Positions 1 through 64,000 of a stretch of 64,000 nt of DNA are shown here, piece after piece (the stretch's first letter is position 1; the number at the start of each line of letters is the position of its first letter). The notes under the pieces were generated by a model. The model was given only the letters and a program-made list of their open reading frames with translations, was not told the DNA's origin and searched no databases. The DNA is taken from positions 1-64,000 of the forward strand of contig DASUJH010000020.1 of NCBI GenBank assembly GCA_036279355.1, written 5' to 3'. Both the position numbers and the translations under genes were made by a program. Source of the stretch: Gemmatimonadales bacterium. Lineage in GTDB: Bacteria > Gemmatimonadota > Gemmatimonadetes > Gemmatimonadales > GWC2-71-9.

Positions 1-103
1 CGCCGGCGTGATTCTGCGCGGGCGTCTGCGCCGCCGCGCGCGCGGCCATCGGGCCCACACCCGCGGCGAGCGCGAGCGCGCACGCAAGCTTCCGAAACCC
101 CAT
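1..103 (-). CDS. Exported protein, N-terminal fragment
   Basis: Only the first 34 or so codons lie in the window; the gene runs off the left edge. The ATG at 103 opens a typical signal peptide: basic MGFRK, an Ala/Leu hydrophobic core and an Ala-rich cleavage region ending near AAAQTP. It sits 68 bp downstream of the TetR gene on the same strand, so it is probably in the regulator's operon. An outer-membrane factor or other part of a regulated efflux system would fit that context, but the visible part cannot identify the family. Confidence 0.6.
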   Translation of the reverse strand, partial: MGFRKLACALALAAGVGPMAARAAAQTPAQNHAG

Positions 104-171
104 GATGCCGGCCAAGGTGCCACCGCGCCCCGCGCCCAGGACGTGCGGCCGCTCACATCGAGCGCGGTCCC

Positions 172-750
172 TCATCGCTTTGCCTTGCGTTCGAGACCGG
201 CCGCGCGGCGCAGCACGCTCACATATCCGCGGACCGTGTCCTCTGCCGGCTCGACATCGGGAAAGAGATCGCGCCAGAGCGCGTTCGAGAGCAGCGCGCC
301 CACCAGCATCCCGGACGCTGGAAGGACATCGAGATCTGCGCGCACCTCGCCCTGCGACTTGAGCGTCTCGAGAAACCGCGCGAGCTGCCGGTATTCCTCG
401 TTGGCGTCCTGGCAGAAGGTCGGCGCGATCTCGGGGCGCTCGACCGAATCGCCCATCAGGCGGCGGATGAGGTTTCGATGCTGGTAGAAGCGGTGGAAGG
501 CGGCGAGCGCCCAACGCTCGAGCTCTCCGCTCGGGTCAGGCGCCGCCGAATCGAGCATCGGCCGGCTCCGCAGGTTGGCCGAGGAGAGCGCCTCGCGGAT
601 GAGCGCCTCCTTGGTGCCGAAGTGCCGAAAGAGCGTGACCTCGTTGACCTCGGCCTCCTGCGCGATGCGGCGGGTGGTGGTGCCGTGGTACCCCGCCTCC
701 GCGAAAATGCGGGCGGTGACCTCGAGCAGTCGGTCATGGGTGTCTGCCAT
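172..750 (-). CDS. TetR/AcrR family transcriptional regulator
   Basis: A 192-residue protein with an N-terminal TetR helix-turn-helix (about residues 8-55: ARIFAEAGYHGTTTRRIA, then EVTLFRHFGTKEAL) followed by an all-helical ligand domain. Family members are dimeric repressors released by small molecules, usually controlling efflux genes. The ATG at 750 is fixed by the adjacent promoter: a -10 element ends only 7 nt upstream and no ribosome binding site is visible, so the mRNA is probably leaderless. An inverted repeat over the -10 suggests autorepression. The gene downstream on the same strand encodes an exported protein. Confidence 0.9.
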   Translation of the reverse strand: MADTHDRLLEVTARIFAEAGYHGTTTRRIAQEAEVNEVTLFRHFGTKEALIREALSSANLRSRPMLDSAAPDPSGELERWALAAFHRFYQHRNLIRRLMGDSVERPEIAPTFCQDANEEYRQLARFLETLKSQGEVRADLDVLPASGMLVGALLSNALWRDLFPDVEPAEDTVRGYVSVLRRAAGLERKAKR

Positions 751-754
751 GCAA

Positions 755-785
755 GCAAGTATCCACTTGCATCAGGCGCTGTCAA
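755..785 (-). promoter_or_regulatory. tetR promoter with overlapping operator
   Basis: On the minus strand a perfect -35 TTGACA (785-780) is followed after 16 nt by GATACT (763-758). A perfect 6-bp inverted repeat, GCAAGT-ATCC-ACTTGC (755-770), covers the -10. The expected transcription start lies at or within 1-2 nt of the tetR ATG. The architecture is typical of a self-repressing TetR promoter; the operator assignment is an inference. Confidence 0.65.
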
Positions 786-854
786 CCTCGGGGCTGTCCT
801 CCGCTCGGTAACGCTTGTTCGCCCGCGGGTGCCCGTCGGCGCCGATTCCCCCGA

Positions 855-1241
855 TCATTGGCCGGCAGGCGGTTGCCAGAGTTCTACCTTGTTTCCCTCC
901 GGATCGATGACCCAGGCAAACTTGCCGTACTCGGAATCGTCGATCTTCTCGAGCACGTTGCAACCCTCTTCGCGTAAGACTTTGACGAGGGCGTGGAGAT
1001 CGTCAACCCGGTAATTGACCATGAACGGTGCAGTGCTGGGCGCAAACTGGTCGCTTTGCGCCGAAGCAATGGACCAGGCGGTTGTTCCGGCAACCGGCTT
1101 GCCTTCCCCATCGGTCCAGGTAAAGGCCGCGCCGCCCCAAGATTGGACATCGATTCCGAGGTGCCGCTTGTACCAAGCCTGGAGTGCCGGAGCGTCTTTG
1201 GCTTTGAAGAAGATGCCGCCAATGCCGGTGACTCGCTTCAT
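855..1241 (-). CDS. VOC (glyoxalase/bleomycin-resistance) family protein
   Basis: A 128-residue single-unit VOC protein. It begins MKRVTGIGGIFFKAKD, followed by AWYKRHLGI, and ends with the family hallmark DPEGNKVELWQP. Family members are metal-dependent dioxygenases, lyases or isomerases, or antibiotic-binding proteins; the substrate cannot be told. The ATG overlaps the stop of the upstream BNR-repeat gene (TCAT at 1238-1241), so translation is coupled to that gene. It is the last gene of the cluster before a 100-bp gap to tetR. Confidence 0.85.
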   Translation of the reverse strand: MKRVTGIGGIFFKAKDAPALQAWYKRHLGIDVQSWGGAAFTWTDGEGKPVAGTTAWSIASAQSDQFAPSTAPFMVNYRVDDLHALVKVLREEGCNVLEKIDDSEYGKFAWVIDPEGNKVELWQPPAGQ

Positions 1242-4200
1242 AGGAGCTCCGAGGAGGGGTGGTCGGGCATCTCAATTGGCTCCAGCTTGAGGCGGCCAAG
1301 CTCCGCGTTGACGGCCGGAACGCCGCGATTCAGCTCAGCGGTGAATCGCGCGAGCCAACCATCCAGCTCGGCCGAGAGCTTCTCGAAGACCGCGTACGAC
1401 TGCGCCGTCGGTTTCGCCTCCGTGCTCGCAACCACCCCGGCCAGTGCGGCGATCTCGTTGTTGAGCCGGATCGGATAGTTGAGCGGATCCTGCGAGCTTC
1501 GGTTCTTCACTTGGTAAAGCGCGGCTTCGATGGTGTCGAGCCGGGCGACGAACGGCCGCGCCACGCGTGCGAGCCCGGCGGCACTGCCCGTGGGCGCCCT
1601 GTGCTCCCGGTCTTCGAGCGCCGCGCGCACACGGCGAATGTTGCGCACCGCCTCGTTCGCCGCCGAGGTCCGGTCGCGGATCTTGATAAGGAGCGCGTAC
1701 TGCTCGGCCAGATCGGCCGGCGTCGCGCTGGTGCGCGGGTCCTTGAGGACGGCAAACGTATCCGTGGACTGCGCACCCCCGACGCTCATGCGCACGCTGT
1801 ACCGCCCGGGCGGCACGACTGGCCCGCGGAGCGTGCCCGCCCAGAAGACGAGGCTGTCGAAGCCCACCGCATCCGGCGCGCGCAGGTCCCACACGAATCG
1901 ATTGAGCCCGGCCTTGTTCCCCACGCGGGGCGGACGCGGCGCCGTGGGCGGGCCCTCACCTTCCTCCGGCTCCTCGCCCTCCCGTCGGGCCAGCTCTTCG
2001 CCGCTCGCGCGCGAAACGCCGAGCCGCTCCAGGCTATCGACCCGCGATTCGAACGCGAGGCTGTCGGCGGCGGTGAGGCTGTCGGGATCGCTCGTGAAGC
2101 GCCGCACCAGCGCGCCGGCTGAATCGAAGAATTGAAGGGTGACGTGCTCCCGCGGCTTGGACAGCGAGTACCAGACAACCGCCCCGCTCGGCGGATTCGC
2201 TCCGCTGCCCGGTTCCGCGCGGCCCCACTGAATCCGGTAGGCGTCGCGCGGGCGATAAAGATGCGCCACGCCGCTCCCGGCCGCCCCTGAGTCCGTCGTG
2301 AATTGGCGGAGCATCGAGAGATCGTCGAGAATCCAGAACCCGCGCCCGTGGGTCGCCGCGACGAGATCGCCGCTCTTCACCGCGAGGTCGTGCACCGGCA
2401 CCGGCGGCAGGTTCCGTTGGAGCGAGCGCCAGTGCGCGCCGCCGTCGAACGACACCATCACGCCGCGCTCGGTGCCCGCGTAGAGCAGATCGGCACGCGC
2501 GGGGTCCTCCCGCACCACGCGCACGAACGCGGGCGGCTCGAGACCGGCGTCGATGCGCCGCCAGGTGGCGCCATAGTCGTCGGTGCGCCAGCCGTAGGCG
2601 CGGAGATCGTCGAGCTGATACCGGTTGGCCGCCACGAACGCGGTGCCCGGCGCGTGCGGCGACGCCTCGATCATCGACACCCGCGTGAATGGCGCCATGT
2701 CCGTCGGCGTGACGTTGGTCCAGCTCCCGCCGCCATCGCGCGAGAGGTACACCAGCCCGTCGTCCGAGCCGGTCCACAGCACTCCGCGCGTCTTGGGCGA
2801 CTCCGCGATCGTGAAGATCGTGCCGTAGTACTCCACGCTCGTCTGGTCCTTGGTGATCGGTCCACCCGAGGGCCCGAGCGTCTTGGGATCGTGCCGCGTG
2901 AGATCGGGGCTGATCACGTCCCAATGCTCGCCTTCATCGGTCGAGCGGAAGAGCACGTTGGCGCCGGCGTACAGCGTCTTCGGATCGTCGGGCGACACCA
3001 GGATCGGGTACGTCCATTGGAATCGGTAGCGGATGTCTGCCGCCGAGTGGCCCATCGGATTCCGCGGCCACGGATTTACGTCGCGCATGAGACCGGTGCG
3101 TGCGTCGCGCCGCGTGAGATACCCGCCGTAGCTTCCGGCGTACATGATATCCGGCTCATCGGGCCGGGTCACGACGTAGCCCGACTCGCCGCCGCCCGCG
3201 TCGTACCATTCGCCGATGCCGATGCCGTCCTCCGAGCGGCTGGGCCCGCACAGTGTCGTGTTGTCCTGCTGCGCGCCGCAGACTCGATAGGGAAAGTGCG
3301 TCGTGGTCGAGACGTGATAGAACTGGCCGGTCGCGTACGCCTGCGGCGTCCAGCCGTGCCCGCCGTCGCGCGAGACGGTGGCACCGCCGTCGTCGCCCTC
3401 GACCATCCGCATCGGGTCGTCCGGCGCGATCCACAGCGCGTGACTGTCACCGTGCGGCGCGCGCACGGCCTTGAACGTCCGCCCACCGTCGGTCGATCGC
3501 TGCATCCGCACGTTGTTCACGTAGACCGTATTGGTGTCGCGCGGGTCGGCGGTGATGCGGGTGTAGTACCAGGCGCGCTGGCGCAGCTTGCGCTCGGAGT
3601 TCACCCGCCGCCAGTGGTCGCCCGCGTCGTCCGACACGAACACGCCACCCGAGTCCGCCTCGACGATGGCCCACACGCGCGACGGCTTGGCCGGCGACAC
3701 CGCGAGCCCGATGTTGCCGATGATGCCGCGCGGAAGACCCGGATTCCGCGTCAGCTCCTTCCACGTTGTGCCGCCGTCCGTCGATTTGAAAATCCCGCTT
3801 CCGGCACCCCCGCTCACCAGCTTCCACGGCATGCGGCCGGCCTGCCAGAACGCGGCGTAGAGCGTGGCGGGGTCGGAGGGATCGAAGGCGAGATCGATCG
3901 CTCCGGTCGAGTCGTTGCGGAAGAGAATCTTCTTCCAGGTGACGCCGCCGTCCGTGCTGCGGTAGATGCCGCGCTCCAAGTTCGGCGCCCACACGTGCCC
4001 GAGCGCCGCCACGTACACCACGTCCGGATTCTTGGGATGCACCAGCACCCGCGAGATCTGCCGCGTCTCGGCCAGGCCGAGATAGCGCCAGGTCTTGCCT
4101 CCGTCGTCGGTGCGGTAGACGCCGTCGCCGTGGGAGACGTTGCCGCGGATGTCGAACTCGCCGGTACCGACGTACACGATGTCCGGCTTCGATTCGCTCA

Positions 4201-4525
4201 CCGCGACCGCGCCGATCGTCCCGCCGAAGTAGCCGTCGGACACCGCATGCCAATTGAGGCCGCCGTCGGTCGTCTTGAACACGCCGCCGCCCGTCGTGCC
4301 CATGTAGTACTCGTTGGGCCGCGCGGCCGATCCGGCCACGGCCACCGAGCGGCCGCCCCGGTACGGGCCGATCTCGCGCCAGGTGAGCGCCGCGAACGCG
4401 CCGGTATCGCTCGACGCTCGGGGGTCGAGCTTCGGCGCCTGCGCCACCGCCGTGGTCGCGAGCAGCCCGACGGCAGCGGCAATCGTTGCCGAGGTACGAG
4501 CAACCCGACCGATGTCACCCCGCAT
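1238..4525 (-). CDS. Exported giant Asp-box (BNR/VPS10-like) repeat protein
   Basis: A 1095-residue secreted protein. The first two thirds is a beta-propeller built from about eleven Asp-box repeats of the form S/T-x-D-x-G-x-x-W (for example KTTDGGLNW, RSTDGGVTW, LSRDGGGSW), as in sortilin/VPS10 and sialidase-like propellers. The C-terminal third is a charged region plus a beta-sandwich-like stretch (RFVWDLRAPDAVGFD, then PPGRYSVRM). The ATG at 4525 is chosen because GGGAGA lies 5-6 nt upstream and it starts directly on a signal peptide; a TTG six codons earlier is less likely. Sialidase or glycosidase activity is often annotated for this family but is not shown by the sequence; a binding or protease-accessory role is equally possible. 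Confidence 0.85.
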   Translation of the reverse strand: MRGDIGRVARTSATIAAAVGLLATTAVAQAPKLDPRASSDTGAFAALTWREIGPYRGGRSVAVAGSAARPNEYYMGTTGGGVFKTTDGGLNWHAVSDGYFGGTIGAVAVSESKPDIVYVGTGEFDIRGNVSHGDGVYRTDDGGKTWRYLGLAETRQISRVLVHPKNPDVVYVAALGHVWAPNLERGIYRSTDGGVTWKKILFRNDSTGAIDLAFDPSDPATLYAAFWQAGRMPWKLVSGGAGSGIFKSTDGGTTWKELTRNPGLPRGIIGNIGLAVSPAKPSRVWAIVEADSGGVFVSDDAGDHWRRVNSERKLRQRAWYYTRITADPRDTNTVYVNNVRMQRSTDGGRTFKAVRAPHGDSHALWIAPDDPMRMVEGDDGGATVSRDGGHGWTPQAYATGQFYHVSTTTHFPYRVCGAQQDNTTLCGPSRSEDGIGIGEWYDAGGGESGYVVTRPDEPDIMYAGSYGGYLTRRDARTGLMRDVNPWPRNPMGHSAADIRYRFQWTYPILVSPDDPKTLYAGANVLFRSTDEGEHWDVISPDLTRHDPKTLGPSGGPITKDQTSVEYYGTIFTIAESPKTRGVLWTGSDDGLVYLSRDGGGSWTNVTPTDMAPFTRVSMIEASPHAPGTAFVAANRYQLDDLRAYGWRTDDYGATWRRIDAGLEPPAFVRVVREDPARADLLYAGTERGVMVSFDGGAHWRSLQRNLPPVPVHDLAVKSGDLVAATHGRGFWILDDLSMLRQFTTDSGAAGSGVAHLYRPRDAYRIQWGRAEPGSGANPPSGAVVWYSLSKPREHVTLQFFDSAGALVRRFTSDPDSLTAADSLAFESRVDSLERLGVSRASGEELARREGEEPEEGEGPPTAPRPPRVGNKAGLNRFVWDLRAPDAVGFDSLVFWAGTLRGPVVPPGRYSVRMSVGGAQSTDTFAVLKDPRTSATPADLAEQYALLIKIRDRTSAANEAVRNIRRVRAALEDREHRAPTGSAAGLARVARPFVARLDTIEAALYQVKNRSSQDPLNYPIRLNNEIAALAGVVASTEAKPTAQSYAVFEKLSAELDGWLARFTAELNRGVPAVNAELGRLKLEPIEMPDHPSSELL

Positions 4526-4539
4526 GCATGTCTCCCGGA

Positions 4540-6501
4540 TCAAGGTTCAGCCGGATCTGTGGCCTCGAGCGCTTCCATTGCGGCGCCCGCGGCGGCCCAG
4601 CGTTCGAGCGCCGCATCGAGCGCCTGCCGTGCGCGCGCCAGCTCGGCCGAGAGCGCGCCGGCGCGCTCCCGCGCATCGGGCGCCGTGTAGTCGGCCGGCT
4701 CGTCAAGCCGCGCAGCCAGCTCGGCCACGCGCCCTTCCGCCGCGTGGGCCGCGGCTTCGGCCTCCGCCAGCTCGCGGCGCCCCGCGCGCAGGGAAGAGCG
4801 CCGTCCGCGGCGCTCCGCATCGGCCGCGCGGCGGCTCTCCTTGTCGCGCACGCGCCGCCGTGCCGCCAGATCGGGCGGAGCATGACGGCGCTCCCCCCGC
4901 GGCGCCCCGCTCTCCTCCCACTCGGCGAATCCACCGCCGAAGTCGGTGATGCGCCCCTCGGCGAGGCGCCAGACGCGCGTCGTCACCGCGCGCAGCAGTT
5001 CCCGGTCGTGGCTCACGAGTATGATGCTGCCGTCGTACGCCTCGATGGAGTCCTCCAGCGCCTCGATCGATTCGACGTCGAGATGATTGGTCGGCTCGTC
5101 GAGCAGAAGCAGGTGCGCGCTCTCGAGCATGAGCATCGCCAGCGCGAGCCGCGCACGCTCGCCGCCCGAGAGCGTCCCAGCCACGCGCAGCACCTCGTCG
5201 CCCGAGAAGCCGAACCGGCCGAGGTGGTCCTGTACGGCGCCGCGACCCCAGTGGGGGCGCAGTCCGGCGATGACGTCGTACAGCGTGAGCTCGGTCGGCA
5301 CCTGGGTGAGATCCTGGCGATAGTACGCGACCGCGAGCGACGGCGGCACCCGCACCATGCCCGCCTCCGGCTGTCGCTCGCCCGCGATCGCGTGCAGCAG
5401 CGTCGACTTGCCGGCGCCGTTCGGACCGATGAGGCCCACCACTTCGCCGCGGCGTATCGTGGCGGTGAAATCCTCGAGCAGCGTGCGCCCGGCCGCCTCG
5501 AGCCGCAGACGCTCGGCCACGAGCACCTGATCTCCGCCGCGGCCGGGCGTCGAAAGCCGGAGCGCCATCGCGCCCTCGTCGCCCGGCGGCGCGCTCAGCC
5601 GCTCGACCCGCGCGAGCCGCCGGCGCCGTCCCTTTGCCTGCCGGCTGTTCTGCCCCGCGATGTTGCGGCGGATGTACTCCTCCTCCGCCGCGATCGCGAG
5701 CCGCTGCTGCTCGAACGTCCGCTGCTCGGCGAGGCGGCGCTCGCCGTGTTGGTGCATGAAGCCGGACCAGCCGGCCGCGTATGGTGTCGCTGTCCCGCCC
5801 TCGACGTGCAGCACGTGATCGACCACGCGCTCGAGGAAGGCGCGGTCGTGGCTCACCACGAGGCTGGTGCCCCCGAAGCCGAGGAGGTACTGCTCGAGCC
5901 ACGCGGTGGTCTCGAGATCGAGGTGGTTGGTCGGCTCGTCGAGCAGGAGCAGATCCGGCGCGGCGACGAGCTGGGCCGCAAGGCCGAGCCGCCCCCGCTC
6001 GCCGCCGCTCAACCCGGCGATGCCGCGCGTGCGCGCCTCCGCTGGATCGAACCCGAGCCCGTGCAGCACCGCATCGACGCGCGCGGCCACGCGGTAGCCG
6101 TCCTCGCGCTGGAAGCGTTCCAGCTGGTGGCCGTACCGCTCGAGCAGCTCCGGAGGGCAGCGCTCGCCGAGCGCGGCGATCCGGTCCGCCAGCTCGGCCA
6201 GCTCGCGCTCCCGCGCAAGCAGGCCCGCGACCGGCGCCGCAGCCACCTCCCACGGCGACGCGAATTCGGTGAATTCCCGGTGCTGGTCTAGCAGCCCCAC
6301 CCTGAGCGCCGCCGCCCGCGACACCACCCCGCGCGTGGGCGCAAGCTCGCCCTCGATGAGGCGGAACAGCGTCGTCTTGCCCGTTCCGTTCCGGCCTACC
6401 ACGCCCCAGCGGTCCCCGCGCGCCACGGTAAACGTGACCTCGCGCACGAGCGGCACGCCGGCAAAGGCGATGGTGATATCGGCGAAGGAGAGGACGGTCA
6501 T
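4540..6501 (-). CDS. ABC-F family ATPase (ribosome-associated)
   Basis: A 653-residue cytosolic protein with two ABC ATPase domains and no membrane segments: Walker A GRNGTGKTT and GPNGAGKST, signatures LSGGERGR and LSGGERAR, both followed by LLLLDEPTNHLD. The linker between domains is Arg/Lys-rich (SRQAKGRRRRLARVERL) and a charged coiled-coil tail follows. This is the ABC-F layout, whose members act on the ribosome (EttA/Uup types) or give antibiotic protection. The ATG at 6501 overlaps the stop of the LeuA-family gene (ATGA) and begins MTVLSFADITIAF, which aligns with family N termini. Confidence 0.92.
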   Translation of the reverse strand: MTVLSFADITIAFAGVPLVREVTFTVARGDRWGVVGRNGTGKTTLFRLIEGELAPTRGVVSRAAALRVGLLDQHREFTEFASPWEVAAAPVAGLLARERELAELADRIAALGERCPPELLERYGHQLERFQREDGYRVAARVDAVLHGLGFDPAEARTRGIAGLSGGERGRLGLAAQLVAAPDLLLLDEPTNHLDLETTAWLEQYLLGFGGTSLVVSHDRAFLERVVDHVLHVEGGTATPYAAGWSGFMHQHGERRLAEQRTFEQQRLAIAAEEEYIRRNIAGQNSRQAKGRRRRLARVERLSAPPGDEGAMALRLSTPGRGGDQVLVAERLRLEAAGRTLLEDFTATIRRGEVVGLIGPNGAGKSTLLHAIAGERQPEAGMVRVPPSLAVAYYRQDLTQVPTELTLYDVIAGLRPHWGRGAVQDHLGRFGFSGDEVLRVAGTLSGGERARLALAMLMLESAHLLLLDEPTNHLDVESIEALEDSIEAYDGSIILVSHDRELLRAVTTRVWRLAEGRITDFGGGFAEWEESGAPRGERRHAPPDLAARRRVRDKESRRAADAERRGRRSSLRAGRRELAEAEAAAHAAEGRVAELAARLDEPADYTAPDARERAGALSAELARARQALDAALERWAAAGAAMEALEATDPAEP

Positions 6502-7739
6502 GCGGGCGCTGCGTCGCGCGCCCCGAGCACGCGCTGCACCGCGGCCTCGCACTCCGCGTCCGCCAGCGCATGATCCGCGGCCTTGGCCGCCGCGAGCAGC
6601 GCCGCGATGAGCGCCGAGTCCCCCGCGTCGTAGCCGTGCATGGCGAGCCAGTGCCGCACGTTCGATTTGCCCGACATCGGCGAGATCGCGATCCGCTGCG
6701 CGAGCCCGAACTCGCGGGCCGGCAAGCTCGAGTAGAGCGCGTCGGCCAGCGCATCGTCCCCCCGCCCGAGCGCCTTGAGCACGGCCGCCGCGTGCACGCC
6801 GCTCGCCGTACGGAATGCATCGCCGCCCACCACCGGGTGGTTGGCCGGGATCGCGACCCCCATCGCACGCGCGGCAGTGATACAGTATTCGGGAAGCCGG
6901 GTGAGGTCACCGTATGTGCAACCGCGAAGCCCGAGATTGGCGAGCAGCAACTCCATCTCCGCGTTGCCCGCGCGCTCACCGGTGCCGAGCGCGGTGGCGT
7001 GCACCCGGTCCGCACCGGCGTCGATCGCCGCGAGGCAGTTTGCCAGCGCGAGTCCGCGATCGCGGTGCCCATGCCAGTCGATGCCTACCGGCTCAGGCGA
7101 GGGCGCCACGACCTCTTCCCGGACGAATTGCACCAGCCGCCGGACACCCTCCGGCGTGGCGGAGCCCGCGGTGTCCGCGAGGCAGATGCGCCGCGCGCCG
7201 CACTGGACGGCCGCACGCCCGAGGGTGCGGAGCGTGGCGGGTGCCGCGCGACTCGCGTCCTCCGCCACGAACATGACCGCGAGCCCCTGGCCCACCGCGA
7301 ACCGCACCGCCCGCTCGAGCGCGCCGACCATCCCGCCGAGCGTCCACCCCTCCGCCGCCATGCGCACGCCCGAAGTGCCGATGAACGCCGCCGCCTCGAG
7401 CGCCACGCCGGTCTCGGCCTGCACCGCCGCGATCGGCGCCAGGTCCGCCTCGAGCGTGCGAGCCGCGCAGTTGCCCGCGAGCGGCAAGCGCGCCCGCGCG
7501 ATTTCCGACGCGAGCAGCCGAGTCTGCGCGAGCATCCGCGGCCCCGCCGCCGGATATCCCAGCGTAACCGCGCCGATGCCGAGCTCAGCCATCAAGTGCA
7601 GCAGACGGAGCTTCAGGTCCGGGCCGGGATCGATTGCCGAGGGGCTCTGGAGACCGTCGCGGAGGGTTTCGTCGTTGAGCGCGGGGCACCGGACAGCCGC
7701 GGGCGACGGCGGTCGCTCGCCGTTCCAATCGTGGATCAG
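6498..7739 (-). CDS. 2-isopropylmalate synthase/HMG-CoA lyase family enzyme, non-standard start
   Basis: A TIM-barrel acyl-CoA aldolase of the LeuA/homocitrate synthase family. Metal and catalytic motifs are intact: DETLRDGLQ near the N terminus, DWHGHRDRG, and GTGERAGNAEM. It lacks the C-terminal regulatory domain of classical LeuA. The conserved DETLRDG motif lies upstream of the first ATG (7592-7590) and TTG (7595-7593). The frame stays open upstream to a stop near 7785 but has no ATG, GTG or TTG there. CTG at 7739-7737 (LIHDWNGE) or CTG at 7754-7752, which overlaps the PilZ stop as CTGA, are the candidate starts. Substrate specificity is unknown; no leuBCD genes are nearby. Its stop overlaps the ABC-F start. 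Confidence 0.8.
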   Translation of the reverse strand: MIHDWNGERPPSPAAVRCPALNDETLRDGLQSPSAIDPGPDLKLRLLHLMAELGIGAVTLGYPAAGPRMLAQTRLLASEIARARLPLAGNCAARTLEADLAPIAAVQAETGVALEAAAFIGTSGVRMAAEGWTLGGMVGALERAVRFAVGQGLAVMFVAEDASRAAPATLRTLGRAAVQCGARRICLADTAGSATPEGVRRLVQFVREEVVAPSPEPVGIDWHGHRDRGLALANCLAAIDAGADRVHATALGTGERAGNAEMELLLANLGLRGCTYGDLTRLPEYCITAARAMGVAIPANHPVVGGDAFRTASGVHAAAVLKALGRGDDALADALYSSLPAREFGLAQRIAISPMSGKSNVRHWLAMHGYDAGDSALIAALLAAAKAADHALADAECEAAVQRVLGARDAAPA

Positions 7740-7750
7740 GCTCTCGGGGT

Positions 7751-8074
7751 TCAGGATTCGGGGCGCTGAGCGTAGCGCAGCTCACCGAGGAGCGCGCGGG
7801 CAGGAATCCCCTCGCGGCTCAGGCGCAGCACCAGCTCGCCGGCGCCGGCGCGCACCACGATGCCCTCGACGCGCACCTTGGAATCACGCTGGAGCCACAC
7901 GGTGCCCTCGACGATCGAGCCGAGCAGCCAACGCTCGGGATCGCCGCAGCGGGCGCGCAGCCCGCGTTCGCCCAGGTCGATGATCTCGTAGGCCCGCTCG
8001 TCGATGACGAGCAACGGGCAGCTTTCGGAGGTGTACGGGAACCGCTCGCGCGAGCGGCGCTCGGGATTGGACAT
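7751..8074 (-). CDS. PilZ-domain protein
   Basis: A 107-residue single PilZ domain: the N-terminal arginine motif RSRER just after the start, then YEIIDLGERGLRARC where the second c-di-GMP motif (D/N-x-S-x-x-G) is present as D-L-G-E-R-G with Ser replaced by Gly. Binding of c-di-GMP is therefore plausible but not assured. The ATG at 8074 (MSNPERRSRE) is preferred to a GTG four codons upstream. A 9-bp stem sits 5 nt upstream of this ATG. The stop lies inside or against the start of the LeuA-family gene. Confidence 0.75.
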   Translation of the reverse strand: MSNPERRSRERFPYTSESCPLLVIDERAYEIIDLGERGLRARCGDPERWLLGSIVEGTVWLQRDSKVRVEGIVVRAGAGELVLRLSREGIPARALLGELRYAQRPES

Positions 8075-8079
8075 CGGTC

Positions 8080-8103
8080 GGCGCACCGGAAAATCGGTGC
8101 ACC
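8080..8103 (-). promoter_or_regulatory. Hairpin in front of the PilZ gene
   Basis: On the minus strand GGTGCACCG, a 6-nt loop ATTTTC and CGGTGCGCC form a 9-bp stem with one G-U pair, ending 5 nt before the PilZ ATG. It lies between dacB and the PilZ gene and could terminate dacB transcription or hide the PilZ ribosome binding region. No T-tract follows, so a simple terminator is unlikely. Confidence 0.4.
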
Positions 8104-8137
8104 CATACTGCGCCTATTCGCCCTCCGGCACAAGCGC

Positions 8138-9622
8138 CTAGGGCGATCCGGCCTCGTCGCCGCCGAGCTGGGTCTCGCTGCCCGCCGTCGCGAGATCGAC
8201 GCCGCCGGCGCCGAGCAGGCGGAAGAGCGCCCACTGCGCCCGCTTGGCGGTGCGCGCGCGGGCGCCGTTATAGAGTGCGCTGATCACCAGCACGCCGTCG
8301 CGGCGGCCGAGGTAGCCGGCAAGCGCGGAAACGCTGTCCAGCGTGCCCGTCTTGGCGCGCACGACGCCCGGCGCCAGTACCCCGCGCCCGAGCCGGCGCA
8401 GCGTGCCCATGCCGTTGGCCGGCAGCAGCAGTGGGAACTCCTCGGCTCCGGGCCGTCTCGGCAGCTGCGCGAGGTAAAGCGCCTCCGTGCGTGCGGCCAC
8501 CCGGTCATCGGGTGAGAGACCGCTCCCGTCGTGCAGCTCCACGACCGCCGCCGGGCCAACGACCTGGCGCACGTGTCGCGTGAGCCGCTCTGGCCCGTGG
8601 CCCGCACCAGCCGCCCAGCGCAACAGCAGCTCGGCGCCGACGTTGAGGCTCCGCCGGTTTACTTCGCTCGCAATCGAGTCGAATGGAGGGGACGACACCT
8701 CGGCCAGCACGGCGGGCGCGTCGTCCGGACTCGTACGCGGGGTGACGCGACCGCGGTCCCAGGCGATGCCGGCCCGCTCGAGCGCCGCGCCCCATGCGCA
8801 TTCCAGCACCTGCTCCGGGTCTTCCGCCACCGCACTGAAGCCCTGGGGGCGCGCAGACAGGCCGATGCTGCCCGTGATGGTCCACCCACCGTCGCCGGTT
8901 GCCGCCATGTGAAGGTGGCGCGCGCTGCCCGCGGCGGTGCTCGCCTCGACGCGCACCATCGACTCCAGTCCCGCCGGGATCGTGAAGACGACTTCCGGCG
9001 GGTCGCCCAGCTTTCGGCCCGGACGCGCCGTGATGCTCACCGTGTTCTCGTGCAGTGTCACGGCGCCGATCGGCGGGGCGTAGAGCTCGCCTGGGTAGCG
9101 GCCGTCCCAGGCCGCGGGAATCACGGTCGCCGTGCGCCCGTTAGCGCTCGTGGTCGTGAGCGCGCCGATAAGCGTGCGCACCCCGAGGGCGTGGAGCTGA
9201 GCCGTGAGCTGGCGGAGCATTCGGCCGGACCGCAGGGTGCGCTCGAACGTCGGGTCGCCGTTCAGCTCGAGGGTCCAGGCTCCCTGCCACGTCCCGGCGG
9301 AATCGACGTGCCCGAGCCCGACCACCCGTGTCGGCAGCGTCGCGTCGGGGCCCACGATGCTCCGGGCGAACCCGGTCGTGAAGATCTTGGCCGTCGAGGC
9401 CGGCAGGAGCGGCTCGTCCGGATTGGCGGACCAGAGCACCTCGCCCGCCGCGTTGGCGATCGCGACGCCCCACTGCCCCGGTGCTGCCTGCGTCGCGTGA
9501 CCGTACCACTGGTCCAGATCGCGCGCGAGGGCCGCCGGAATCGCCTGTGCGGCGCCCGGGCGTGGGCACAGAAAGAGGGCTGCTCCCCAACAAAGGGAGA
9601 AAATCGCGATCGTGCGTCGCAT
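8138..9622 (-). CDS. dacB: D-alanyl-D-alanine carboxypeptidase, PBP4 type (peptidase S13)
   Basis: A 494-residue periplasmic penicillin-binding protein. The start at 9622 gives a signal peptide (MRRTIAIFSL, a hydrophobic core, PGAAQA). The serine-peptidase triad is intact: SxxK as STAK at about residues 76-79, SxN as SLN in NRRSLNVGAELLL, and KTG in RAKTGTLDSVS. A long insertion between SxxK and SxN is typical of class C PBP4. The enzyme trims pentapeptides and opens cross-links in peptidoglycan. It is transcribed divergently from mreB, another cell-wall gene, across a 320-bp shared region. Confidence 0.92.
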   Translation of the reverse strand: MRRTIAIFSLCWGAALFLCPRPGAAQAIPAALARDLDQWYGHATQAAPGQWGVAIANAAGEVLWSANPDEPLLPASTAKIFTTGFARSIVGPDATLPTRVVGLGHVDSAGTWQGAWTLELNGDPTFERTLRSGRMLRQLTAQLHALGVRTLIGALTTTSANGRTATVIPAAWDGRYPGELYAPPIGAVTLHENTVSITARPGRKLGDPPEVVFTIPAGLESMVRVEASTAAGSARHLHMAATGDGGWTITGSIGLSARPQGFSAVAEDPEQVLECAWGAALERAGIAWDRGRVTPRTSPDDAPAVLAEVSSPPFDSIASEVNRRSLNVGAELLLRWAAGAGHGPERLTRHVRQVVGPAAVVELHDGSGLSPDDRVAARTEALYLAQLPRRPGAEEFPLLLPANGMGTLRRLGRGVLAPGVVRAKTGTLDSVSALAGYLGRRDGVLVISALYNGARARTAKRAQWALFRLLGAGGVDLATAGSETQLGGDEAGSP

Positions 9623-9942
9623 GGATGAGTTGAAGACGGTACTGGCAGACCGGAACGCCGGCGCCTCGACCGGCATGACGGTACGCGATCGACCCCGAAA
9701 TCAGCAAGCCCCGGGCCAGTGATCGCTGCGAAACCTTGCATGGCATGGAACTTGGTATCGCATGCCCCGCGTGTTCGGCGCCGCGCCGCCTCCGTCTGCG
9801 TGAGCTCGAATGCGCATCGTCAACCCTCGCGTGAATCGCGAGCCCCAGGGACATCTGCACGGCTCCGCGCTCGTCGCCCGCCTGCGTTGCTCTCTATCGA
9901 AAGACTCGGCCGCCGCGCCGCCAGCCCCGAAGGACGTACGTC
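9623..9942. promoter_or_regulatory. Divergent intergenic region dacB / mreB
   Basis: A 320-bp non-coding stretch between two divergent cell-wall genes, so it must hold the promoters of both. I see a 6-bp inverted repeat CTCGCG-TGAAT-CGCGAG (9826-9842), a possible operator, and a 10-bp palindrome GACGTACGTC (9933-9942) that ends at the mreB ATG. The mreB ribosome binding site AAGGA lies about 8 nt before its ATG. No strong -35/-10 pair can be named for either direction. Confidence 0.45.
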
Positions 9943-11034
9943 ATGACCGCAGTGCTTCATCCCCATCCGGCCGCGGCCCTCGCCGCGCCTTCTCGTCCGC
10001 TCGCCGCGCCCGCATTCCTCCGCCGCATCTGGCGCCCCGCCACCGATCTCGCCGTCGATCTGGGCACCGCGAATACGCTCGTCGTGGTTCAGGGCGAGGG
10101 GCTGGTGCTCGACGAGCCCACCGTCGCCGCCGTCGGCCCCGGCGGCGAGGTGCTCGGCGCCGGCCTCGACGCCAAGCGGATGATCGGCCGCGCGCCCGCG
10201 GGCGTGCGGGTCATCCGCCCGCTCAAGGACGGCGTGATCGCCGACTTCAGCGTGGCGGAGCAACTGCTTCGCACGTTCCTTCGGCGGGTGCTCGACCGAC
10301 ATCTCATTCGGATGAAGCCAAGCGTGCTGGTCTGCGTCCCCTCTTGCATCACCGATGTCGAGCGCCGCGCCGTCCGCGACGCGGCTCGGAGCGCCGGCGC
10401 CAAGCGGCTCCGCACGGTGGACGAGCCGGTGGCCGCCGCGATCGGCGCGGGCCTGCCCGTGAACGAGCCGTCAGGGAGCCTCGTGGTGGACGTGGGCGGC
10501 GGCACGACCGACGTCGCCGTGCTCTCGCTCGGGAGCGTCGTGTGCGATGCGTCGATCCGTACCGGCGGTGATGCGATGGACCAGGCGATCGTCCAGTTCC
10601 TGCGGAAGCACTACAACCTGCTGGTGGGCGACGCGACCGCCGAGCGGGTGAAGCTCGCGCTCGGCTCGGCGGCGCCGTTCGAGGTCGAGCAGACGCTGCC
10701 GGTGCGCGGCCGCGATCTGATCTCGGGACTCCCGCGCACCGTGACCGTGGAGTCGGTCGGCGTGCGCGACGCGATGCACGAGCCGGTGCAGCGAATCGTG
10801 AACGCGGTGCGTCGGGTGCTCGAGGCAACGCCGCCGGAGCTCTCGCGGGACCTGGTGGACCGGGGGATCGTGCTGACGGGCGGCGGTGCGATGATCCGCG
10901 GGCTCGACGCGCTCCTCACGTACGAGACCGGGCTGCCGGTGCGGGTGGATCTCGATCCGCTCACCTCGGTGGTGCGCGGAACCGGGATGATTCTGGGCGA
11001 GCCTGGGAGGTGGGCGGACGTGCTGGCGGCGTAG
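9943..11034 (+). CDS. mreB: MreB-like rod-shape actin
   Basis: A 363-residue actin-fold ATPase. Phosphate loop 1 DLAVDLGTANTLV, phosphate loop 2 VVDVGGGTTDVAV, the adenosine motif GIVLTGGGAMIRGLD and the interface segment around DEPVAAAIGAGL all match MreB. It directs peptidoglycan synthesis along the cell side wall, working with MreC, MreD, PBP2 and RodA. About 30 Ala/Pro-rich residues precede the actin fold, longer than in E. coli MreB. No mreC or mreD follows; instead the stop codon touches the 3' end of a convergent tRNA gene, so this copy stands alone. Confidence 0.93.
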   Translation: MTAVLHPHPAAALAAPSRPLAAPAFLRRIWRPATDLAVDLGTANTLVVVQGEGLVLDEPTVAAVGPGGEVLGAGLDAKRMIGRAPAGVRVIRPLKDGVIADFSVAEQLLRTFLRRVLDRHLIRMKPSVLVCVPSCITDVERRAVRDAARSAGAKRLRTVDEPVAAAIGAGLPVNEPSGSLVVDVGGGTTDVAVLSLGSVVCDASIRTGGDAMDQAIVQFLRKHYNLLVGDATAERVKLALGSAAPFEVEQTLPVRGRDLISGLPRTVTVESVGVRDAMHEPVQRIVNAVRRVLEATPPELSRDLVDRGIVLTGGGAMIRGLDALLTYETGLPVRVDLDPLTSVVRGTGMILGEPGRWADVLAA

Positions 11035-11117
11035 TGCCCGAGGCGAGAGTCGAACTCGCACGGGGTTGCCCCCGGTGGATTTTGAGTCCACTGCGTCTGC
11101 CATTCCGCCACTCGGGC
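11035..11117 (-). tRNA. tRNA-Leu (anticodon CAA)
   Basis: An 83-nt class II tRNA read on the minus strand. The acceptor stem pairs GCCCGAG with CTCGGGC (7 bp, discriminator A at 11035). The anticodon stem GTGGA/TCCAC encloses loop CTCAAAA, giving anticodon CAA for UUG codons. A short variable arm follows, and the T arm reads GCGAG-TTCGACT-CTCGC. The 3' CCA is not encoded. The mreB stop codon on the other strand ends at 11034, directly next to the last tRNA base. Confidence 0.95.
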
Positions 11118-11196
11118 CCGGCGGGTAACCTCGCGGGGCGCTCGGCGCCACGCAAGCGCGCGGACACGCCGCGAACGCGCTGCCTCGCGTCGAACC

Positions 11197-11233
11197 TTGT
11201 TCCACGCCCGTTCGCCGATACTATTCTGCGCCT
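11197..11233 (+). promoter_or_regulatory. Candidate ppa promoter, leaderless layout
   Basis: TTGTTC (11197-11202) is followed after 16 nt by TACTAT (11219-11224), overlapping TATTCT (11222-11227). The ppa ATG begins 6 nt after TATTCT and no ribosome binding site is present, so the transcript would begin at or very near the AUG. Confidence 0.4.
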
Positions 11234-11815
11234 ATGCCCGCGCCGTCCGCACCCGCCGCCCGCCCCGCGCCCGCGCGCCACTTCCACCCGTGGCACGACA
11301 TCCCCACGGGCAGAGCGCCGCCCGAGCAGGTGACGGCCGTGATCGAGATCCCCACCAACGAGCGCAACAAGTACGAGCTGGACAAGGAGCTGGGCGTCTT
11401 CCGCCTCGACCGCGTGCTCTTCAGCGCGGTCCAGTATCCCGGCGACTACGGCTTCCTCCCACGCACCCTCGCCGATGACGGCGACCCGCTCGACATCCTC
11501 GTCCTCATGACCATCCCGGTCTTCACCGGCTGCCTGGTCGAGGCGCGCCCGGTCGGGCTCTTCCACCTGGTGGACCGCGGCATCGCCGACGAAAAAGTGC
11601 TTGCCGTTCCGCTCGGCGATCCCTACTCCGAAGGCATCAACGATCTCGCCGACGTTCCGCCGCACTACCTGCGCGAGGTCGAGCACTTCTTCCGGGTGTA
11701 CAAGGACCTCGAGGGCACCCGAACGGTCACCCGCGGCTTCGAGGATGCGGCCGCCGCGCGCGCGGCCATCGTGCGCGCCATGCAGGCGTACGCGGCCAGG
11801 TTCGGCGCCGCCTGA
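11234..11815 (+). CDS. ppa: Inorganic pyrophosphatase, family I
   Basis: A 193-residue soluble pyrophosphatase. The signature DDGDPLDILVL (residues 81-91) carries the metal-binding aspartates; upstream EIPTNERNKYELDKELGVFRLDR and YPGDYGF match the family I active site, and EVEHFFRVYKDLEG matches its C-terminal part. It hydrolyses pyrophosphate and so drives biosynthetic reactions. The first 18 or so residues are a Pro/Ala-rich extension. No ribosome binding site is visible and a -10-like element ends 6 nt before the ATG. The next gene begins 2 bp after the stop. Confidence 0.96.
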   Translation: MPAPSAPAARPAPARHFHPWHDIPTGRAPPEQVTAVIEIPTNERNKYELDKELGVFRLDRVLFSAVQYPGDYGFLPRTLADDGDPLDILVLMTIPVFTGCLVEARPVGLFHLVDRGIADEKVLAVPLGDPYSEGINDLADVPPHYLREVEHFFRVYKDLEGTRTVTRGFEDAAAARAAIVRAMQAYAARFGAA

Positions 11816-11817
11816 CG

Positions 11818-12162
11818 ATGCGCATGGCCCGCCCGCTGCGCCGCCTGCTGGCGCTCGCCCTCCTCGCGACGTTTCCCGGTGTGGGCGCGGCGATGCCGCT
11901 CCTGGCCGACGCCGCCCCGCTGCACCACGCCGAACACGGGCACCACCAGGGACACCACTCGGGTCAGCACCCCGGCGACTGCTGCGATCTCTGCATCGCC
12001 GCCTGCGCCGTCTGCTCGCTTCCGGATGCGGCCGCGGCGCCGGTCGCGGCCTACACGCCCGCATCGCCGCCGGCGCCGATCGCGCCGGCCGCCGCGCCGC
12101 TCCGGGCACCGCGCGATCATCGCCTCCCCTTCCCCATCGGTCCGCCCACGCTCCGCGCCTGA
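11818..12162 (+). CDS. Small exported His/Cys-rich protein (DUF2946-like)
   Basis: A 114-residue protein with an N-terminal signal peptide (MRMARPLRRLLALALLATFPG), a histidine-rich stretch (HHAEHGHHQGHHSGQH, about residues 36-51), a cysteine cluster (CCDLCIAACAVC) and a Pro-rich end finishing RLPFPIGPPTLRA. This layout resembles DUF2946-type small proteins that often lie upstream of TonB-dependent receptors in metal (copper or heme) contexts. It starts 2 bp after ppa and is followed 66 bp later by a TonB receptor gene. Metal binding is inferred from composition and context. Confidence 0.65.
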   Translation: MRMARPLRRLLALALLATFPGVGAAMPLLADAAPLHHAEHGHHQGHHSGQHPGDCCDLCIAACAVCSLPDAAAAPVAAYTPASPPAPIAPAAAPLRAPRDHRLPFPIGPPTLRA

Positions 12163-12172
12163 TCCGGTCGCC

Positions 12173-12197
12173 CCGGCGGTGCCATTCCCACCGCCGG
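12173..12197 (+). promoter_or_regulatory. Strong hairpin before the TonB receptor gene
   Basis: A perfect 9-bp stem, CCGGCGGTG / CACCGCCGG, with a 7-nt loop lies between the small His/Cys-rich gene and the receptor gene. No T-tract follows, so it is more likely an mRNA processing, stability or attenuation element than a terminator. The receptor has its own GGAG site 5 nt before its ATG. Confidence 0.45.
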
Positions 12198-12228
12198 CTT
12201 ATCACGACCCGAGATTTGCGGAGCCTTC

Positions 12229-14322
12229 ATGCGACATGTTTTCGTCGCGCGACGCGTTGCCGTCGCGCTTTTGCTCTGGTGGGCAAACGCTCTCGCCGCA
12301 CCGGCAGCCGCGCGCGCACAGCAGCCAGCGCACCCCGACACCGCCCGGCAGCAGCCCGACACGCTGCGCCAGCGATCGGATACGCTCGTCCGGCCGGTCA
12401 CCACGCTCAAAGAGGTGACCGTCACCGCGACGCCGATGCGGCGCCAGTCGCCCGCCTCGAGCACGACCGTGTCCGCCGGCGAAATCGAGCGCGCCCCCGC
12501 CACGAACCCGTGGGACCTGTTGCGCCAGACGGCCGGCGTCGAGGTGCACGAGCAGGGTCAGGGGCCGGGCTTCGCGCCCACCGCATCGCTCCGCGGCTTC
12601 AGCTCCGACCACTCGACCGACCTGGCACTCTGGGTCGACGGCGTGCCGGTGAACGAGCCGGTGAACGGCCACGCCGAGGGCTACAACGACTGGAGCCTGC
12701 TCTTTCCCGAGGCCATCCACGATGTCGAGGTGATCGACGGTCCGGTGAACCCGCGCTTCGGCAACTTTGCGCTCGCCGGGGTCGTCAACGTGCGCACGCT
12801 CGAGCGGATGCAGGGGAGCCGTGCCGAGCTTTCGGGCGGCGCGTATGGACGGCTCGAGGGCAGCTTTCTGACCGGCGTCGACCAGCCGACGACCGGCGCC
12901 GTGTTGGGCGTTCGCGGGCTGCGCGAAGGCGGATGGCGGCCGCACAGCGGCTACGATCTGGGACAGCTCCACGCCCGCGCAGTGCACCAGCTCTCCGATC
13001 GCGCGACGATCGACGCCGGCATCGGCCTCTATGGAGCCGGGTGGGATTCGCCCGGCTATCTCACGACGGCCCAATTCGCCGCGCGCGACTATGACGTGGT
13101 GGTGGACCCGACCGACGGCGGCTTCAAGCGGCGCGCGCAGGAGCGGGTAAGCCTCCGCTACATTGCCGGCCCTTCGCTGCTGTGGCGCTCGACGGTCTAC
13201 GCCACCCAGGGCCGCTGGCAGCTCTTTCTCAACATCCCCCCCGAACCCGGCGAGGGCGAAGGCTCGGGCAGCCAGTCGGAGGAGGAGGACACCCGCTACG
13301 GCTTCGGCGCCACGAGTGCGCTCACCTGGAGCGGCTCGCGCGCCGAGGTGACCGTCGGCACGGAAGGGCGGTGGGACCATGCCGATTACGAGAACTGGCT
13401 CACGCAGGCGCGCGTGCGCCAGGAGCCCCGCACACTCGTCGGCGCGCGGCAGGCGTCGGGCGCGCTGTTCCTCGCGTCGAGCGCCGATCTCACCCATCAC
13501 TTCCGCCTGAACCTCGGCAGCCGGGTCGACGTCCTGGGCACTCGCTCGTCACCCACCCCGGTGCCCGACGCAGCGCCGGGTGGCGCCGACGAAACGCAGC
13601 CCCCCGCGGCCGACACGCGCGCGGTCGTGAGCCCCAAGCTCGGCGCCCTCTACCACATCCCCCGGCTCGGCGCGGTGTACGTAAACGTGTCGCGCGGCTT
13701 CCGCGCCGCCGACGGCGTCATCACCGATCCGTCGATGCCGTTCATCACGAGTTGGGCGTACGAGGCGGGTGTGAAGCTCGATCTCCATCGGGTGACCGCG
13801 AGCGCCGCGCTCTTCCGGGCCGACGTGAGCAACGAGCAGACGTTCGATCCGATCACCCTCACCACCACGAGCGGTGGCGCGAGCCGCCGCCAGGGGGTCG
13901 AGCTGACGGCGGACGCGCACCTCACCCCGGCGCTGCGGGCCCATGGAGACTGGACCTTTACCGACGCGACCTACCGCGACTTCATCACCGAGGATGGCGA
14001 TGATCTCTCCGGGACGCCGGTGTTCAACACGGCGAAGTACGTGGGCTCGGCCGCGGTCGAGCTGTCACCCCCGGGCGCGGCATGGCTCGCGCAGGTGAGC
14101 ACCAACGCCGTGGGTCCGTACACGCCATTCGACCAACCGGGCGTGACACTCCCCGCCTATGCCTTGCTGCATGTCGGCGGCGAATATCGCGTGGGAGATG
14201 CGGTGCTGCAGTTGGGCGTGCGCAACGTGATGGACCACGCCTACGCCGAGATCCGTGCCGGCGAGTTTATCGCGCCGGGCCAGCCGCGATCGGTGTACGG
14301 CGGAGTGCGCTATCGATTCTGA
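12229..14322 (+). CDS. TonB-dependent outer-membrane receptor
   Basis: A 697-residue receptor: signal peptide (residues 1-31), a TonB-box-like segment near TLKEVTVTATPMRR (about 60-73), a plug domain containing NPWDLLRQTAGVEVHEQG, TASLRGFSS, DGVPVNEPVNGH and VEVIDGPVNPRFGNFALAGVVNV, then a beta-barrel ending in the outer-membrane signal YRF. Such receptors import scarce metal complexes or cofactors using TonB energy. The His/Cys-rich exported protein directly upstream suggests a metal ligand, but the substrate cannot be read from the sequence. The 3' end overlaps the convergent Spy-like gene by 13 bp. Confidence 0.92.
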   Translation: MRHVFVARRVAVALLLWWANALAAPAAARAQQPAHPDTARQQPDTLRQRSDTLVRPVTTLKEVTVTATPMRRQSPASSTTVSAGEIERAPATNPWDLLRQTAGVEVHEQGQGPGFAPTASLRGFSSDHSTDLALWVDGVPVNEPVNGHAEGYNDWSLLFPEAIHDVEVIDGPVNPRFGNFALAGVVNVRTLERMQGSRAELSGGAYGRLEGSFLTGVDQPTTGAVLGVRGLREGGWRPHSGYDLGQLHARAVHQLSDRATIDAGIGLYGAGWDSPGYLTTAQFAARDYDVVVDPTDGGFKRRAQERVSLRYIAGPSLLWRSTVYATQGRWQLFLNIPPEPGEGEGSGSQSEEEDTRYGFGATSALTWSGSRAEVTVGTEGRWDHADYENWLTQARVRQEPRTLVGARQASGALFLASSADLTHHFRLNLGSRVDVLGTRSSPTPVPDAAPGGADETQPPAADTRAVVSPKLGALYHIPRLGAVYVNVSRGFRAADGVITDPSMPFITSWAYEAGVKLDLHRVTASAALFRADVSNEQTFDPITLTTTSGGASRRQGVELTADAHLTPALRAHGDWTFTDATYRDFITEDGDDLSGTPVFNTAKYVGSAAVELSPPGAAWLAQVSTNAVGPYTPFDQPGVTLPAYALLHVGGEYRVGDAVLQLGVRNVMDHAYAEIRAGEFIAPGQPRSVYGGVRYRF

Positions 14323-14861
14323 TAGCGGAATCGTGGCCCGGGCCTTCGCCCGCGGCCGCGGGCCGGTGGGAGGCCCTGCTCTTCCCGGCGCCGCTCGCGG
14401 ATCTGCTGCACCCGGCGCTGGAGCCGCTCCCGCATGACGAAGAGCCGGGAGCGCTGGACCGGTGTCAGATAGCGGGCCATGTCGCGGTTTTCATCGCGAA
14501 AGGTCTGCGCGTACGCCGACTTGATGTTGACCAGGCCGTCGGTAAGCCGGGAGACGCTGTCCTGATTGGCGGCAACGCCGGGCCGAAGTTGCCCGGCGAG
14601 CGCCTGGCGCAGGTCCCGCTCCCGGCGCTGGAGCTCGCGGCGGCGATCGCCGTAGGTGTTCGCGGTCACTCGGAGCTGCGCGGCCTGCTCATCGCTGAGC
14701 CCGAGCTGCTCCTTCACCCGCTCGGCAAAACGATCTTCGATTTGCTGGCGCAGCGCGGCGGCGCGCGAAGGATCCTTATCCGGGCCGGTGGGCACCTGCG
14801 CGCGGGCCGGCACCGCGGCGCCCGCGAGGAGCACGACGCACCACCAGCAGATCGCGCGCAT
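14310..14861 (-). CDS. Spy/CpxP-like periplasmic protein
   Basis: A 183-residue exported, highly charged helical protein: signal peptide (CVVLLAGAAVPARAQ), then long amphipathic helices rich in Arg, Glu and Gln, with the LTxxQ-type motif YLTPVQRSRL near residue 133. Spy and CpxP proteins are periplasmic stress chaperones or sensors. It is the third gene of an overlapping operon after an ECF sigma factor and its anti-sigma factor, which fits an envelope-stress unit where this protein senses or repairs damage. It shares one base with the anti-sigma gene. Confidence 0.7.
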   Translation of the reverse strand: MRAICWWCVVLLAGAAVPARAQVPTGPDKDPSRAAALRQQIEDRFAERVKEQLGLSDEQAAQLRVTANTYGDRRRELQRRERDLRQALAGQLRPGVAANQDSVSRLTDGLVNIKSAYAQTFRDENRDMARYLTPVQRSRLFVMRERLQRRVQQIRERRREEQGLPPARGRGRRPGPRFRYQNR

Positions 14862-15409
14862 CAGCCCTCCAATCCGTTGAGCAGGCTTCTCAGACCTGTC
14901 GTGTCGAGGTCGCCCAGGCCAGCGTCGTCGTCGCCCGTGAGCGGCGCAGTCGCCGGGTCATCGGAAGCGGTCGCGGGCTGGTTCATCGCCTGCAGCACCG
15001 CCTGCAGGTCGTCCGTCCCCAGGCTGTCGAGCTCCGGGAGCGGGATGCCGAGGGCACCGACCTCGACCGAAGTCGCACTGGCTGGTACGCGGCGCGTGGG
15101 CTGACCGGTCCAGATAGCGAGTGCCAGCGCCGCCGCCGCGGCGAGCCCCGCGAGGCCCCACCCCTGCCGCCGCCGCCGGTCCTGCAGCGCCTCGGCCCGG
15201 AGCCGGCCGAGCACCCGCTCGGTTAGCTGGTGCACGTCGATCCCCGCCGGGGCGGCAATGCCCAGGCGGCCGGCGGTCGTCACGAGCGCCCATTCGTCCC
15301 GGCACGCGCCGCAGGCCGCGAGGTGCCCGGTTTCCTCGTCGCTCCACGCGCCGTGTCCGAGCGACACCTCGGGCATGCGGTCAGACATCTGTTCGCACGT
15401 GATCATCAT
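14861..15409 (-). CDS. Anti-sigma factor, zinc-finger (zf-HC2) type
   Basis: A 182-residue membrane protein. The N terminus has the zf-HC2 motif (CEQMSDRMPEV, then HLAACGACRDEW), the sigma-binding anti-sigma domain. One transmembrane helix follows (GWGLAGLAAAAALALAIWTG, about residues 83-102), with an acidic extracytoplasmic tail rich in Asp. It should hold the ECF sigma factor at the membrane until an envelope signal arrives. Its ATG overlaps the sigma gene's stop by 4 bp, the usual sigma/anti-sigma coupling. Confidence 0.85.
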   Translation of the reverse strand: MMITCEQMSDRMPEVSLGHGAWSDEETGHLAACGACRDEWALVTTAGRLGIAAPAGIDVHQLTERVLGRLRAEALQDRRRRQGWGLAGLAAAAALALAIWTGQPTRRVPASATSVEVGALGIPLPELDSLGTDDLQAVLQAMNQPATASDDPATAPLTGDDDAGLGDLDTTGLRSLLNGLEG

Positions 15410-15984
15410 CGCACCAGCTCCTTCAATCGCTTGACCGCATGATGGTAGTGTACCCGTGCCGCGCCGGGCGTAGTTCCGAGCGCAACCGCAATGTCTTCGT
15501 ACGAGCGGCCCTCCTGCGCCCGGAGGAGAAACACCTCTCGCTGGAGGCGCGGCAGGCGACCCAGCTCTCGCCGCATCCGCTCCTCGGCCTCCGCCGCGGC
15601 GAGATCGGCCTCAGGATCGGCGTGGTCCGGAATGTCACGGTCGTCGATCGAGACAACTTGCCGTCCCTTCCGCCTGCGGTAGTCGTCCTTGAGCAAGTTG
15701 CCCGCGATGGTGAACAGCCAGCTGCGAAACGATGCCTCGGCCCGCCACCCGTGCACGCTTCGAAAGGCGCGGAAGAACGTTTCCTGCGTGAGATCCTCGA
15801 TGTCGCTCGTGCCCGCACCCGTACTGTAGAGGAAGCGCCCGACGGCGGCGAGATGGCGGTGCACCAGCGTGGCGGCCGCGCGCTCGTCCCCGGTTCGGTA
15901 GGCCGCGACGAGGTCGGCGTCGGTCGGCGCATCGGCTTCGGGCCCGCGGGCCTTGGGCGCGTCAACGCCGCGTCTGGCACTCAT
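15406..15984 (-). CDS. ECF-family RNA polymerase sigma factor
   Basis: A 192-residue sigma-70 group 4 protein. Region 2 is DLVAAYRTGDERAAATLVHRH through DIEDLTQETFFRAFRSVHGW and SFRSWLFTIAGNLLKDDYRR; region 4 is LPRLQREVFLLRAQEGRSYEDIAVALGTTPGAARVHYHHAVKRLKEL. An N-terminal extension of about 20 residues precedes region 2. It is the first gene of a sigma / anti-sigma / Spy-like operon, which suggests an envelope-stress regulon. No clear autoregulatory promoter is visible in the 200 bp upstream. Confidence 0.94.
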   Translation of the reverse strand: MSARRGVDAPKARGPEADAPTDADLVAAYRTGDERAAATLVHRHLAAVGRFLYSTGAGTSDIEDLTQETFFRAFRSVHGWRAEASFRSWLFTIAGNLLKDDYRRRKGRQVVSIDDRDIPDHADPEADLAAAEAEERMRRELGRLPRLQREVFLLRAQEGRSYEDIAVALGTTPGAARVHYHHAVKRLKELVR

Positions 15985-16191
15985 TCAGCGCGGTGTGACG
16001 CGGGAGGCTGCGGGGCGTTAAGCGAGCGGGGTCGGGCGACGTCCAGCGTACGACGATCCACGGGCGTCCTCCACCAACCGGTGAGCGCAGGCCGCCAAGC
16101 GGCAACGCGGTAATGACTTCGATGGATCAGATGAAGCGATTTCGCTGCTGTCAGGATCGCGCTGACCACTGCCCGAGGCTATTTTCGCGCC

Positions 16192-16881
16192 ATGCCCTCC
16201 ACTCGTCGGCCCCGTATTCTCGCCCACCGCGGCGCGTCGGGCCATGCCTGGGCCAATAGCGCAGACGCGTTCCGCCAGGCGATCGAGCTGGGCGCCGACG
16301 GCGTCGAGCTCGACGTCCATGCGACGGCCGACGGCGAAATCGTCGTGCATCACGATCCGTTGCTGCTCGATCTTGGAATGATCGCCACGCTCTCGGCCGC
16401 GACCGCGCGCGAGTTCAGATTGCCGAACGGCGAGCGCCTTCCGCTCCTGTCCGAAGCGCTCGAGATCCTCGGCGACCACGAAGTATGGGTGGAGGTGAAG
16501 GCGCTCCCCGGCAGGTTCGATGCGCGGCTGCTCGCCGTGCTCGATGCAGGCCCCGCGCCTTCGCGCTATGCGGTACACAGCTTCGACCAACGTATCGTGC
16601 GGCGGCTGGGGCGACGCCGGCCCGAGCTCCGCCGGGGTTTGCTGGTGGTCGACTACCCGGCCGATGCCGCAGCCACGCTTCGCGCCGCCGACGCCGGAGC
16701 GCTGTGGCCGGAATATCCGCTAATTGACCGTGCCCTCGTGGAGGCGGTCCACAGGGCCGGGGGCGAGGTCATCGGGTGGACGGTGGATGGGCGGGACGAG
16801 TGCCGCCGGCTCGCGGCGCTCGGGGTAGACGCCATCTGCGGGAACTGGCCGGACCGCATCGCGGCCGCGCTCCGGGTTTAG
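16192..16881 (+). CDS. Glycerophosphodiester phosphodiesterase
   Basis: A 229-residue cytosolic GDPD TIM barrel with HRGASG (residues 11-16), metal-binding ELDVH, catalytic HHD, the third metal ligand in VWVEVKALPG and the closing EVIGWTVDG. It releases glycerol 3-phosphate from phospholipid head groups. The usual PEN-T motif after HRG is replaced here by W-A-N-S, a divergence to note when assigning substrate. TATTTT (16180-16185) ends 6 nt before the ATG and no ribosome binding site is seen, so the mRNA may be leaderless. The 3' end overlaps the convergent downstream gene by 4 bp. Confidence 0.87.
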   Translation: MPSTRRPRILAHRGASGHAWANSADAFRQAIELGADGVELDVHATADGEIVVHHDPLLLDLGMIATLSAATAREFRLPNGERLPLLSEALEILGDHEVWVEVKALPGRFDARLLAVLDAGPAPSRYAVHSFDQRIVRRLGRRRPELRRGLLVVDYPADAAATLRAADAGALWPEYPLIDRALVEAVHRAGGEVIGWTVDGRDECRRLAALGVDAICGNWPDRIAAALRV

Positions 16882-17240
16882 ATCGTCCCGGCGGCTTCAC
16901 CGCCCGCAGGCTGCTGCTCGACGCCGTCTGCCTCCGGCACTTCACTTGCCGTCGCGCGCTCGCGCCGGGCGCGCCGCCGGCCCGCGATCTCCGTCTCGAG
17001 CTGCCCGATTCGAGCTTCCAAATCGTCCAGCCGGAAGAGCAGCGAGTCCACCCGCCGCACGTCCACCTGGCCGCCGCGCTCGCGGCGGTGCGTGAGCAGG
17101 CCGAGATCGCGCGCCGCCGTGTCCTGCTGGCGCCGGAGCCGCAACAGCTCGAGCTGCAGCTTGCCTTCGTCGAATGCCGCGTGTGCCTTGCGGCCGAATG
17201 TTTCCAGCTCGCGATTGAGCCGATCGATCAATTGTGTCAT
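16878..17240 (-). CDS. Small coiled-coil protein, unknown function
   Basis: A 120-residue soluble protein, almost entirely charged heptad-like helix (TQLIDRLNRELETFGRKAHAAF, later VDSLLFRLDDLEARIGQLETEIAGRR), with an acidic Ala/Glu-rich tail. The ATG at 17240 has an excellent ribosome binding site, GGGAGGT, 5 nt upstream; open frame further upstream runs through a terminator hairpin and is not used. It lies just downstream of rpmA beyond that terminator. I do not recognise a family. Confidence 0.6.
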   Translation of the reverse strand: MTQLIDRLNRELETFGRKAHAAFDEGKLQLELLRLRRQQDTAARDLGLLTHRRERGGQVDVRRVDSLLFRLDDLEARIGQLETEIAGRRRARRERATASEVPEADGVEQQPAGGEAAGTI

Positions 17241-17274
17241 AATGACCTCCCAATTGGGCCGGCGGCCCTCTCTC

Positions 17275-17318
17275 AAATAAAACGCCAGCGGGGTGCGGAA
17301 ACAGCTCCGCACCCCGCT
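17275..17318 (-). terminator. Rho-independent terminator of rplU-rpmA
   Basis: A perfect 13-bp stem (17287-17299 with 17306-17318) and a 6-nt loop, followed on the minus strand by GGCGTTTTATTT. It lies 28 bp after the rpmA stop. Confidence 0.9.
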
Positions 17319-17345
17319 CATGATTCGGGCCCGGGCCCGCGGACC

Positions 17346-17618
17346 TCAGGATTCGGTGGGCGACTCGGCCGGATACACCGACACCTTGCGGCGGTTCTTG
17401 TCCTTGAACTCGAACGTCACCACGCCGTCCACCAGGGCGAACAAGGTGTCGTTGCGCGCACGGCGCACGTTCTTGCCCGGATGGATTCTGGTGCCGCGCT
17501 GGGTGACGAGGATGTTTCCCGCGCGCACCGTCTCGCCGCCGTAGTGCTTCACGCCCAGGTATTTCGGATTGCTGTCGCGCCCGTTCCGGCTCGAGCCGAC
17601 GCCCTTCTTGTGTGCCAT
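17346..17618 (-). CDS. rpmA: Ribosomal protein bL27
   Basis: A 90-residue protein beginning [20 protein letters not shown], the universal bL27 N terminus that reaches toward the peptidyl-transferase centre. It continues [23 protein letters not shown] and [14 protein letters not shown]. It is encoded 7 bp after rplU and ends before a strong terminator, the standard rplU-rpmA pair. No obg gene follows, unlike in many bacteria. Confidence 0.98.
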
Positions 17619-17625
17619 GCTTTCC

Positions 17626-17940
17626 TCAGCCGAGCTTGAGCTCCGTGATGCGGACCTCGGTGTACCGCTGCCGATGCCCGGTCTTCCGGCGGTATCCTTT
17701 CCGCCGCTTGAACTTGAATACGTAGATCTTGGGCTCCTTGCCCTCGCCCACCACCTCGGCCTCGACCGACGCGCCCGGCACGAGCGGCTGACCCGCGCGG
17801 ATGGTCTGCCCGTCCGACGAGAGTAACACGTCGCTAAAGGTGAGCTTGGCGCCCGGCGCCGCCTCGAGCAGCGGAAGCCTGAGCGTCTTGCCCTGCTCCG
17901 CGCGAAACTGTTTGCCGGCGGCCCGGAAGATTGCGTACAT
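17626..17940 (-). CDS. rplU: Ribosomal protein bL21
   Basis: A 104-residue large-subunit protein: [18 protein letters not shown] at the N terminus and the bL21 signature [28 protein letters not shown] near the C terminus. GGGA lies 5 nt before the ATG. It begins 33 bp after the hybrid kinase stop codon, so it may be partly co-transcribed with that signalling gene or use a promoter inside it. It is first of the rplU-rpmA pair. Confidence 0.98.
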
Positions 17941-17973
17941 GAAGATCCCGATCCTGGTAAATAGCCTGCAAAA

Positions 17974-19551
17974 CTAGCCCAGGCGGGACTTGTGAGCAAG
18001 CGCCGCGTCGATCTGCCTGATGAGCGCTTCGGGAGTGAACGGCTTCTGGAGGACCGCACCTTCGAACCCGGCCGGGCGGTCCTCGCGCAACTGTTCGGCC
18101 GAATAACCCGACATGAAGAGGATCGGCAGCGCCGGCCAGCGCTGCCGGAGTCCGCGGGCGAGCTCGGCCCCGCCGATCCGCGGCATCATGAGGTCGGTGA
18201 GCACCAGGTCGGGTGGTCCCAGCCGCTCGACCACCTCGAGCGCGTCGCCTCCGTCGCATGCCTCGAGCACCTGGAAGCCGCGCTGCGCGAGACTTCGCGC
18301 GATGATGGCGCGCACCGCCGCATCGTCTTCGGCCACGAGAATGGTTCCGCCGGGCCGCGGCGCATCCACGCTGCGCGCGCGGCCCGGCCGCGCTTCGGTG
18401 GTGGCCGGGCGGGGCACCGCCGGCAGGTACAGCGTAAACGCGCTGCCCTGCCCCGGCGCGCTCGTCAGGCCGATATGTCCTTGGTTCTGCGTGATGATAC
18501 CATAGACGGCGGCCAGACCGAGCCCGGTGCCCTGCCCGAAGGGCTTGGTGGTGAAGAACGGCTCGAACATCCGGGCCCGCGTCGCGGCGTCCATGCCGGT
18601 GCCGGAGTCGCGCACCGTGAGCGCGGCGTAGTGGCCCGGCGGAATCTCCCCGCCATCCGCCGCGGCGGCGGCGCTCGGGAGCTCGGTCTCGGCGGTGTCA
18701 ATCGCGAGCTCACCACCGGCCGGCATCGCGTCGCGTGCGTTGAGTGCCAGGTTCACGATCACCTGCTCCAACTGGCCCGGGTCGGCCACCACCCACGGCT
18801 GATCACGAGACGTAATCACGAGCCGGCGAGCTTCCCCCAGCAGGCGCCGGATGACGGGCTCGAGCGAATGTACCGCCGCATCGAGATCGACGGGCCGCGG
18901 TTGATAGAAGCTTCGGCGGCTGAAGGCGAGCAGCTGCTGGGTGACCGCGGTGGCATGCTGGGCGGCCTTGGCGATTTCCCGCACCTCGGCGAGCCGGTCG
19001 GCGCCCAGGCCAGGCTGCTGAAGGAGAAATTCGCTGAAGCCCAGGATCACCGTCATCATATTATTGACCTCGTGCGCCACGCCGCCCGCCAGCGCTCCGA
19101 CCGACTCGATCCGCTGGGCGTGCTGCAGGTGCTGCTCGGCCCGGCGCACCGCCGCCTCCGCCCCGAGCCGGTCGGTGATGTCCCGGATGACCAGATGCAC
19201 CGAGAGCTGCGCGTCGTCCATGAACGCGAGCGCCCGCACCTCGACGTCGACCACCGTTCCGTCCAGCCGGCGAAAGCGGTCGCGCACCGGCGCCGCGAGC
19301 TCGGCCGGGTCTGCGCCCTCGACCAGCTCGGCCCGTACGGCCTTGAGATAGGGCGGGTCGAGAAACCTGCTGATCGGCTGGCCGACAAGCGCGTCCCGGT
19401 CCGGCGCCCCGGCGAGCTGCACGGCCGCGCTGTTGGCGAACACGATCCGCTCGCCGTGGTGGATCAGGAGCGCGTCGGGCGCAAGCTCCACCAACTGACG
19501 AAAGAGATCATCGCGCTCGCGCTGCCGGCGCTCCCGCTCGCGATGGGTCAC
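17974..19551 (-). CDS. PAS hybrid sensor histidine kinase with receiver domain
   Basis: A 525-residue cytosolic hybrid kinase. PAS domain about residues 14-130 ([18 protein letters not shown], then DGTVVDVEV); HisKA with phospho-acceptor His160 in [14 protein letters not shown]; HATPase with N-box [11 protein letters not shown] and G-box [13 protein letters not shown]-terminal receiver 403-520 with acidic pair D409/D410, Asp453 ([11 protein letters not shown]) and Lys503. The GTG at 19551 is chosen because GGAGG lies 4 nt upstream; open frame further upstream is antiparallel reading of the KaiC-like gene. No membrane segments, so the signal is internal. It follows the KaiC-like gene by 11 bp. 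Confidence 0.9.
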
Positions 19552-19562
19552 GCTGCCTCCGT

Positions 19563-21278
19563 TCAGGGGCCGCGCGGCTGCGCGACGCCTCGAAACATGG
19601 TGCCCGTGTGGCTCACGTAACGCAGCTGAATCAGGCGATCGAGAATGGCATCGAGCGCCTCGCGCGCCAGCCCAGTTTGCTCCTCGATCGCGCTGCGCGA
19701 CTCGGCACCCCACCGGACGATCGCCTCGAGCACCAGGATCTCCTGCTCGGTGAGTCCCGGATAGCGCCCGTGCCCCAGCCGGTCCTGGCGCGTGGGCATC
19801 CCGGTGAGGATGCCGTCGTAATCCCGCAGCGACTGGCGCATCAGCACGCCGTTCGGCGTGAGCTCGTAGACCCGGAACTCGGTGCTGTGGTTGCTGCCGC
19901 GCATCTTCATGATGGCGAGCACCTTGAGCAGCTCGCCCTCCACCTCGAGGTAGCGCTGGGTGATGATATCGTCGGTGAGAAAGGAGACGCGATACCCGGT
20001 GAGCCGCAGCCCCTCGCTGGCATCCACCACTTCGACGGTCGAGAAGATGGTGACGCCGAGTCCGGTGAGCGTGCCGATGAGGCGGTAGAGGGACTCCCGG
20101 AAATCCTCCCGAAACGTCGGGGCCAGCGCCATCTCGAATCCCGAAATCGAATCGATGACGACGCGGGTCGCGTCGATTTCGCGCACCGCGGTGCGGATTT
20201 CCTCCAGCGTCTCGTCCACCGACAGATCGAGCGGCCGGAGGTACATGATGCGGAGCCGGCCGTCGCGCAGGGCCGCCCGGAAATCTACGCCCGAGGACCT
20301 GGCCTGGTTGAGATAGACGTCGGGGTGCTCCTCGAACACCGCGATCACCACATGCTCGCCGGCGCGGAGCCCGGCCGCGACGAACTGGGTCGCGAACGTC
20401 GTCTTGCCGGTGCCGGTCGAGCCCGCGAGCACCAGCGAATCGCCGGCCGGTATGCCGCCGTCCATCATCTCGTCGAGGCCCGGAATCCCGGTCGAAAGCC
20501 GCGCGCCTCTGGCGCGCCGGCCGGTGTCGGGCCGCTCGGGAATCCGGGGAAATACCTGCACGCCCCGATCGGTGATGCGCATCGTATGGAGGCCGGGCAT
20601 GAGCGCCATGCCCCGCGCCTTCACGACCTGGAGCTTGCGCACCACCGAGTTGCGGTCCGGCGCCTGGGAGAGCCAGAGGATGCCGTCGGCGACGGTGAAG
20701 ACCGGATTGCGCAACTCCTGCTCCTCGTACTCCCCGATGAGGAAGGAGGTGACCTCCCAGGTCGTGAGGTGGAGGGCCAGGCGCTGCACGAATCGGTCGA
20801 GCGCGCGGTCCGATTGCTCCTCGGCGCCGGTCCGCGCCAGGGAGCGGAACGAGTCGATGACGACCCACGCTGGTCGGATGCGGTCCACCTCTTCGACGAT
20901 CCGCGCGAGGACCGCCCCGAGGTCGCCGTCCATCACCTCCTCGCTCAGGTTATGGAAGTGAATCGCCGACCCGACGCGAGCCCGATCGAAAAACTCGAAC
21001 AGCTGCTGGTAACGCAGCATCTTGAGCGAGGTCTCGCCCAACAACGTGAAATAGAGCGCGGGGTGCTCGGCGCTGGCATTGGCGAACATCAGTTGCATCG
21101 CCAGCGTCGTTTTCCCGGTGCCGGGCCCGCCGGCGATCAGGTTGAACGAAAGCGCGGGCAAGCCTCCGCCGAGCACTTCGTCCAGCCCCGGCACGCCGGT
21201 CGGCAGCAACTCCAGCGGCGCGCGCTTGCGCTCGCTCCGCTCGCGCGCAGGCTTGACCCGCGCACGCTTCTTAGGCAT
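19563..21278 (-). CDS. Two-domain KaiC-like RecA ATPase
   Basis: A 571-residue protein with two KaiC domains: Walker A GGPGTGKTT (residues 50-58) with Walker B VVIDSF, and GSTGTGKTT (286-294) with Walker B VVIDSI. After the second domain is a winged-helix-like tail (LTEQEILVLEAIVRWGAESRSAIEEQTGL). Such non-clock KaiC proteins are signalling ATPases, often paired with histidine kinases. The start at 21278 has GGAGG 6 nt upstream. It overlaps the small upstream gene by 8 bp and precedes a hybrid kinase. No kaiA or kaiB is present, so a clock role is unlikely. Confidence 0.88.
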   Translation of the reverse strand: MPKKRARVKPARERSERKRAPLELLPTGVPGLDEVLGGGLPALSFNLIAGGPGTGKTTLAMQLMFANASAEHPALYFTLLGETSLKMLRYQQLFEFFDRARVGSAIHFHNLSEEVMDGDLGAVLARIVEEVDRIRPAWVVIDSFRSLARTGAEEQSDRALDRFVQRLALHLTTWEVTSFLIGEYEEQELRNPVFTVADGILWLSQAPDRNSVVRKLQVVKARGMALMPGLHTMRITDRGVQVFPRIPERPDTGRRARGARLSTGIPGLDEMMDGGIPAGDSLVLAGSTGTGKTTFATQFVAAGLRAGEHVVIAVFEEHPDVYLNQARSSGVDFRAALRDGRLRIMYLRPLDLSVDETLEEIRTAVREIDATRVVIDSISGFEMALAPTFREDFRESLYRLIGTLTGLGVTIFSTVEVVDASEGLRLTGYRVSFLTDDIITQRYLEVEGELLKVLAIMKMRGSNHSTEFRVYELTPNGVLMRQSLRDYDGILTGMPTRQDRLGHGRYPGLTEQEILVLEAIVRWGAESRSAIEEQTGLAREALDAILDRLIQLRYVSHTGTMFRGVAQPRGP

Positions 21279-21711
21279 CGCGTCCTCCAACCGTATCGGA
21301 TTCAGGTGCACCGGGCCCGCTCAGGGGCCTGGTGCGCTCGACGAGTTGCACGGCCATGTCTTCGCCGATGATGCGTGCCAGGAGATCGATGAACGTCGCC
21401 AGCATGGCCACCACACCCGCCCGCACCGCGGCGACGCCGTACACCTGCGCCGCGGCGGCGAAGTCCGGGGCGGCGCTCTCGCGCCACATGAGGCCGAGCA
21501 GCGCCCCATGCTCCTGCCGCGCAAGCCCGAGCGCCCGATTGAGCAGCGCGGTGTAGCCGTCCGGTCCGATCCAGCGGGCGAGTCCCCGGCCCAGTTGCGC
21601 GAAGATGCGCGATGCCACCGCGCCGACGTCGTCGGGCGTCGCGGCGTCGTTCGCACCGGACGCCCACAGTCGGCGTGCTGCGGCCAGCGCGGCCGGGGAT
21701 GGCCGCGTCAT
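21271..21711 (-). CDS. Hypothetical protein upstream of KaiC-like gene
   Basis: A 146-residue, Ala-rich helical protein of no family I recognise (RRLWASGAN, RIFAQLGRGLARWIGPDGYTALLNRALGLARQEH, later GVVAMLATFIDLLARIIGEDMAVQLVE). The C-terminal 8 bp overlap the KaiC-like start, and the hybrid kinase follows, so it is probably the first gene of that signalling cassette and a candidate sensor or partner. An 11-bp G/C run lies 32 bp upstream of its ATG. Confidence 0.65.
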   Translation of the reverse strand: MTRPSPAALAAARRLWASGANDAATPDDVGAVASRIFAQLGRGLARWIGPDGYTALLNRALGLARQEHGALLGLMWRESAAPDFAAAAQVYGVAAVRAGVVAMLATFIDLLARIIGEDMAVQLVERTRPLSGPGAPESDTVGGRDA

Positions 21712-21742
21712 TCAGGAGCTGCCGGGGCCGGCGCTATTTCTT

Positions 21743-21753
21743 GGGGGGGGGGG
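21743..21753. repeat. Homopolymer tract G11
   Basis: Eleven consecutive G on the plus strand (C11 on the minus strand), next to the palindrome GGTATACC. It lies in the upstream region of the hypothetical / KaiC / kinase cassette. Runs of this length are prone to slippage and can tune promoters. Confidence 0.9.
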
Positions 21754-21921
21754 TATACCAGCGATCGGGGCATGTTTGACGTGCGGGCCCAGGGCCCGGG
21801 GCCGCAGAGATGCGCGCGCTGCCGTGGAATTTCAACGTCACAGGTAACGGGCTTCGGGAATCGACCGACGCTCGAGTGTCTAATCGTATCCGCCGCGCGC
21901 CGCGTGTCAATCCGCCGGCGC

Positions 21922-23622
21922 TCAGGCGACGGCGTATAGTTCGGTGACGTCCCTCCCCGCCGGTCTGCTCATCAGCCTGAACTCATCGAGCCGCATCATC
22001 GGGTCGTCGCGCAATTCGATTTCGATGCCGGTGAGCTTGGTGAGCGTCTGGAGGAACTTGGGCTCCTCCTCCAGCAGATAGAGCGCGACCTCAGGGTGCA
22101 GGCGCACCATGATCTGCTGCTCGCGGTGCTCCTGGCCCGCACGGCGCAGCGATCGTTCCAGCCTGCGGGTCACCACTTCGGGGGTGAACACCCGGCCCGA
22201 TCCGGCGCAGGTGGGGCACTCTGTCGTCATCGAGTGCCAGAGCGACGGGCGCACCCGCTGGCGCGTCATCTCGACCAGTCCGAGCTCCGAGACGGCAAAG
22301 GCCTTGGTGCGCGCCCGGTCCCGGCCCAGGTGGGTGCGCAGCTCCTGCAACACCTTGTCCCGGTTCGAGCGGGTTTCCATGTCGATGAAGTCGCAGACGA
22401 TGATGCCGCCGATGTCGCGCAGCCGGATCTGCCGGGCGATTTCGCGCGCTGCCTCGAGGTTGGTGCGCAGGATCGTCTTCTCCGGGTCCTTCTTCCCGGT
22501 GTAACGCCCGGTGTTCACGTCGATCGACACCAGCGCCTCGGTCGGCTGGATCACCAGCGAACCCCCGGTGGGCAGCTCGCACCGCGCCTTGAAGAGGTCG
22601 CGGATCTCCGCCTCGATGTCGAACTTGTCGAAGAGGGGCGCGGGCTCGTCGTAGAGGTGTACCCGGCTCATGAGCTCCGGGTCCACTTGTGACAGGTACT
22701 GCTCGACCTCGTTGTACAGCTCGCGCGTATCCACCCAGAGCGCGTCAACCTTCGAGCTGAACACGTCGCGGATGAGCCCGCGGGTGAGGCTCGTCTCCCG
22801 CTGCAGGAGCGCCGGCGCGCGTCGAATGAACGACTTCTTTCGGTTGACGCGGCGCCACTGCGCGAGCAGCGAATCGATCTCGCGCTTGAAGTGCTCCTCG
22901 GTGACGCCCTCCGCCACCGTGCGCACGATGACCCCACCCGCGTCGCTCGGCAGCAGTTTGCCGACCATTTCGCGCAACTTGTGCCGCTGCTCCCTGCTTT
23001 CGATTTTTCGGCTCACGCCGACCTTGGAGCCGTACGGCATGTAGACGAGGAATCGGCCGGGCAGGGAAATCTGGGCGGTGACCCGCGAGCCCTTGCTGCT
23101 GATCGGCTCCTTGGTGACCTGCACCGGGAGCGTCTGCCCCTTCTTCAGGATGTCGGCGATGTTGGGCAACTGGCGGCGCGAGCTTACCTCGCGCTGGCGC
23201 GACTCGACCTTTTCGGCGCTGGCGGCGCCCCGGTTCCGCTGCCGCCGGTCGCGCCCGCGCCAGGGGCGCCGCTCATCGCTCTCCGTGGCGACGTCCTCTA
23301 CGGCGCGCCGCTCGACTGCCGGCGCCTCCGCCCCGATGTCGGCCGCCACCTCCGCCGGCGCCTCGTCTTCGTCCTCCGCCTCTTCGTCTTCGTCGGGCTC
23401 GAGCAGGTCGGAGGCATGCAGGAACGCGCTCTTTTCCTGACCGATGTCGACGAACGCCGCCTGGATGCCCGGCAGCACTGCCTCGACCTTGCCCAGGTAG
23501 ATATCGCCGACGCTGCGCCGGTGATCCGGCCGGTCGACCATCAGCTCGACCAGCCGGTCGTCCTCGAGGATGGCCACGCGGGTCTCCCGCTGGCTCCCGT
23601 TGATCAGGATCTCGCGTTTCAA
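21922..23622 (-). CDS. rng: Ribonuclease E/G family endoribonuclease
   Basis: A 566-residue RNase G-type enzyme. It begins MKREILINGSQRETRVAI; an S1 domain is split by an acidic then Arg-rich insertion at about residues 76-151, absent from E. coli RNase G. The catalytic Mg-binding aspartates are in VSIDVNTGRYTGKK and IIVCDFIDME, and the Zn-link is CPTCAGSGRV. There is no long C-terminal degradosome scaffold. It cuts single-stranded RNA at AU-rich sites and processes 16S rRNA. In many bacteria rng/rne precedes rplU-rpmA; here 4 kb of signalling genes lie between them. Confidence 0.94.
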   Translation of the reverse strand: MKREILINGSQRETRVAILEDDRLVELMVDRPDHRRSVGDIYLGKVEAVLPGIQAAFVDIGQEKSAFLHASDLLEPDEDEEAEDEDEAPAEVAADIGAEAPAVERRAVEDVATESDERRPWRGRDRRQRNRGAASAEKVESRQREVSSRRQLPNIADILKKGQTLPVQVTKEPISSKGSRVTAQISLPGRFLVYMPYGSKVGVSRKIESREQRHKLREMVGKLLPSDAGGVIVRTVAEGVTEEHFKREIDSLLAQWRRVNRKKSFIRRAPALLQRETSLTRGLIRDVFSSKVDALWVDTRELYNEVEQYLSQVDPELMSRVHLYDEPAPLFDKFDIEAEIRDLFKARCELPTGGSLVIQPTEALVSIDVNTGRYTGKKDPEKTILRTNLEAAREIARQIRLRDIGGIIVCDFIDMETRSNRDKVLQELRTHLGRDRARTKAFAVSELGLVEMTRQRVRPSLWHSMTTECPTCAGSGRVFTPEVVTRRLERSLRRAGQEHREQQIMVRLHPEVALYLLEEEPKFLQTLTKLTGIEIELRDDPMMRLDEFRLMSRPAGRDVTELYAVA

Positions 23623-23640
23623 GTCTCGAGCCTCGGAGCA

Positions 23641-24858
23641 CTACTTCGCGATGTCGCCGAGAATCTCGCGCGCGATGACGATGCGCTGGATCTCGCTGGT
23701 CCCCTCACCGATCTCGCACACTTTCGCGTCGCGCATCATGCGCTCGACCGGATAGTCGGTGGTGTATCCGTAGCCGCCGAAGATCTGCACCGCGGCCGTG
23801 GTGGCGCGCATGGCGAGCTCGGAGCAGAACAGCTTCGCCATGGCCGCCTCCTTCTTGAACGGTTTGCCTTGCTGCTTGAGCCACGCGGCGTGATACAGGA
23901 GATGGGTGCCCGCCTCGATCTCGAGCGCCATGTCGGCAAGCTTGAAGCTCACCCCCTGAAAGCTCCCGATCGCGCGGCCGAACTGGCGGCGCACGCCGGC
24001 GTACCTGAGCGCCTCGTCATACGCGCCTTCCGCGATGCCGAGCGACAGCGCCGCAATGCCGATCCGGCCGGCGTCGAGCGTCCGGAGAAAGTTGACGAAC
24101 CCTTCGCCGGGCTTGCCCAGCACATTTTCCTTGGGGACGACGGCATCTTCGAAGGCGAGCTCGCGCGTGTCGCTCGCCCGCCATCCCATCTTGTCTTCCT
24201 TCTTGCCGGCCCGGACTCCCGGCGTCTTGGGCAGATCGTCGCAGTGGCCCACGCCGACGCGCCGCGCTTCGGCGAGGTCTACGGTGTCCTTGGTGACGAT
24301 GAAGCTGGTGATCCCGCGACTGCCGGGGCCGGGCGTGGTCCGCGCCGTGACGGAAAAGATCTCACCCACGCCCGCGTGGGTGATGAAGATCTTGGAGCCG
24401 TTGAGCAGGTAGTGATCGCCGCGGTCGACGGCGGTGCTGGCGGTGCCGCCCGCGTCGCTGCCGGCACCCGGCTCGGTGAGGCCAAAGCCGCCGAGCACGC
24501 GCCCGGCGGCGAGGAGGGGCACGTAGCGCCGCCGCTGTTCGTCGGTGCCGAATTCCACGATCGGCGAAGTGCCGAGATTGGTATGCGCGCTCACGGTGAG
24601 CGCGTGGCTCGCGTCCACCTTGGCCATCTCGTGGATGGTGATGTAGTACGCGAGCTGATCCATGCCCGCGCCGCCCAGCTCCTCGCTCCACGGCACGCCC
24701 AGCAGGCCGAGCTCACCCATCTTCCGGATGTTGTCCCACGGAAAGGCGGAGGTCCGATCGAGCTCGCGGGCGACAGGCGCGATTTCCGCGCGCGCGAACT
24801 CGCGCACCATGTCGCGCACCTGATAGTGTTGCTCGGTGAAGTAGAGCGAGAGATCCAT
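23641..24858 (-). CDS. Acyl-CoA dehydrogenase
   Basis: A 405-residue FAD enzyme: N-terminal helices ([16 protein letters not shown]), FAD-binding [30 protein letters not shown], the substrate-domain motif [17 protein letters not shown], and [21 protein letters not shown] followed by the catalytic-base segment [14 protein letters not shown]. There is an insertion of about 20 residues ([20 protein letters not shown]) before the GKKEDK motif. It oxidises acyl-CoA to trans-2-enoyl-CoA; chain length is uncertain. The ATG at 24858 is preferred because upstream frame reads against recQ. A TATATT (24905-24900, minus) lies 43 nt upstream as a possible -10. Confidence 0.92.
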
Positions 24859-24932
24859 GTGGGTCGGTTGGGGTGGACGGGACCGGCGGGCGCGCCACCA
24901 ATATAACCAGCCCGGGCCCGAAACCCGACCGG

Positions 24933-26552
24933 CTACGGCGCTTGGACCGCACCCCGGCCCGGCGCCAACGCACGGAGGATGGTGCGCCCGTATCGCTCCG
25001 CGATCACCGGCCCAACGCCGGGCACGGCGGCCAGCGCCTCGGGACCATCCGGCGGATGCAGCGCGAGGCGCACGAGGGTCGGCGGCTCCAGCAATGCGCC
25101 TCCCCACGCACCTGGTCGACCGGCAAAGGCGCCCTGAAGGCGCCGCAGTCGCTCGGCCGCCGCAGCCGGCAGCCGGGCAGCCACCCGCGGGGGCGCGCAG
25201 CCGTCGCAGCCGGCGCAGCGGTGCGGTGCGCGCTCGCCGAAGTACCCGAGCAGCGCGGCGCGGCGGCAGCCGGCGCCGCTGAGGTAGCGCTCCATCACCT
25301 GTAAGCGCGCGGCGGCGCGCTGCCGGCGGCGCAGCACCGGTCGCCAGTTCACCGGCCCGCGGTCGGGGTCCAACTCGCCGCGCAGCCGCTCGACGGAGGC
25401 CGCAACGCTGCTCGGCAGCCGGCGCGCCGCGGTCGGCTCGCGCCACGCCCGCTCCACGAGAACCGGGGCCGGAAAGGTCACGTCGAGCTGGCGGCGATGG
25501 ATGGCGGTGTCGTCCGGCCGCCAGAGCACGACGCAGCGGCTCAGTCGCCCGTCGCGCCCCGCGCGCCCCGCCTCCTGGAAGTAGGACTCGGGCGTCGCGG
25601 GCACGGTCCAATGCACGACAAGGCGGACATCAGGCTTGTCGATGCCCATCCCGAATGCGCAGGTGGCGACGACGACCTTGAGCTCGTCTGCCAGGAATCC
25701 CCGGAGCACCGCTGCCCGACGCTCGCGCGGGAGCCCCGCGTGGTAGGCCGCGGCGCGAAAGCCGGCATCGCGGAGCGATGCGGCGACCCGCTCGGTGCTG
25801 CCCCGGGTGGGCGCATAGACGAGGGCCGTGCCATCATCGGTGTCGAGCAGCGCGTTCAGCCGGGTCAGGCGCTCGCGCTCGTCCCGCACCCGAATGACGC
25901 CGAGCCAGAGGTTCGGACGGTCGAACGAGCCAAGCTGCTGCTCGCATCCCTCCGGCCCGCGGCCGTAGCGACGGCCGAGCGCGAGCGCCTTGACGATCGC
26001 CTCGCGAGTGTCCGGCGTGGCGGTGGCGGTAAGTGCCAGCGCCTGCGGCTGGCCCAAGCGCCAACGCGCCTCGCGGAGCCGGCGGTAACTCGGCCGGAAG
26101 TCCTCGCCCCATTCGACGATGCAGTGCGCCTCGTCCACGACGAAGAGAGTGGGCACGCCGAGGATTGCGCGCAGTTGGCCGGCGCTCCGGGCCAGCCGCT
26201 CGGGCGAGAGATAGAGCAGCCTGAGCGCACCGCTGCCGGCGCGGGTAAGAAGCGCCGACTGCTCGGCGGCATCGAGACCGCTGTGTAACGCGGCGGCGGG
26301 AATGCCCCGCGCGCACGCCGCCGCAACCTGGTCCTGCATGAGAGAGATGAGGGGGCAAACGACGATCGCGATTCCACCTTTGGCGAGCGCGGGCACCTGG
26401 AAGCAGATCGACTTCCCGCCGCCCGTGGGCAGCACCGCAAGCACGTCGCGCCCGGCCAGCACGGCGTGAACCACCCGCGCCTGCGCCGGCCTGAACGCAT
26501 CGTATCCGAAGTGGTGGCGCAGCAATCGCGCTGCATCGCCGAATGAAGACAC
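24933..26552 (-). CDS. RecQ-type ATP-dependent DNA helicase
   Basis: A 539-residue superfamily 2 helicase: [14 protein letters not shown], Walker [36 protein letters not shown] (ISQWG in E. coli RecQ), TATATP, and motif [14 protein letters not shown] RecQ zinc region follows with cysteines in [16 protein letters not shown] and CAGCDGC, then an HRDC-like or HhH C terminus ([17 protein letters not shown]). It unwinds DNA in recombination and repair. The start is a GTG inside a large hairpin just downstream of the beta-barrel gene; no ATG, GTG or TTG in frame lies closer upstream. Confidence 0.92.
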
Positions 26553-26580
26553 CCCCGACCATTGCGGAATCGGGGGCGTC
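26547..26580 (-). terminator. Hairpin covering the recQ start codon
   Basis: On the minus strand GACGCCCCCGA and TCGGGGGTGTC pair (10 of 11) around a 12-nt loop, followed by TTCATTC. It probably ends transcription of the beta-barrel gene upstream, but the recQ GTG (26552-26550) is inside the right arm, so it may also control recQ translation. Confidence 0.55.
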
Positions 26581-26623
26581 CGGTGCTACCAGGATCGCGC
26601 GCATCGGCGCGCGGAAATGCGCT

Positions 26624-27301
26624 CTACTGGCCGCCGAACTGGACCCCGATCGTGGCGAGGATCAGGCTCGCGTTCGACGTACCGCCGATGTTGTCGAGCG
26701 TACCGCTGAAGATGTTATGGAAGCGCCCTTCGGCAAAGAACGTCACCGGGCCGTTTCCGAAGTCGAGACCGGCGCCGCCGTTGAGCCCGAATTTGGTCAC
26801 GTGGCGGTTCCTGAGCGACTCGTCGTCGGGGTTGATCTCGAGCCGGTAGATCCCGGCACCGCCGAGGAGATAGGGCTTTACCACCGTCTCGGTCGATGTT
26901 GGAATCGTGAAGACGATATCGGCTGTGCCATCGATGATCTGGGTCTTGCCTGGAAAGCCCGGGATCCCGGGCTCGAGCTTCAACTGCGCATAGTTGCCAT
27001 CCACCTGGAAGCCGATCGGGCTGCCCGACGGCCGGAAGCGGACGTATGCCTGTCCATGCCAACCCAGCTTGTCCTGGCTATTGAGCGTGCCGAGCGGGAC
27101 CGCTAGTCCGCCGCCGATGCCGAACTTGACCGGAGAGGTCGAGCCGCCCTCGTCCGTGGTCGTGTACGTCGTATCCAGGTGGGTCCGCGTGTAGGTGGTG
27201 TCCGTTCCGGACCGCGTTGTCGACTGCGCCATTGCGGGCGTAGCCGGAAGAGCCAAGCAGATCGCCAGGGGAAAAGCCACAGACCGCCAACCGCATCGCA
27301 T
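26624..27301 (-). CDS. Outer-membrane beta-barrel protein, paralog 1
   Basis: A 225-residue exported protein with signal peptide (MRCGWRSVAFPLAICLALPATPAMAQ), a Thr-rich spacer, then an 8-strand-like barrel: GIGGGLAVPLG, VRFRPSGSPIGFQVDGNYAQL, VVKPYLLGGAGIYRLE, KFGLNGGAGLDFG, FFAEGRFHNIF, TIGVQFGGQ. The same order of motifs recurs in the two genes upstream. GGAGG lies 8 nt before the ATG at 27301 (2 nt before an alternative ATG at 27307). Function unknown; small barrels of this type can be structural or adhesive. Confidence 0.8.
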   Translation of the reverse strand: MRCGWRSVAFPLAICLALPATPAMAQSTTRSGTDTTYTRTHLDTTYTTTDEGGSTSPVKFGIGGGLAVPLGTLNSQDKLGWHGQAYVRFRPSGSPIGFQVDGNYAQLKLEPGIPGFPGKTQIIDGTADIVFTIPTSTETVVKPYLLGGAGIYRLEINPDDESLRNRHVTKFGLNGGAGLDFGNGPVTFFAEGRFHNIFSGTLDNIGGTSNASLILATIGVQFGGQ

Positions 27302-27452
27302 ACCCATATCCTCCCGAACGGAATGTCCAGACGGCAGCACTCCAGCCGTCCGGCATGACCCCGGCCGGATTTCGGTCCGGGGCAGGCGAAGGGAAGGTGT
27401 GAGATGTAGTTAAGTCGGCGCAGCGACGCCGGACACAATCCCGCGGTGGAAA

Positions 27453-28022
27453 TCAGGGCCCGGAGAACTTGAACCCGGCCGTGATCGGAATGAGATGCGC
27501 GGAGCCGTCGCCCGAGAGGCCGGCACCGAACACGTTGTGAAAGCGGCTCTCGAGGAAGAGCGAGCCGGGGCCGAAGAGCCGCAGGTTGATGCCCGCGCCG
27601 CCGTTCAGGCCGAAGAGGGTCGACGTGTCGTCGGGCCCCCGGCTCCGAAAGCTGTAGACGCCGGCGCCGCCGATCACGTAGGGAATGACCTTGGATGTCC
27701 GGGTTCGACCGAACTCGTAGAGGATGTTCGCGGTGCCGTTGAACAGTTCGCCGCCTACGGGAACGCCGGCGGAGCCGAATGGCCGGTAGGTGCCGTCGAG
27801 CTGGAAGCCCAAGCGCCCGAAGGGGTGAACCTGCAGCAACCCCATGCCCTGCCAGCCCGAGCCGAAGGAAGCTGATCCCAGGCCCAGGTCCGCGGCGGCG
27901 CCATTGGCCGGCAGCGTAAGTCCGCCGCCCAAGCCGAAGGTGAACGGCGACTGGGCGCTGGCGGTGGCCGCCGCCGCAAGGCTCACCACGAGGCCCAACG
28001 CGATCGTGCGCACTGCACCCAT
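27453..28022 (-). CDS. Outer-membrane beta-barrel protein, paralog 2
   Basis: A 189-residue exported barrel protein: signal peptide (MGAVRTIALGLVVSLAAAATASAQ), then GLGGGLTLP, QVHPFGRLGFQLDGTY, VIPYVIGGAGVYSF, FGLNGGAGINLRL, FLESRFHNVFG and ITAGFKFSGP. These match paralogs 1 and 3 motif by motif. GGAGG lies 8 nt before the ATG. It is separated from both neighbours by 150-200 bp with hairpins, so it is probably a separate transcription unit. Confidence 0.8.
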   Translation of the reverse strand: MGAVRTIALGLVVSLAAAATASAQSPFTFGLGGGLTLPANGAAADLGLGSASFGSGWQGMGLLQVHPFGRLGFQLDGTYRPFGSAGVPVGGELFNGTANILYEFGRTRTSKVIPYVIGGAGVYSFRSRGPDDTSTLFGLNGGAGINLRLFGPGSLFLESRFHNVFGAGLSGDGSAHLIPITAGFKFSGP

Positions 28023-28159
28023 CTCACGCCCTCCTTGCCGGAAATGCCGCCTCGGAGATGCCGCTTCGAGCCGATGTGTGGCGCCGCCGGTTTGGGGGCG
28101 CGCCGTTATTCAACGATTCACAATTGTGCACCGCCCGTCAAGTCCGCGCCCGGGGCCCG

Positions 28160-28193
28160 AAAGCAAACCGCCCCACCCCGAGGGGTGAGGCGG
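28160..28193 (-). terminator. Terminator after beta-barrel paralog 3
   Basis: On the minus strand CCGCCTCACCCC and GGGGTGGGGCGG form a near-perfect stem (28168-28193) followed by TTTGCTTT. It begins 24 bp after the stop codon of paralog 3. Confidence 0.8.
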
Positions 28194-28217
28194 ATGCCCG
28201 AGCACGTGCCCGCGGTG

Positions 28218-28778
28218 TTACCGGCCACCGAATTTGACGCCCACCGTGATCGGAATGAACTTCACGTCCGAGCCGGTGACGAACACGTTATGGAACCGGC
28301 CCTCCGCGTAGATGGTCGCGCCGCTCACGCCGAAGTCGAAGCCCGCACCGGCGTTGAGGCCGAACTTGGTGTCCGAGCCCGACGAGCCGTCAGTGAACTT
28401 GCTCTTCAGGTTGTACACCCCGCCGCCGCCGATCAGATACGGGCGGATCCGGGTTTCCTCAGACACCGGGAAGTCGTACACCACGTCGGCAGTACCGCTG
28501 ATGATCTGATCCTTGTCGAGCCCGAACGTGTTGGTCTTTGCCTTGAACTGCTGATACATGCCGTCGATCTGGAACCCGACCGGGCTGGCCGGCGGAGTGA
28601 ACCGCACGAGCGCCTGCCCGTTGAATCCGAGCTTGAGGCCATCGCTCGTCGACCCCGTCGGGATCGACACCCCGCCACCAACGCCGAACTGCACCGGCGT
28701 CTGCGCCTCGGCGGTAACGGCGCCCGCCACGACCAGACACCCCGCCGCCATCATAGTTCTGATCATGCCTCTCATCAT
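28218..28778 (-). CDS. Outer-membrane beta-barrel protein, paralog 3
   Basis: A 186-residue exported barrel protein: signal peptide (MMRGMIRTMMAAGCLVVAGAVTAEAQ), then GVGGGVSIPTG, VRFTPPASPVGFQIDGMYQQF, RIRPYLIGGGGVYNL, KFGLNAGAGFDFG, IYAEGRFHNVF and ITVGVKFGGR. The start at 28778 has AAGGAG 5 nt upstream. It is the only one of the three paralogs with a sigma54-type promoter in front (28846-28861), and it ends at a good terminator, so it forms a single-gene unit. Confidence 0.82.
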   Translation of the reverse strand: MMRGMIRTMMAAGCLVVAGAVTAEAQTPVQFGVGGGVSIPTGSTSDGLKLGFNGQALVRFTPPASPVGFQIDGMYQQFKAKTNTFGLDKDQIISGTADVVYDFPVSEETRIRPYLIGGGGVYNLKSKFTDGSSGSDTKFGLNAGAGFDFGVSGATIYAEGRFHNVFVTGSDVKFIPITVGVKFGGR

Positions 28779-28845
28779 CCCATCTCCTTGTTTCCGGTCA
28801 CTGTCGCGATCGCCACGAGCAATCTGGGAAAGTGCCGCCGCCCCG

Positions 28846-28861
28846 TGCAAGCTTTCTGCCA
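28846..28861 (-). promoter_or_regulatory. Sigma54 promoter candidate for beta-barrel paralog 3
   Basis: The minus strand reads CTGGCAGAAAGCTTGCA: the -24 element TGGC (28861-28858), exactly 7 nt, then the -12 element TTGCA (28850-28846), the sigma54 spacing (GG-N10-GC). The leader to the ATG would be about 58 nt. A 6-bp inverted repeat GGCCGG/CCGGCC lies about 60-80 bp further upstream. Confidence 0.6.
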
Positions 28862-28926
28862 GCGGCGGCGCGGAGCCAAGTCGTTGGATGGGCGGTGAAA
28901 GGGGCGGCGGGAGCCAGTTTGGCCGG

Positions 28927-29124
28927 CTATTCGTCCCGGCCGTCGGACACGCTGTCTCGCGCGCGGGCCAGCCGGCGGCGGCGAGTCCGCTCGATGAGAC
29001 GGAGGGCGAGCGATGCAGCGAGCAACGCGATGGCAATCCACACTGCAAGCGGTTGCTCGGTGATGACTGCCAGGACCGCTACGGTGACGCCGGCCATGCC
29101 GAGGCCGTGCTTCCATCGGTTCAT
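28927..29124 (-). CDS. Small two-helix membrane protein
   Basis: A 65-residue protein with two predicted membrane helices (GLGMAGVTVAVLAVI and AVWIAIALLAASLALRLI) and an Arg-rich tail. Its ATG overlaps the enoyl-CoA hydratase stop by 4 bp, which supports it as a real, translationally coupled gene and the last one of the long acyl-CoA operon. No family is recognised. Confidence 0.6.
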   Translation of the reverse strand: MNRWKHGLGMAGVTVAVLAVITEQPLAVWIAIALLAASLALRLIERTRRRRLARARDSVSDGRDE

Positions 29125-29879
29125 CGCTGGAGGAAGCGCGCGACCTGGGTTGGGAAGTCGGGGGTAGCGCGTGCGACCGCGTTGACCCGGGCCCCGAGCC
29201 GGATTCCATCTTCGACCCCGCGGCCGTCGAGGTCGTAGAGCAGTTGCTTCGTGAGGGCGAGCGCGGTGCCGCTCGCGTCGGCGAGCCCGGCCAGGATCTG
29301 CTCGGCATCGGCATCGAATCGATCGTCCGCGAGCGTGCGCGACACGAGCCCAAGCGCCTGCGCCTCCGCTGCCGACAGGAGGCGCCCCGTGGCGACCAGA
29401 TCGAACGCGACCCGCTCCCCGACCAGGCGGCGCAGGAGCGCCATCACCATCGCCGGTACGAAACCGCGTTGAATTTCGGGATAGCCCAGCCGCGCACTCT
29501 CGGCGGCAAGGACGAGGTCGCAGGCGGTGGCGAGTCCACAGCCGCCGGCAAGTGCATTTCCCCTGACCAACGCGACGATCGGCTTGGGTAGCCGGCGGAA
29601 CTTGAGGAAGAGCGTGCCCAATTCGAGCGCCGCCGCCTCGTTCTCGTCGAGCGTGCGATCGACCGAGGCGAGCAGCTCCGCGAGGTCGGCGCCGGCGCAG
29701 AAATCCCGCCCGGCACCGGTCAGGGCCACGACTCGCACGCCGGCATCGAGCTCGGCATGGTCGATGGCGGCGTGCAGCTCGGCCACCAGCGCCTTGTCCA
29801 GCGCATTGCGCTTGGCCGGACGGTCGAGGGTGAGCGAGAGCACCCCGTCCGCGCAGGCGCGCCGCAGCGAATCACTCAT
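29121..29879 (-). CDS. Enoyl-CoA hydratase/isomerase family protein
   Basis: A 252-residue crotonase-fold protein: RPAKRNALDKALVAEL, the oxyanion-hole segment GAGRDFCAGADLAELL, and VRGNALAGGCGLATACDLVLAAESARLGYPEIQRGFVPAMVM with a Glu at the usual catalytic position. It hydrates an enoyl-CoA; the neighbouring carboxyltransferase and AtuA-type genes suggest a branched or terpenoid-derived substrate such as a glutaconyl-CoA, but that is inference. It overlaps the genes on both sides by 4 bp. Confidence 0.87.
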   Translation of the reverse strand: MSDSLRRACADGVLSLTLDRPAKRNALDKALVAELHAAIDHAELDAGVRVVALTGAGRDFCAGADLAELLASVDRTLDENEAAALELGTLFLKFRRLPKPIVALVRGNALAGGCGLATACDLVLAAESARLGYPEIQRGFVPAMVMALLRRLVGERVAFDLVATGRLLSAAEAQALGLVSRTLADDRFDADAEQILAGLADASGTALALTKQLLYDLDGRGVEDGIRLGARVNAVARATPDFPTQVARFLQR

Positions 29880-30280
29880 GCGCGGCCGCGCGTGAACGGC
29901 TTCGCAAGGCGGCGGACGCTGCCGGCCATCCCGCCATGCGTGAGACGGCGCGCCAGCGCGCGCGGAACCCGAATGGTCATGCGGAGCAGCGCCGTCGAAT
30001 ACACCTTGCCCTGCGCGTCGGTCTTGAGGGAGAGCGTGCCGCCCCCATCCAGTGCGTCGTACAGCAGAAAGTTGAGCGCATGGAGGTTCGGCAGCTCGAA
30101 ACGCTCAACCCGGCTCACCATGCCGCGAAAGTGGCGCGCCACGCGCGCCGCCGTAACCTCGCGGTCGAGCAGGCCATAGAGTGACGGCGTGAGGGCGATG
30201 AGACCCACGTTGGCCGTGTTGCCCTTGTCGCCCGAGCGGGCGTGGGCCAGATAGCGGAGCTGCACCGGCACGGTAGTCAT
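29876..30280 (-). CDS. AtuA-like small C-terminal domain protein
   Basis: A 134-residue protein matching the small domain that accompanies AtuA/DUF1446 proteins: [49 protein letters not shown], and a basic tail. In other genomes this domain is either fused to AtuA or encoded next to it, as here, with a 4-bp overlap. Biochemical role unknown; linked to acyclic terpene and branched-chain acyl catabolism by gene context. Confidence 0.75.
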
Positions 30281-31653
30281 GCGTCGAGGATCTCCACCCT
30301 CACGTGCGGCTCGATCTCGCGCCGATCGATGAGCGCGGGCCAGTAGGCGACGATCTCTTCCACTGCCGGCCGGCCGCCGGCAAACCCGGTGACGCTCGGC
30401 GGCCCGGTGAGGACGAGCGGTGCGATTTCCCGGGTGAACCGCTCGACCGGCGCCCGCTCGCGCGCGCGCACACCGACGCGCAACTGCACCTCGGGCGCCT
30501 CGGGATCGGGCGGGCCGGCCAGGCGCCCGTGCGTCGCGCCGGCGCCCACGAACTCGGTGAGCACCTGCTCGAACTTGAGCCCCAGGTCCGCCAGGCGGGC
30601 GCGCAGAATGCGGTCGGCGGCGCGGGCCTTGGCGTAAGCGTCGGGCCAGGCGTAGACCAGCGTGCCGACAGCCTTATAGCCGTAGAAGTACGCGATACTC
30701 ACCTTGAGCATGCCGGTGCGCGGACCGCCGCGCACCCCGCTCACCTCCACACGATCCTTGCCCGCCTGGCGCAGCTTGATGCTGGTGAAGTCGGCCACCC
30801 CGTCGGGCGTGATGTAATTGCGGGGATCGCCCATCTCGTAGACCAGTTGCTCGGTCACCGATGCGACCGACACGACGCCGCCGCTCCGGCGGTGCTTGGT
30901 GACCACGAACGTGCCGTCGGGCGACGCCTCGACGATAGGGAACCCGGGATCGGCCAGCCCTTTCACCCGCTGCCATCCCTTGAGCAGGTTGCCGCCCGAG
31001 CACTGCGCTCCGCACTCGATGATGTGCCCCGCCACGGTGCCGGCCGCGATCCGGTCCCAATCGTCGGCGGCCCAGCCGAACTCGTGCACCAGCGGTCCCA
31101 AGGTGAGGCCCGTATCGGTCACGCGCCCCGTCACGACCACATCGGCGCCGGCGCCGAGCGCCTCGACGATCGGCGCCATGCCGAGGTAAGCGTTGGCCGA
31201 TTGCACCCGGTCGCGCACCGTCGAGAGCGGCCGGCCGGTGTCGAGATCCCTGAGCTCGTGCCCGCGCGCGAGCAGCTCGTCGAGCCGCGGCAGGATGTCA
31301 TCCCCGGTGACGAGCGCGACGCGCAACCGGCCCGCGAATCCGAGCCGGCGCGCGACCGCGCGCACCGCTTCCGCGCAGCCGCGCGGATTCACGCCCCCCG
31401 CGTTCGAGGTGACCTTGATACCGCGCTGCGCCACGCGCGGGAGGATCCGCTCCATGAGGGGCACGAAATCGCGGGCGTAGCCGGCGGACGGATCGCGCGA
31501 CTTCTGCTTCTGCAAGATCGACATGGTGACTTCGGCCAGGTAGTCGAGCATGAGATAGTCGATGGGTCCGCGCTCGACTTGCCTCACCGGCGCCTCCAGC
31601 CAGTCGCCCCAGAACCCCTGCCCCGCCGCGACGCGTACCACGCGTCGCTTCAC
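30277..31653 (-). CDS. AtuA-family (DUF1446) protein
   Basis: A 458-residue cytosolic protein of the acyclic terpene utilisation AtuA family: [85 protein letters not shown]. The GTG start overlaps the subtilase stop (GTGA at 31653-31650). The family's reaction is not established; its genes cluster with geranyl-CoA or methylcrotonyl-CoA type carboxylases and enoyl-CoA hydratases, and this operon has a carboxyltransferase and a hydratase too. Confidence 0.82.
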
Positions 31654-34553
31654 CGCGGCGCCTCGCCCTGCGCGGCATTGCCGAGCGCGGTTTCACGAGT
31701 CCAGAACTGGCCGCGCGCGCCCCGCACGACCACGACGCCGAGCGGGTGGAAGCGCTCCGGAAGCGGCCACGGGAGCCGCGGCGCCGCGAGCGTGGCCGTG
31801 CGCGCGTCACCCGGTGGAATCGTGAGCGCAGTCCGCGCGTCGGCGGAACGCGCGGGGGCCGTGGCCGAGTCGGCGTAGAGGCGGATCGTCACCCGCGCCT
31901 TCCACGTCTCGCTCGAGCCGCGCTCGGCAAGGCCGGGGAACAACTCCAGCGCGACGGGACGCGCCGCCCGATCCGGCGGCAGCGGAGCCTGCAAGCGCCC
32001 GAACGCGTAGTTGAGCGGAAGCTTGGCGATCTGGCGCCCGGTCGAATCGAACAGCGTGACGCCGAAATCGGTGAACCGCTCCCACTGCGCCGGCGCCATC
32101 GCGATGTCGACCTCGGCGCGGCGCGCCCAGGCCGGCGCGGTGAACGGGATCCGCACGGTATCGCCACCCTGCGAGGTGACCGCTTCGCTCCGCTCCGCGC
32201 CTGCGAGCGCGAGCCCCACGCGCGCGGTGACCGGCTGCCGGGTGGCGTTTGCGAGCGTCGCGGCGAGCCCCGCGCCGTCCGCCCGCGTGGTGACCCGCAC
32301 CGGCGACTGTTCGACCCGCATGGACACGGTGCTCCCGGCCGTCGGGAATCCGACCGCAACGGCCTCGTAGGCGCCCGGCACGACGTCGCGGGCGTCGACG
32401 CGGAACACGGCGGCGCCCGAATCGGCGCTCGCCTCCTGTTGCTGCCCGTTGCGGAAAGGCATGCCGTCGGGTTCGTGCAGCGCCGCGATGGCGTGCTGCA
32501 GCGGGCTTGCCGTGGCAACCCGCACGATGAAGGGCCGCGCGCTGTCGGCGAGGAACGACGCCCGCCGCTCGGCGCCCGGCGCGAGCTGCGCCGACGAGGC
32601 GAGTTCCGCGTTCGCGGCCGGGAACGGCACTACCACGGTGTTGACGAGCCGGAACGCGGGGCCGGCCGCAGTATCGGCCGTCCAGCCGCTCACGAGGCCG
32701 GTGTACGTGCCGGGCGTGCGCAGCGCGGCGGCCTTGTATCGGAGCGTCACGGTGGACCTGGAGCCTCCAAGCGCAGCGCTTGCGGGCGCCACCAGCCACG
32801 GCGCGTTGGAGCGAAGTCTGAAGCTGTCCGGCGCGCCGCCTTCCGGCACCAACTCGAAACCCTGCAGCGTGTCGCCCGCCGACGCGAGGCCCTGGCCCCG
32901 GTACGCCGCCGTGGCGCCGTGGCCACCGAGCGCCCGCACGCCGACGTCGGCCACGTTGTGCCCCTGTCGGAGCCAGGCGAGCGCCGCGTTCACGTCGGGG
33001 AGCCCGGCGCCTTCGGCGATGAAAGCGAAGCCGCCTTGCGGCCGTGCGGTCACCATGAGCGCCTGCTTGATGGCGTGCGCGTCGGCCGAGACGTTCGCCT
33101 GTACGAGCGCCGAGCGGAGCAGCGCCGCGAGCCCCGCCGTGTGCGGGGCCGAGAAGCTGGTCCCCTCCTTGATCTCCTCGCCCGCGTTGTAGCGTGGCAC
33201 GGTCGAGTAGGCGAATCCCGGCGCGATCACGTCAGGCTTGGCCAGCTCACCGCCGCGGGCGCTGAATGGAGCGAGCTGATCGGCTGGCGGCCCGAAAGTG
33301 CCTGGCAGAAAGACGCCCGGCAGCGTCGCGCCCGCGGTGAGCGCGCGCGCCGCGGAGCCGGGAAAGCCGATGGTGGATAGCCCGGGGCCGTCGTTCCCCG
33401 CGCTGATCGTGAACACGAGGTCCGGATGCGCGGCTAGCACCGAGTCCACCAGTGCGTCGATGCGGGCGTCGCCCTCCTGCTCGTTGCCCACGCCAAAGCT
33501 CATGTTGAGCACGAGCGGCATCCGGCGCCTGCCGGCGAATCGGATGGCGTAGTCGATCGCGCGCATCATGCTCCCCGTGGTTGTGATGCCGCCCTGCGCG
33601 TCGTTGGCGATCTTGAGGCCGAGGAGTTGCGCGCCCGGCGCCACGCCATCGAACCCCTTCACCCCGTAGAGATCGTGGCCCGCCGCGACGCCCGACACGA
33701 AGGTGCCGTGGCTGCTCGTGTCGAAGAAAAGATCGAGCGCCGGTTCGTTGCCGGTGCCGGAGAAATTGACCGCGATTGCGACCGGCGCCGCGCGCCCCGG
33801 GCCGCGCCAGCCAAAGGTTTCGCCGGCCACGAGGTAGTCGTGGATCGGCCGCTCGTTGGCGAGCGAGCCGTCGCCGTCGGTGTCGGCGAAGAGAACCCAG
33901 CCATCGCTCGCGCGCGCGACGACGACGGGCAACGTGTCGCCCGCGGTGCCGTTGCCGTTGAGATCCGACGCAGGTGGATCGCCGAGCGGGATCTCGCGGA
34001 TGGCTCCGCCCCACACGTCGCCGCGTCCGGCAAGTGCCGCGACGCGGGAGAACCCGGCGAGGGCATGCCCAGCCACGACGACGCTGTCGCCGCTGGGGGC
34101 GATTCGCGTCAGCGCCACGGCGCCTTCGCCGGAAAAGTCGCGGAGGTCGAGGACCTTGCGCTCGCCGGTCGTGGTGAGGCTCAGGCCGGGCACCGACGGA
34201 TCGATGCCGGTGTCCAGAATGCCGATCAGCACGCCGCGCCCATCGGCGGTGGGGTGATCGCGCAGAAAGGCGTCCACCCCGGTGGATGCGAGCGCCATGA
34301 GCCCGCGTTGATAGGCCAGCTGGGGCGGGGCGACCCGGTTGGGCTCCGGGACCGGGATGGTGTCACGGTGGACGGTGATGTTCGCACGCTCGCGCGCCGC
34401 CGGATCCATCGTGGGCTTGGCGGGCGGCGGAGCGTGGGACGGCTCCGCGTTGGGACGGGGCGCAGGACTCGGCGCGGGAGAAGACGCCGGCGGCGCGCTC
34501 GAGCATGCGGCGAGGAGGCCGAGGGCGATCGGCAGAAGACGTGACGGGGACAT
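31650..34553 (-). CDS. Subtilisin-like (S8) serine protease, lipoprotein
   Basis: A 967-residue secreted protease. The ATG at 34553 (AGGA upstream) begins a lipoprotein signal with lipobox LAAC and lipidated Cys17, then a Pro/Ala linker. The S8 triad is complete: Asp in GILDTGIDP, His in [15 protein letters not shown], Ser in [14 protein letters not shown], plus ISAGNDGPG with the oxyanion Asn. About 450 C-terminal residues form beta-sandwich-like repeats. It sits inside an operon of cytosolic acyl-CoA enzymes, 8 bp after the carboxyltransferase and overlapping AtuA, an unexpected place for an exported protease. Confidence 0.92.
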
Positions 34554-34561
34554 GCAGTTCC

Positions 34562-36205
34562 TCACCGGCAGGCGGCGTCGAGCGGTGGCAGCACGAAGGG
34601 ACCCAGATGCGGGCCGGCGTAGTTGGCGACGACCTGGAGCAGGAAAGCGAGCTGGTCGCGGGTTTCGTCAGGTGTCACGATGGCGTCGACGAAGCCGCGC
34701 GCACCCGCAAAGCGGGCATCGAGCTGCTCCTCGTAATCGGCGCGCATGGCATCCACCGCGGCCTGACGGTCAGGCGCCAGCGGCTCGCCCGACTTCCGCG
34801 CCTTTTCGAGATCGGGCCCGTGCACCGCCATCACCGCCGCCTCGCCTTCCATCACCCCCATACGGCCGGTCGGCCAGGAAAGGATGAAGTCGGGGTCGAA
34901 GCCCTGCCCCGCCATCGCGTAGTAGCCGGCGCCGGACGCGTGGTTCACCGTGAGGACGATCTTGGGCGACACCGCGGTCGCCATCGCCTCGACGAACCGC
35001 GCCCCCGCGCGGATGATGCCGGCGTGCTCGGCCTCCGGACCCACCATGAAGCCGCTCACGTCCTGGACGAAAAGAATGGGCATCCGCTCGCGGCTTGCGG
35101 TCTCGATGAAGTAGGCGACCTTTTCCGCGCTCCCGGCGTAGACGATGCCGCCGAAACGAGGACGCTCCCCCGCGCGGCCCTTGATCACACCGCGCTGGTT
35201 GGCAATCACGGCGAGCGGCCACCCCCCGATATGGCCGTGCCCGCAGATCATCTCCCGCGCGACGTCGGGCTGGAACTCGTCCAGCTCGCCGCCGTCGAGC
35301 AGGCACGCGAGCAGGTGGTGGGCATCGTAGGAGAGCCGGTGGTCCTTCGGCAGGACGTCGTACAGCTCGGCGGCCGGGCGGGCCGGCGGCTGCGCCGCGC
35401 GCACGCGAGGATGCGCCCCGTCCGCGCGCGGCAGCCGCCCGACGTACTCGCGGATGCGCGCGAGGCACTCGGTGTCGTCGGCTACGCGGTAGTGCGCGAC
35501 GGCGCTCACCTCGGTGTGGGTGCGGGCGCCGCCGAGCGATTCGGCGTCGATGGTCTGGCCGGTGGCGCCCTTCACGAGATTGGGGCCGCCCAGGCCCATG
35601 AAGCTCGTGCCCTCGACCATGAAGATCACATCGGAAAGCGCGGGGAGGTACGCGCCGCCCGCGATGCAGCTCCCCATGACCGCGCTGATCTGGGGCACGT
35701 GCAGGTAGCGCCGCATGATCGAGTTGTAGTAGAAGATCCGCGCGGCGCCGTACTGCCCGGGAAAGACGCCGCCCTGATACGGCAGGTTGACGCCCGCGCT
35801 GTCGACCAGATACACGATCGGGATGCGCTGGCGCATGGCGACCTCCTGCGCCCGCAGCATTTTCGTGATCGTCTCGGGCCACCAGGAGCCCGCCTTCACC
35901 GTGGCATCGTTGGCCACCACGACGGACTCGCGCCCCTCGATCACGCCGACGCCGGTGATGACGCCGGCGCCCGGCGCCTGACCCTCGTAGCGATCGTGCG
36001 CCACCAGCAACCCGATTTCGAACCAGGGGGCGCCGGGATCGAGCAGCCGCTGCACCCGCTCGCGCGGGGAGAGCTTGCCCTGCCGGTGCATCCGCGCCAC
36101 CCGCTCGGCGCCCCCTCCCTGCTGGAGCTTGGCCGCGAGGCGGCGATACTCGTCGGTGAGCTGCCGCAGCCGGCTGGGCCGGCCGGAGGCGGTGGGCGCG
36201 CTCAC
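34562..36205 (-). CDS. Acyl-CoA carboxylase, carboxyltransferase (beta) subunit
   Basis: A 547-residue carboxyltransferase with two crotonase-like halves: ARMHRQGKLSPRERVQRLLDPG, IPIVYLVDSAGVNLPYQGGVFPG, VMGSCIAGGAYLPALSD, and FVQDVSGFMVGPEAE, NHASGAGYYAMAGQGFDPDFILSWP. The VDSAGVNLP and GAYLPALSD segments resemble methylcrotonyl/geranyl-CoA carboxylase more than propionyl-CoA carboxylase, but this is not decisive. The biotin carboxylase/carrier subunit is not in the window. The GTG at 36205 is used because upstream frame runs into the B12 subunit gene; no clear ribosome binding site is seen. Confidence 0.87.
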   Translation of the reverse strand: MSAPTASGRPSRLRQLTDEYRRLAAKLQQGGGAERVARMHRQGKLSPRERVQRLLDPGAPWFEIGLLVAHDRYEGQAPGAGVITGVGVIEGRESVVVANDATVKAGSWWPETITKMLRAQEVAMRQRIPIVYLVDSAGVNLPYQGGVFPGQYGAARIFYYNSIMRRYLHVPQISAVMGSCIAGGAYLPALSDVIFMVEGTSFMGLGGPNLVKGATGQTIDAESLGGARTHTEVSAVAHYRVADDTECLARIREYVGRLPRADGAHPRVRAAQPPARPAAELYDVLPKDHRLSYDAHHLLACLLDGGELDEFQPDVAREMICGHGHIGGWPLAVIANQRGVIKGRAGERPRFGGIVYAGSAEKVAYFIETASRERMPILFVQDVSGFMVGPEAEHAGIIRAGARFVEAMATAVSPKIVLTVNHASGAGYYAMAGQGFDPDFILSWPTGRMGVMEGEAAVMAVHGPDLEKARKSGEPLAPDRQAAVDAMRADYEEQLDARFAGARGFVDAIVTPDETRDQLAFLLQVVANYAGPHLGPFVLPPLDAACR

Positions 36206-36227
36206 CGGGGGACCGCTCGCAGCGCGC

Positions 36228-36662
36228 TCACGCCGACAGGTGATCCGCGGCCCAGGCGCGGATGTAGTCGACCAACTCGCTCGTCGTGGTGCCGGGACCG
36301 AACAGCCGGCCGATGCCGAGCGCGTGCAGCGCGTCCATGTCCTCGCGCGGAATGATGCCGCCGCCGGTAACGAGGACATCGGCGCGGCCCTGGTCGGCCA
36401 GGAGCTGGCGGACCCGCGGGAAGAGCGTCATGTGCGCGCCCGAAAGAATCGAAAGCCCGACCACGTCGACATCTTCCTGCACCGCGGCCGCCGCGATCAT
36501 CTCGGGCGTCTGATGCAGCCCGGTGTAGATCACCTCCATGCCGGCATCGCGAAGTGCCGCGGCCACCACCTTGGCGCCGCGGTCGTGCCCGTCGAGGCCG
36601 GGCTTGGCGACGAGGACACGAATCGGCCGCGGCAGCGGCGGTGCGGTGAGCGGTGCGGGCAT
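36228..36662 (-). CDS. icmB: B12-binding subunit of acyl-CoA mutase (IcmB/McmA2 type)
   Basis: A 144-residue cobalamin-binding domain. The DxHxxG motif DGHDRG is at residues 24-29 (His26 replaces the lower cobalt ligand), followed by [11 protein letters not shown] and VTGGGIIP. Size and position match the small subunit of split mutases; S. cinnamonensis IcmB is 136 residues. The large subunit gene lies two genes upstream and has the isobutyryl-CoA mutase active-site pair, so IcmB is the better name. Its ATG shares a base with the stop of the baeRF gene (TGATG), coupling the two. Confidence 0.85.
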
Positions 36663-37889
36663 CAGCGGAACCGGAGGAGGCCAGCCAGGCCATCGACGTG
36701 GCCCGACGCCTCGGCGTCATAGATCACGTTCACATGCACTCCCTGGCGGAGGCCCTCTTCCATCGCATCGTCCACCACGTCGAGCACGGGGATCGGCTCG
36801 CCCTCGCCCCGGCACTCGCGCTCGGTGAGGGCGAGTCGGCCGGAGTCGCCGCAGCGAAAGCCCGGCATGGTCGCGTCGGGCTGCACCAGCAGCGTGCGCA
36901 CCTGTCCGCGCGCGAGTGCCTTGAGCGTGGGCGTGATTCCGTTCACGGCCCAGCCGGCACCCAGGCGCTCGTGCATCTCGGCGACGTCTTCGCGCTCGGA
37001 GGCGCGCTCCCACGCCTCCCGCACCTGCAACGTGAGGGCGTGTACCTGGGCCGGTGTCGCTTCCTTGGGATTGAGCTTGCCGGTGCCGCGGACTCGCCCG
37101 GCAAGATAGGTATGCAGGAACGGCCGCGCGGCGCCCGCCTCGTTTCCGGGTCCGGCCAGCACGATGCCCTGCGCCGCGCGGCGGCGGTCCAGCTCGAACA
37201 GCTCGCGCGCGATCGCCTCGAAGTGCCGGTGCTTCTCTTCGCGGATCCGGTTGTGATAGCTGTGCTCGCCCCATCCGGGGCCGCTCTGGTCGCCGCGAAA
37301 GCGGCCCCCGCGCGTGCTGTCCGCGCGGAGGCCCGGGAGCTCGACGGCCTCGTACGCGGTCACCTCGAAGAAACGCGCACCGGTGCGATCCAGCACCACG
37401 GTGAGCATCCGCCCGAACTCCTCCTCTATCGACGCGAGCTCGCGTACGAGCGGCGTGCGATCGATCCCGAGGCGCGAGCGGTGCACCACCGGCAGCGGCA
37501 GCACCTCGAACAGCTCGAGCGCCTCCGAGGCAAACGCGGCAAGGCCATGGCCCGGCGGCAGGTGTGCGGGGTCGCGCAGGTGATCCACGACGCGGCCGAG
37601 GTCGTGTTTCACCTCTTCGGCGGCAGCGCGCTCGAGACCCAGACGCGGAAGCGCCGCCATCGCCTGGCGGACCCGGTTCCTGAGCTTGATCAGATACTTG
37701 CCGCGCGCGCGGTCGCGCGGCTCCAGCTTGAGATAGCAGGAGACCACGCGGTGCTCGTCGGACCGGATGCGGGTCAGGCGGTCGAGCTGCGCGGCAATGG
37801 CGACGGTGGGCGTGCCCGATGCCGTCCTCCCCCGCCGCTCGACCTGGGGCCAGCGCAGTGCCGTGGCGAGGGCGCCGGCCAGGCCTGCT

Positions 37890-37909
<20 letters not shown>
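36662..37909 (-). CDS. Bacterial eRF1-like protein (baeRF family)
   Basis: A 415-residue protein resembling the bacterial archaeo-eukaryotic release factor superfamily. An N-terminal region contains [19 protein letters not shown]; the middle domain has [21 protein letters not shown], then [23 protein letters not shown] and QGIVLAGPG; the C terminus has the eRF1 domain-3 (L7Ae-like) ending [20 protein letters not shown] followed by GLAGLLRFR. No GGQ motif is seen. The GTG at 37909 has GGGAG 5 nt upstream and lies inside the mutase 3' end. Known relatives are proposed ribosome-rescue or peptidyl-tRNA hydrolases; why one sits between two mutase subunits is unknown. Confidence 0.7.
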
Positions 37910-39574
<1,665 letters not shown>

Positions 39575-39578
<4 letters not shown>

Positions 39579-40552
39579 ACCCGTTCGCCTTGCCGCAGGC
39601 CTTCGATGATCTCGGCCGCCACCTCGTAGGGACTCAGGCGGCCTTCAGCGATTTCGCCCAGGCGTTCGCCCACCAGCCGCTCGGCCGTGGTCTCCGACCA
39701 CAGCCAGCGCCGTGCGGCGCGCTCCACGACCTCGCGCGTCCGCACGAGCAGACGGTCGCGCCGGCGCCGCTCCAGCTCGCCCGACTGCACGAGCCACCCG
39801 TGATGCCGGTCGAGCGCGTCGACCAGCGGATCCACGCCGTCGCCGCGCGCGGCGTTGGTGAGCAGGACCGGCGGGGTCCACGCGGTGGCGGGGCGAACCC
39901 GCCGGCCGCCTGACCGGATTCCGAGCATCACCTCGATCTCATGGCCGAGCTTCTCGGCGCCGGGGCGATCGGCCTTGTTCACGACGAACAGGTCGGCCGC
40001 CTCCATGATGCCGGACTTGAGCGTCTGGATGCCATCGCCCGACTCGGGCACGAGCACGAGCGCCGTGGTGTCGGCCATGAGGGCGACGTCGAGTTCCGCC
40101 TGTCCGACACCGACGGTCTCGACTACGATCCGCGCAAACCCCGCCGCGTCCAGCAAGTCGCACACTTCGCGCGTCGTGGTGGCGAGACCGCCGAGCGAGC
40201 CGCGGCTCGCCATGGACCGGATGAACACGCCCGCATCGAGCGCCACCGCCTCCATGCGGATGCGGTCGCCGAGCAGCGCGCCACCGGTGAACGGGCTGGT
40301 CGGATCCACGGCCACGACGGCCACCGAAAGATCGCGGGCGCGGTACGCCGCGACGAGACGTTCGGCGAGCGTCGACTTGCCGGCGCCGGGCGGGCCGGTG
40401 AGCCCGATACGCCGCGCGCGGCCGAGGTGCGGGTGGACGCCGGCCAGCAGCGCCTCGAAGCCGGGCTGGCCGTTCTCCACCACAGAGATCGCGCGAGCCA
40501 CGGCCGCCGTGCGGCCGGCCAACAGATCAGCGAGCACGCGATCGGCGAGCAT
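39575..40552 (-). CDS. meaB: MeaB/ArgK-type GTPase, mutase chaperone
   Basis: A 325-residue G3E GTPase: Walker [18 protein letters not shown], base-specificity loop [16 protein letters not shown], switch region [22 protein letters not shown], and [16 protein letters not shown]. MeaB proteins gate cobalamin loading and protect B12 mutases from inactivation. It is directly upstream of the mutase with an ATGA overlap, so it most likely serves that enzyme. The ATG at 40552 ([14 protein letters not shown]) is chosen by homology; upstream frame extends about 31 codons without family similarity. Confidence 0.92.
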
Positions 40553-40589
40553 GTCGGAAAAGTCGCCATGGCTGAGAGGAGAGGCAAGC

Positions 40590-41168
40590 TTACGGCGTGG
40601 CGCTGTCCGAGCCGGCGCGCCGGCGCGCGGCGATCTTGATTGCAACGAGGACGAGCGCGGCTATGACGAGCGCCCCGATCACGGCCACTTCGAGCCGCTT
40701 GACTCGGCCGACCACGACCTCCGCGCCGTTGCCGATGAGGTATCCGAGCCCGACGAACGCGCCGGCGCCGAGCGTGCACCCGACGGCATCGACCAGGGCG
40801 AAGCGGGCGAACCGGAGCCCGTGCAGCCCCCAGAAGTACATGCTGGCGACCTTGGTGCCGTAGACGAATCGCGCGGCCACGAGCTGCCACACCCCGACCC
40901 GACGGGCGACCTGCTCGATCTTCGGTCCCACCTTGCGGTAGAACTGGCCGGAGCGAAACCGGCCGGTGTGGGAACGGCCGAGGGCGTACCAGCAACAATC
41001 GCCGAGAAAGCTTCCGACGGCCGCGGCACCCACCGCGACCGGGAACGGGAAATAGCCGAGATGCGCCACCACGCCCGCGAGGACCATGGTGAAGTCGCCC
41101 TCGATCGCGGCCCCGAGGACGATGGCCGCGATCCCGTGATCGATGAGCAGTTGCTGAATTCCCACTCC
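40590..41168 (-). CDS. DedA-family membrane protein
   Basis: A roughly 192-residue integral membrane protein with the DedA pattern: IEGDFTMVLAGVVAHLGYFPFPVAV, GSFLGDCCWYALGRSHTGRF, VGVWQLVAARFVYGTKVASMYFWGL, and a last helix VAVIGALVIAALVLVAI. DedA proteins are linked to membrane homeostasis and undecaprenyl-phosphate or phospholipid translocation. The start is uncertain: GTG at 41168 fits family N termini, but ATGs at 41216 and 41225 are possible. It is 37 bp upstream of meaB and transcribed away from the sigma54 glycan operon. Confidence 0.85.
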   Translation of the reverse strand, partial: GVGIQQLLIDHGIAAIVLGAAIEGDFTMVLAGVVAHLGYFPFPVAVGAAAVGSFLGDCCWYALGRSHTGRFRSGQFYRKVGPKIEQVARRVGVWQLVAARFVYGTKVASMYFWGLHGLRFARFALVDAVGCTLGAGAFVGLGYLIGNGAEVVVGRVKRLEVAVIGALVIAALVLVAIKIAARRRAGSDSATP

Positions 41169-41273
41169 GATTGCCGCCCCTGGTCGGTGCCGCGTGGAAT
41201 CTAAGAGCCCGGGCATCGATGTCATCCGCGGGCGAGTTTGCTGGACAATCTGGCATGGGCCCGTACATCCTTC

Positions 41274-41308
41274 CGGGACAGAAAGTCCCGCATCGCCGAC
41301 TGTGGCGA
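41274..41308. promoter_or_regulatory. Two inverted repeats upstream of sigma54 promoter
   Basis: CGGGAC-AGAAA-GTCCCG (41274-41290) and TCGCC-GACTGT-GGCGA (41293-41308) lie roughly 35-70 bp upstream of the expected transcription start, where NtrC-type activators can bind. Assignment as activator sites is an inference. Confidence 0.45.
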
Positions 41309-41319
41309 GGCAAAGGGGC

Positions 41320-41335
41320 TGGCCACTTTCTTGCC
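41320..41335 (+). promoter_or_regulatory. Sigma54 promoter of the glycan/signalling operon
   Basis: CTGGC-CACTTTC-TTGCC: TGGC (41320-41323), 7 nt, TTGC (41331-41334), matching the sigma54 -24/-12 consensus in sequence and spacing (GG-N10-GC). The start would be near 41345, leaving a leader of about 29 nt before the glycosyltransferase ATG. An NtrC-type activator with GAFTGA is the last gene of the operon. Confidence 0.65.
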
Positions 41336-41373
41336 AGCAGCCCGCTCGGCTCTTCGGGAGGTAGGCGCGCAGC

Positions 41374-42498
41374 ATGCGGATAGCGCTGGTCACCGAGTTC
41401 TACTATCCCCACCTCGGCGGCGTCACCGAGCACGTCCACAACCTGGCCAAAGTGTTCAACGCCGCGGGACACCACACGATCGTCATCACGTCGCACATGC
41501 GGATGCCGGTGGGCTCGCCCGATGCGCACGAATACGCGCGGGACGAGCCGTTCGTGCGACGCGTGGGCACGAGCCGGGTGATCTACAGCGCCGGCTCGTT
41601 CGCGCGGGTGACCACCGGGTGGCGGCTCCGGCGCCAGCTCAGAGATCTCTTCCGCGCCGAGAAGATCGACGTGGTGCACATCCACGGCGGCCTCGCGCCG
41701 ACGTTCGGCGTCATCGCGCCGTTCCCAGCCTGGGACCTCGGCCTGCCGGTCGTGGCGACGTTCCACTCCTGGTTCGCGAAGTCGCACCTGCTGCGCACGT
41801 TTCGGCGGATCGCGCAGTGGTCAATCGACCGCCACGCCGCGACGATTGCCGTGAGCCAGCCGGTGGTCGACGCGCATGCCCGCTATCTCCACGCCAATTG
41901 GGAGATCATCCCGAACGGTGTCGATACGGACTTCTTCGCCTCCGGCGAGGGCGCGCCGGCGGCTCCGCGGCCCACGCTCCTCTTCCTCGGCCGACTCGAC
42001 CCGCGAAACGGGCTCGAGACCGTGTTGCGTGCGATGCCCGCAATCCTCGACCGCCACCCGACGACCCGCCTGGTCGTGGCCGGCGACGGTCCCCTCCGGC
42101 CGCTGTACGAGCGCCTCGCCCGGCCGGTGGCCGGCCACGTCGAATTTCTCGGCCGGGTGAACGGCAACCGGCCCGACGTGTACGGCTCGGCCGACATCTA
42201 TCTCTGCCCGACGACCAAGGCATCGTTCGGCATCACGCTGCTCGAGGCCATGGCGTGCGGCACGCCGATGGTAGTCTCGGACATCACGGGGTTCCGGGAG
42301 CTGGTGGACGGCGGCTCGGAGGCCGTACTGGTGCCGAAGGGCGACCCGGCGGCCTGGGCCTCGGCGACCGGCGACCTGCTCGGCGATCCGGCGCGCCGCG
42401 CCGCGATGAGCGCGGCCGGCCGCGCCAAATCCGCCGAATTTGCGTGGCCCCGCGTGGCCGACCGGGTGCTGGCGGTGTATCGCCGGGTGCTCGCGTGA
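41374..42498 (+). CDS. Family 4 glycosyltransferase (PimA-like)
   Basis: A 374-residue GT-B enzyme: N-terminal EFYYPHLGGVTEHVHNLAKVF, sugar-nucleotide domain with IPNGVDTDFF, LLFLGRLDPRNGLETVLRAMP, and the GT4 motif KASFGITLLEAMACGTPMVVSD. It resembles phosphatidylinositol-mannoside-type and capsule glycosyltransferases that use GDP- or UDP-sugars; the exact sugar is unknown. It is the first gene of a five-gene plus-strand operon, and its stop shares a base with the deacetylase ATG (TGATG). Confidence 0.9.
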   Translation: MRIALVTEFYYPHLGGVTEHVHNLAKVFNAAGHHTIVITSHMRMPVGSPDAHEYARDEPFVRRVGTSRVIYSAGSFARVTTGWRLRRQLRDLFRAEKIDVVHIHGGLAPTFGVIAPFPAWDLGLPVVATFHSWFAKSHLLRTFRRIAQWSIDRHAATIAVSQPVVDAHARYLHANWEIIPNGVDTDFFASGEGAPAAPRPTLLFLGRLDPRNGLETVLRAMPAILDRHPTTRLVVAGDGPLRPLYERLARPVAGHVEFLGRVNGNRPDVYGSADIYLCPTTKASFGITLLEAMACGTPMVVSDITGFRELVDGGSEAVLVPKGDPAAWASATGDLLGDPARRAAMSAAGRAKSAEFAWPRVADRVLAVYRRVLA

Positions 42499-43196
42499 TG
42501 ATCGCCGGCGCCGCAGCGGTGCTCGCGACGGCCGGCGCGCTCACGGCCTACGGCGCGATCGAGCCCAACAACTCGCTGTTCGGCCCCGTCATCGGCCGCG
42601 GGCCGCGCGAGCGCAGCGTGTATCTCACCTTCGACGATGGCCCGAACGCCGAGGCCACGCCGCGGATTCTCGATACCCTCGCCGCCGCCGGCGTCCCGGC
42701 CGCCTTCTTCATGGTGGGCCGCCATGTGCGGCGCTTCCCGGAGCTCGCGCGGGCCGTGGCGGCACGCGGCCACGCCGTCGGCAACCATACCGAGTCGCAC
42801 GTCAAGCTGCACCGGCTCGGTCCCCGGCGGATCGATGCGGAGGTGGGTGAGGCACACGAGGCGATCGTCGGCACCACCGGAGTTGCCCCGCGTGCGTTCA
42901 GGGCGCCGCATGGATACCGGAATCCGTTCGTCTTCCGCGCGGTGCGCCCGTTCGGCTATCGGGTGTTCGGCTGGACCTTCGGCGTGTGGGACACCGCCCG
43001 CCCCGGCGCCGACGAGATCCGCCGTCGAGTGCGCGCGAAGCTCCGGCCCGGCGCCGTGCTGCTGCTCCATGACGGCGACGGATACGACGTCACGGGCGAT
43101 CGCCGCCAGACCGCGGAGGCGTTGCCCGGGATTCTCGAGGACGCGCGGGCGGCTGGCTATACCTTCCGCCCGCTCGGGGAGTTGCTGGCATCGTGA
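42498..43196 (+). CDS. Polysaccharide deacetylase (NodB domain)
   Basis: A 232-residue CE4 protein with a short hydrophobic N-terminal segment (signal or anchor). Metal and catalytic motifs: TFDDGPN (Asp46/Asp47), GNHTESHVKLH with the two metal-binding histidines, RAPHGYRN, and LLHDGDG. It removes N-acetyl groups from a glycan or from peptidoglycan. It is translationally coupled on both sides by TGATG overlaps, between a glycosyltransferase and a flippase-like protein, which suggests it modifies the product they make. Confidence 0.9.
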   Translation: MIAGAAAVLATAGALTAYGAIEPNNSLFGPVIGRGPRERSVYLTFDDGPNAEATPRILDTLAAAGVPAAFFMVGRHVRRFPELARAVAARGHAVGNHTESHVKLHRLGPRRIDAEVGEAHEAIVGTTGVAPRAFRAPHGYRNPFVFRAVRPFGYRVFGWTFGVWDTARPGADEIRRRVRAKLRPGAVLLLHDGDGYDVTGDRRQTAEALPGILEDARAAGYTFRPLGELLAS

Positions 43197-44146
43197 TGCG
43201 CCCGCGGTGGTCGCCGGCCCGGTGGCTCCTGATCGCCGTCGTCGTTGCGAGCGTGCCGTTCGCCGCGCGCTTCCTGCTGCGCTTTCCCTGGGGCCGCACC
43301 GTCGACGCGATCGCTGACGCCGACTGGATGCTGCTCGCGGCGGCGAGCCTGATGAATCTCGTCTCGCTCGCCTTCAAGGGATGGGCCTGGCATCTGCTGC
43401 TCCGGGCCTGGGCGCCGCATCGCTGGCGCAGCGCCGAAGCAGGCACCTTCGTCGGCGCGGCCGTAAACGCGGTGAGCATCTCGGTGAGCGGCGAGGCCGT
43501 TCGGCTCGAGCGCGTGGCACGGCGCGACGGCGTACCGCTCGTGGCGGGAGCGGCCTCGCTGGTCTGGGCCCGGATCATCGAGGCACTCGCGTTGGTGGTG
43601 TTTCTTGCCGTGTCGCTCCTCTGGCTTCCGCCGGGGCGTTGGACGGTGCCGGCCGAGCTCGTGGCCTGGGGCATCGTTGTAGTGATGATTGTCTGCATCC
43701 GCCTCAGGGTCTGGACCTGGCTCGCCGAGCGGCTGCCGTCGCGCTGGCGGAGCCGGCTCACGCCCGCCATGCCGGCGGGGCGCCTCTACCTCCTGGCGCC
43801 GCTTTCGTTCTCGACCGCAAACTGGTTCGCGCAGTGGCTCACCTACCACTGGGCCATCGCGGCGACGCACGTCTCGACGTCCCCCGCGGTGTCGCTCGTG
43901 GCACTGGTCGCGGCGAACGTCGGCGGCATCCTACGGCTCACCCCGGGCAACGTGGGTGTCCTGCAGTTCTCGCTCATCTTCGGCATGGAAGCGTTTCACA
44001 TCCCCACCGATCAGGCCCTCGCGGCTGGCCTCGCGCTGCAAGCGGTGCAGGTCCTGCCCGTGCTCCTCGTCGGCGTCGGCCTCGTGGGCGTCGAAGGATT
44101 CCGCCGGAGGAGTGCCAAGCGCGCGGAGACGGTCGGGGCGATCTGA
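43196..44146 (+). CDS. Lysylphosphatidylglycerol synthase TM-type (flippase-like) membrane protein
   Basis: A 316-residue polytopic membrane protein of the LPG_synthase_TM (UPF0104/AglD-like) family: about 7-8 helices, with the conserved SISVSGEAVRLERVARRDGV, ASLVWARIIEALAL and LRLTPGNVGVLQFSLIF segments. Relatives move or modify lipid-linked sugars or phospholipids. The ATG at 43196 shares a base with the deacetylase stop. With the glycosyltransferase and deacetylase it suggests a glycolipid or lipid-linked glycan pathway. Confidence 0.85.
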   Translation: MRPRWSPARWLLIAVVVASVPFAARFLLRFPWGRTVDAIADADWMLLAAASLMNLVSLAFKGWAWHLLLRAWAPHRWRSAEAGTFVGAAVNAVSISVSGEAVRLERVARRDGVPLVAGAASLVWARIIEALALVVFLAVSLLWLPPGRWTVPAELVAWGIVVVMIVCIRLRVWTWLAERLPSRWRSRLTPAMPAGRLYLLAPLSFSTANWFAQWLTYHWAIAATHVSTSPAVSLVALVAANVGGILRLTPGNVGVLQFSLIFGMEAFHIPTDQALAAGLALQAVQVLPVLLVGVGLVGVEGFRRRSAKRAETVGAI

Positions 44147-44233
44147 GCAATGGGACGGGTCGAAGCACATCCATTTCCGCACGTGGGCGCCGAACGGACG
44201 CGATCTGAGCTTGACGGCTCGGAGCGGCCGTCG

Positions 44234-45681
44234 ATGGCGCTCGCGCGCCGGCTTGCGATCCTCACCGCGGTGCTCGCCCTGCTGCTGGTGCTCGGCGCCA
44301 CGGAGATCGCGCTCTCGTGGTCGGCGCGCTCGCGGCTCGAGGATTTCCGGGATGACGCCGTGTCGCTCTCGACCACGCTCGCGGCCCTGTTGAGCGACGT
44401 GGCACCCGACGGCGATCCCCAGCTCCTCTCGCAGGGGCTGGAGGAGTGGTCCCTCCGCCGGCTCGGTCCGACCCGGCGCGCCTGGGTGTATGTGAGCCGC
44501 GCGGGCACGCTCTCCGCGGTAGCGGCCAGCGACACCGAGGAGAAGGCGCCCGACGAAGCCGACTACCAGGCGCTCACCCAGGTCACCACGGTGGTCATGC
44601 AGCGTGGCGGCCGCGACCCCGGCTGGCAGGTCGCCGCGCCGCTCGGGCGTCCGGAGCATCCGTTCGGCGTACTCGACATTCACGTGTCCACGCGCCGGCT
44701 GGAGGAGTGGAGCCGGGTCGAGCGGCAGCGCGCCTATCTCGCGGCCGTGAGTGCGGCGTTGCTCGTGGCGCTCGGCGTGGCGCTGCTCACGCGGAAATGG
44801 GTGGGGCGACCACTCGCGGAGCTCGGCAAGGCCATGGCCGGCGCGCATGGCGGCGCGGAGGGATCGCCGCCCGCGCCGGAGATCGGTCCCCACGAATTTC
44901 GGCTGCTGGCCCGGCGCTACAATCGCCTGCGCGACGCGCTGGCCGAGCGGGAGCGCGAGAGCCAGGCGCGCGCGGCGCTGCTCGCGCTGCAGGAGCGGGC
45001 GCGCGGGCTCGACCGGCTCGCGCTCGTACAGGAGACCGCCACCGCCTTTGCGCACGAGATCGGCACTCCGCTCAACACGGTGAGCGGGCATTTGCAACTG
45101 CTGAGGGACGATCTTCGGCACGCCGGGCAACCGGACGCGCTCGACCGCGTGCGGCTCCTGCTGGGCCAAATGGACCGGGTCGCCGGGATCGTGCGCGCCG
45201 GGCTCGACCGCGGCCGCTGGCCGGAGCCGTACGTGCGTACCGCCGATCTCACCGAAATCGCCGAGCGCATCCTGCGCTTCCTCGAGCCGGCGTTCAACGA
45301 CGCGGGAGTGATCGCGCGGCTCGAGCCGACCCGGGCCGCCCGGCCTGTCGCGGTGTGCGACCCCGCGCAGGTCGAGCAGATCCTGCTGAACCTGCTCAAG
45401 AACGCGATCGAGGCGCTGCCACCCGGCGGCCTCGTGACGGTCTCGACCGGCGCGGCCGACGGCGGTGTGTACGTGGACGTCGCCGATGACGGCCCCGGCC
45501 TGGCGCCCGAGGCGCAGGCAAATCTCTTCAAGCCGTTCGCCACTACCAAAGGCGCGGCCGGCACCGGGCTCGGCCTCGCGGTGAGCCGCCGGCTCGCACG
45601 CGGACTCGGCGGCGAGCTGAGCCATCTGCCGGCGAGCCGCGGCACCCGCTGGCGCCTGAGCTTGCCGGGCGCGGAGCCGGC

Positions 45682-45685
<4 letters not shown>
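44234..45685 (+). CDS. Membrane sensor histidine kinase (NtrB/AtoS-like)
   Basis: A 483-residue kinase with two membrane helices (AILTAVLALLLVLGATEIAL and YLAAVSAALLVALGVALLT) around a periplasmic sensor of about 150 residues, then a HAMP-like linker, H-box TATAFAHEIGTPLNTVSGHLQLL, N-box NLLKNAIEALPPGG, DDGPGLAP, and KPFATTKGAAGTGLGLAVS. The start at 44234 (GGAG 9 nt upstream) is chosen over an ATG at 44150. It overlaps the following response regulator, its evident partner. The signal is presumably in the envelope. Confidence 0.9.
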
Positions 45686-47184
<1,499 letters not shown>

Positions 47185-47208
47185 TCACGGCGAGCGCCGC
47201 GCGTCAGC

Positions 47209-48546
47209 TCAGAGGAGCAGCCACTCCGCGAGGCCAAGCAGAAAGAGAAATCCGCAGACGTCGGTGAACGTCGTGACGAAGATCGACGACGCTACTGCGG
47301 GGTCCACCCCGAACCGCTCCAGCAGGATCGGGATGAACGCGCCGGCAAAGCCTGCGACCAGCAGGTTGCCGGCCATCGCGAGGAACACCACCACGCCAAG
47401 GATGGCGCCTTCGTGCAGCAACACCGCGACGACGCCGACCACGAGCCCGTTGGCGAGCCCGTTGATCAACCCGACCAGGATTTCCTTCCCCACGACCCGA
47501 ACGAAGGCATTCGGCGCGATGAGCCCGAGCGCGAGGCGCCGCACGGTGACGGCGAGGGCCTGCGTGCCGGCATTGCCGCCCATGCCCGCGATGATCGGCA
47601 TCCAGACGGCGAGCGACACGGTGCGTCGCACCGTGTCCTGAAAAACATAGACCACGCCGCCAGCGAGAAAGGCGGTGAGCAGGTTGACGTAAAGCCACGG
47701 CAGCCGGCTCCGCACCGCGGCATTCCAGCCCGCTTCCAGCTCCTCGTGGGCCGGCACGCCGCCGAATCGCAGGATGTCCTCCGTGGACTCGGCTTCGACC
47801 ACGTCGATCACGTCGTCGAACGTGATGCGGCCGAGCAGCCGGCCCAGATGATCGACCACCGGCACGCTCTCGAGGTTGTAGCGCGCCATGATCCGAGCGA
47901 CTTCCTCCTGGTCGAGCTCGGGGTCCACATAGATATCGGCCGGGGCCATGAAGTCACGGACCGGACGATTCGGCGGACTCAGGACCAGGTCCTTGAGCGG
48001 CACGGCGCCGACCAGCCGCTGCCCGCGATCGACCACGAACACCTGGTAGAAATCCTCGACGTCCTCGGCCTGGCGCCGGATGGCATCGAGCGCCTGGGTT
48101 GCGGTGTCGACATCGCGCACGGTGACGACGTGCGTCGTCATCCGCCCGCCGGCCGTCTCCTCGTCGTAGCGGAGCAGCCGATCTACTTCGGCGCGATGCT
48201 CGACCTCGGCGAGGATCCGCTCCTGCGTGTCGCGCGGCAGTTCGCCGAGCAGGTCGGCCGCATCGTCGTCCTCCAGCTCCTCGACGATTTCGGCGGCGCG
48301 CTCGGGGCCGAGCGCGGCCAGTGTCTCGCCGGCGTGGGCTCCTTCCGGCATCTCGACCAGCGCGTCCCCCGACAGCTCGGGCGGCAGCGCCTCGAGCACC
48401 TTGAGCCGCTCGGCGTCATCGAGCGCGGCGAGGACGTCGGCCAGATCGGCGGCTTCGAGGTCGGCGGCGCGCCGGACGAACGCGTCGACGTTGCCGGCGC
48501 GCGCGAGGTCTACCAGGGATTGGAGATGGTCGGTCGGGGCGGTCAC
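47209..48546 (-). CDS. mgtE: MgtE magnesium transporter
   Basis: A 445-residue Mg2+ channel: an N-terminal superhelical MgtE_N domain (LDDAERLKVLEALPPEL, LGELPRDTQERILAEV), two CBS domains with TAGGRMTTHVVTV, then five membrane helices including SRLPWLYVNLLTAF and MPIIAGMGGNAGTQALAVTVRRLALG, the conserved pore helix. Gating by cytosolic Mg2+ is known for the family. The GTG start overlaps the upstream CorC-like stop (GTGA). It ends a long minus-strand operon and faces the NtrC gene convergently. Confidence 0.95.
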   Translation of the reverse strand: MTAPTDHLQSLVDLARAGNVDAFVRRAADLEAADLADVLAALDDAERLKVLEALPPELSGDALVEMPEGAHAGETLAALGPERAAEIVEELEDDDAADLLGELPRDTQERILAEVEHRAEVDRLLRYDEETAGGRMTTHVVTVRDVDTATQALDAIRRQAEDVEDFYQVFVVDRGQRLVGAVPLKDLVLSPPNRPVRDFMAPADIYVDPELDQEEVARIMARYNLESVPVVDHLGRLLGRITFDDVIDVVEAESTEDILRFGGVPAHEELEAGWNAAVRSRLPWLYVNLLTAFLAGGVVYVFQDTVRRTVSLAVWMPIIAGMGGNAGTQALAVTVRRLALGLIAPNAFVRVVGKEILVGLINGLANGLVVGVVAVLLHEGAILGVVVFLAMAGNLLVAGFAGAFIPILLERFGVDPAVASSIFVTTFTDVCGFLFLLGLAEWLLL

Positions 48547-49736
48547 GGCACGGCCCGGGCGAGCGGCACCACCGGGGCCGGGCCGGGCCGGATGAGGATG
48601 CGCTCGATGCGCATCGGCGACGCCTGCACCACGTCGAACTCGAGGCCGAGGAGGACGAAGCGCTCGCCGGGGGTGGGGATGCGCCCGGCGAGCTCCGCCA
48701 GACGGCCACCGATGGTGGTGGCCTGGCCCGGCGGCAGCACGACCTCGAATCGTTCTTCGATGGCCGACGCCGGCGTGGTGCCATCGGCCTCGAACACCTC
48801 GGCCGCGGCACTCGCGGGCGCCTGCGCCTCCTCGTCGTGCTCGTCGAAGATCTCCCCGACCAGCTCCTCGAGCAGATCCTCCAGCGTCGCGATGCCGAGG
48901 GTGCCGCCATACTCGTCGAGCACGACGGCGAGGTGGCGGCGCTCGCGCTGCATGTCGAGCAGCAGGTCGCCGCAGCTCCGGCTGGCGGGCGACACCGCGA
49001 CGGGGCGCACGGGAAGCGGATCGCCGGGGCGAAGCTTGAAGAGATCGAAGGCGTGCAGCATGCCCACGATCTCGTCGAGCGTGCCGCGGTAAACCGGGAT
49101 CCGGCTGTACCCGCTGTGCGCAAACACGAGCCGGATGTCGCCCAGCGCGGCATCCTCCGCGATGGCCACGATGTCGGTCCGCGGCGTCATCACCTCGCGC
49201 ACTGCGCGCTGGGTGAAGGCCATGACGCCGCCGGCCATGACCAGCTCGTCGTCACCCCCGAGACCGACCGCCGCACCTTCGCGCCAGATCGAGCGCAGAT
49301 CGTGCGGGCGCGCGGCGGCGCGGGCCGGCAGCACGGCGCGCAGCACCGAGCTCCAGTGCCGGAGCACGGGCACCAAGCGGCCGGTGACGCCGCCCGGAAG
49401 CGACTGGGTGAGCCACCGCGGCACGAAGTAGCCGCTGAAAAGGACGAAGGGGACGGCCACGAGCACCAACAGGAGGAGCGAGCGCACCGCGCCAGAGCCC
49501 GCGAACATCGCCGGGATCGCCGCCCCGATGAGCAGCACGCCGAGCGAGGTCGTGGCCGACGCCGCGGTGAGATAGGTCTCGATCTCGCCGAGCGAGGCCA
49601 TCTGCGGCGTGGCGCCGCGCAGCCGGCGCGTGAGCATGCGCGTGAGCTCGCTCCGGCTCAGCGCGATGAGCGCGCCGCCCGCCATGGCGCCGAAGACGGC
49701 GAGCACGAGGCCCGCGAGCACGGCGATCCAGGTCAT
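48543..49736 (-). CDS. CNNM/CorC-HlyC family protein with CBS pair (copy 1)
   Basis: A 397-residue membrane protein: CNNM/DUF21 transmembrane domain (three to four helices in the first 130 residues), a CBS pair with REVMTPRTDIVAIAEDA, SGYSRIPVYRGTLDEIVGMLHA and AVVLDEYGGTLGIATLEDLLEELVGEIFDEHD, and a CorC_HlyC domain at the C terminus. The family is tied to Mg2+ or Co2+ efflux and metal homeostasis. It lies between a paralog and mgtE with 4-bp overlaps, so this looks like a divalent-cation module. The first EVMTPR motif is intact. Confidence 0.9.
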   Translation of the reverse strand: MTWIAVLAGLVLAVFGAMAGGALIALSRSELTRMLTRRLRGATPQMASLGEIETYLTAASATTSLGVLLIGAAIPAMFAGSGAVRSLLLLVLVAVPFVLFSGYFVPRWLTQSLPGGVTGRLVPVLRHWSSVLRAVLPARAAARPHDLRSIWREGAAVGLGGDDELVMAGGVMAFTQRAVREVMTPRTDIVAIAEDAALGDIRLVFAHSGYSRIPVYRGTLDEIVGMLHAFDLFKLRPGDPLPVRPVAVSPASRSCGDLLLDMQRERRHLAVVLDEYGGTLGIATLEDLLEELVGEIFDEHDEEAQAPASAAAEVFEADGTTPASAIEERFEVVLPPGQATTIGGRLAELAGRIPTPGERFVLLGLEFDVVQASPMRIERILIRPGPAPVVPLARAVP

Positions 49737-50920
49737 GCGCCGTTCCCGCCCGTGGCGGCCGGCAGCGGCGCGCGCCGCACCGTGATGCGCTTCACCCGGC
49801 GGCGGACCACCTGCTCCACCATCAGTTGAAAGCCGTCGCGCTCGAGCATTTCGCCGCTCCGCGGCACCCGCCCGAACTCGGCGAGCACGAGCCCGCCGAC
49901 GGTGCTCACGTCCTCCCGCTCGAACCGGTGGCCGAGCACCGCCTCGAGCTCGGTGAGCGCGACGCCGCCCTGGACGCGGAACTGCTCCTCGCCCAGCTCC
50001 TGGATCGGCGCCACCTCGTCGGTATCGTACTCGTCGCGAATCTCGCCGACGATCTGCTCCAGGATGTCTTCCAGCGTGACGATGCCCGCGGTGCCGCCGA
50101 ATTCATCGACCACGACCGCGATGTGGCTCGGCCCGCGCTGGAAATCCCGCAATTGATGGTCGAGCGTCTTGGCCTCGGGCACGAACGTGGCCGGCCGGAT
50201 GAGAGCGTGCCACGACGTGGTCGCGTCCTCCAGGCTCGCGAGCATGTCCTTGGCATGGATCACTCCGGTGATGGCGTCCGGATGTCTCTCGTACACGAGG
50301 AGCCGCGCGTGCTCGCTGCTCTGGAGCGTCCGCACCACTTCGTCACGACAGGCGGACGCGTCGACCGCGATAATGTCGATGCGGGGCGTCATCACCTCGG
50401 ACACCGTGGTGTCGGCGAGCGAAAAGACGCCGAGCAGCATGTCGCGCTGGGCATGGCCCAGGTCGCGCTGCGCCACGCCGCGCCCGGGCCTGCGCATGCG
50501 GTGGTCAGCCCACGCGATCGCGCGCAGCAGCGGCCGGAAGGGACCCAGCGTCCGCGGCGCGGCGCGACGCACCGGCGCCGCGAGGTCCGGTGCCACGGCG
50601 GCGACGATGCGAGGCAGCAGGTCGCCCAGGATCCAGACGAGGAGCACTGCGAGGATGAGCCGCGCGAAGCCCGGCAGCGGCGACCACACCCACCACGCAC
50701 TCGTGGCGCCGGCTGCGGCGCCCGCGAGCACGAGGAGCGCGAGGTGCGCGACGTGGAGCTGGCGCGAGAGCGCGACCGGCCCCACGTCGGTCTCGAGCTG
50801 TCCGCTGAGCGACCGCGGCAGGTCGGCATCCGCCTCGGCGGCGAGCGCGAGCCACGCGGCCCAGAGCGTGAGCGCCGTCAGGATGAGCGGCCCGAAGAAG
50901 AGCCGGAGCATCGCGATCAT
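49733..50920 (-). CDS. CNNM/CorC-HlyC family protein with CBS pair (copy 2)
   Basis: A 395-residue paralog of the next gene: DUF21-like membrane part (MIAMLRLFFGPLILTALTLWAAWLAL and further helices), SEVMTPRIDIIAVDASA, ARLLVYERHPDAITGVIHAKDML, VVVDEFGGTAGIVTLEDILEQIVGEIRDEYD, and a CorC_HlyC domain. The ATG at 50920 overlaps the ybeY stop (ATGA). In many genomes a single corC gene follows ybeY; here the gene is tandemly duplicated and joined by mgtE. Confidence 0.9.
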   Translation of the reverse strand: MIAMLRLFFGPLILTALTLWAAWLALAAEADADLPRSLSGQLETDVGPVALSRQLHVAHLALLVLAGAAAGATSAWWVWSPLPGFARLILAVLLVWILGDLLPRIVAAVAPDLAAPVRRAAPRTLGPFRPLLRAIAWADHRMRRPGRGVAQRDLGHAQRDMLLGVFSLADTTVSEVMTPRIDIIAVDASACRDEVVRTLQSSEHARLLVYERHPDAITGVIHAKDMLASLEDATTSWHALIRPATFVPEAKTLDHQLRDFQRGPSHIAVVVDEFGGTAGIVTLEDILEQIVGEIRDEYDTDEVAPIQELGEEQFRVQGGVALTELEAVLGHRFEREDVSTVGGLVLAEFGRVPRSGEMLERDGFQLMVEQVVRRRVKRITVRRAPLPAATGGNGA

Positions 50921-51339
50921 GCGAGCGCCTCCACGTAGCGCTCCTGCCGCCGCCACATCGCCGAGCGCGTGCGCCCGGCGCCTTCGGGATGATCGCGCCC
51001 CAGCACGTGAAGCGTGCCGTGGACGACGAGGCGCACCAACTCCTGGCGAAGGGGGACGGTGTGCGCCCGGGCCTCGCGCGCCGCAACCGCCGCGCAGATG
51101 TAGATGTCCGCCACCGCGGGGCCGCGCGGCGGCCGCAGGGTGAACGCGAGCACATCGGTGGGCCGGTCGGCACCCTTGTAGCGCGCGTTGAGCCGCCGCA
51201 TGCGCTCGGGGCCGAGAAAGGTGACCGACACCGTCGCGAGCGGCGCGCTCCGGCGCCGGCCTTCGCCCGCGAGTACGGCCCGCACCACCCGGCGCACGGT
51301 GCCCGCCGGGAGCGGCAGCCGCCGCCCGTGCACCGTCAC
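50917..51339 (-). CDS. ybeY: Endoribonuclease YbeY
   Basis: A 140-residue metallo-endoribonuclease. The zinc-binding motif HGTLHVLGRDH (His107, His111, His117) is complete, and YKGADRPTDVLAFTLRP upstream is the conserved strand. It acts in 16S rRNA 3' maturation and ribosome quality control. The GTG at 51339 (VTVHGRRLPLP) lies 1 bp after the stop of the HD-domain gene; a second GTG two codons on is possible. Its position after phoH and pgpH is the classical order. Confidence 0.93.
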   Translation of the reverse strand: MTVHGRRLPLPAGTVRRVVRAVLAGEGRRRSAPLATVSVTFLGPERMRRLNARYKGADRPTDVLAFTLRPPRGPAVADIYICAAVAAREARAHTVPLRQELVRLVVHGTLHVLGRDHPEGAGRTRSAMWRRQERYVEALA

Positions 51340-51340
51340 C

Positions 51341-53551
51341 TCAGGTGCGCTCGGCCGGCGCGAACTCGGGCTCGATCCCGCCGCTCGCACGCGGATAGCC
51401 GATCCGGTTGTGGTACATCCCCGCCATCGTGCGGCAGAACTCGTCCTTGATGCGGTCGAGATCGCGCAGCGTGATCGGCGCCTCCTCGAGCTGGCGCGAG
51501 TGAAGCTTCTGCTCGACCAGGTGCTCGATCGCGGTGCGGACCATCGCGGGCGTCGGATCGTCCAGCACCCGCACGGCCGCCTCGGACGAATCGGCCAGCA
51601 TGGCGACGGCGGTTTCGACCGACTGCGGCCGAGGTCCCGGATAGCGGAAGTCGCGCACATCGACTGCCGCACCGGCCGAGCGCCGCCGGGCCCGGTGCAG
51701 GAAGTAGTTGATCTCGGTCGTGCCATGATGCTCCGGTATGAACGCGCGGACCACCTTGGGCAATCCGGCCGCTTCGGCGAGCTGCGAGCCGTAGGCGACA
51801 TGGTCCCGGATGATGCTGGCCGATTCCTCGGGGCTCAGCGCGTCGTGCGGGTTGTTGCCCGGGGTCTGGTTCTCGACGAAGTACTGCGGGTTCCTGAGCT
51901 TCCCGATGTCGTGATAGTAGCAGCCGACCCGCGCCAGGAGCCCGTTGGCGCCGATCACGTTGCAGGCCGCCTCGCACAGGTTGGCCATCGCGATGCTGTG
52001 CGCCCAGGTGCCGGGGGCCTCGAGCGCCAGCCGCTGGAGCAGCGGGCGGCCCAGGTCGGACAACTCGAGCAGCGTGAGGTCGGTCGTGATCCGCGTCGCC
52101 GACTCTGCGAGCGGTACCATGAGCAGCGCGAAGGACGCGCTCGAGAGCGCCACGATCGAGCCGGTAATGGCGGTGGTGGCGATGGCTCCGGTGTTCCAGC
52201 TCCCGATGAGACCGGCCGTGAGCGCCGCCAGCGTATAGGCGCCCGCCACGACGCCGATCGTCACGTAGAGGTGGCGCCGCCGCCGCACCACGCGCATGCC
52301 GAGCGCCGCCGCCACGCCACCGACCATGCCGAAGAACACGGTGTTGCTCTCTCGCAGGGCCCACTGGCCGCCGAGCAGGATGGCGAGCGTGAACGCCGCC
52401 ACCACGGCCGTACGGCCGTTGTACAGCATCGTGATGAGAATGGCCGCGAAGGGGATCGGGAGCAGCTCGGGGCGCCAGGGAAAGACGTGCGTCAGCGTGC
52501 CCGAGAGGAGTACCACGAGCCCGAAGAGCACGCCGAAGAAGACCATTTCGCGCAACTGGGCGTAGGTCTCCGGCAGATAGAGCAGGATGAGAAGCCAGAA
52601 CACGGCCAGCACGGTCGCATTGTACAGCAGGCCGCCCAGTACCGTGCGAGCCACCACCGCGTCCTCGCCGCGGCGGTGCAGCTCGTCGCGCAGGCCGAGC
52701 AACTTGTCGCGCGCCTCTTCGGTCACCGGCCGCCCCGCGAGCACGATCCGCTCGCCCGCGGGCACCGAGTACTTGACGGTGTCGACGGAAAGGCGCAGCT
52801 CCTCCCGGCGCAGATTGGTGAGCGCCGGATCGGGCACGATGGTGGGACGGTAGAAGGCGGTCGCGAGCTGCCGGACGGTGCGCCGGCCCACCTCGTCGGA
52901 GACGCCGGGATGCGGCTGCTCCGCTCGCGCCAGGAGATCGGGGAAGGTCAGGATAGAGTCGCGCGGCACGACCCGCTCGGCCTCGCCGCGACGCAGCGCG
53001 AGGAAGCGGCTCGGCTCGGCGCGCATCACGCCGGCATCCGCCACGCCCTCGGACAACGTTCCCCGGAAGAACGAGGCAAGCGCCGCCTGCGCCGCGCGGC
53101 GGCGCCCACGGTCGAGGAGAGCGGTCACTTCCTGCGGCCCGAGCCGGGTGCCCGCGTTCTCCACGACTTTGCGCACGTCGTTCTCGCCGTCCTGCGCGGC
53201 AAGGTCGAGGTTGGCAAAAAAGGTGTCGACCATCGCGGTGACGGAGTCGTAGGCTTCGCCGTCAAAGCGATAGACCGGGCGCGCGGCGAGCGCGCGCGCC
53301 TGCCCCTCGAGCGCGCGCTCGCCGTCGGACTTGGGTACGATGAAGTAGAACGGCGCGGTAATCGTCTGATCGGCCACGTCGCCCACGCGGAGCGCCGGCG
53401 CCGCGAGGTGAGCCGGGAGCGGGAACACGAAGTACGTGAGGACGGCGACGCCCACGAGCGGCAGCCAGCGCAGGACGTGGTACGTCGCCGCGCCGCGCCA
53501 GCCCCCCTCGGACACATGCCACCCCGCGAACACGCCCCGGCGATCCCGCAT
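51341..53551 (-). CDS. pgpH: 7TM-HD family phosphohydrolase (PgpH-like)
   Basis: A 736-residue membrane protein: one N-terminal helix, an extracytoplasmic 7TMR-HDED sensor of about 240 residues, seven membrane helices (about 320-480), and a cytosolic HD domain with TWAHSIAMANLCEAA, GCYYHDIGKLRNPQYFVENQ and IRDHVAYG, then PEHHGTTEINYF. PgpH-type enzymes hydrolyse cyclic di-AMP. The ATG shares a base with the phoH stop. It lies between phoH and ybeY, the common arrangement. Confidence 0.92.
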   Translation of the reverse strand: MRDRRGVFAGWHVSEGGWRGAATYHVLRWLPLVGVAVLTYFVFPLPAHLAAPALRVGDVADQTITAPFYFIVPKSDGERALEGQARALAARPVYRFDGEAYDSVTAMVDTFFANLDLAAQDGENDVRKVVENAGTRLGPQEVTALLDRGRRRAAQAALASFFRGTLSEGVADAGVMRAEPSRFLALRRGEAERVVPRDSILTFPDLLARAEQPHPGVSDEVGRRTVRQLATAFYRPTIVPDPALTNLRREELRLSVDTVKYSVPAGERIVLAGRPVTEEARDKLLGLRDELHRRGEDAVVARTVLGGLLYNATVLAVFWLLILLYLPETYAQLREMVFFGVLFGLVVLLSGTLTHVFPWRPELLPIPFAAILITMLYNGRTAVVAAFTLAILLGGQWALRESNTVFFGMVGGVAAALGMRVVRRRRHLYVTIGVVAGAYTLAALTAGLIGSWNTGAIATTAITGSIVALSSASFALLMVPLAESATRITTDLTLLELSDLGRPLLQRLALEAPGTWAHSIAMANLCEAACNVIGANGLLARVGCYYHDIGKLRNPQYFVENQTPGNNPHDALSPEESASIIRDHVAYGSQLAEAAGLPKVVRAFIPEHHGTTEINYFLHRARRRSAGAAVDVRDFRYPGPRPQSVETAVAMLADSSEAAVRVLDDPTPAMVRTAIEHLVEQKLHSRQLEEAPITLRDLDRIKDEFCRTMAGMYHNRIGYPRASGGIEPEFAPAERT

Positions 53552-54501
53552 CAGCCGCCCTGGTCCTCCGCGTAGGCCCGGATGATTTCGCGGACCAGCC
53601 GGTGGCGCACCACGTCCGCCTCGTGCAGGTAGCAGAAGGCAAGCCCGTCGATGCCCGGCAGGATCCGCTCGATCTGAATCAGCCCCGATTCCTCCCGTTT
53701 CGGAAGGTCGATCTGAGTCTTGTCCCCCGTGACCACCGTCCGGCTGTTCACGCCGAGGCGGGTGAGGAACATCTTCATCTGCGCGCCGGTGGCGTTCTGC
53801 GCCTCGTCGAGGATGATGAACGCATCGGCGAGCGTGCGCCCGCGCATGTAGGCGAGCGGCGCGATCTCGATGGTCCGGCTCTCCAGCGCCCGCTGCACCC
53901 GCTCGTGCGGCATCATGTCCTCCAGCGCGTCGTAGAGCGGGCGGAGGTACGGATCGACCTTGGCCTGGAGATCGCCCGGGAGAAAGCCGAGCGACTCGCC
54001 CGCCTCGACCGCGGGCCGCGCCAGGATGATTCGCTTTACCCGCTTCCGCGCCAGCGCCTCCACTGCCTTGGCCACGGCGAGATAGGTCTTGCCGGTGCCG
54101 GCCGGCCCGATGCCGACCACGATATCGTTGGCGTTGATCGCCTGGAGGTACTCGAGCTGGCCCTGGGTCTTGGGGACGATGGCGCGCCGGAGCCCGGGGA
54201 GCAAGATCTTGCCCTCGCCCGCCGGCGGCACCTCGGCCTGGGCGCCGTCGGCCGCGAGACGGTAGACGTCCTCGGCCGTGACCGATTCACCCATGCGCGC
54301 GAGATCGGCAAGACCCTGCGCCACCGCGGTGGCGCGCTCCACCTGTTCGGGCGCGCCACTGATCGAGAGCGCATCGCCGCGGAACGCGACCCGCACGTTG
54401 AGCGTCCGCTGCAGCTCGAGCAGGTTGGCATCGTTGACGCCGGCGAGCAGGAGCGGATCCGCGCCTTCAGTGGACACCCGCTGGATAACGTCGTCGCTCA
54501 T
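53551..54501 (-). CDS. PhoH-like NTPase
   Basis: A 316-residue protein: an N-terminal KH-like region (NLLELQRTLNVRVAFRGDALSISG), then the PhoH ATPase with Walker A GIGPAGTGKTYLAVAKAVE, ILARPAVEAGESLGFLPGDL, and Walker B AFIILDEAQNATGAQMKMFLTRLG. PhoH proteins are ATPases or helicases linked to ribosome maturation and RNA metabolism, often coupled with ybeY as here. AGGGGA lies just upstream of the ATG at 54501. Confidence 0.93.
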   Translation of the reverse strand: MSDDVIQRVSTEGADPLLLAGVNDANLLELQRTLNVRVAFRGDALSISGAPEQVERATAVAQGLADLARMGESVTAEDVYRLAADGAQAEVPPAGEGKILLPGLRRAIVPKTQGQLEYLQAINANDIVVGIGPAGTGKTYLAVAKAVEALARKRVKRIILARPAVEAGESLGFLPGDLQAKVDPYLRPLYDALEDMMPHERVQRALESRTIEIAPLAYMRGRTLADAFIILDEAQNATGAQMKMFLTRLGVNSRTVVTGDKTQIDLPKREESGLIQIERILPGIDGLAFCYLHEADVVRHRLVREIIRAYAEDQGG

Positions 54502-54512
54502 CGGTCCCCTTT

Positions 54513-56270
<1,758 letters not shown>

Positions 56271-56309
56271 GCCCGTGGCCGTCATCCTGTGACCATCATA
56301 GATGAGCTG

Positions 56310-56834
56310 TTATCGCTCCTCCGCGGCGAGCAGGGCCTCGTGGAACTCGACCGGCGTGCGCGCCCGCAGCAATCGTTCGCGCACCGCGTCCTGCCGCACC
56401 AGCCGGGCGATCCGGCTCAACACCTTGACGTGCTGCCCCGCCGATGCTTCCGGCCCGACGATCAGGAAGAAGAGCCGCACCGGCTCGCCGTCCACCGCGC
56501 CGTACGCAATCGGGACGCGGCTGATGCCGCACACGAGCCCCAGCGCCGGCATGCTGGCCGACTTGCCGTGCGGAATGGCGACGCCGAAGCCGATGCCGGT
56601 GCTCAGCACGTCTTCACGCTCGAGCACGGCCCGCACGACGTCTTCATACGTCCCGCCCGAGCACGCGACCAGATGCTTCGCGAGCTCAGCGATCGCCGCG
56701 TTCTTCGCCTCGGCCGCGAGCGGGACAAGCACGCGCTCCGGGGTGACCAGGTCGCTCAGGAGCACGGGGCCGCCGGTTCGGGCATGGTCAAACGTAACCG
56801 CCGCCAATCCACGCGACAAGCCATTCGCTTTCAT
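56310..56834 (-). CDS. ptsN: PTS EIIA-Ntr-like protein
   Basis: A 174-residue fructose-type EIIA domain with the phospho-accepting His89 in GIGFGVAIPHGKSASMPALG, preceded by LLSDLVTPERVLVPLAAEAKNAAIAELAKHL. EIIA-Ntr proteins take phosphate from the PTS-Ntr chain and regulate K+ transport, nitrogen and envelope functions by binding partner proteins. No EIIB/C membrane component is near, consistent with a regulatory role. It is the first gene of the minus-strand run ptsN-aspS-phoH and shares an 86-bp divergent region with rlmN. Confidence 0.9.
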   Translation of the reverse strand: MKANGLSRGLAAVTFDHARTGGPVLLSDLVTPERVLVPLAAEAKNAAIAELAKHLVACSGGTYEDVVRAVLEREDVLSTGIGFGVAIPHGKSASMPALGLVCGISRVPIAYGAVDGEPVRLFFLIVGPEASAGQHVKVLSRIARLVRQDAVRERLLRARTPVEFHEALLAAEER

Positions 56835-56920
56835 GCATTTAGGTCTGCTTCGCTTGTCCAGATTCTCAAGCGCGGCATCGGGCGTCGTGCGGTTGGCCGC
56901 GGGGTTATTTTGTCTCCACG

Positions 56921-58054
56921 ATGGCCAGGTTCAACGCTCGCACCGGCCCTGCAGCCGGACAAGGCACGAGTTTGCTCGACCTCACTCCGAGGGCGGCACT
57001 CGCACGCCTCGAAGCATGGGCGGCGGAGCAGGGCCTTCCCGCGTATCGCGCGCGTCAGGTCCACCGGCGGCTCTGGGTGCAGCCGGTCGCGCGCTGGGCC
57101 GACGCGAGCGACCTGCCGCTGGCACTTCGCGACGCGCTCGAGCGCGAGCTCCCTCTCCCGCGGCTCGCGCTCGATGCGACACAGCTCTCGGCGGACGGCA
57201 CCCGGAAGTTTCTCTGGCGCTTGGGCGACGGCGAGGCGGTCGAGACGGTGCTCATCCCCTCCGGCGGGCGCCGGACGCTCTGCATCTCTTCGCAGGCGGG
57301 CTGTGCGCTCGGTTGCGTCTTCTGCGCGACGGGCCGGATGGGCTTCCGCCGCAACCTGACCCCGTTCGAGATCGCGGGGCAGGCGCGCGAGATCGCGCTC
57401 GCCGATCCGGAAGACCGGCCGACCAACGTGGTGTTCATGGGCATGGGTGAGCCGCTGCTCAACTGGCCGGCGGTGAGCGATGCGCTCACGATCCTCAACG
57501 ACTCCGAGGGGCTCGGCATCGGCGCTCGCCACATCACCGTGTCGACGGTTGGCATCGTGCCCGGCATGGAGGCACTCGCGCGCCGGCCGGAGCAGTTCCG
57601 CCTCGCCATCTCGCTCCACGCGCCGACGCCCGAGCGCCGCCGCGCACTCATGCCGATCGAGAAGAAGTACGACCTGGAGGCAGTGTTGAAGGCGGCTGCG
57701 GCATTCCGGAAGCGGATCACGTTCGAGTACGTGCTCATCGCCGGGCGGAACGACACCGATCGGGATGCGGACGCGCTCGCCGCCCTGGCACGCCGCCTCG
57801 GTGCACTGGTGAACCTTCTTCCGCTGCATCCGGGCGGTGCACCGGACCTGGCGCCCGCCACCACCGAGCGGATGCGCCGCTTCGCGGATCGGCTGCGCAA
57901 CCAGGGCATCGAGGCCACCGTGCGGCGGAGCCGCGGGCTCGACATCGACGCCGCCTGCGGCCAGCTCCGCGTTGCCACCGAGCGCCGCCGAAGTCGCGCG
58001 GGCGATCTGGCCGCCGCTACCCCGTCGCCCCGAACCCAGCCGCCACACAGTTGA
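56921..58054 (+). CDS. rlmN: 23S rRNA/tRNA adenine-C2 methyltransferase RlmN
   Basis: A 377-residue radical SAM enzyme: Cys128, Cys132 and Cys135 in CALGCVFC bind the 4Fe-4S cluster, with the active-site cysteine near the C terminus (Cys346 in DIDAACGQL). Other RlmN motifs are FMGMGEPLLNW, ITVSTVGIVPGM and LAISLHAP. It methylates C2 of A2503 in 23S rRNA and A37 in some tRNAs. The last 38 bp overlap the convergent PEP carboxylase gene. TATTTT lies 9 nt before the ATG and no ribosome binding site is obvious. Confidence 0.95.
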   Translation: MARFNARTGPAAGQGTSLLDLTPRAALARLEAWAAEQGLPAYRARQVHRRLWVQPVARWADASDLPLALRDALERELPLPRLALDATQLSADGTRKFLWRLGDGEAVETVLIPSGGRRTLCISSQAGCALGCVFCATGRMGFRRNLTPFEIAGQAREIALADPEDRPTNVVFMGMGEPLLNWPAVSDALTILNDSEGLGIGARHITVSTVGIVPGMEALARRPEQFRLAISLHAPTPERRRALMPIEKKYDLEAVLKAAAAFRKRITFEYVLIAGRNDTDRDADALAALARRLGALVNLLPLHPGGAPDLAPATTERMRRFADRLRNQGIEATVRRSRGLDIDAACGQLRVATERRRSRAGDLAAATPSPRTQPPHS

Positions 58055-60794
58055 TCGAGAGCAGGAGTTGCTGGAGCGCGTCGGCGCGCTCTTCCTCGCT
58101 CTCGGCCGCGCGGTAACGCCGCAGCAACTCGATCTGTAGCCGACTCGCCTGATTGATGGCGGGAAGCCGGCGCGCCAGCTTCCGCAGGAAGCGGGGGAAC
58201 CGCTCGGCGAGCGCCTTCCCTTCAGTCACCCGCAACACAGCCTCCACGGTGCGGTGGTACTCCTCTTCCACCATCGCGAACACGGTATCGCGAACCGCGG
58301 CGTCCGGCTGCAGGCCCGCGAACTCGCGGGCGATGTCGAGGTCCACCTGCGTCAGCGTCTTCTCCACCTCGTCCGCAGTCAGTCGGAAAAGCCGCGAATC
58401 GCGGAACATCCGCCGGAGCAACGCCTCGCCCCGCGCGCCGCGCACCTCCAGAAACGTCTGGAGCCCGCTCCCCATACCGAACCACCCGGGGATGAGATGG
58501 CGATTCTGGGACCACGCGAAGACCCACGGGATGGCCCTGAGATCGGCCAGTGACTGTGCGCCGAATCGACGCGCCGGCCGCGAGCCGAGGTTGAGCAGCG
58601 AGATCTCCTCCAGCGGGCTCGCGACCTGGTAGTACTGCAAGAGCATCGGGTGCTCGACGAAGCGCCGGTACGCGGCCATCGAGGCTCCGGCGATCGCCTC
58701 CATCGCCTCGTCAAACTCGCCCACGGGGACGAGCGCCTGCTCGCGCGCCGACACGAGCGAGTGCTCCAGCACGGCCGAAGAAAGCAGCTCGAGCTGGTAG
58801 GCCGCCGTGCCGCGGTTGGCGTACTTGAACGAGACGACCTCGCCCTGCTCGGTGATGCGGAGCCGCCCATCGATCGAGCCGGCGGGTTGCGCCGCGATGG
58901 CGCGGCCGGTGGGCGCGCCGCCCCGGCTCACCGACCCGCCGCGGCCATGGAAGAACGCGATGGGGACGCCCAGCTCCTCCCCCAGCCGGGTCAGCTTGAG
59001 CTGCGCCTTGTACAGCTCCCAGTTGGCAGCGAAGAACCCCCCGTCCTTGTTCGAGTCGGAGTAGCCGATCATCACCTCCTGGACGCCGTCCTGCTCGCGC
59101 AAGCTCCGGCGGACGACCGGGATGTTGATCAGCTCGCGCATCATCGCGGGCGCGCGGCGGAGATCGTCGATGGTCTCGAACAGCGGCACGATCGGCAGCG
59201 TGCACCGCTCGATGCTCGCCGTGTCCGGAAAAAGGCCGCCTTCCTTGGCCAGCAGGTACGCGCCAAGGATGTCGCTTACGGAATGGGTCATGCTCAGCAC
59301 AAACGCGCCGAACGCCTCGCGGTCGAGCTTGTCGCGCAGTTCGGAGACGAGCCGGAACAGACCGATCGTCTCCGCCGCTTCGGGCGGAAGCGCGGAAAGG
59401 CGCAGCTCCTCGTACCGCGGGCGGGCCAGCTCGGCCTGCACCCACCGTCCCCATTCGGGCGAGTGGGGATCCGGCGCGACATCGGCGCTCTCGCCGGTGC
59501 GGAGCCGCCAGAGCGCCGCGAGCGCCTTGTTGAGCTTGGTGGTGTTCTCCCGCACGTCGAGCCGCACCGTGCTGAAGCGGAAGACCTCGATCTCCCGGCG
59601 CACCGGCCGGACGATGGAGGCCGCGAGCGCCGTGTCCGTCGCCCCGGCCAGCCCGCGCTCGAGCGCCCGGAGATCCGCCGCCAGCTCGTCAGCCGTCGCG
59701 TAGCCGCCCGCGGCGGGCGAAAGATCGTACCGTTCGGCCGCCTCGAGCGTCACGTCGAGCCGGCGGATGACGCACGAGAGAAACTGCCGGAACACCTCGC
59801 CCGGATTGCGCGCCGCGATGCCCACGCCATCGCCGCTCGCCTCGAGCATCCGGTCGAGCGCCTGGCGGAAGTCATCGGGCACCGTAACCGCGCGCTCGCT
59901 GATGCTGAGCACCCGGATGAGGTCCGCCAGGCGCTGGCGGTAGCGCCTGAGCGCGGCAAGCCGATACTCGCCCAGCGACCCGCGGGTGACGTCGTTGGTG
60001 ACGAACGGGTTGCCGTCGCGGTCGCCGCCCACCCAACTGCCGAACTGGAGGAACGGCGGCACGTCGAGCGCCGCGTCCGGATAAGCCTGCGCCAGCGCGC
60101 GCTCCAGCTTGGCGATGAGCGCCGGGACCGCCTCGAACAGCGTTTCGTTGAAGAAGTGGAGTGCCCAGTAGACCTCCTGCTCCACGGTCGGCTTCTCCAG
60201 GCGCAGCTCGCCCGTCATCCAGAGCAGCTCGATTTCGTTCCGGATCGACCGAACGAGCTGCGTACGCTCGCGCGGCGTCCAGCGCGGCGATTCCAGCTCG
60301 ACCAGCAGCCGGTAGATTCGCCGGTGCTTCTCCAGCACGGTGACCCGCTTGGCCTCGGTCGGATGCGCGGTGAGCACCGGGCGCACCCGCAGCTTGCCGA
60401 GCAGCGCCTTCCACTCTGCCGGGGTAACCGACGCGGTCGCCGCCTCAGTCACGACCTGCGGCAGCGCGCCGCGCAGCTCTTCGATGCCGCGCTCGGCCTC
60501 CACCTGCCGCCGCCGGCGCATGGCGGCGTTCTGCTCCGCGATGCTCAGGAGCTGAAGCCAGATCCCGAGAACCTGCAGCGCGCGCGCCTGCAGCTCGGGC
60601 GGACACCGATCCAGCTCGCCGGCGAGCACGGGCTCGAGCTCGGGTTCGCGGCTCCGGACGACATCGAGCAGCTGGCCCAGGAGCAGGTCCGCCACCTCGG
60701 TAGCGTACGCCGCCGCATTCTCCGCGGCGGGGTATGCGGACGGCGGAAGCTCGGTGACGAGATACGGCGATTCGGACGAAATGCGGGACGTCAC
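58017..60794 (-). CDS. ppc: Phosphoenolpyruvate carboxylase
   Basis: A 925-residue PEP carboxylase. Catalytic motifs: LTAHPTEAKR (His144), FGSWVGGDRDGNPFVT, GYSDSNKDGGFFAANW and FHGRGGSVSRGG; the C terminus ends SINCVAAGFGATG. It carboxylates PEP to oxaloacetate. The GTG at 60794 overlaps the dehydrogenase stop (GTGA). It is last in an operon after malyl-CoA lyase, malate thiokinase and a glyoxylate/hydroxypyruvate reductase-type gene, the context of serine-cycle PEP carboxylases, so its job here is probably C1 or glyoxylate metabolism rather than only anaplerosis. Confidence 0.96.
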   Translation of the reverse strand: MTSRISSESPYLVTELPPSAYPAAENAAAYATEVADLLLGQLLDVVRSREPELEPVLAGELDRCPPELQARALQVLGIWLQLLSIAEQNAAMRRRRQVEAERGIEELRGALPQVVTEAATASVTPAEWKALLGKLRVRPVLTAHPTEAKRVTVLEKHRRIYRLLVELESPRWTPRERTQLVRSIRNEIELLWMTGELRLEKPTVEQEVYWALHFFNETLFEAVPALIAKLERALAQAYPDAALDVPPFLQFGSWVGGDRDGNPFVTNDVTRGSLGEYRLAALRRYRQRLADLIRVLSISERAVTVPDDFRQALDRMLEASGDGVGIAARNPGEVFRQFLSCVIRRLDVTLEAAERYDLSPAAGGYATADELAADLRALERGLAGATDTALAASIVRPVRREIEVFRFSTVRLDVRENTTKLNKALAALWRLRTGESADVAPDPHSPEWGRWVQAELARPRYEELRLSALPPEAAETIGLFRLVSELRDKLDREAFGAFVLSMTHSVSDILGAYLLAKEGGLFPDTASIERCTLPIVPLFETIDDLRRAPAMMRELINIPVVRRSLREQDGVQEVMIGYSDSNKDGGFFAANWELYKAQLKLTRLGEELGVPIAFFHGRGGSVSRGGAPTGRAIAAQPAGSIDGRLRITEQGEVVSFKYANRGTAAYQLELLSSAVLEHSLVSAREQALVPVGEFDEAMEAIAGASMAAYRRFVEHPMLLQYYQVASPLEEISLLNLGSRPARRFGAQSLADLRAIPWVFAWSQNRHLIPGWFGMGSGLQTFLEVRGARGEALLRRMFRDSRLFRLTADEVEKTLTQVDLDIAREFAGLQPDAAVRDTVFAMVEEEYHRTVEAVLRVTEGKALAERFPRFLRKLARRLPAINQASRLQIELLRRYRAAESEEERADALQQLLLSINCVAAGFGATG

Positions 60795-61765
60795 ACGACG
60801 CGATCGCGAAGCGGCGCTCCGGAGAAGAAGAGCCTGAGGTTTTCGAATGCGCGCATGCCCATGGCCACCCGGGTCTCCTCGGTGGCGCTGCCCAGGTGCG
60901 GCAGCAGGACGACGTTTTCCATCGTGAGAAGCGCCGGGGTCACCTGCGGCTCGCGCTCGAAGACGTCGAGGCCGGCGCCGGCGATGATGCCCGCGCGAAG
61001 CGCGTCCACCAGCGCCGCCTCGTCCACCACATCGCCGCGGGCGGTGTTGATGAGGTAGGCGCCCCGCTGCATGCGCGCGAAGCGCGCCGCGTTCATGAGA
61101 TGGCGGGTCTCGGGTGTGGCCGGGCAGTGGAGCGAGACGAAGTCGGCCTCGGCCAGCACGTCCTCCACGGTGGCGCGCCGTTGGGCGCCAAGCGCGGCGG
61201 CCTCCGCATCCGATGGCGGATAGGGATCGGTGAAGAGCACCCGCATCCCGAAGCCGTGGTGCGCACGGCGCGCCACCGCGCGCGCGATCCGACCCATGCC
61301 GATCAGTCCCAGGGTCTTGCCCGTCACCATGCGACCCTGGAGATGGGTGGGCCGCCAGCCGGTCCAGCGCCCGCTGCGCACTTCGCGCTCGCCCTCGCCC
61401 GCACGCCGCGCGGTCATGAGCAGCAGCGTCATGGCCAGGTCGGCCGTCGCGTCGGTGAGCACGTCGGGCGTGTTCGAGACCGCGATGCCGCGCGCTTTGG
61501 CCGCCTGCACGTCGATGTTGTTGAACCCGACGCCATAGTTCGCGATGAGCCTGGTGCGGAGCGGATCGGCCGCGAGTACCTCGGCAGTGAGCTTGTCGGT
61601 AACCGTCGGCAGCAAGGCGTCCGCGCCTCTCAGCGCGTCCGCCAGGTCGGCCGAGCTCAAGGGTCGGTCCTCCGGGTTCAGGCGCGCGTCGAACTCGCGG
61701 GTGAGCGCCTCCTCGACGGCGCCAGGGAGATGTCGGGTGACGACGACAACCGGCCGGCCGGTCAC
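60791..61765 (-). CDS. D-2-hydroxyacid dehydrogenase, glyoxylate/hydroxypyruvate reductase type
   Basis: A 324-residue NAD(P)-dependent enzyme: LIANYGVGFNNIDV, nucleotide-binding GLIGMGRIARAVA, INTARGDVVDEAALVDAL with the catalytic Arg, DVFEREPQVTPAL with Glu, and LPHLGSATEETR with His. The N-terminal half is closest to the glyoxylate reductase (GyaR/GRHPR) group. In the serine cycle hydroxypyruvate reductase makes glycerate; its place between mtkB and ppc, with 4-bp overlaps on both sides, supports glyoxylate or hydroxypyruvate as substrate. Specificity is not provable by reading. Confidence 0.85.
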   Translation of the reverse strand: MTGRPVVVVTRHLPGAVEEALTREFDARLNPEDRPLSSADLADALRGADALLPTVTDKLTAEVLAADPLRTRLIANYGVGFNNIDVQAAKARGIAVSNTPDVLTDATADLAMTLLLMTARRAGEGEREVRSGRWTGWRPTHLQGRMVTGKTLGLIGMGRIARAVARRAHHGFGMRVLFTDPYPPSDAEAAALGAQRRATVEDVLAEADFVSLHCPATPETRHLMNAARFARMQRGAYLINTARGDVVDEAALVDALRAGIIAGAGLDVFEREPQVTPALLTMENVVLLPHLGSATEETRVAMGMRAFENLRLFFSGAPLRDRVV

Positions 61766-62673
61766 GTGCCCACCGCCACCCGCTTGGCCTTGGCCGAGAG
61801 CACCCGCGCCGCGGTTGCACCCAGATCGCCGGGGCTCTGCGCCACCGTGATGCCCGCCTCCTTCATGATCTCGACCTTCTCAGCCGCGCTCTCGCCGAAC
61901 GCGCGGATGATGGCGCCGGCGTGGCCCATGCGCCGTCCCTTTGGCGCGGAGAGCCCAGCCACGTAGCCGATGACCGGTTTGCTCATCCCTTCGCGGTAAT
62001 ACTTCGCAGCCTCCGCCTCCTGCGGGCCGCCGATTTCGCCGATCATCATCACGGCTTCGGTCTCGGGGTCTTGCTCGAAGAGCTTGAGCATGTCGACGAA
62101 CGAGCTGCCGTTGATCGGATCGCCGCCGATCCCGACGCTGGTGGAGACTCCGATGCCGAGCGCCTTCATCTGCGAGGCGGCCTCGTACCCGAGGGTGCCC
62201 GAGCGGGTCACGAGCCCGACCCCGCCGCGCTGATAGATGTGTCCCGGCATGATGCCGAGCATCGCCTTGCCGGGGCTGATGATGCCGGCGCAGTTGGGCC
62301 CCACCAGCACGGGGCGCCGCTCGCGGGCATACCGGTAGAGGTACCGCTTCACCATCATCATGTCCTGCGCCGGAATGCCGTCGGTGATGGCACAGATGAG
62401 CCGCACGCCGGCGTCGGCCGCCTCCATGATCGCGTCGGCACAGAACGCCGCGGGCACGAAGATGAGCGTCGCCTTGGCGCCCGTCCCCTGCACCGCATCC
62501 TTCACGGTATTGAACACCGGCCGGTCGAGGTGCCGGGTGCCGCCTTTGCCGGGAGTGACACCGCCCACGAGGTTCGTGCCGTAGGCAAGCATTTCCTTCC
62601 CATGGAAGGTGCCCTTGTCGCCCGTGAAGCCCTGAATGATGGCGGGCGTCTTTTCGTCGATGAGAATGCTCAT
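61762..62673 (-). CDS. mtkB: Malate-CoA ligase (malate thiokinase), alpha subunit
   Basis: A 303-residue CoA-ligase alpha subunit: CoA-binding [19 protein letters not shown], phospho-His251 in MGHAGAII. Features point to MtkB rather than Suc[22 protein letters not shown] (residues 100-120) includes an extra segment missing from E. coli SucD, and [21 protein letters not shown] replaces [20 protein letters not shown]. It is coupled to mtkA (ATGA) and lies downstream of a malyl-CoA lyase end. Reaction: malate + CoA + ATP to malyl-CoA. Succinyl-CoA ligase activity cannot be ruled out. Confidence 0.82.
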
Positions 62674-63863
62674 GGCTTTCCGTTCCCGGCCTTGGCGCCC
62701 GAGGTCTTGAGGACGGCCACGGCGTTCTCGGCCGCCTCGGTGAGGGTATCTGCGGTGGTGAGCGTGAGGCCGCTCTGCTCCAGGATGCGGCGGCCTTCCT
62801 CCACGTTGGTGCCCGCCAGCCGGACCACGATAGGCACCGGCGGCTTGAGCTCGCGCACGGCGTTCACCACGCCCTGGGCCACCCAATCGCACCGGTTGAT
62901 GCCGGCGAAGATGTTCACCAGGATCGCCTTCACCTTGGGGTCGGCGAGCACCAGCCGGAACGCGTTGCACACCTTCTCCGGCGAGGCGCCGCCGCCCACG
63001 TCGAGGAAGTTGGCGGGCTGGCTGCCCGCGTGCTGGATGAGATCCATCGTCGCCATGGCGAGCCCCGCGCCGTTCACGATGCAGCCGATCTCCCCGTCGA
63101 GCGCGACGTAGTTGATCCCGTACTCGGCCGCCTGCGACTCGCGCGGGTCTTCCTCCGCGTAGTCACGGAGCTCGCTCACATTGGGCCGGCGGAAAAGCGC
63201 GTTGTCGTCGAAGGTCATCTTCGCGTCCAGCGCCAGGAGCTGCCCATCCTTGGTGAGCACGAGCGGATTCACCTCGACCATCGTCGCGTCGAGGTCGCGG
63301 AAGGCGCGATAACAGCCGAGCAGCGTGGTGACACCGCGGGTCACCTGCGCCGGGTCCAGCCCGAGCGCAAACGCGATCTCGCGCGCCTGGAACGCCGTCA
63401 TGCCGACCGCGGGCTCGACCACGGAGCGCACGATGGCGTTCGGCGTGGTTCCGGCAATCTCCTCGATCTCCATGCCCCCCTGCGGCGCTGCGACGATCAT
63501 CACCCGCTCGCTCTTCCGGTCCAGCACGAAGCCGATGTACAGCTCGCGCTCGATCGGCACCGCGGCCTCGACGTAGAGCCGGTGCACGACGCGGCCCTCC
63601 GGCCCCGTCTGGTGGGTGACGAGGCGCCGCCCGAGCAGCCCCTTGGCCGCCTGGCGCACCTCGTCCTCGCTGGTGCAGACCTTGATGCCGCCCGCCTTGC
63701 CGCGCGCGCCCGAGTGGATCTGCGCCTTCACCGCCCAGCGGGATCCGCCCACCTCGGAGGCGCGATACACCGCCTGCTCGGGGCTGTAGGCAACGCCGCC
63801 ACGCGGAATGGGGACGCCGAAGCTCGCCAGCAGTTCCTTGGCCTGATACTCGTGGATATCCAC
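62670..63863 (-). CDS. mtkA: Malate-CoA ligase (malate thiokinase), beta subunit
   Basis: A 397-residue ATP-grasp beta subunit ([20 protein letters not shown]). It carries segments I associate with MtkA of methylotrophs rather than Suc[15 protein letters not shown] (E. coli SucC has QVHAGGRGKAGGVK), [14 protein letters not shown] at 316-329 (SucC: VNIFGGIVRCD), and [10 protein letters not shown]. The start is GTG with AAGGAGAGG upstream, 28 bp after the malyl-CoA lyase stop. Together with MtkB it would activate malate for cleavage to acetyl-CoA and glyoxylate. Default annotation pipelines would call it sucC. Confidence 0.82.
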
Positions 63864-63891
63864 CAGTTCCTCTCCTTGCGAAGCCGGCGCC

Positions 63892-64000
63892 TAGCGGCCG
63901 GCGGCTACCGGTTTGTCCGCGATCGCCTCGGCCATGCGCACCACGTTTTCCGCCATGCGGGCCGAGGCGGCATCGATCATCTTGCCGTCGAGCTGCGCGG
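63892..64000 (-). CDS. mclA: Malyl-CoA lyase (HpcH/HpaI family), C-terminal fragment
   Basis: Only the last 35 codons are in the window, ending with TAG at 63892. The peptide AQLDGKMIDAASARMAENVV followed by RMAEAIADKPVAAGR matches the C-terminal swapped helix of HpcH/HpaI-family CoA lyases, in which an LDG-x-x-ID-x-AS-x-RMAE pattern is typical of malyl-CoA lyase. It is 28 bp upstream of mtkA on the same strand, the neighbour expected for the malyl-CoA cleavage step. The catalytic part lies outside the window. Confidence 0.65.

Follow-up and report, generated by a model that had tools for sequence, protein, structure and literature searches.

The minus-strand element CTGGCAGAAAGCTTGCA in front of an outer-membrane beta-barrel gene of this Gemmatimonadales genome is very likely a working sigma54 promoter, enhanced by a pair of upstream dyads and driven by the NtrC-type regulator encoded at 45682. 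The barrel gene and the glycan operon that contains this regulator gene would thus probably be turned on by one regulator in this lineage. The window, i.e. the whole stretch of 64,000 nucleotides that was analysed, is contig C20:1-64000 of a genome of 3.25 Mb in 60 contigs. The barrel region contains the following features.

28846..28862, minus strand: sigma54 -24/-12 element CTGGCAGAAAGCTTGCA (GG-N10-GC), by sequence match
28835, minus strand: predicted transcription start, 12 nt downstream of the -12 C, placed by sigma54 promoter geometry
28911..28925, minus strand: putative proximal activator dyad CGGCCAAACTGGCTC, 49 bp upstream of TGGC and 33 bp from the distal dyad
28944..28958, minus strand: putative distal activator dyad GAGACAGCGTGTCCG, 82 bp upstream of TGGC, overlapping the 3' end of a 65-aa ORF
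28218..28778, minus strand: outer-membrane beta-barrel protein (PF13505), 186 aa, with a signal-peptide-like start and AAGGAG before the ATG
27453..28022, minus strand: second barrel paralog, without such a promoter in the upstream search
26624..27340, minus strand: third barrel paralog, without such a promoter, true start uncertain; no Pfam match, aligns in A1
28927..29124, minus strand: 65-aa hydrophobic, probably membrane ORF without a Pfam match, whose 3' end carries the distal dyad
29121..29879, minus strand: upstream gene of the enoyl-CoA hydratase/isomerase family (Pfam), used as synteny marker
28168..28193, minus strand: terminator-like hairpin 3' of the barrel gene, a weak call (two such sites in the 3-kb region, against a shuffle mean of 1.8)

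Sigma54 promoters follow the consensus YTGGCACG-N4-TTGCW, with a leading Y, and start transcription about 12 nt downstream of the -12 element. At 28862-28846 we found GG at -24 and GC at -12, 10 bp apart, within TGGC-N7-TTGC. CTGGCAGAAAGCTTGCA agrees with the consensus at 11 of its 13 specified positions, against 9 of 13 for the glycan-operon site, and the preliminary description was right in calling it the closer match. The published form of the consensus is TGGCACG-4N-TTGC(T/A), as given in the available text of PMC9765219. The barrel ATG lies at 28778; the site does precede it, at a distance of 67 nt rather than the 68 bp first given. A GGCCGG/CCGGCC repeat, which had been pointed out further upstream, is present at 28941-28921, where it overlaps the stop codon of the 65-aa ORF and the first bases of a dyad. 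The informative enhancer is the dyad pair at 28958-28944 and 28925-28911, and not this repeat.

It had also been claimed that the other two barrel paralogs lack such a site, and this held: within 300 bp upstream, neither has an exact TGGC-N7-TTGC or a tandem dyad. For the paralog at 26624, three possible starts were searched, with 300 bp each, and a single match, imperfect in the -12 GC, was seen at 27267-27253, in or just before the start of this paralog. The ATG of the 65-aa ORF overlaps the stop of the enoyl-CoA hydratase gene, and a similar ORF end is seen by eye in syntenic relatives. The closest relatives of the barrel in named records carry the label Gemmatimonadales or Gemmatimonadaceae. 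In the related genome G139 (L221), the barrel gene adjoins the counterpart of 24933-26525, and the window has two extra paralogs (26624-28022) in between; these were either gained in the lineage of the window or lost in G139, as judged from gene order.

The genome encodes RpoN (E 1e-63) and has 15 matches over the cut-off to the Sigma54_activat domain, 12 of them strong. The genome-wide search that had been proposed for TGGC-N7-TTGC sites gave a divided answer. TGGC-N7-TTGCW is not over-abundant: the genome has 33 matches to it and as many (33) to the reversed pattern. Since it equals this control, the count was dropped as evidence; position alone is informative. Twelve of the 33 sites lie in intergenic DNA at most 300 bp upstream of a start on the same strand, as compared with 0 of 26 for an N8 spacer, 2 of 15 for N6 and 2 of 33 for the reversed pattern (N7 against N6 plus N8, 12/33 versus 2/41; Fisher p = 7e-4). 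Gene starts were taken from a simple codon-usage caller trained on the window, with about 3 kb fetched around each site. At the control rate (2/41), about 1.6 of the 33 N7 sites would be expected in such a position by chance. Most of the 12 gene-proximal sites are therefore probably real, with one or two due to chance. The presence of rpoN and this spacer-specific enrichment upstream of genes support the claim that a sigma54 promoter precedes the barrel gene, as far as sequence can tell. The stricter TGGCAYR-N4-TTGCW had no match in this genome.

Several of the other sites deserve mention. The L103 site, in front of an smpB-like gene, also has a sigma70-like TTGACC-N18-TATCAT by eye, and some of the 12 gene-proximal sites, such as this one, may not be genuine. 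At L099 (contig C20:197224), a sigma54-like site lies 43 bp before a gene whose product has, by reading, a PEP-CTERM-like tail, which suggests that a PEP-CTERM-like surface system could be under sigma54 control too. Within the window, TGGCCCGGGGCTTGCT at 9703-9718 (minus strand) lies 80 bp before the called start of the gene at 8138-9622; the latter encodes a secreted protein that reads by eye like a D-Ala-D-Ala carboxypeptidase, and there is no dyad above background at this site.

The glycan operon lies 12 kb from the barrel promoter, and both carry the same kind of paired control sites.

41242..41256, plus strand: distal dyad TGGACAATCTGGCAT, from the operon-site comparison
41275..41289, plus strand: proximal dyad GGGACAGAAAGTCCC, from the operon-site comparison
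41320..41335, plus strand: sigma54 element TGGCCACTTTCTTGCC, conserved in three loci of genus g13
41374..44146, plus strand: glycosyltransferase (GT4), polysaccharide deacetylase and flippase-like membrane protein, by profile matches
44150..45685, plus strand: sensor histidine kinase, by profile matches
45682..47184, plus strand: NtrC-family response regulator (Pfam) with a receiver, an AAA+ domain with GAFTGA in its sequence and a Fis-type HTH

With its receiver, its AAA+ sigma54-interaction domain containing GAFTGA and its HTH, the protein encoded at 45682 has the make-up of an NtrC-family sigma54 activator. A search of 102 genomes from the family for orthologs of the first gene of the operon gave 33 matches (E 1e-60 or better), and 30 of these loci were read. 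A sigma54 element of the form TGGCCR-N2-TTCTTGCC is common to the window and three g13 loci (G139, G012 and G043). The same four loci have, upstream of the glycan gene, two 15-bp dyads near GGGACAGAATGGCCC, 29-33 bp apart. The proximal and distal dyads lie 50 and 80 bp before TGGC in G139, 84 and 113 bp in G012, 50 and 83 bp in G043, and 30 and 63 bp in the operon of the window. The pair (spacings of 26-37) is absent from 26 of the 30 loci read, all of them outside g1 and g13. Among these 26, a TGGC-N7-TTGC lacking dyads occurs in L207, and weaker strings in a few others; in many of the 26 the upstream bases resemble, by eye, the end of another gene.

The whole operon is found in the same order in G139 and G012, with a regulator of 74-76% identity that is nearly unchanged in its HTH; the G043 contig (3,099 bases) ends ahead of the expected position of the regulator. 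In G139 and G012, another sigma54-like site, likewise with upstream dyads (at 62 and 81 bp), stands directly after the regulator gene (L220, about 8035, minus strand; L222, about 2605, minus strand). The gene behind it encodes a short protein with an exported-looking start, which in G139 has a peptidoglycan-binding domain. In G012, the magnesium transporter gene mgtE lies just beyond this short gene, and in the window mgtE is itself next to the regulator, on the opposite strand. The peptidoglycan-binding protein had no tblastn match in the fetched part (about a third) of the window's genome.

The preliminary description had proposed the barrel promoter as a target of the regulator, and comparison of its dyads with those of the operon speaks for this. 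With the operon-site matrix, the strongest tandem pair in the 64-kb window was the glycan operon's own, and the second independent pair was that of the barrel promoter. With a matrix built from g13 only, and window base frequencies as background, the barrel pair scored 24.5 and the window's own operon pair 24.9. Elsewhere in the fetched sequence of this genome (1.05 Mb, including some overlap), no pair scored above 17.7. The barrel pair, lying 49 and 82 bp before TGGC, has nearly the spacing of two of the three g13 glycan loci, and it places predicted activator sites upstream of the sigma54 element. Combining the dyad pair with TGGC-N7-TTGC, we scored 23 sites in 803 kb: the operon reached 25.6, the barrel promoter 23.4, C2:129708 10.0, and the others at most 3.3. 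As decoys, 162 sites with a wrong spacing had a mean of -4.2 (sd 3.8) and a maximum of 9.1. The first matrix, which included the window's own operon, gave the barrel pair 22.6, a value not reached in 60 Markov-simulated windows (3.84 Mb; maximum 20.3). The distal barrel dyad alone is weak (9.5 bits, reached by 2% of 350-bp chunks), and the score of the proximal one is reached by about 0.14% of such chunks.

These tests were partly post hoc, as the motif was first noticed by comparing the barrel promoter with that at 41320 and the distance ranges of the composite were set after seeing the sites; independent of this are the proximal dyad at the barrel, the fixed spacing and the use of a matrix from another genus. 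By sequence, the barrel pair matches the conserved promoter of the regulator's own operon, and the barrel promoter ranks second of 23 sites with a matrix from another genus, which supports the proposal that the regulator activates it and ties the surface protein to the glycan operon. Another motif, GACAGNNNGTCC, which occurs 20 times genome-wide and in 3 cases upstream of a TGGC-N7-TTGC site, was dropped because it had been chosen post hoc; its third case, 5 bp upstream at the PEP-CTERM-like gene, fails under the later matrix. The site on contig C2:129708 (L239, about 9708, plus strand) has a single good dyad, TGGACATTTTGGCCC, which scores 16.1 bits and lies 122 bp upstream, and precedes a gene for a large membrane protein with a weak, below-cut-off match to PMT_2. 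It is possibly a third target of the regulator.

Both in the window and in nine relatives (eight loci of g13 and one of g4), the barrel gene comes after the gene for enoyl-CoA hydratase. All eight g13 syntenic loci found (L003, L004, L005, L006 and L032-L035) have a TGTGA-N6-TCACA site, matched at 9 or 10 of 10 positions, with a TANNTT hexamer 21-22 nt downstream. In CRP class II promoters, the CRP site lies about 21 nt before the -10 hexamer, and we take the g13 layout to be of this class. The background of TGTGA-N6-TCACA is low: in 739 kb of the window's genome, a stretch of 330 bp has about 0.004 sites, and 45 kb of sequence from g13, the G139 barrel promoter included, contained a single one. 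There is no CRP-type site (at least 8 of 10) within 330 bp upstream of the window's barrel gene, and none at the g4 locus L007. A CRP-family protein, with SRETVSR as a motif, is still encoded in the window's genome. For G135 and G140, which also belong to g13, there was no barrel match at E 1e-25.

The dyad pair is absent from all nine syntenic orthologs found (eight in g13, one in g4), in which conservation of the window's sigma54 site was not found either. A TGGC-N7-TTGC in L004 and a weaker GG/TTGC string in L007 both come without a dyad pair and were taken as chance; for L007, TTGATT-N16-TACCAT is the better reading by eye. Because none of the nine orthologs has the pair and eight carry a CRP-type site, the regulatory link between barrel and glycan operon is, on the loci compared, specific to this lineage. 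The barrel promoter element is unconfirmed by conservation, because the searches yielded no other genome from the genus of the window.

We considered the possibility that the sigma54 promoter is real and that its dyads are bound by another NtrC-type activator with a similar motif. The motif was assigned to the regulator through genomic association, and the genome has 12 strong sigma54-activator domains, so that the 11 others could recognise something similar. Yet, the glycan operon has the pair in front of it both in the window and in three g13 loci, and in the window, G139 and G012 this operon ends with the regulator gene. In G139 and G012, the gene that follows the regulator has dyads upstream as well, and the next best element in the scanned part of the window's genome, C2:129708, is far weaker. 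Another activator is thus unlikely.

Transcription of the barrel gene from a sigma70-type promoter, in the form of a CRP class II promoter that has decayed and uses CACTTT as its -10, with the sigma54-like string being due to chance, would agree with the layout of the eight g13 orthologs, and CACTTT does stand, by eye, at the spot that aligns with their -10. It would also agree with the ten bases 3' of TTGCA, CGGGGCGGCG, which contain no A or T at all, the lowest value among 14 sites compared (the next being 1 and 2); such an all-G+C stretch is unfavourable for melting. This reading does not account for the dyad pair, which chance does not explain, and the CRP-type site is missing upstream of the window's gene. 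A strict-consensus sigma70-like promoter was also absent from 26400-29400, which is weak evidence since shuffles average just 0.3. We consider a sigma70-type promoter very unlikely. The arms of an 8-bp inverted repeat, GCCGCCGC/GCGGCGGC, flank the sigma54 site, and the short upstream ORF ends about 65 bp before it, as would be the case if the element were a terminator or attenuator hairpin of the enoyl-CoA hydratase transcript. However, there is no T run, the element was not called a terminator, its folding is no better than that of shuffles (z -0.9), and a hairpin would leave the dyads and the spacer-specific enrichment of sites unexplained; this extremely improbable reading was rejected.

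The sequence itself shows the -24/-12 element, the dyad pair with its spacing and position, the agreement of this pair with the operon promoter of other genomes, and rpoN. With a sigma54 promoter enhanced by the dyad pair as the preferred reading, we infer binding, phosphorylation, sigma54 dependence, start site and signal as follows. The histidine kinase encoded at 44150 would phosphorylate the regulator encoded at 45682, which would oligomerise on the dyads at 28958-28944 and 28925-28911 and reach RNA polymerase-sigma54 at 28846-28862 through DNA looping. ATP hydrolysis would then open the promoter, with a transcript beginning near 28835. The same regulator would act on the pair and sigma54 site of its own operon (41242-41335), so that one envelope signal would raise surface glycan modification and this barrel jointly.

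On balance, we lean towards a swap of regulator class: the barrel gene, which has a CRP/sigma70-type promoter in the neighbouring genus, would have come under a sigma54 promoter with the paired enhancer of the local two-component system and joined the regulon of the glycan operon, while the regulator of the neighbouring genus appears to drive an exported peptidoglycan-binding-domain gene instead. This provides a concrete, testable case of a surface protein that changes regulator class between genera with gene order kept, and bears on how sigma54 promoters with enhancers arise. It also predicts, for a sigma54 two-component system of Gemmatimonadales, the regulator, its DNA motif and a small regulon.

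The literature searches brought up no work devoted to sigma54 promoters in Gemmatimonadales; the available text of PMC3162934 mentions Gemmatimonadetes only in its references, and the other match concerned Arctic methane metabolism. A search for NtrC response regulators in Gemmatimonadota returned no matching literature, and among the matches listed for a looser search none dealt with Gemmatimonas. The best-scoring NCBIfam models for the regulator encoded at 45682 were AtoC, NtrC and ZraR, with 434, 416 and 404 against curated cut-offs of 714, 558.6 and 760, and the PEP-CTERM regulator model TIGR02915 gave 344 of 502.6. Because these scores are below the cut-offs, the protein is no named member of these families.

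According to the available text of PMC3844500, the enhancers of sigma54 promoters lie mostly about 70-150 bp upstream (elsewhere in that paper, 80-150 bp) and contact the polymerase by looping. The barrel promoter resembles these RpoN/NtrC-family systems in its -24/-12 element and upstream activator sites, looping being a feature of the known systems. It differs from them, as they are described there, in that its proximal dyad lies only 49 bp upstream of TGGC, and that of the window's glycan operon 30 bp. Nla28 of Myxococcus xanthus is an NtrC-type activator proposed to use tandem sites before the sigma54 promoters of several loci (PMC9765219, available text). Tandem sites before sigma54 promoters are shared with that regulon, but the sites of Nla28 are, according to that paper, imperfect repeats of 8 bp whose spacers vary, whereas here we find two 15-bp dyads 29-33 bp apart. 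Sigma54 has been argued to be a controller of the bacterial exterior (Francke et al. 2011, PMC3162934). In line with this argument, as set out in the available text, the predicted targets described here are envelope and surface genes; the pairing of barrel and glycan operon and the present motif do not figure in that text. Sigma54 promoters with NtrC-type enhancers are of a well-known kind, and the part of wider interest is the change of regulator class between genera.
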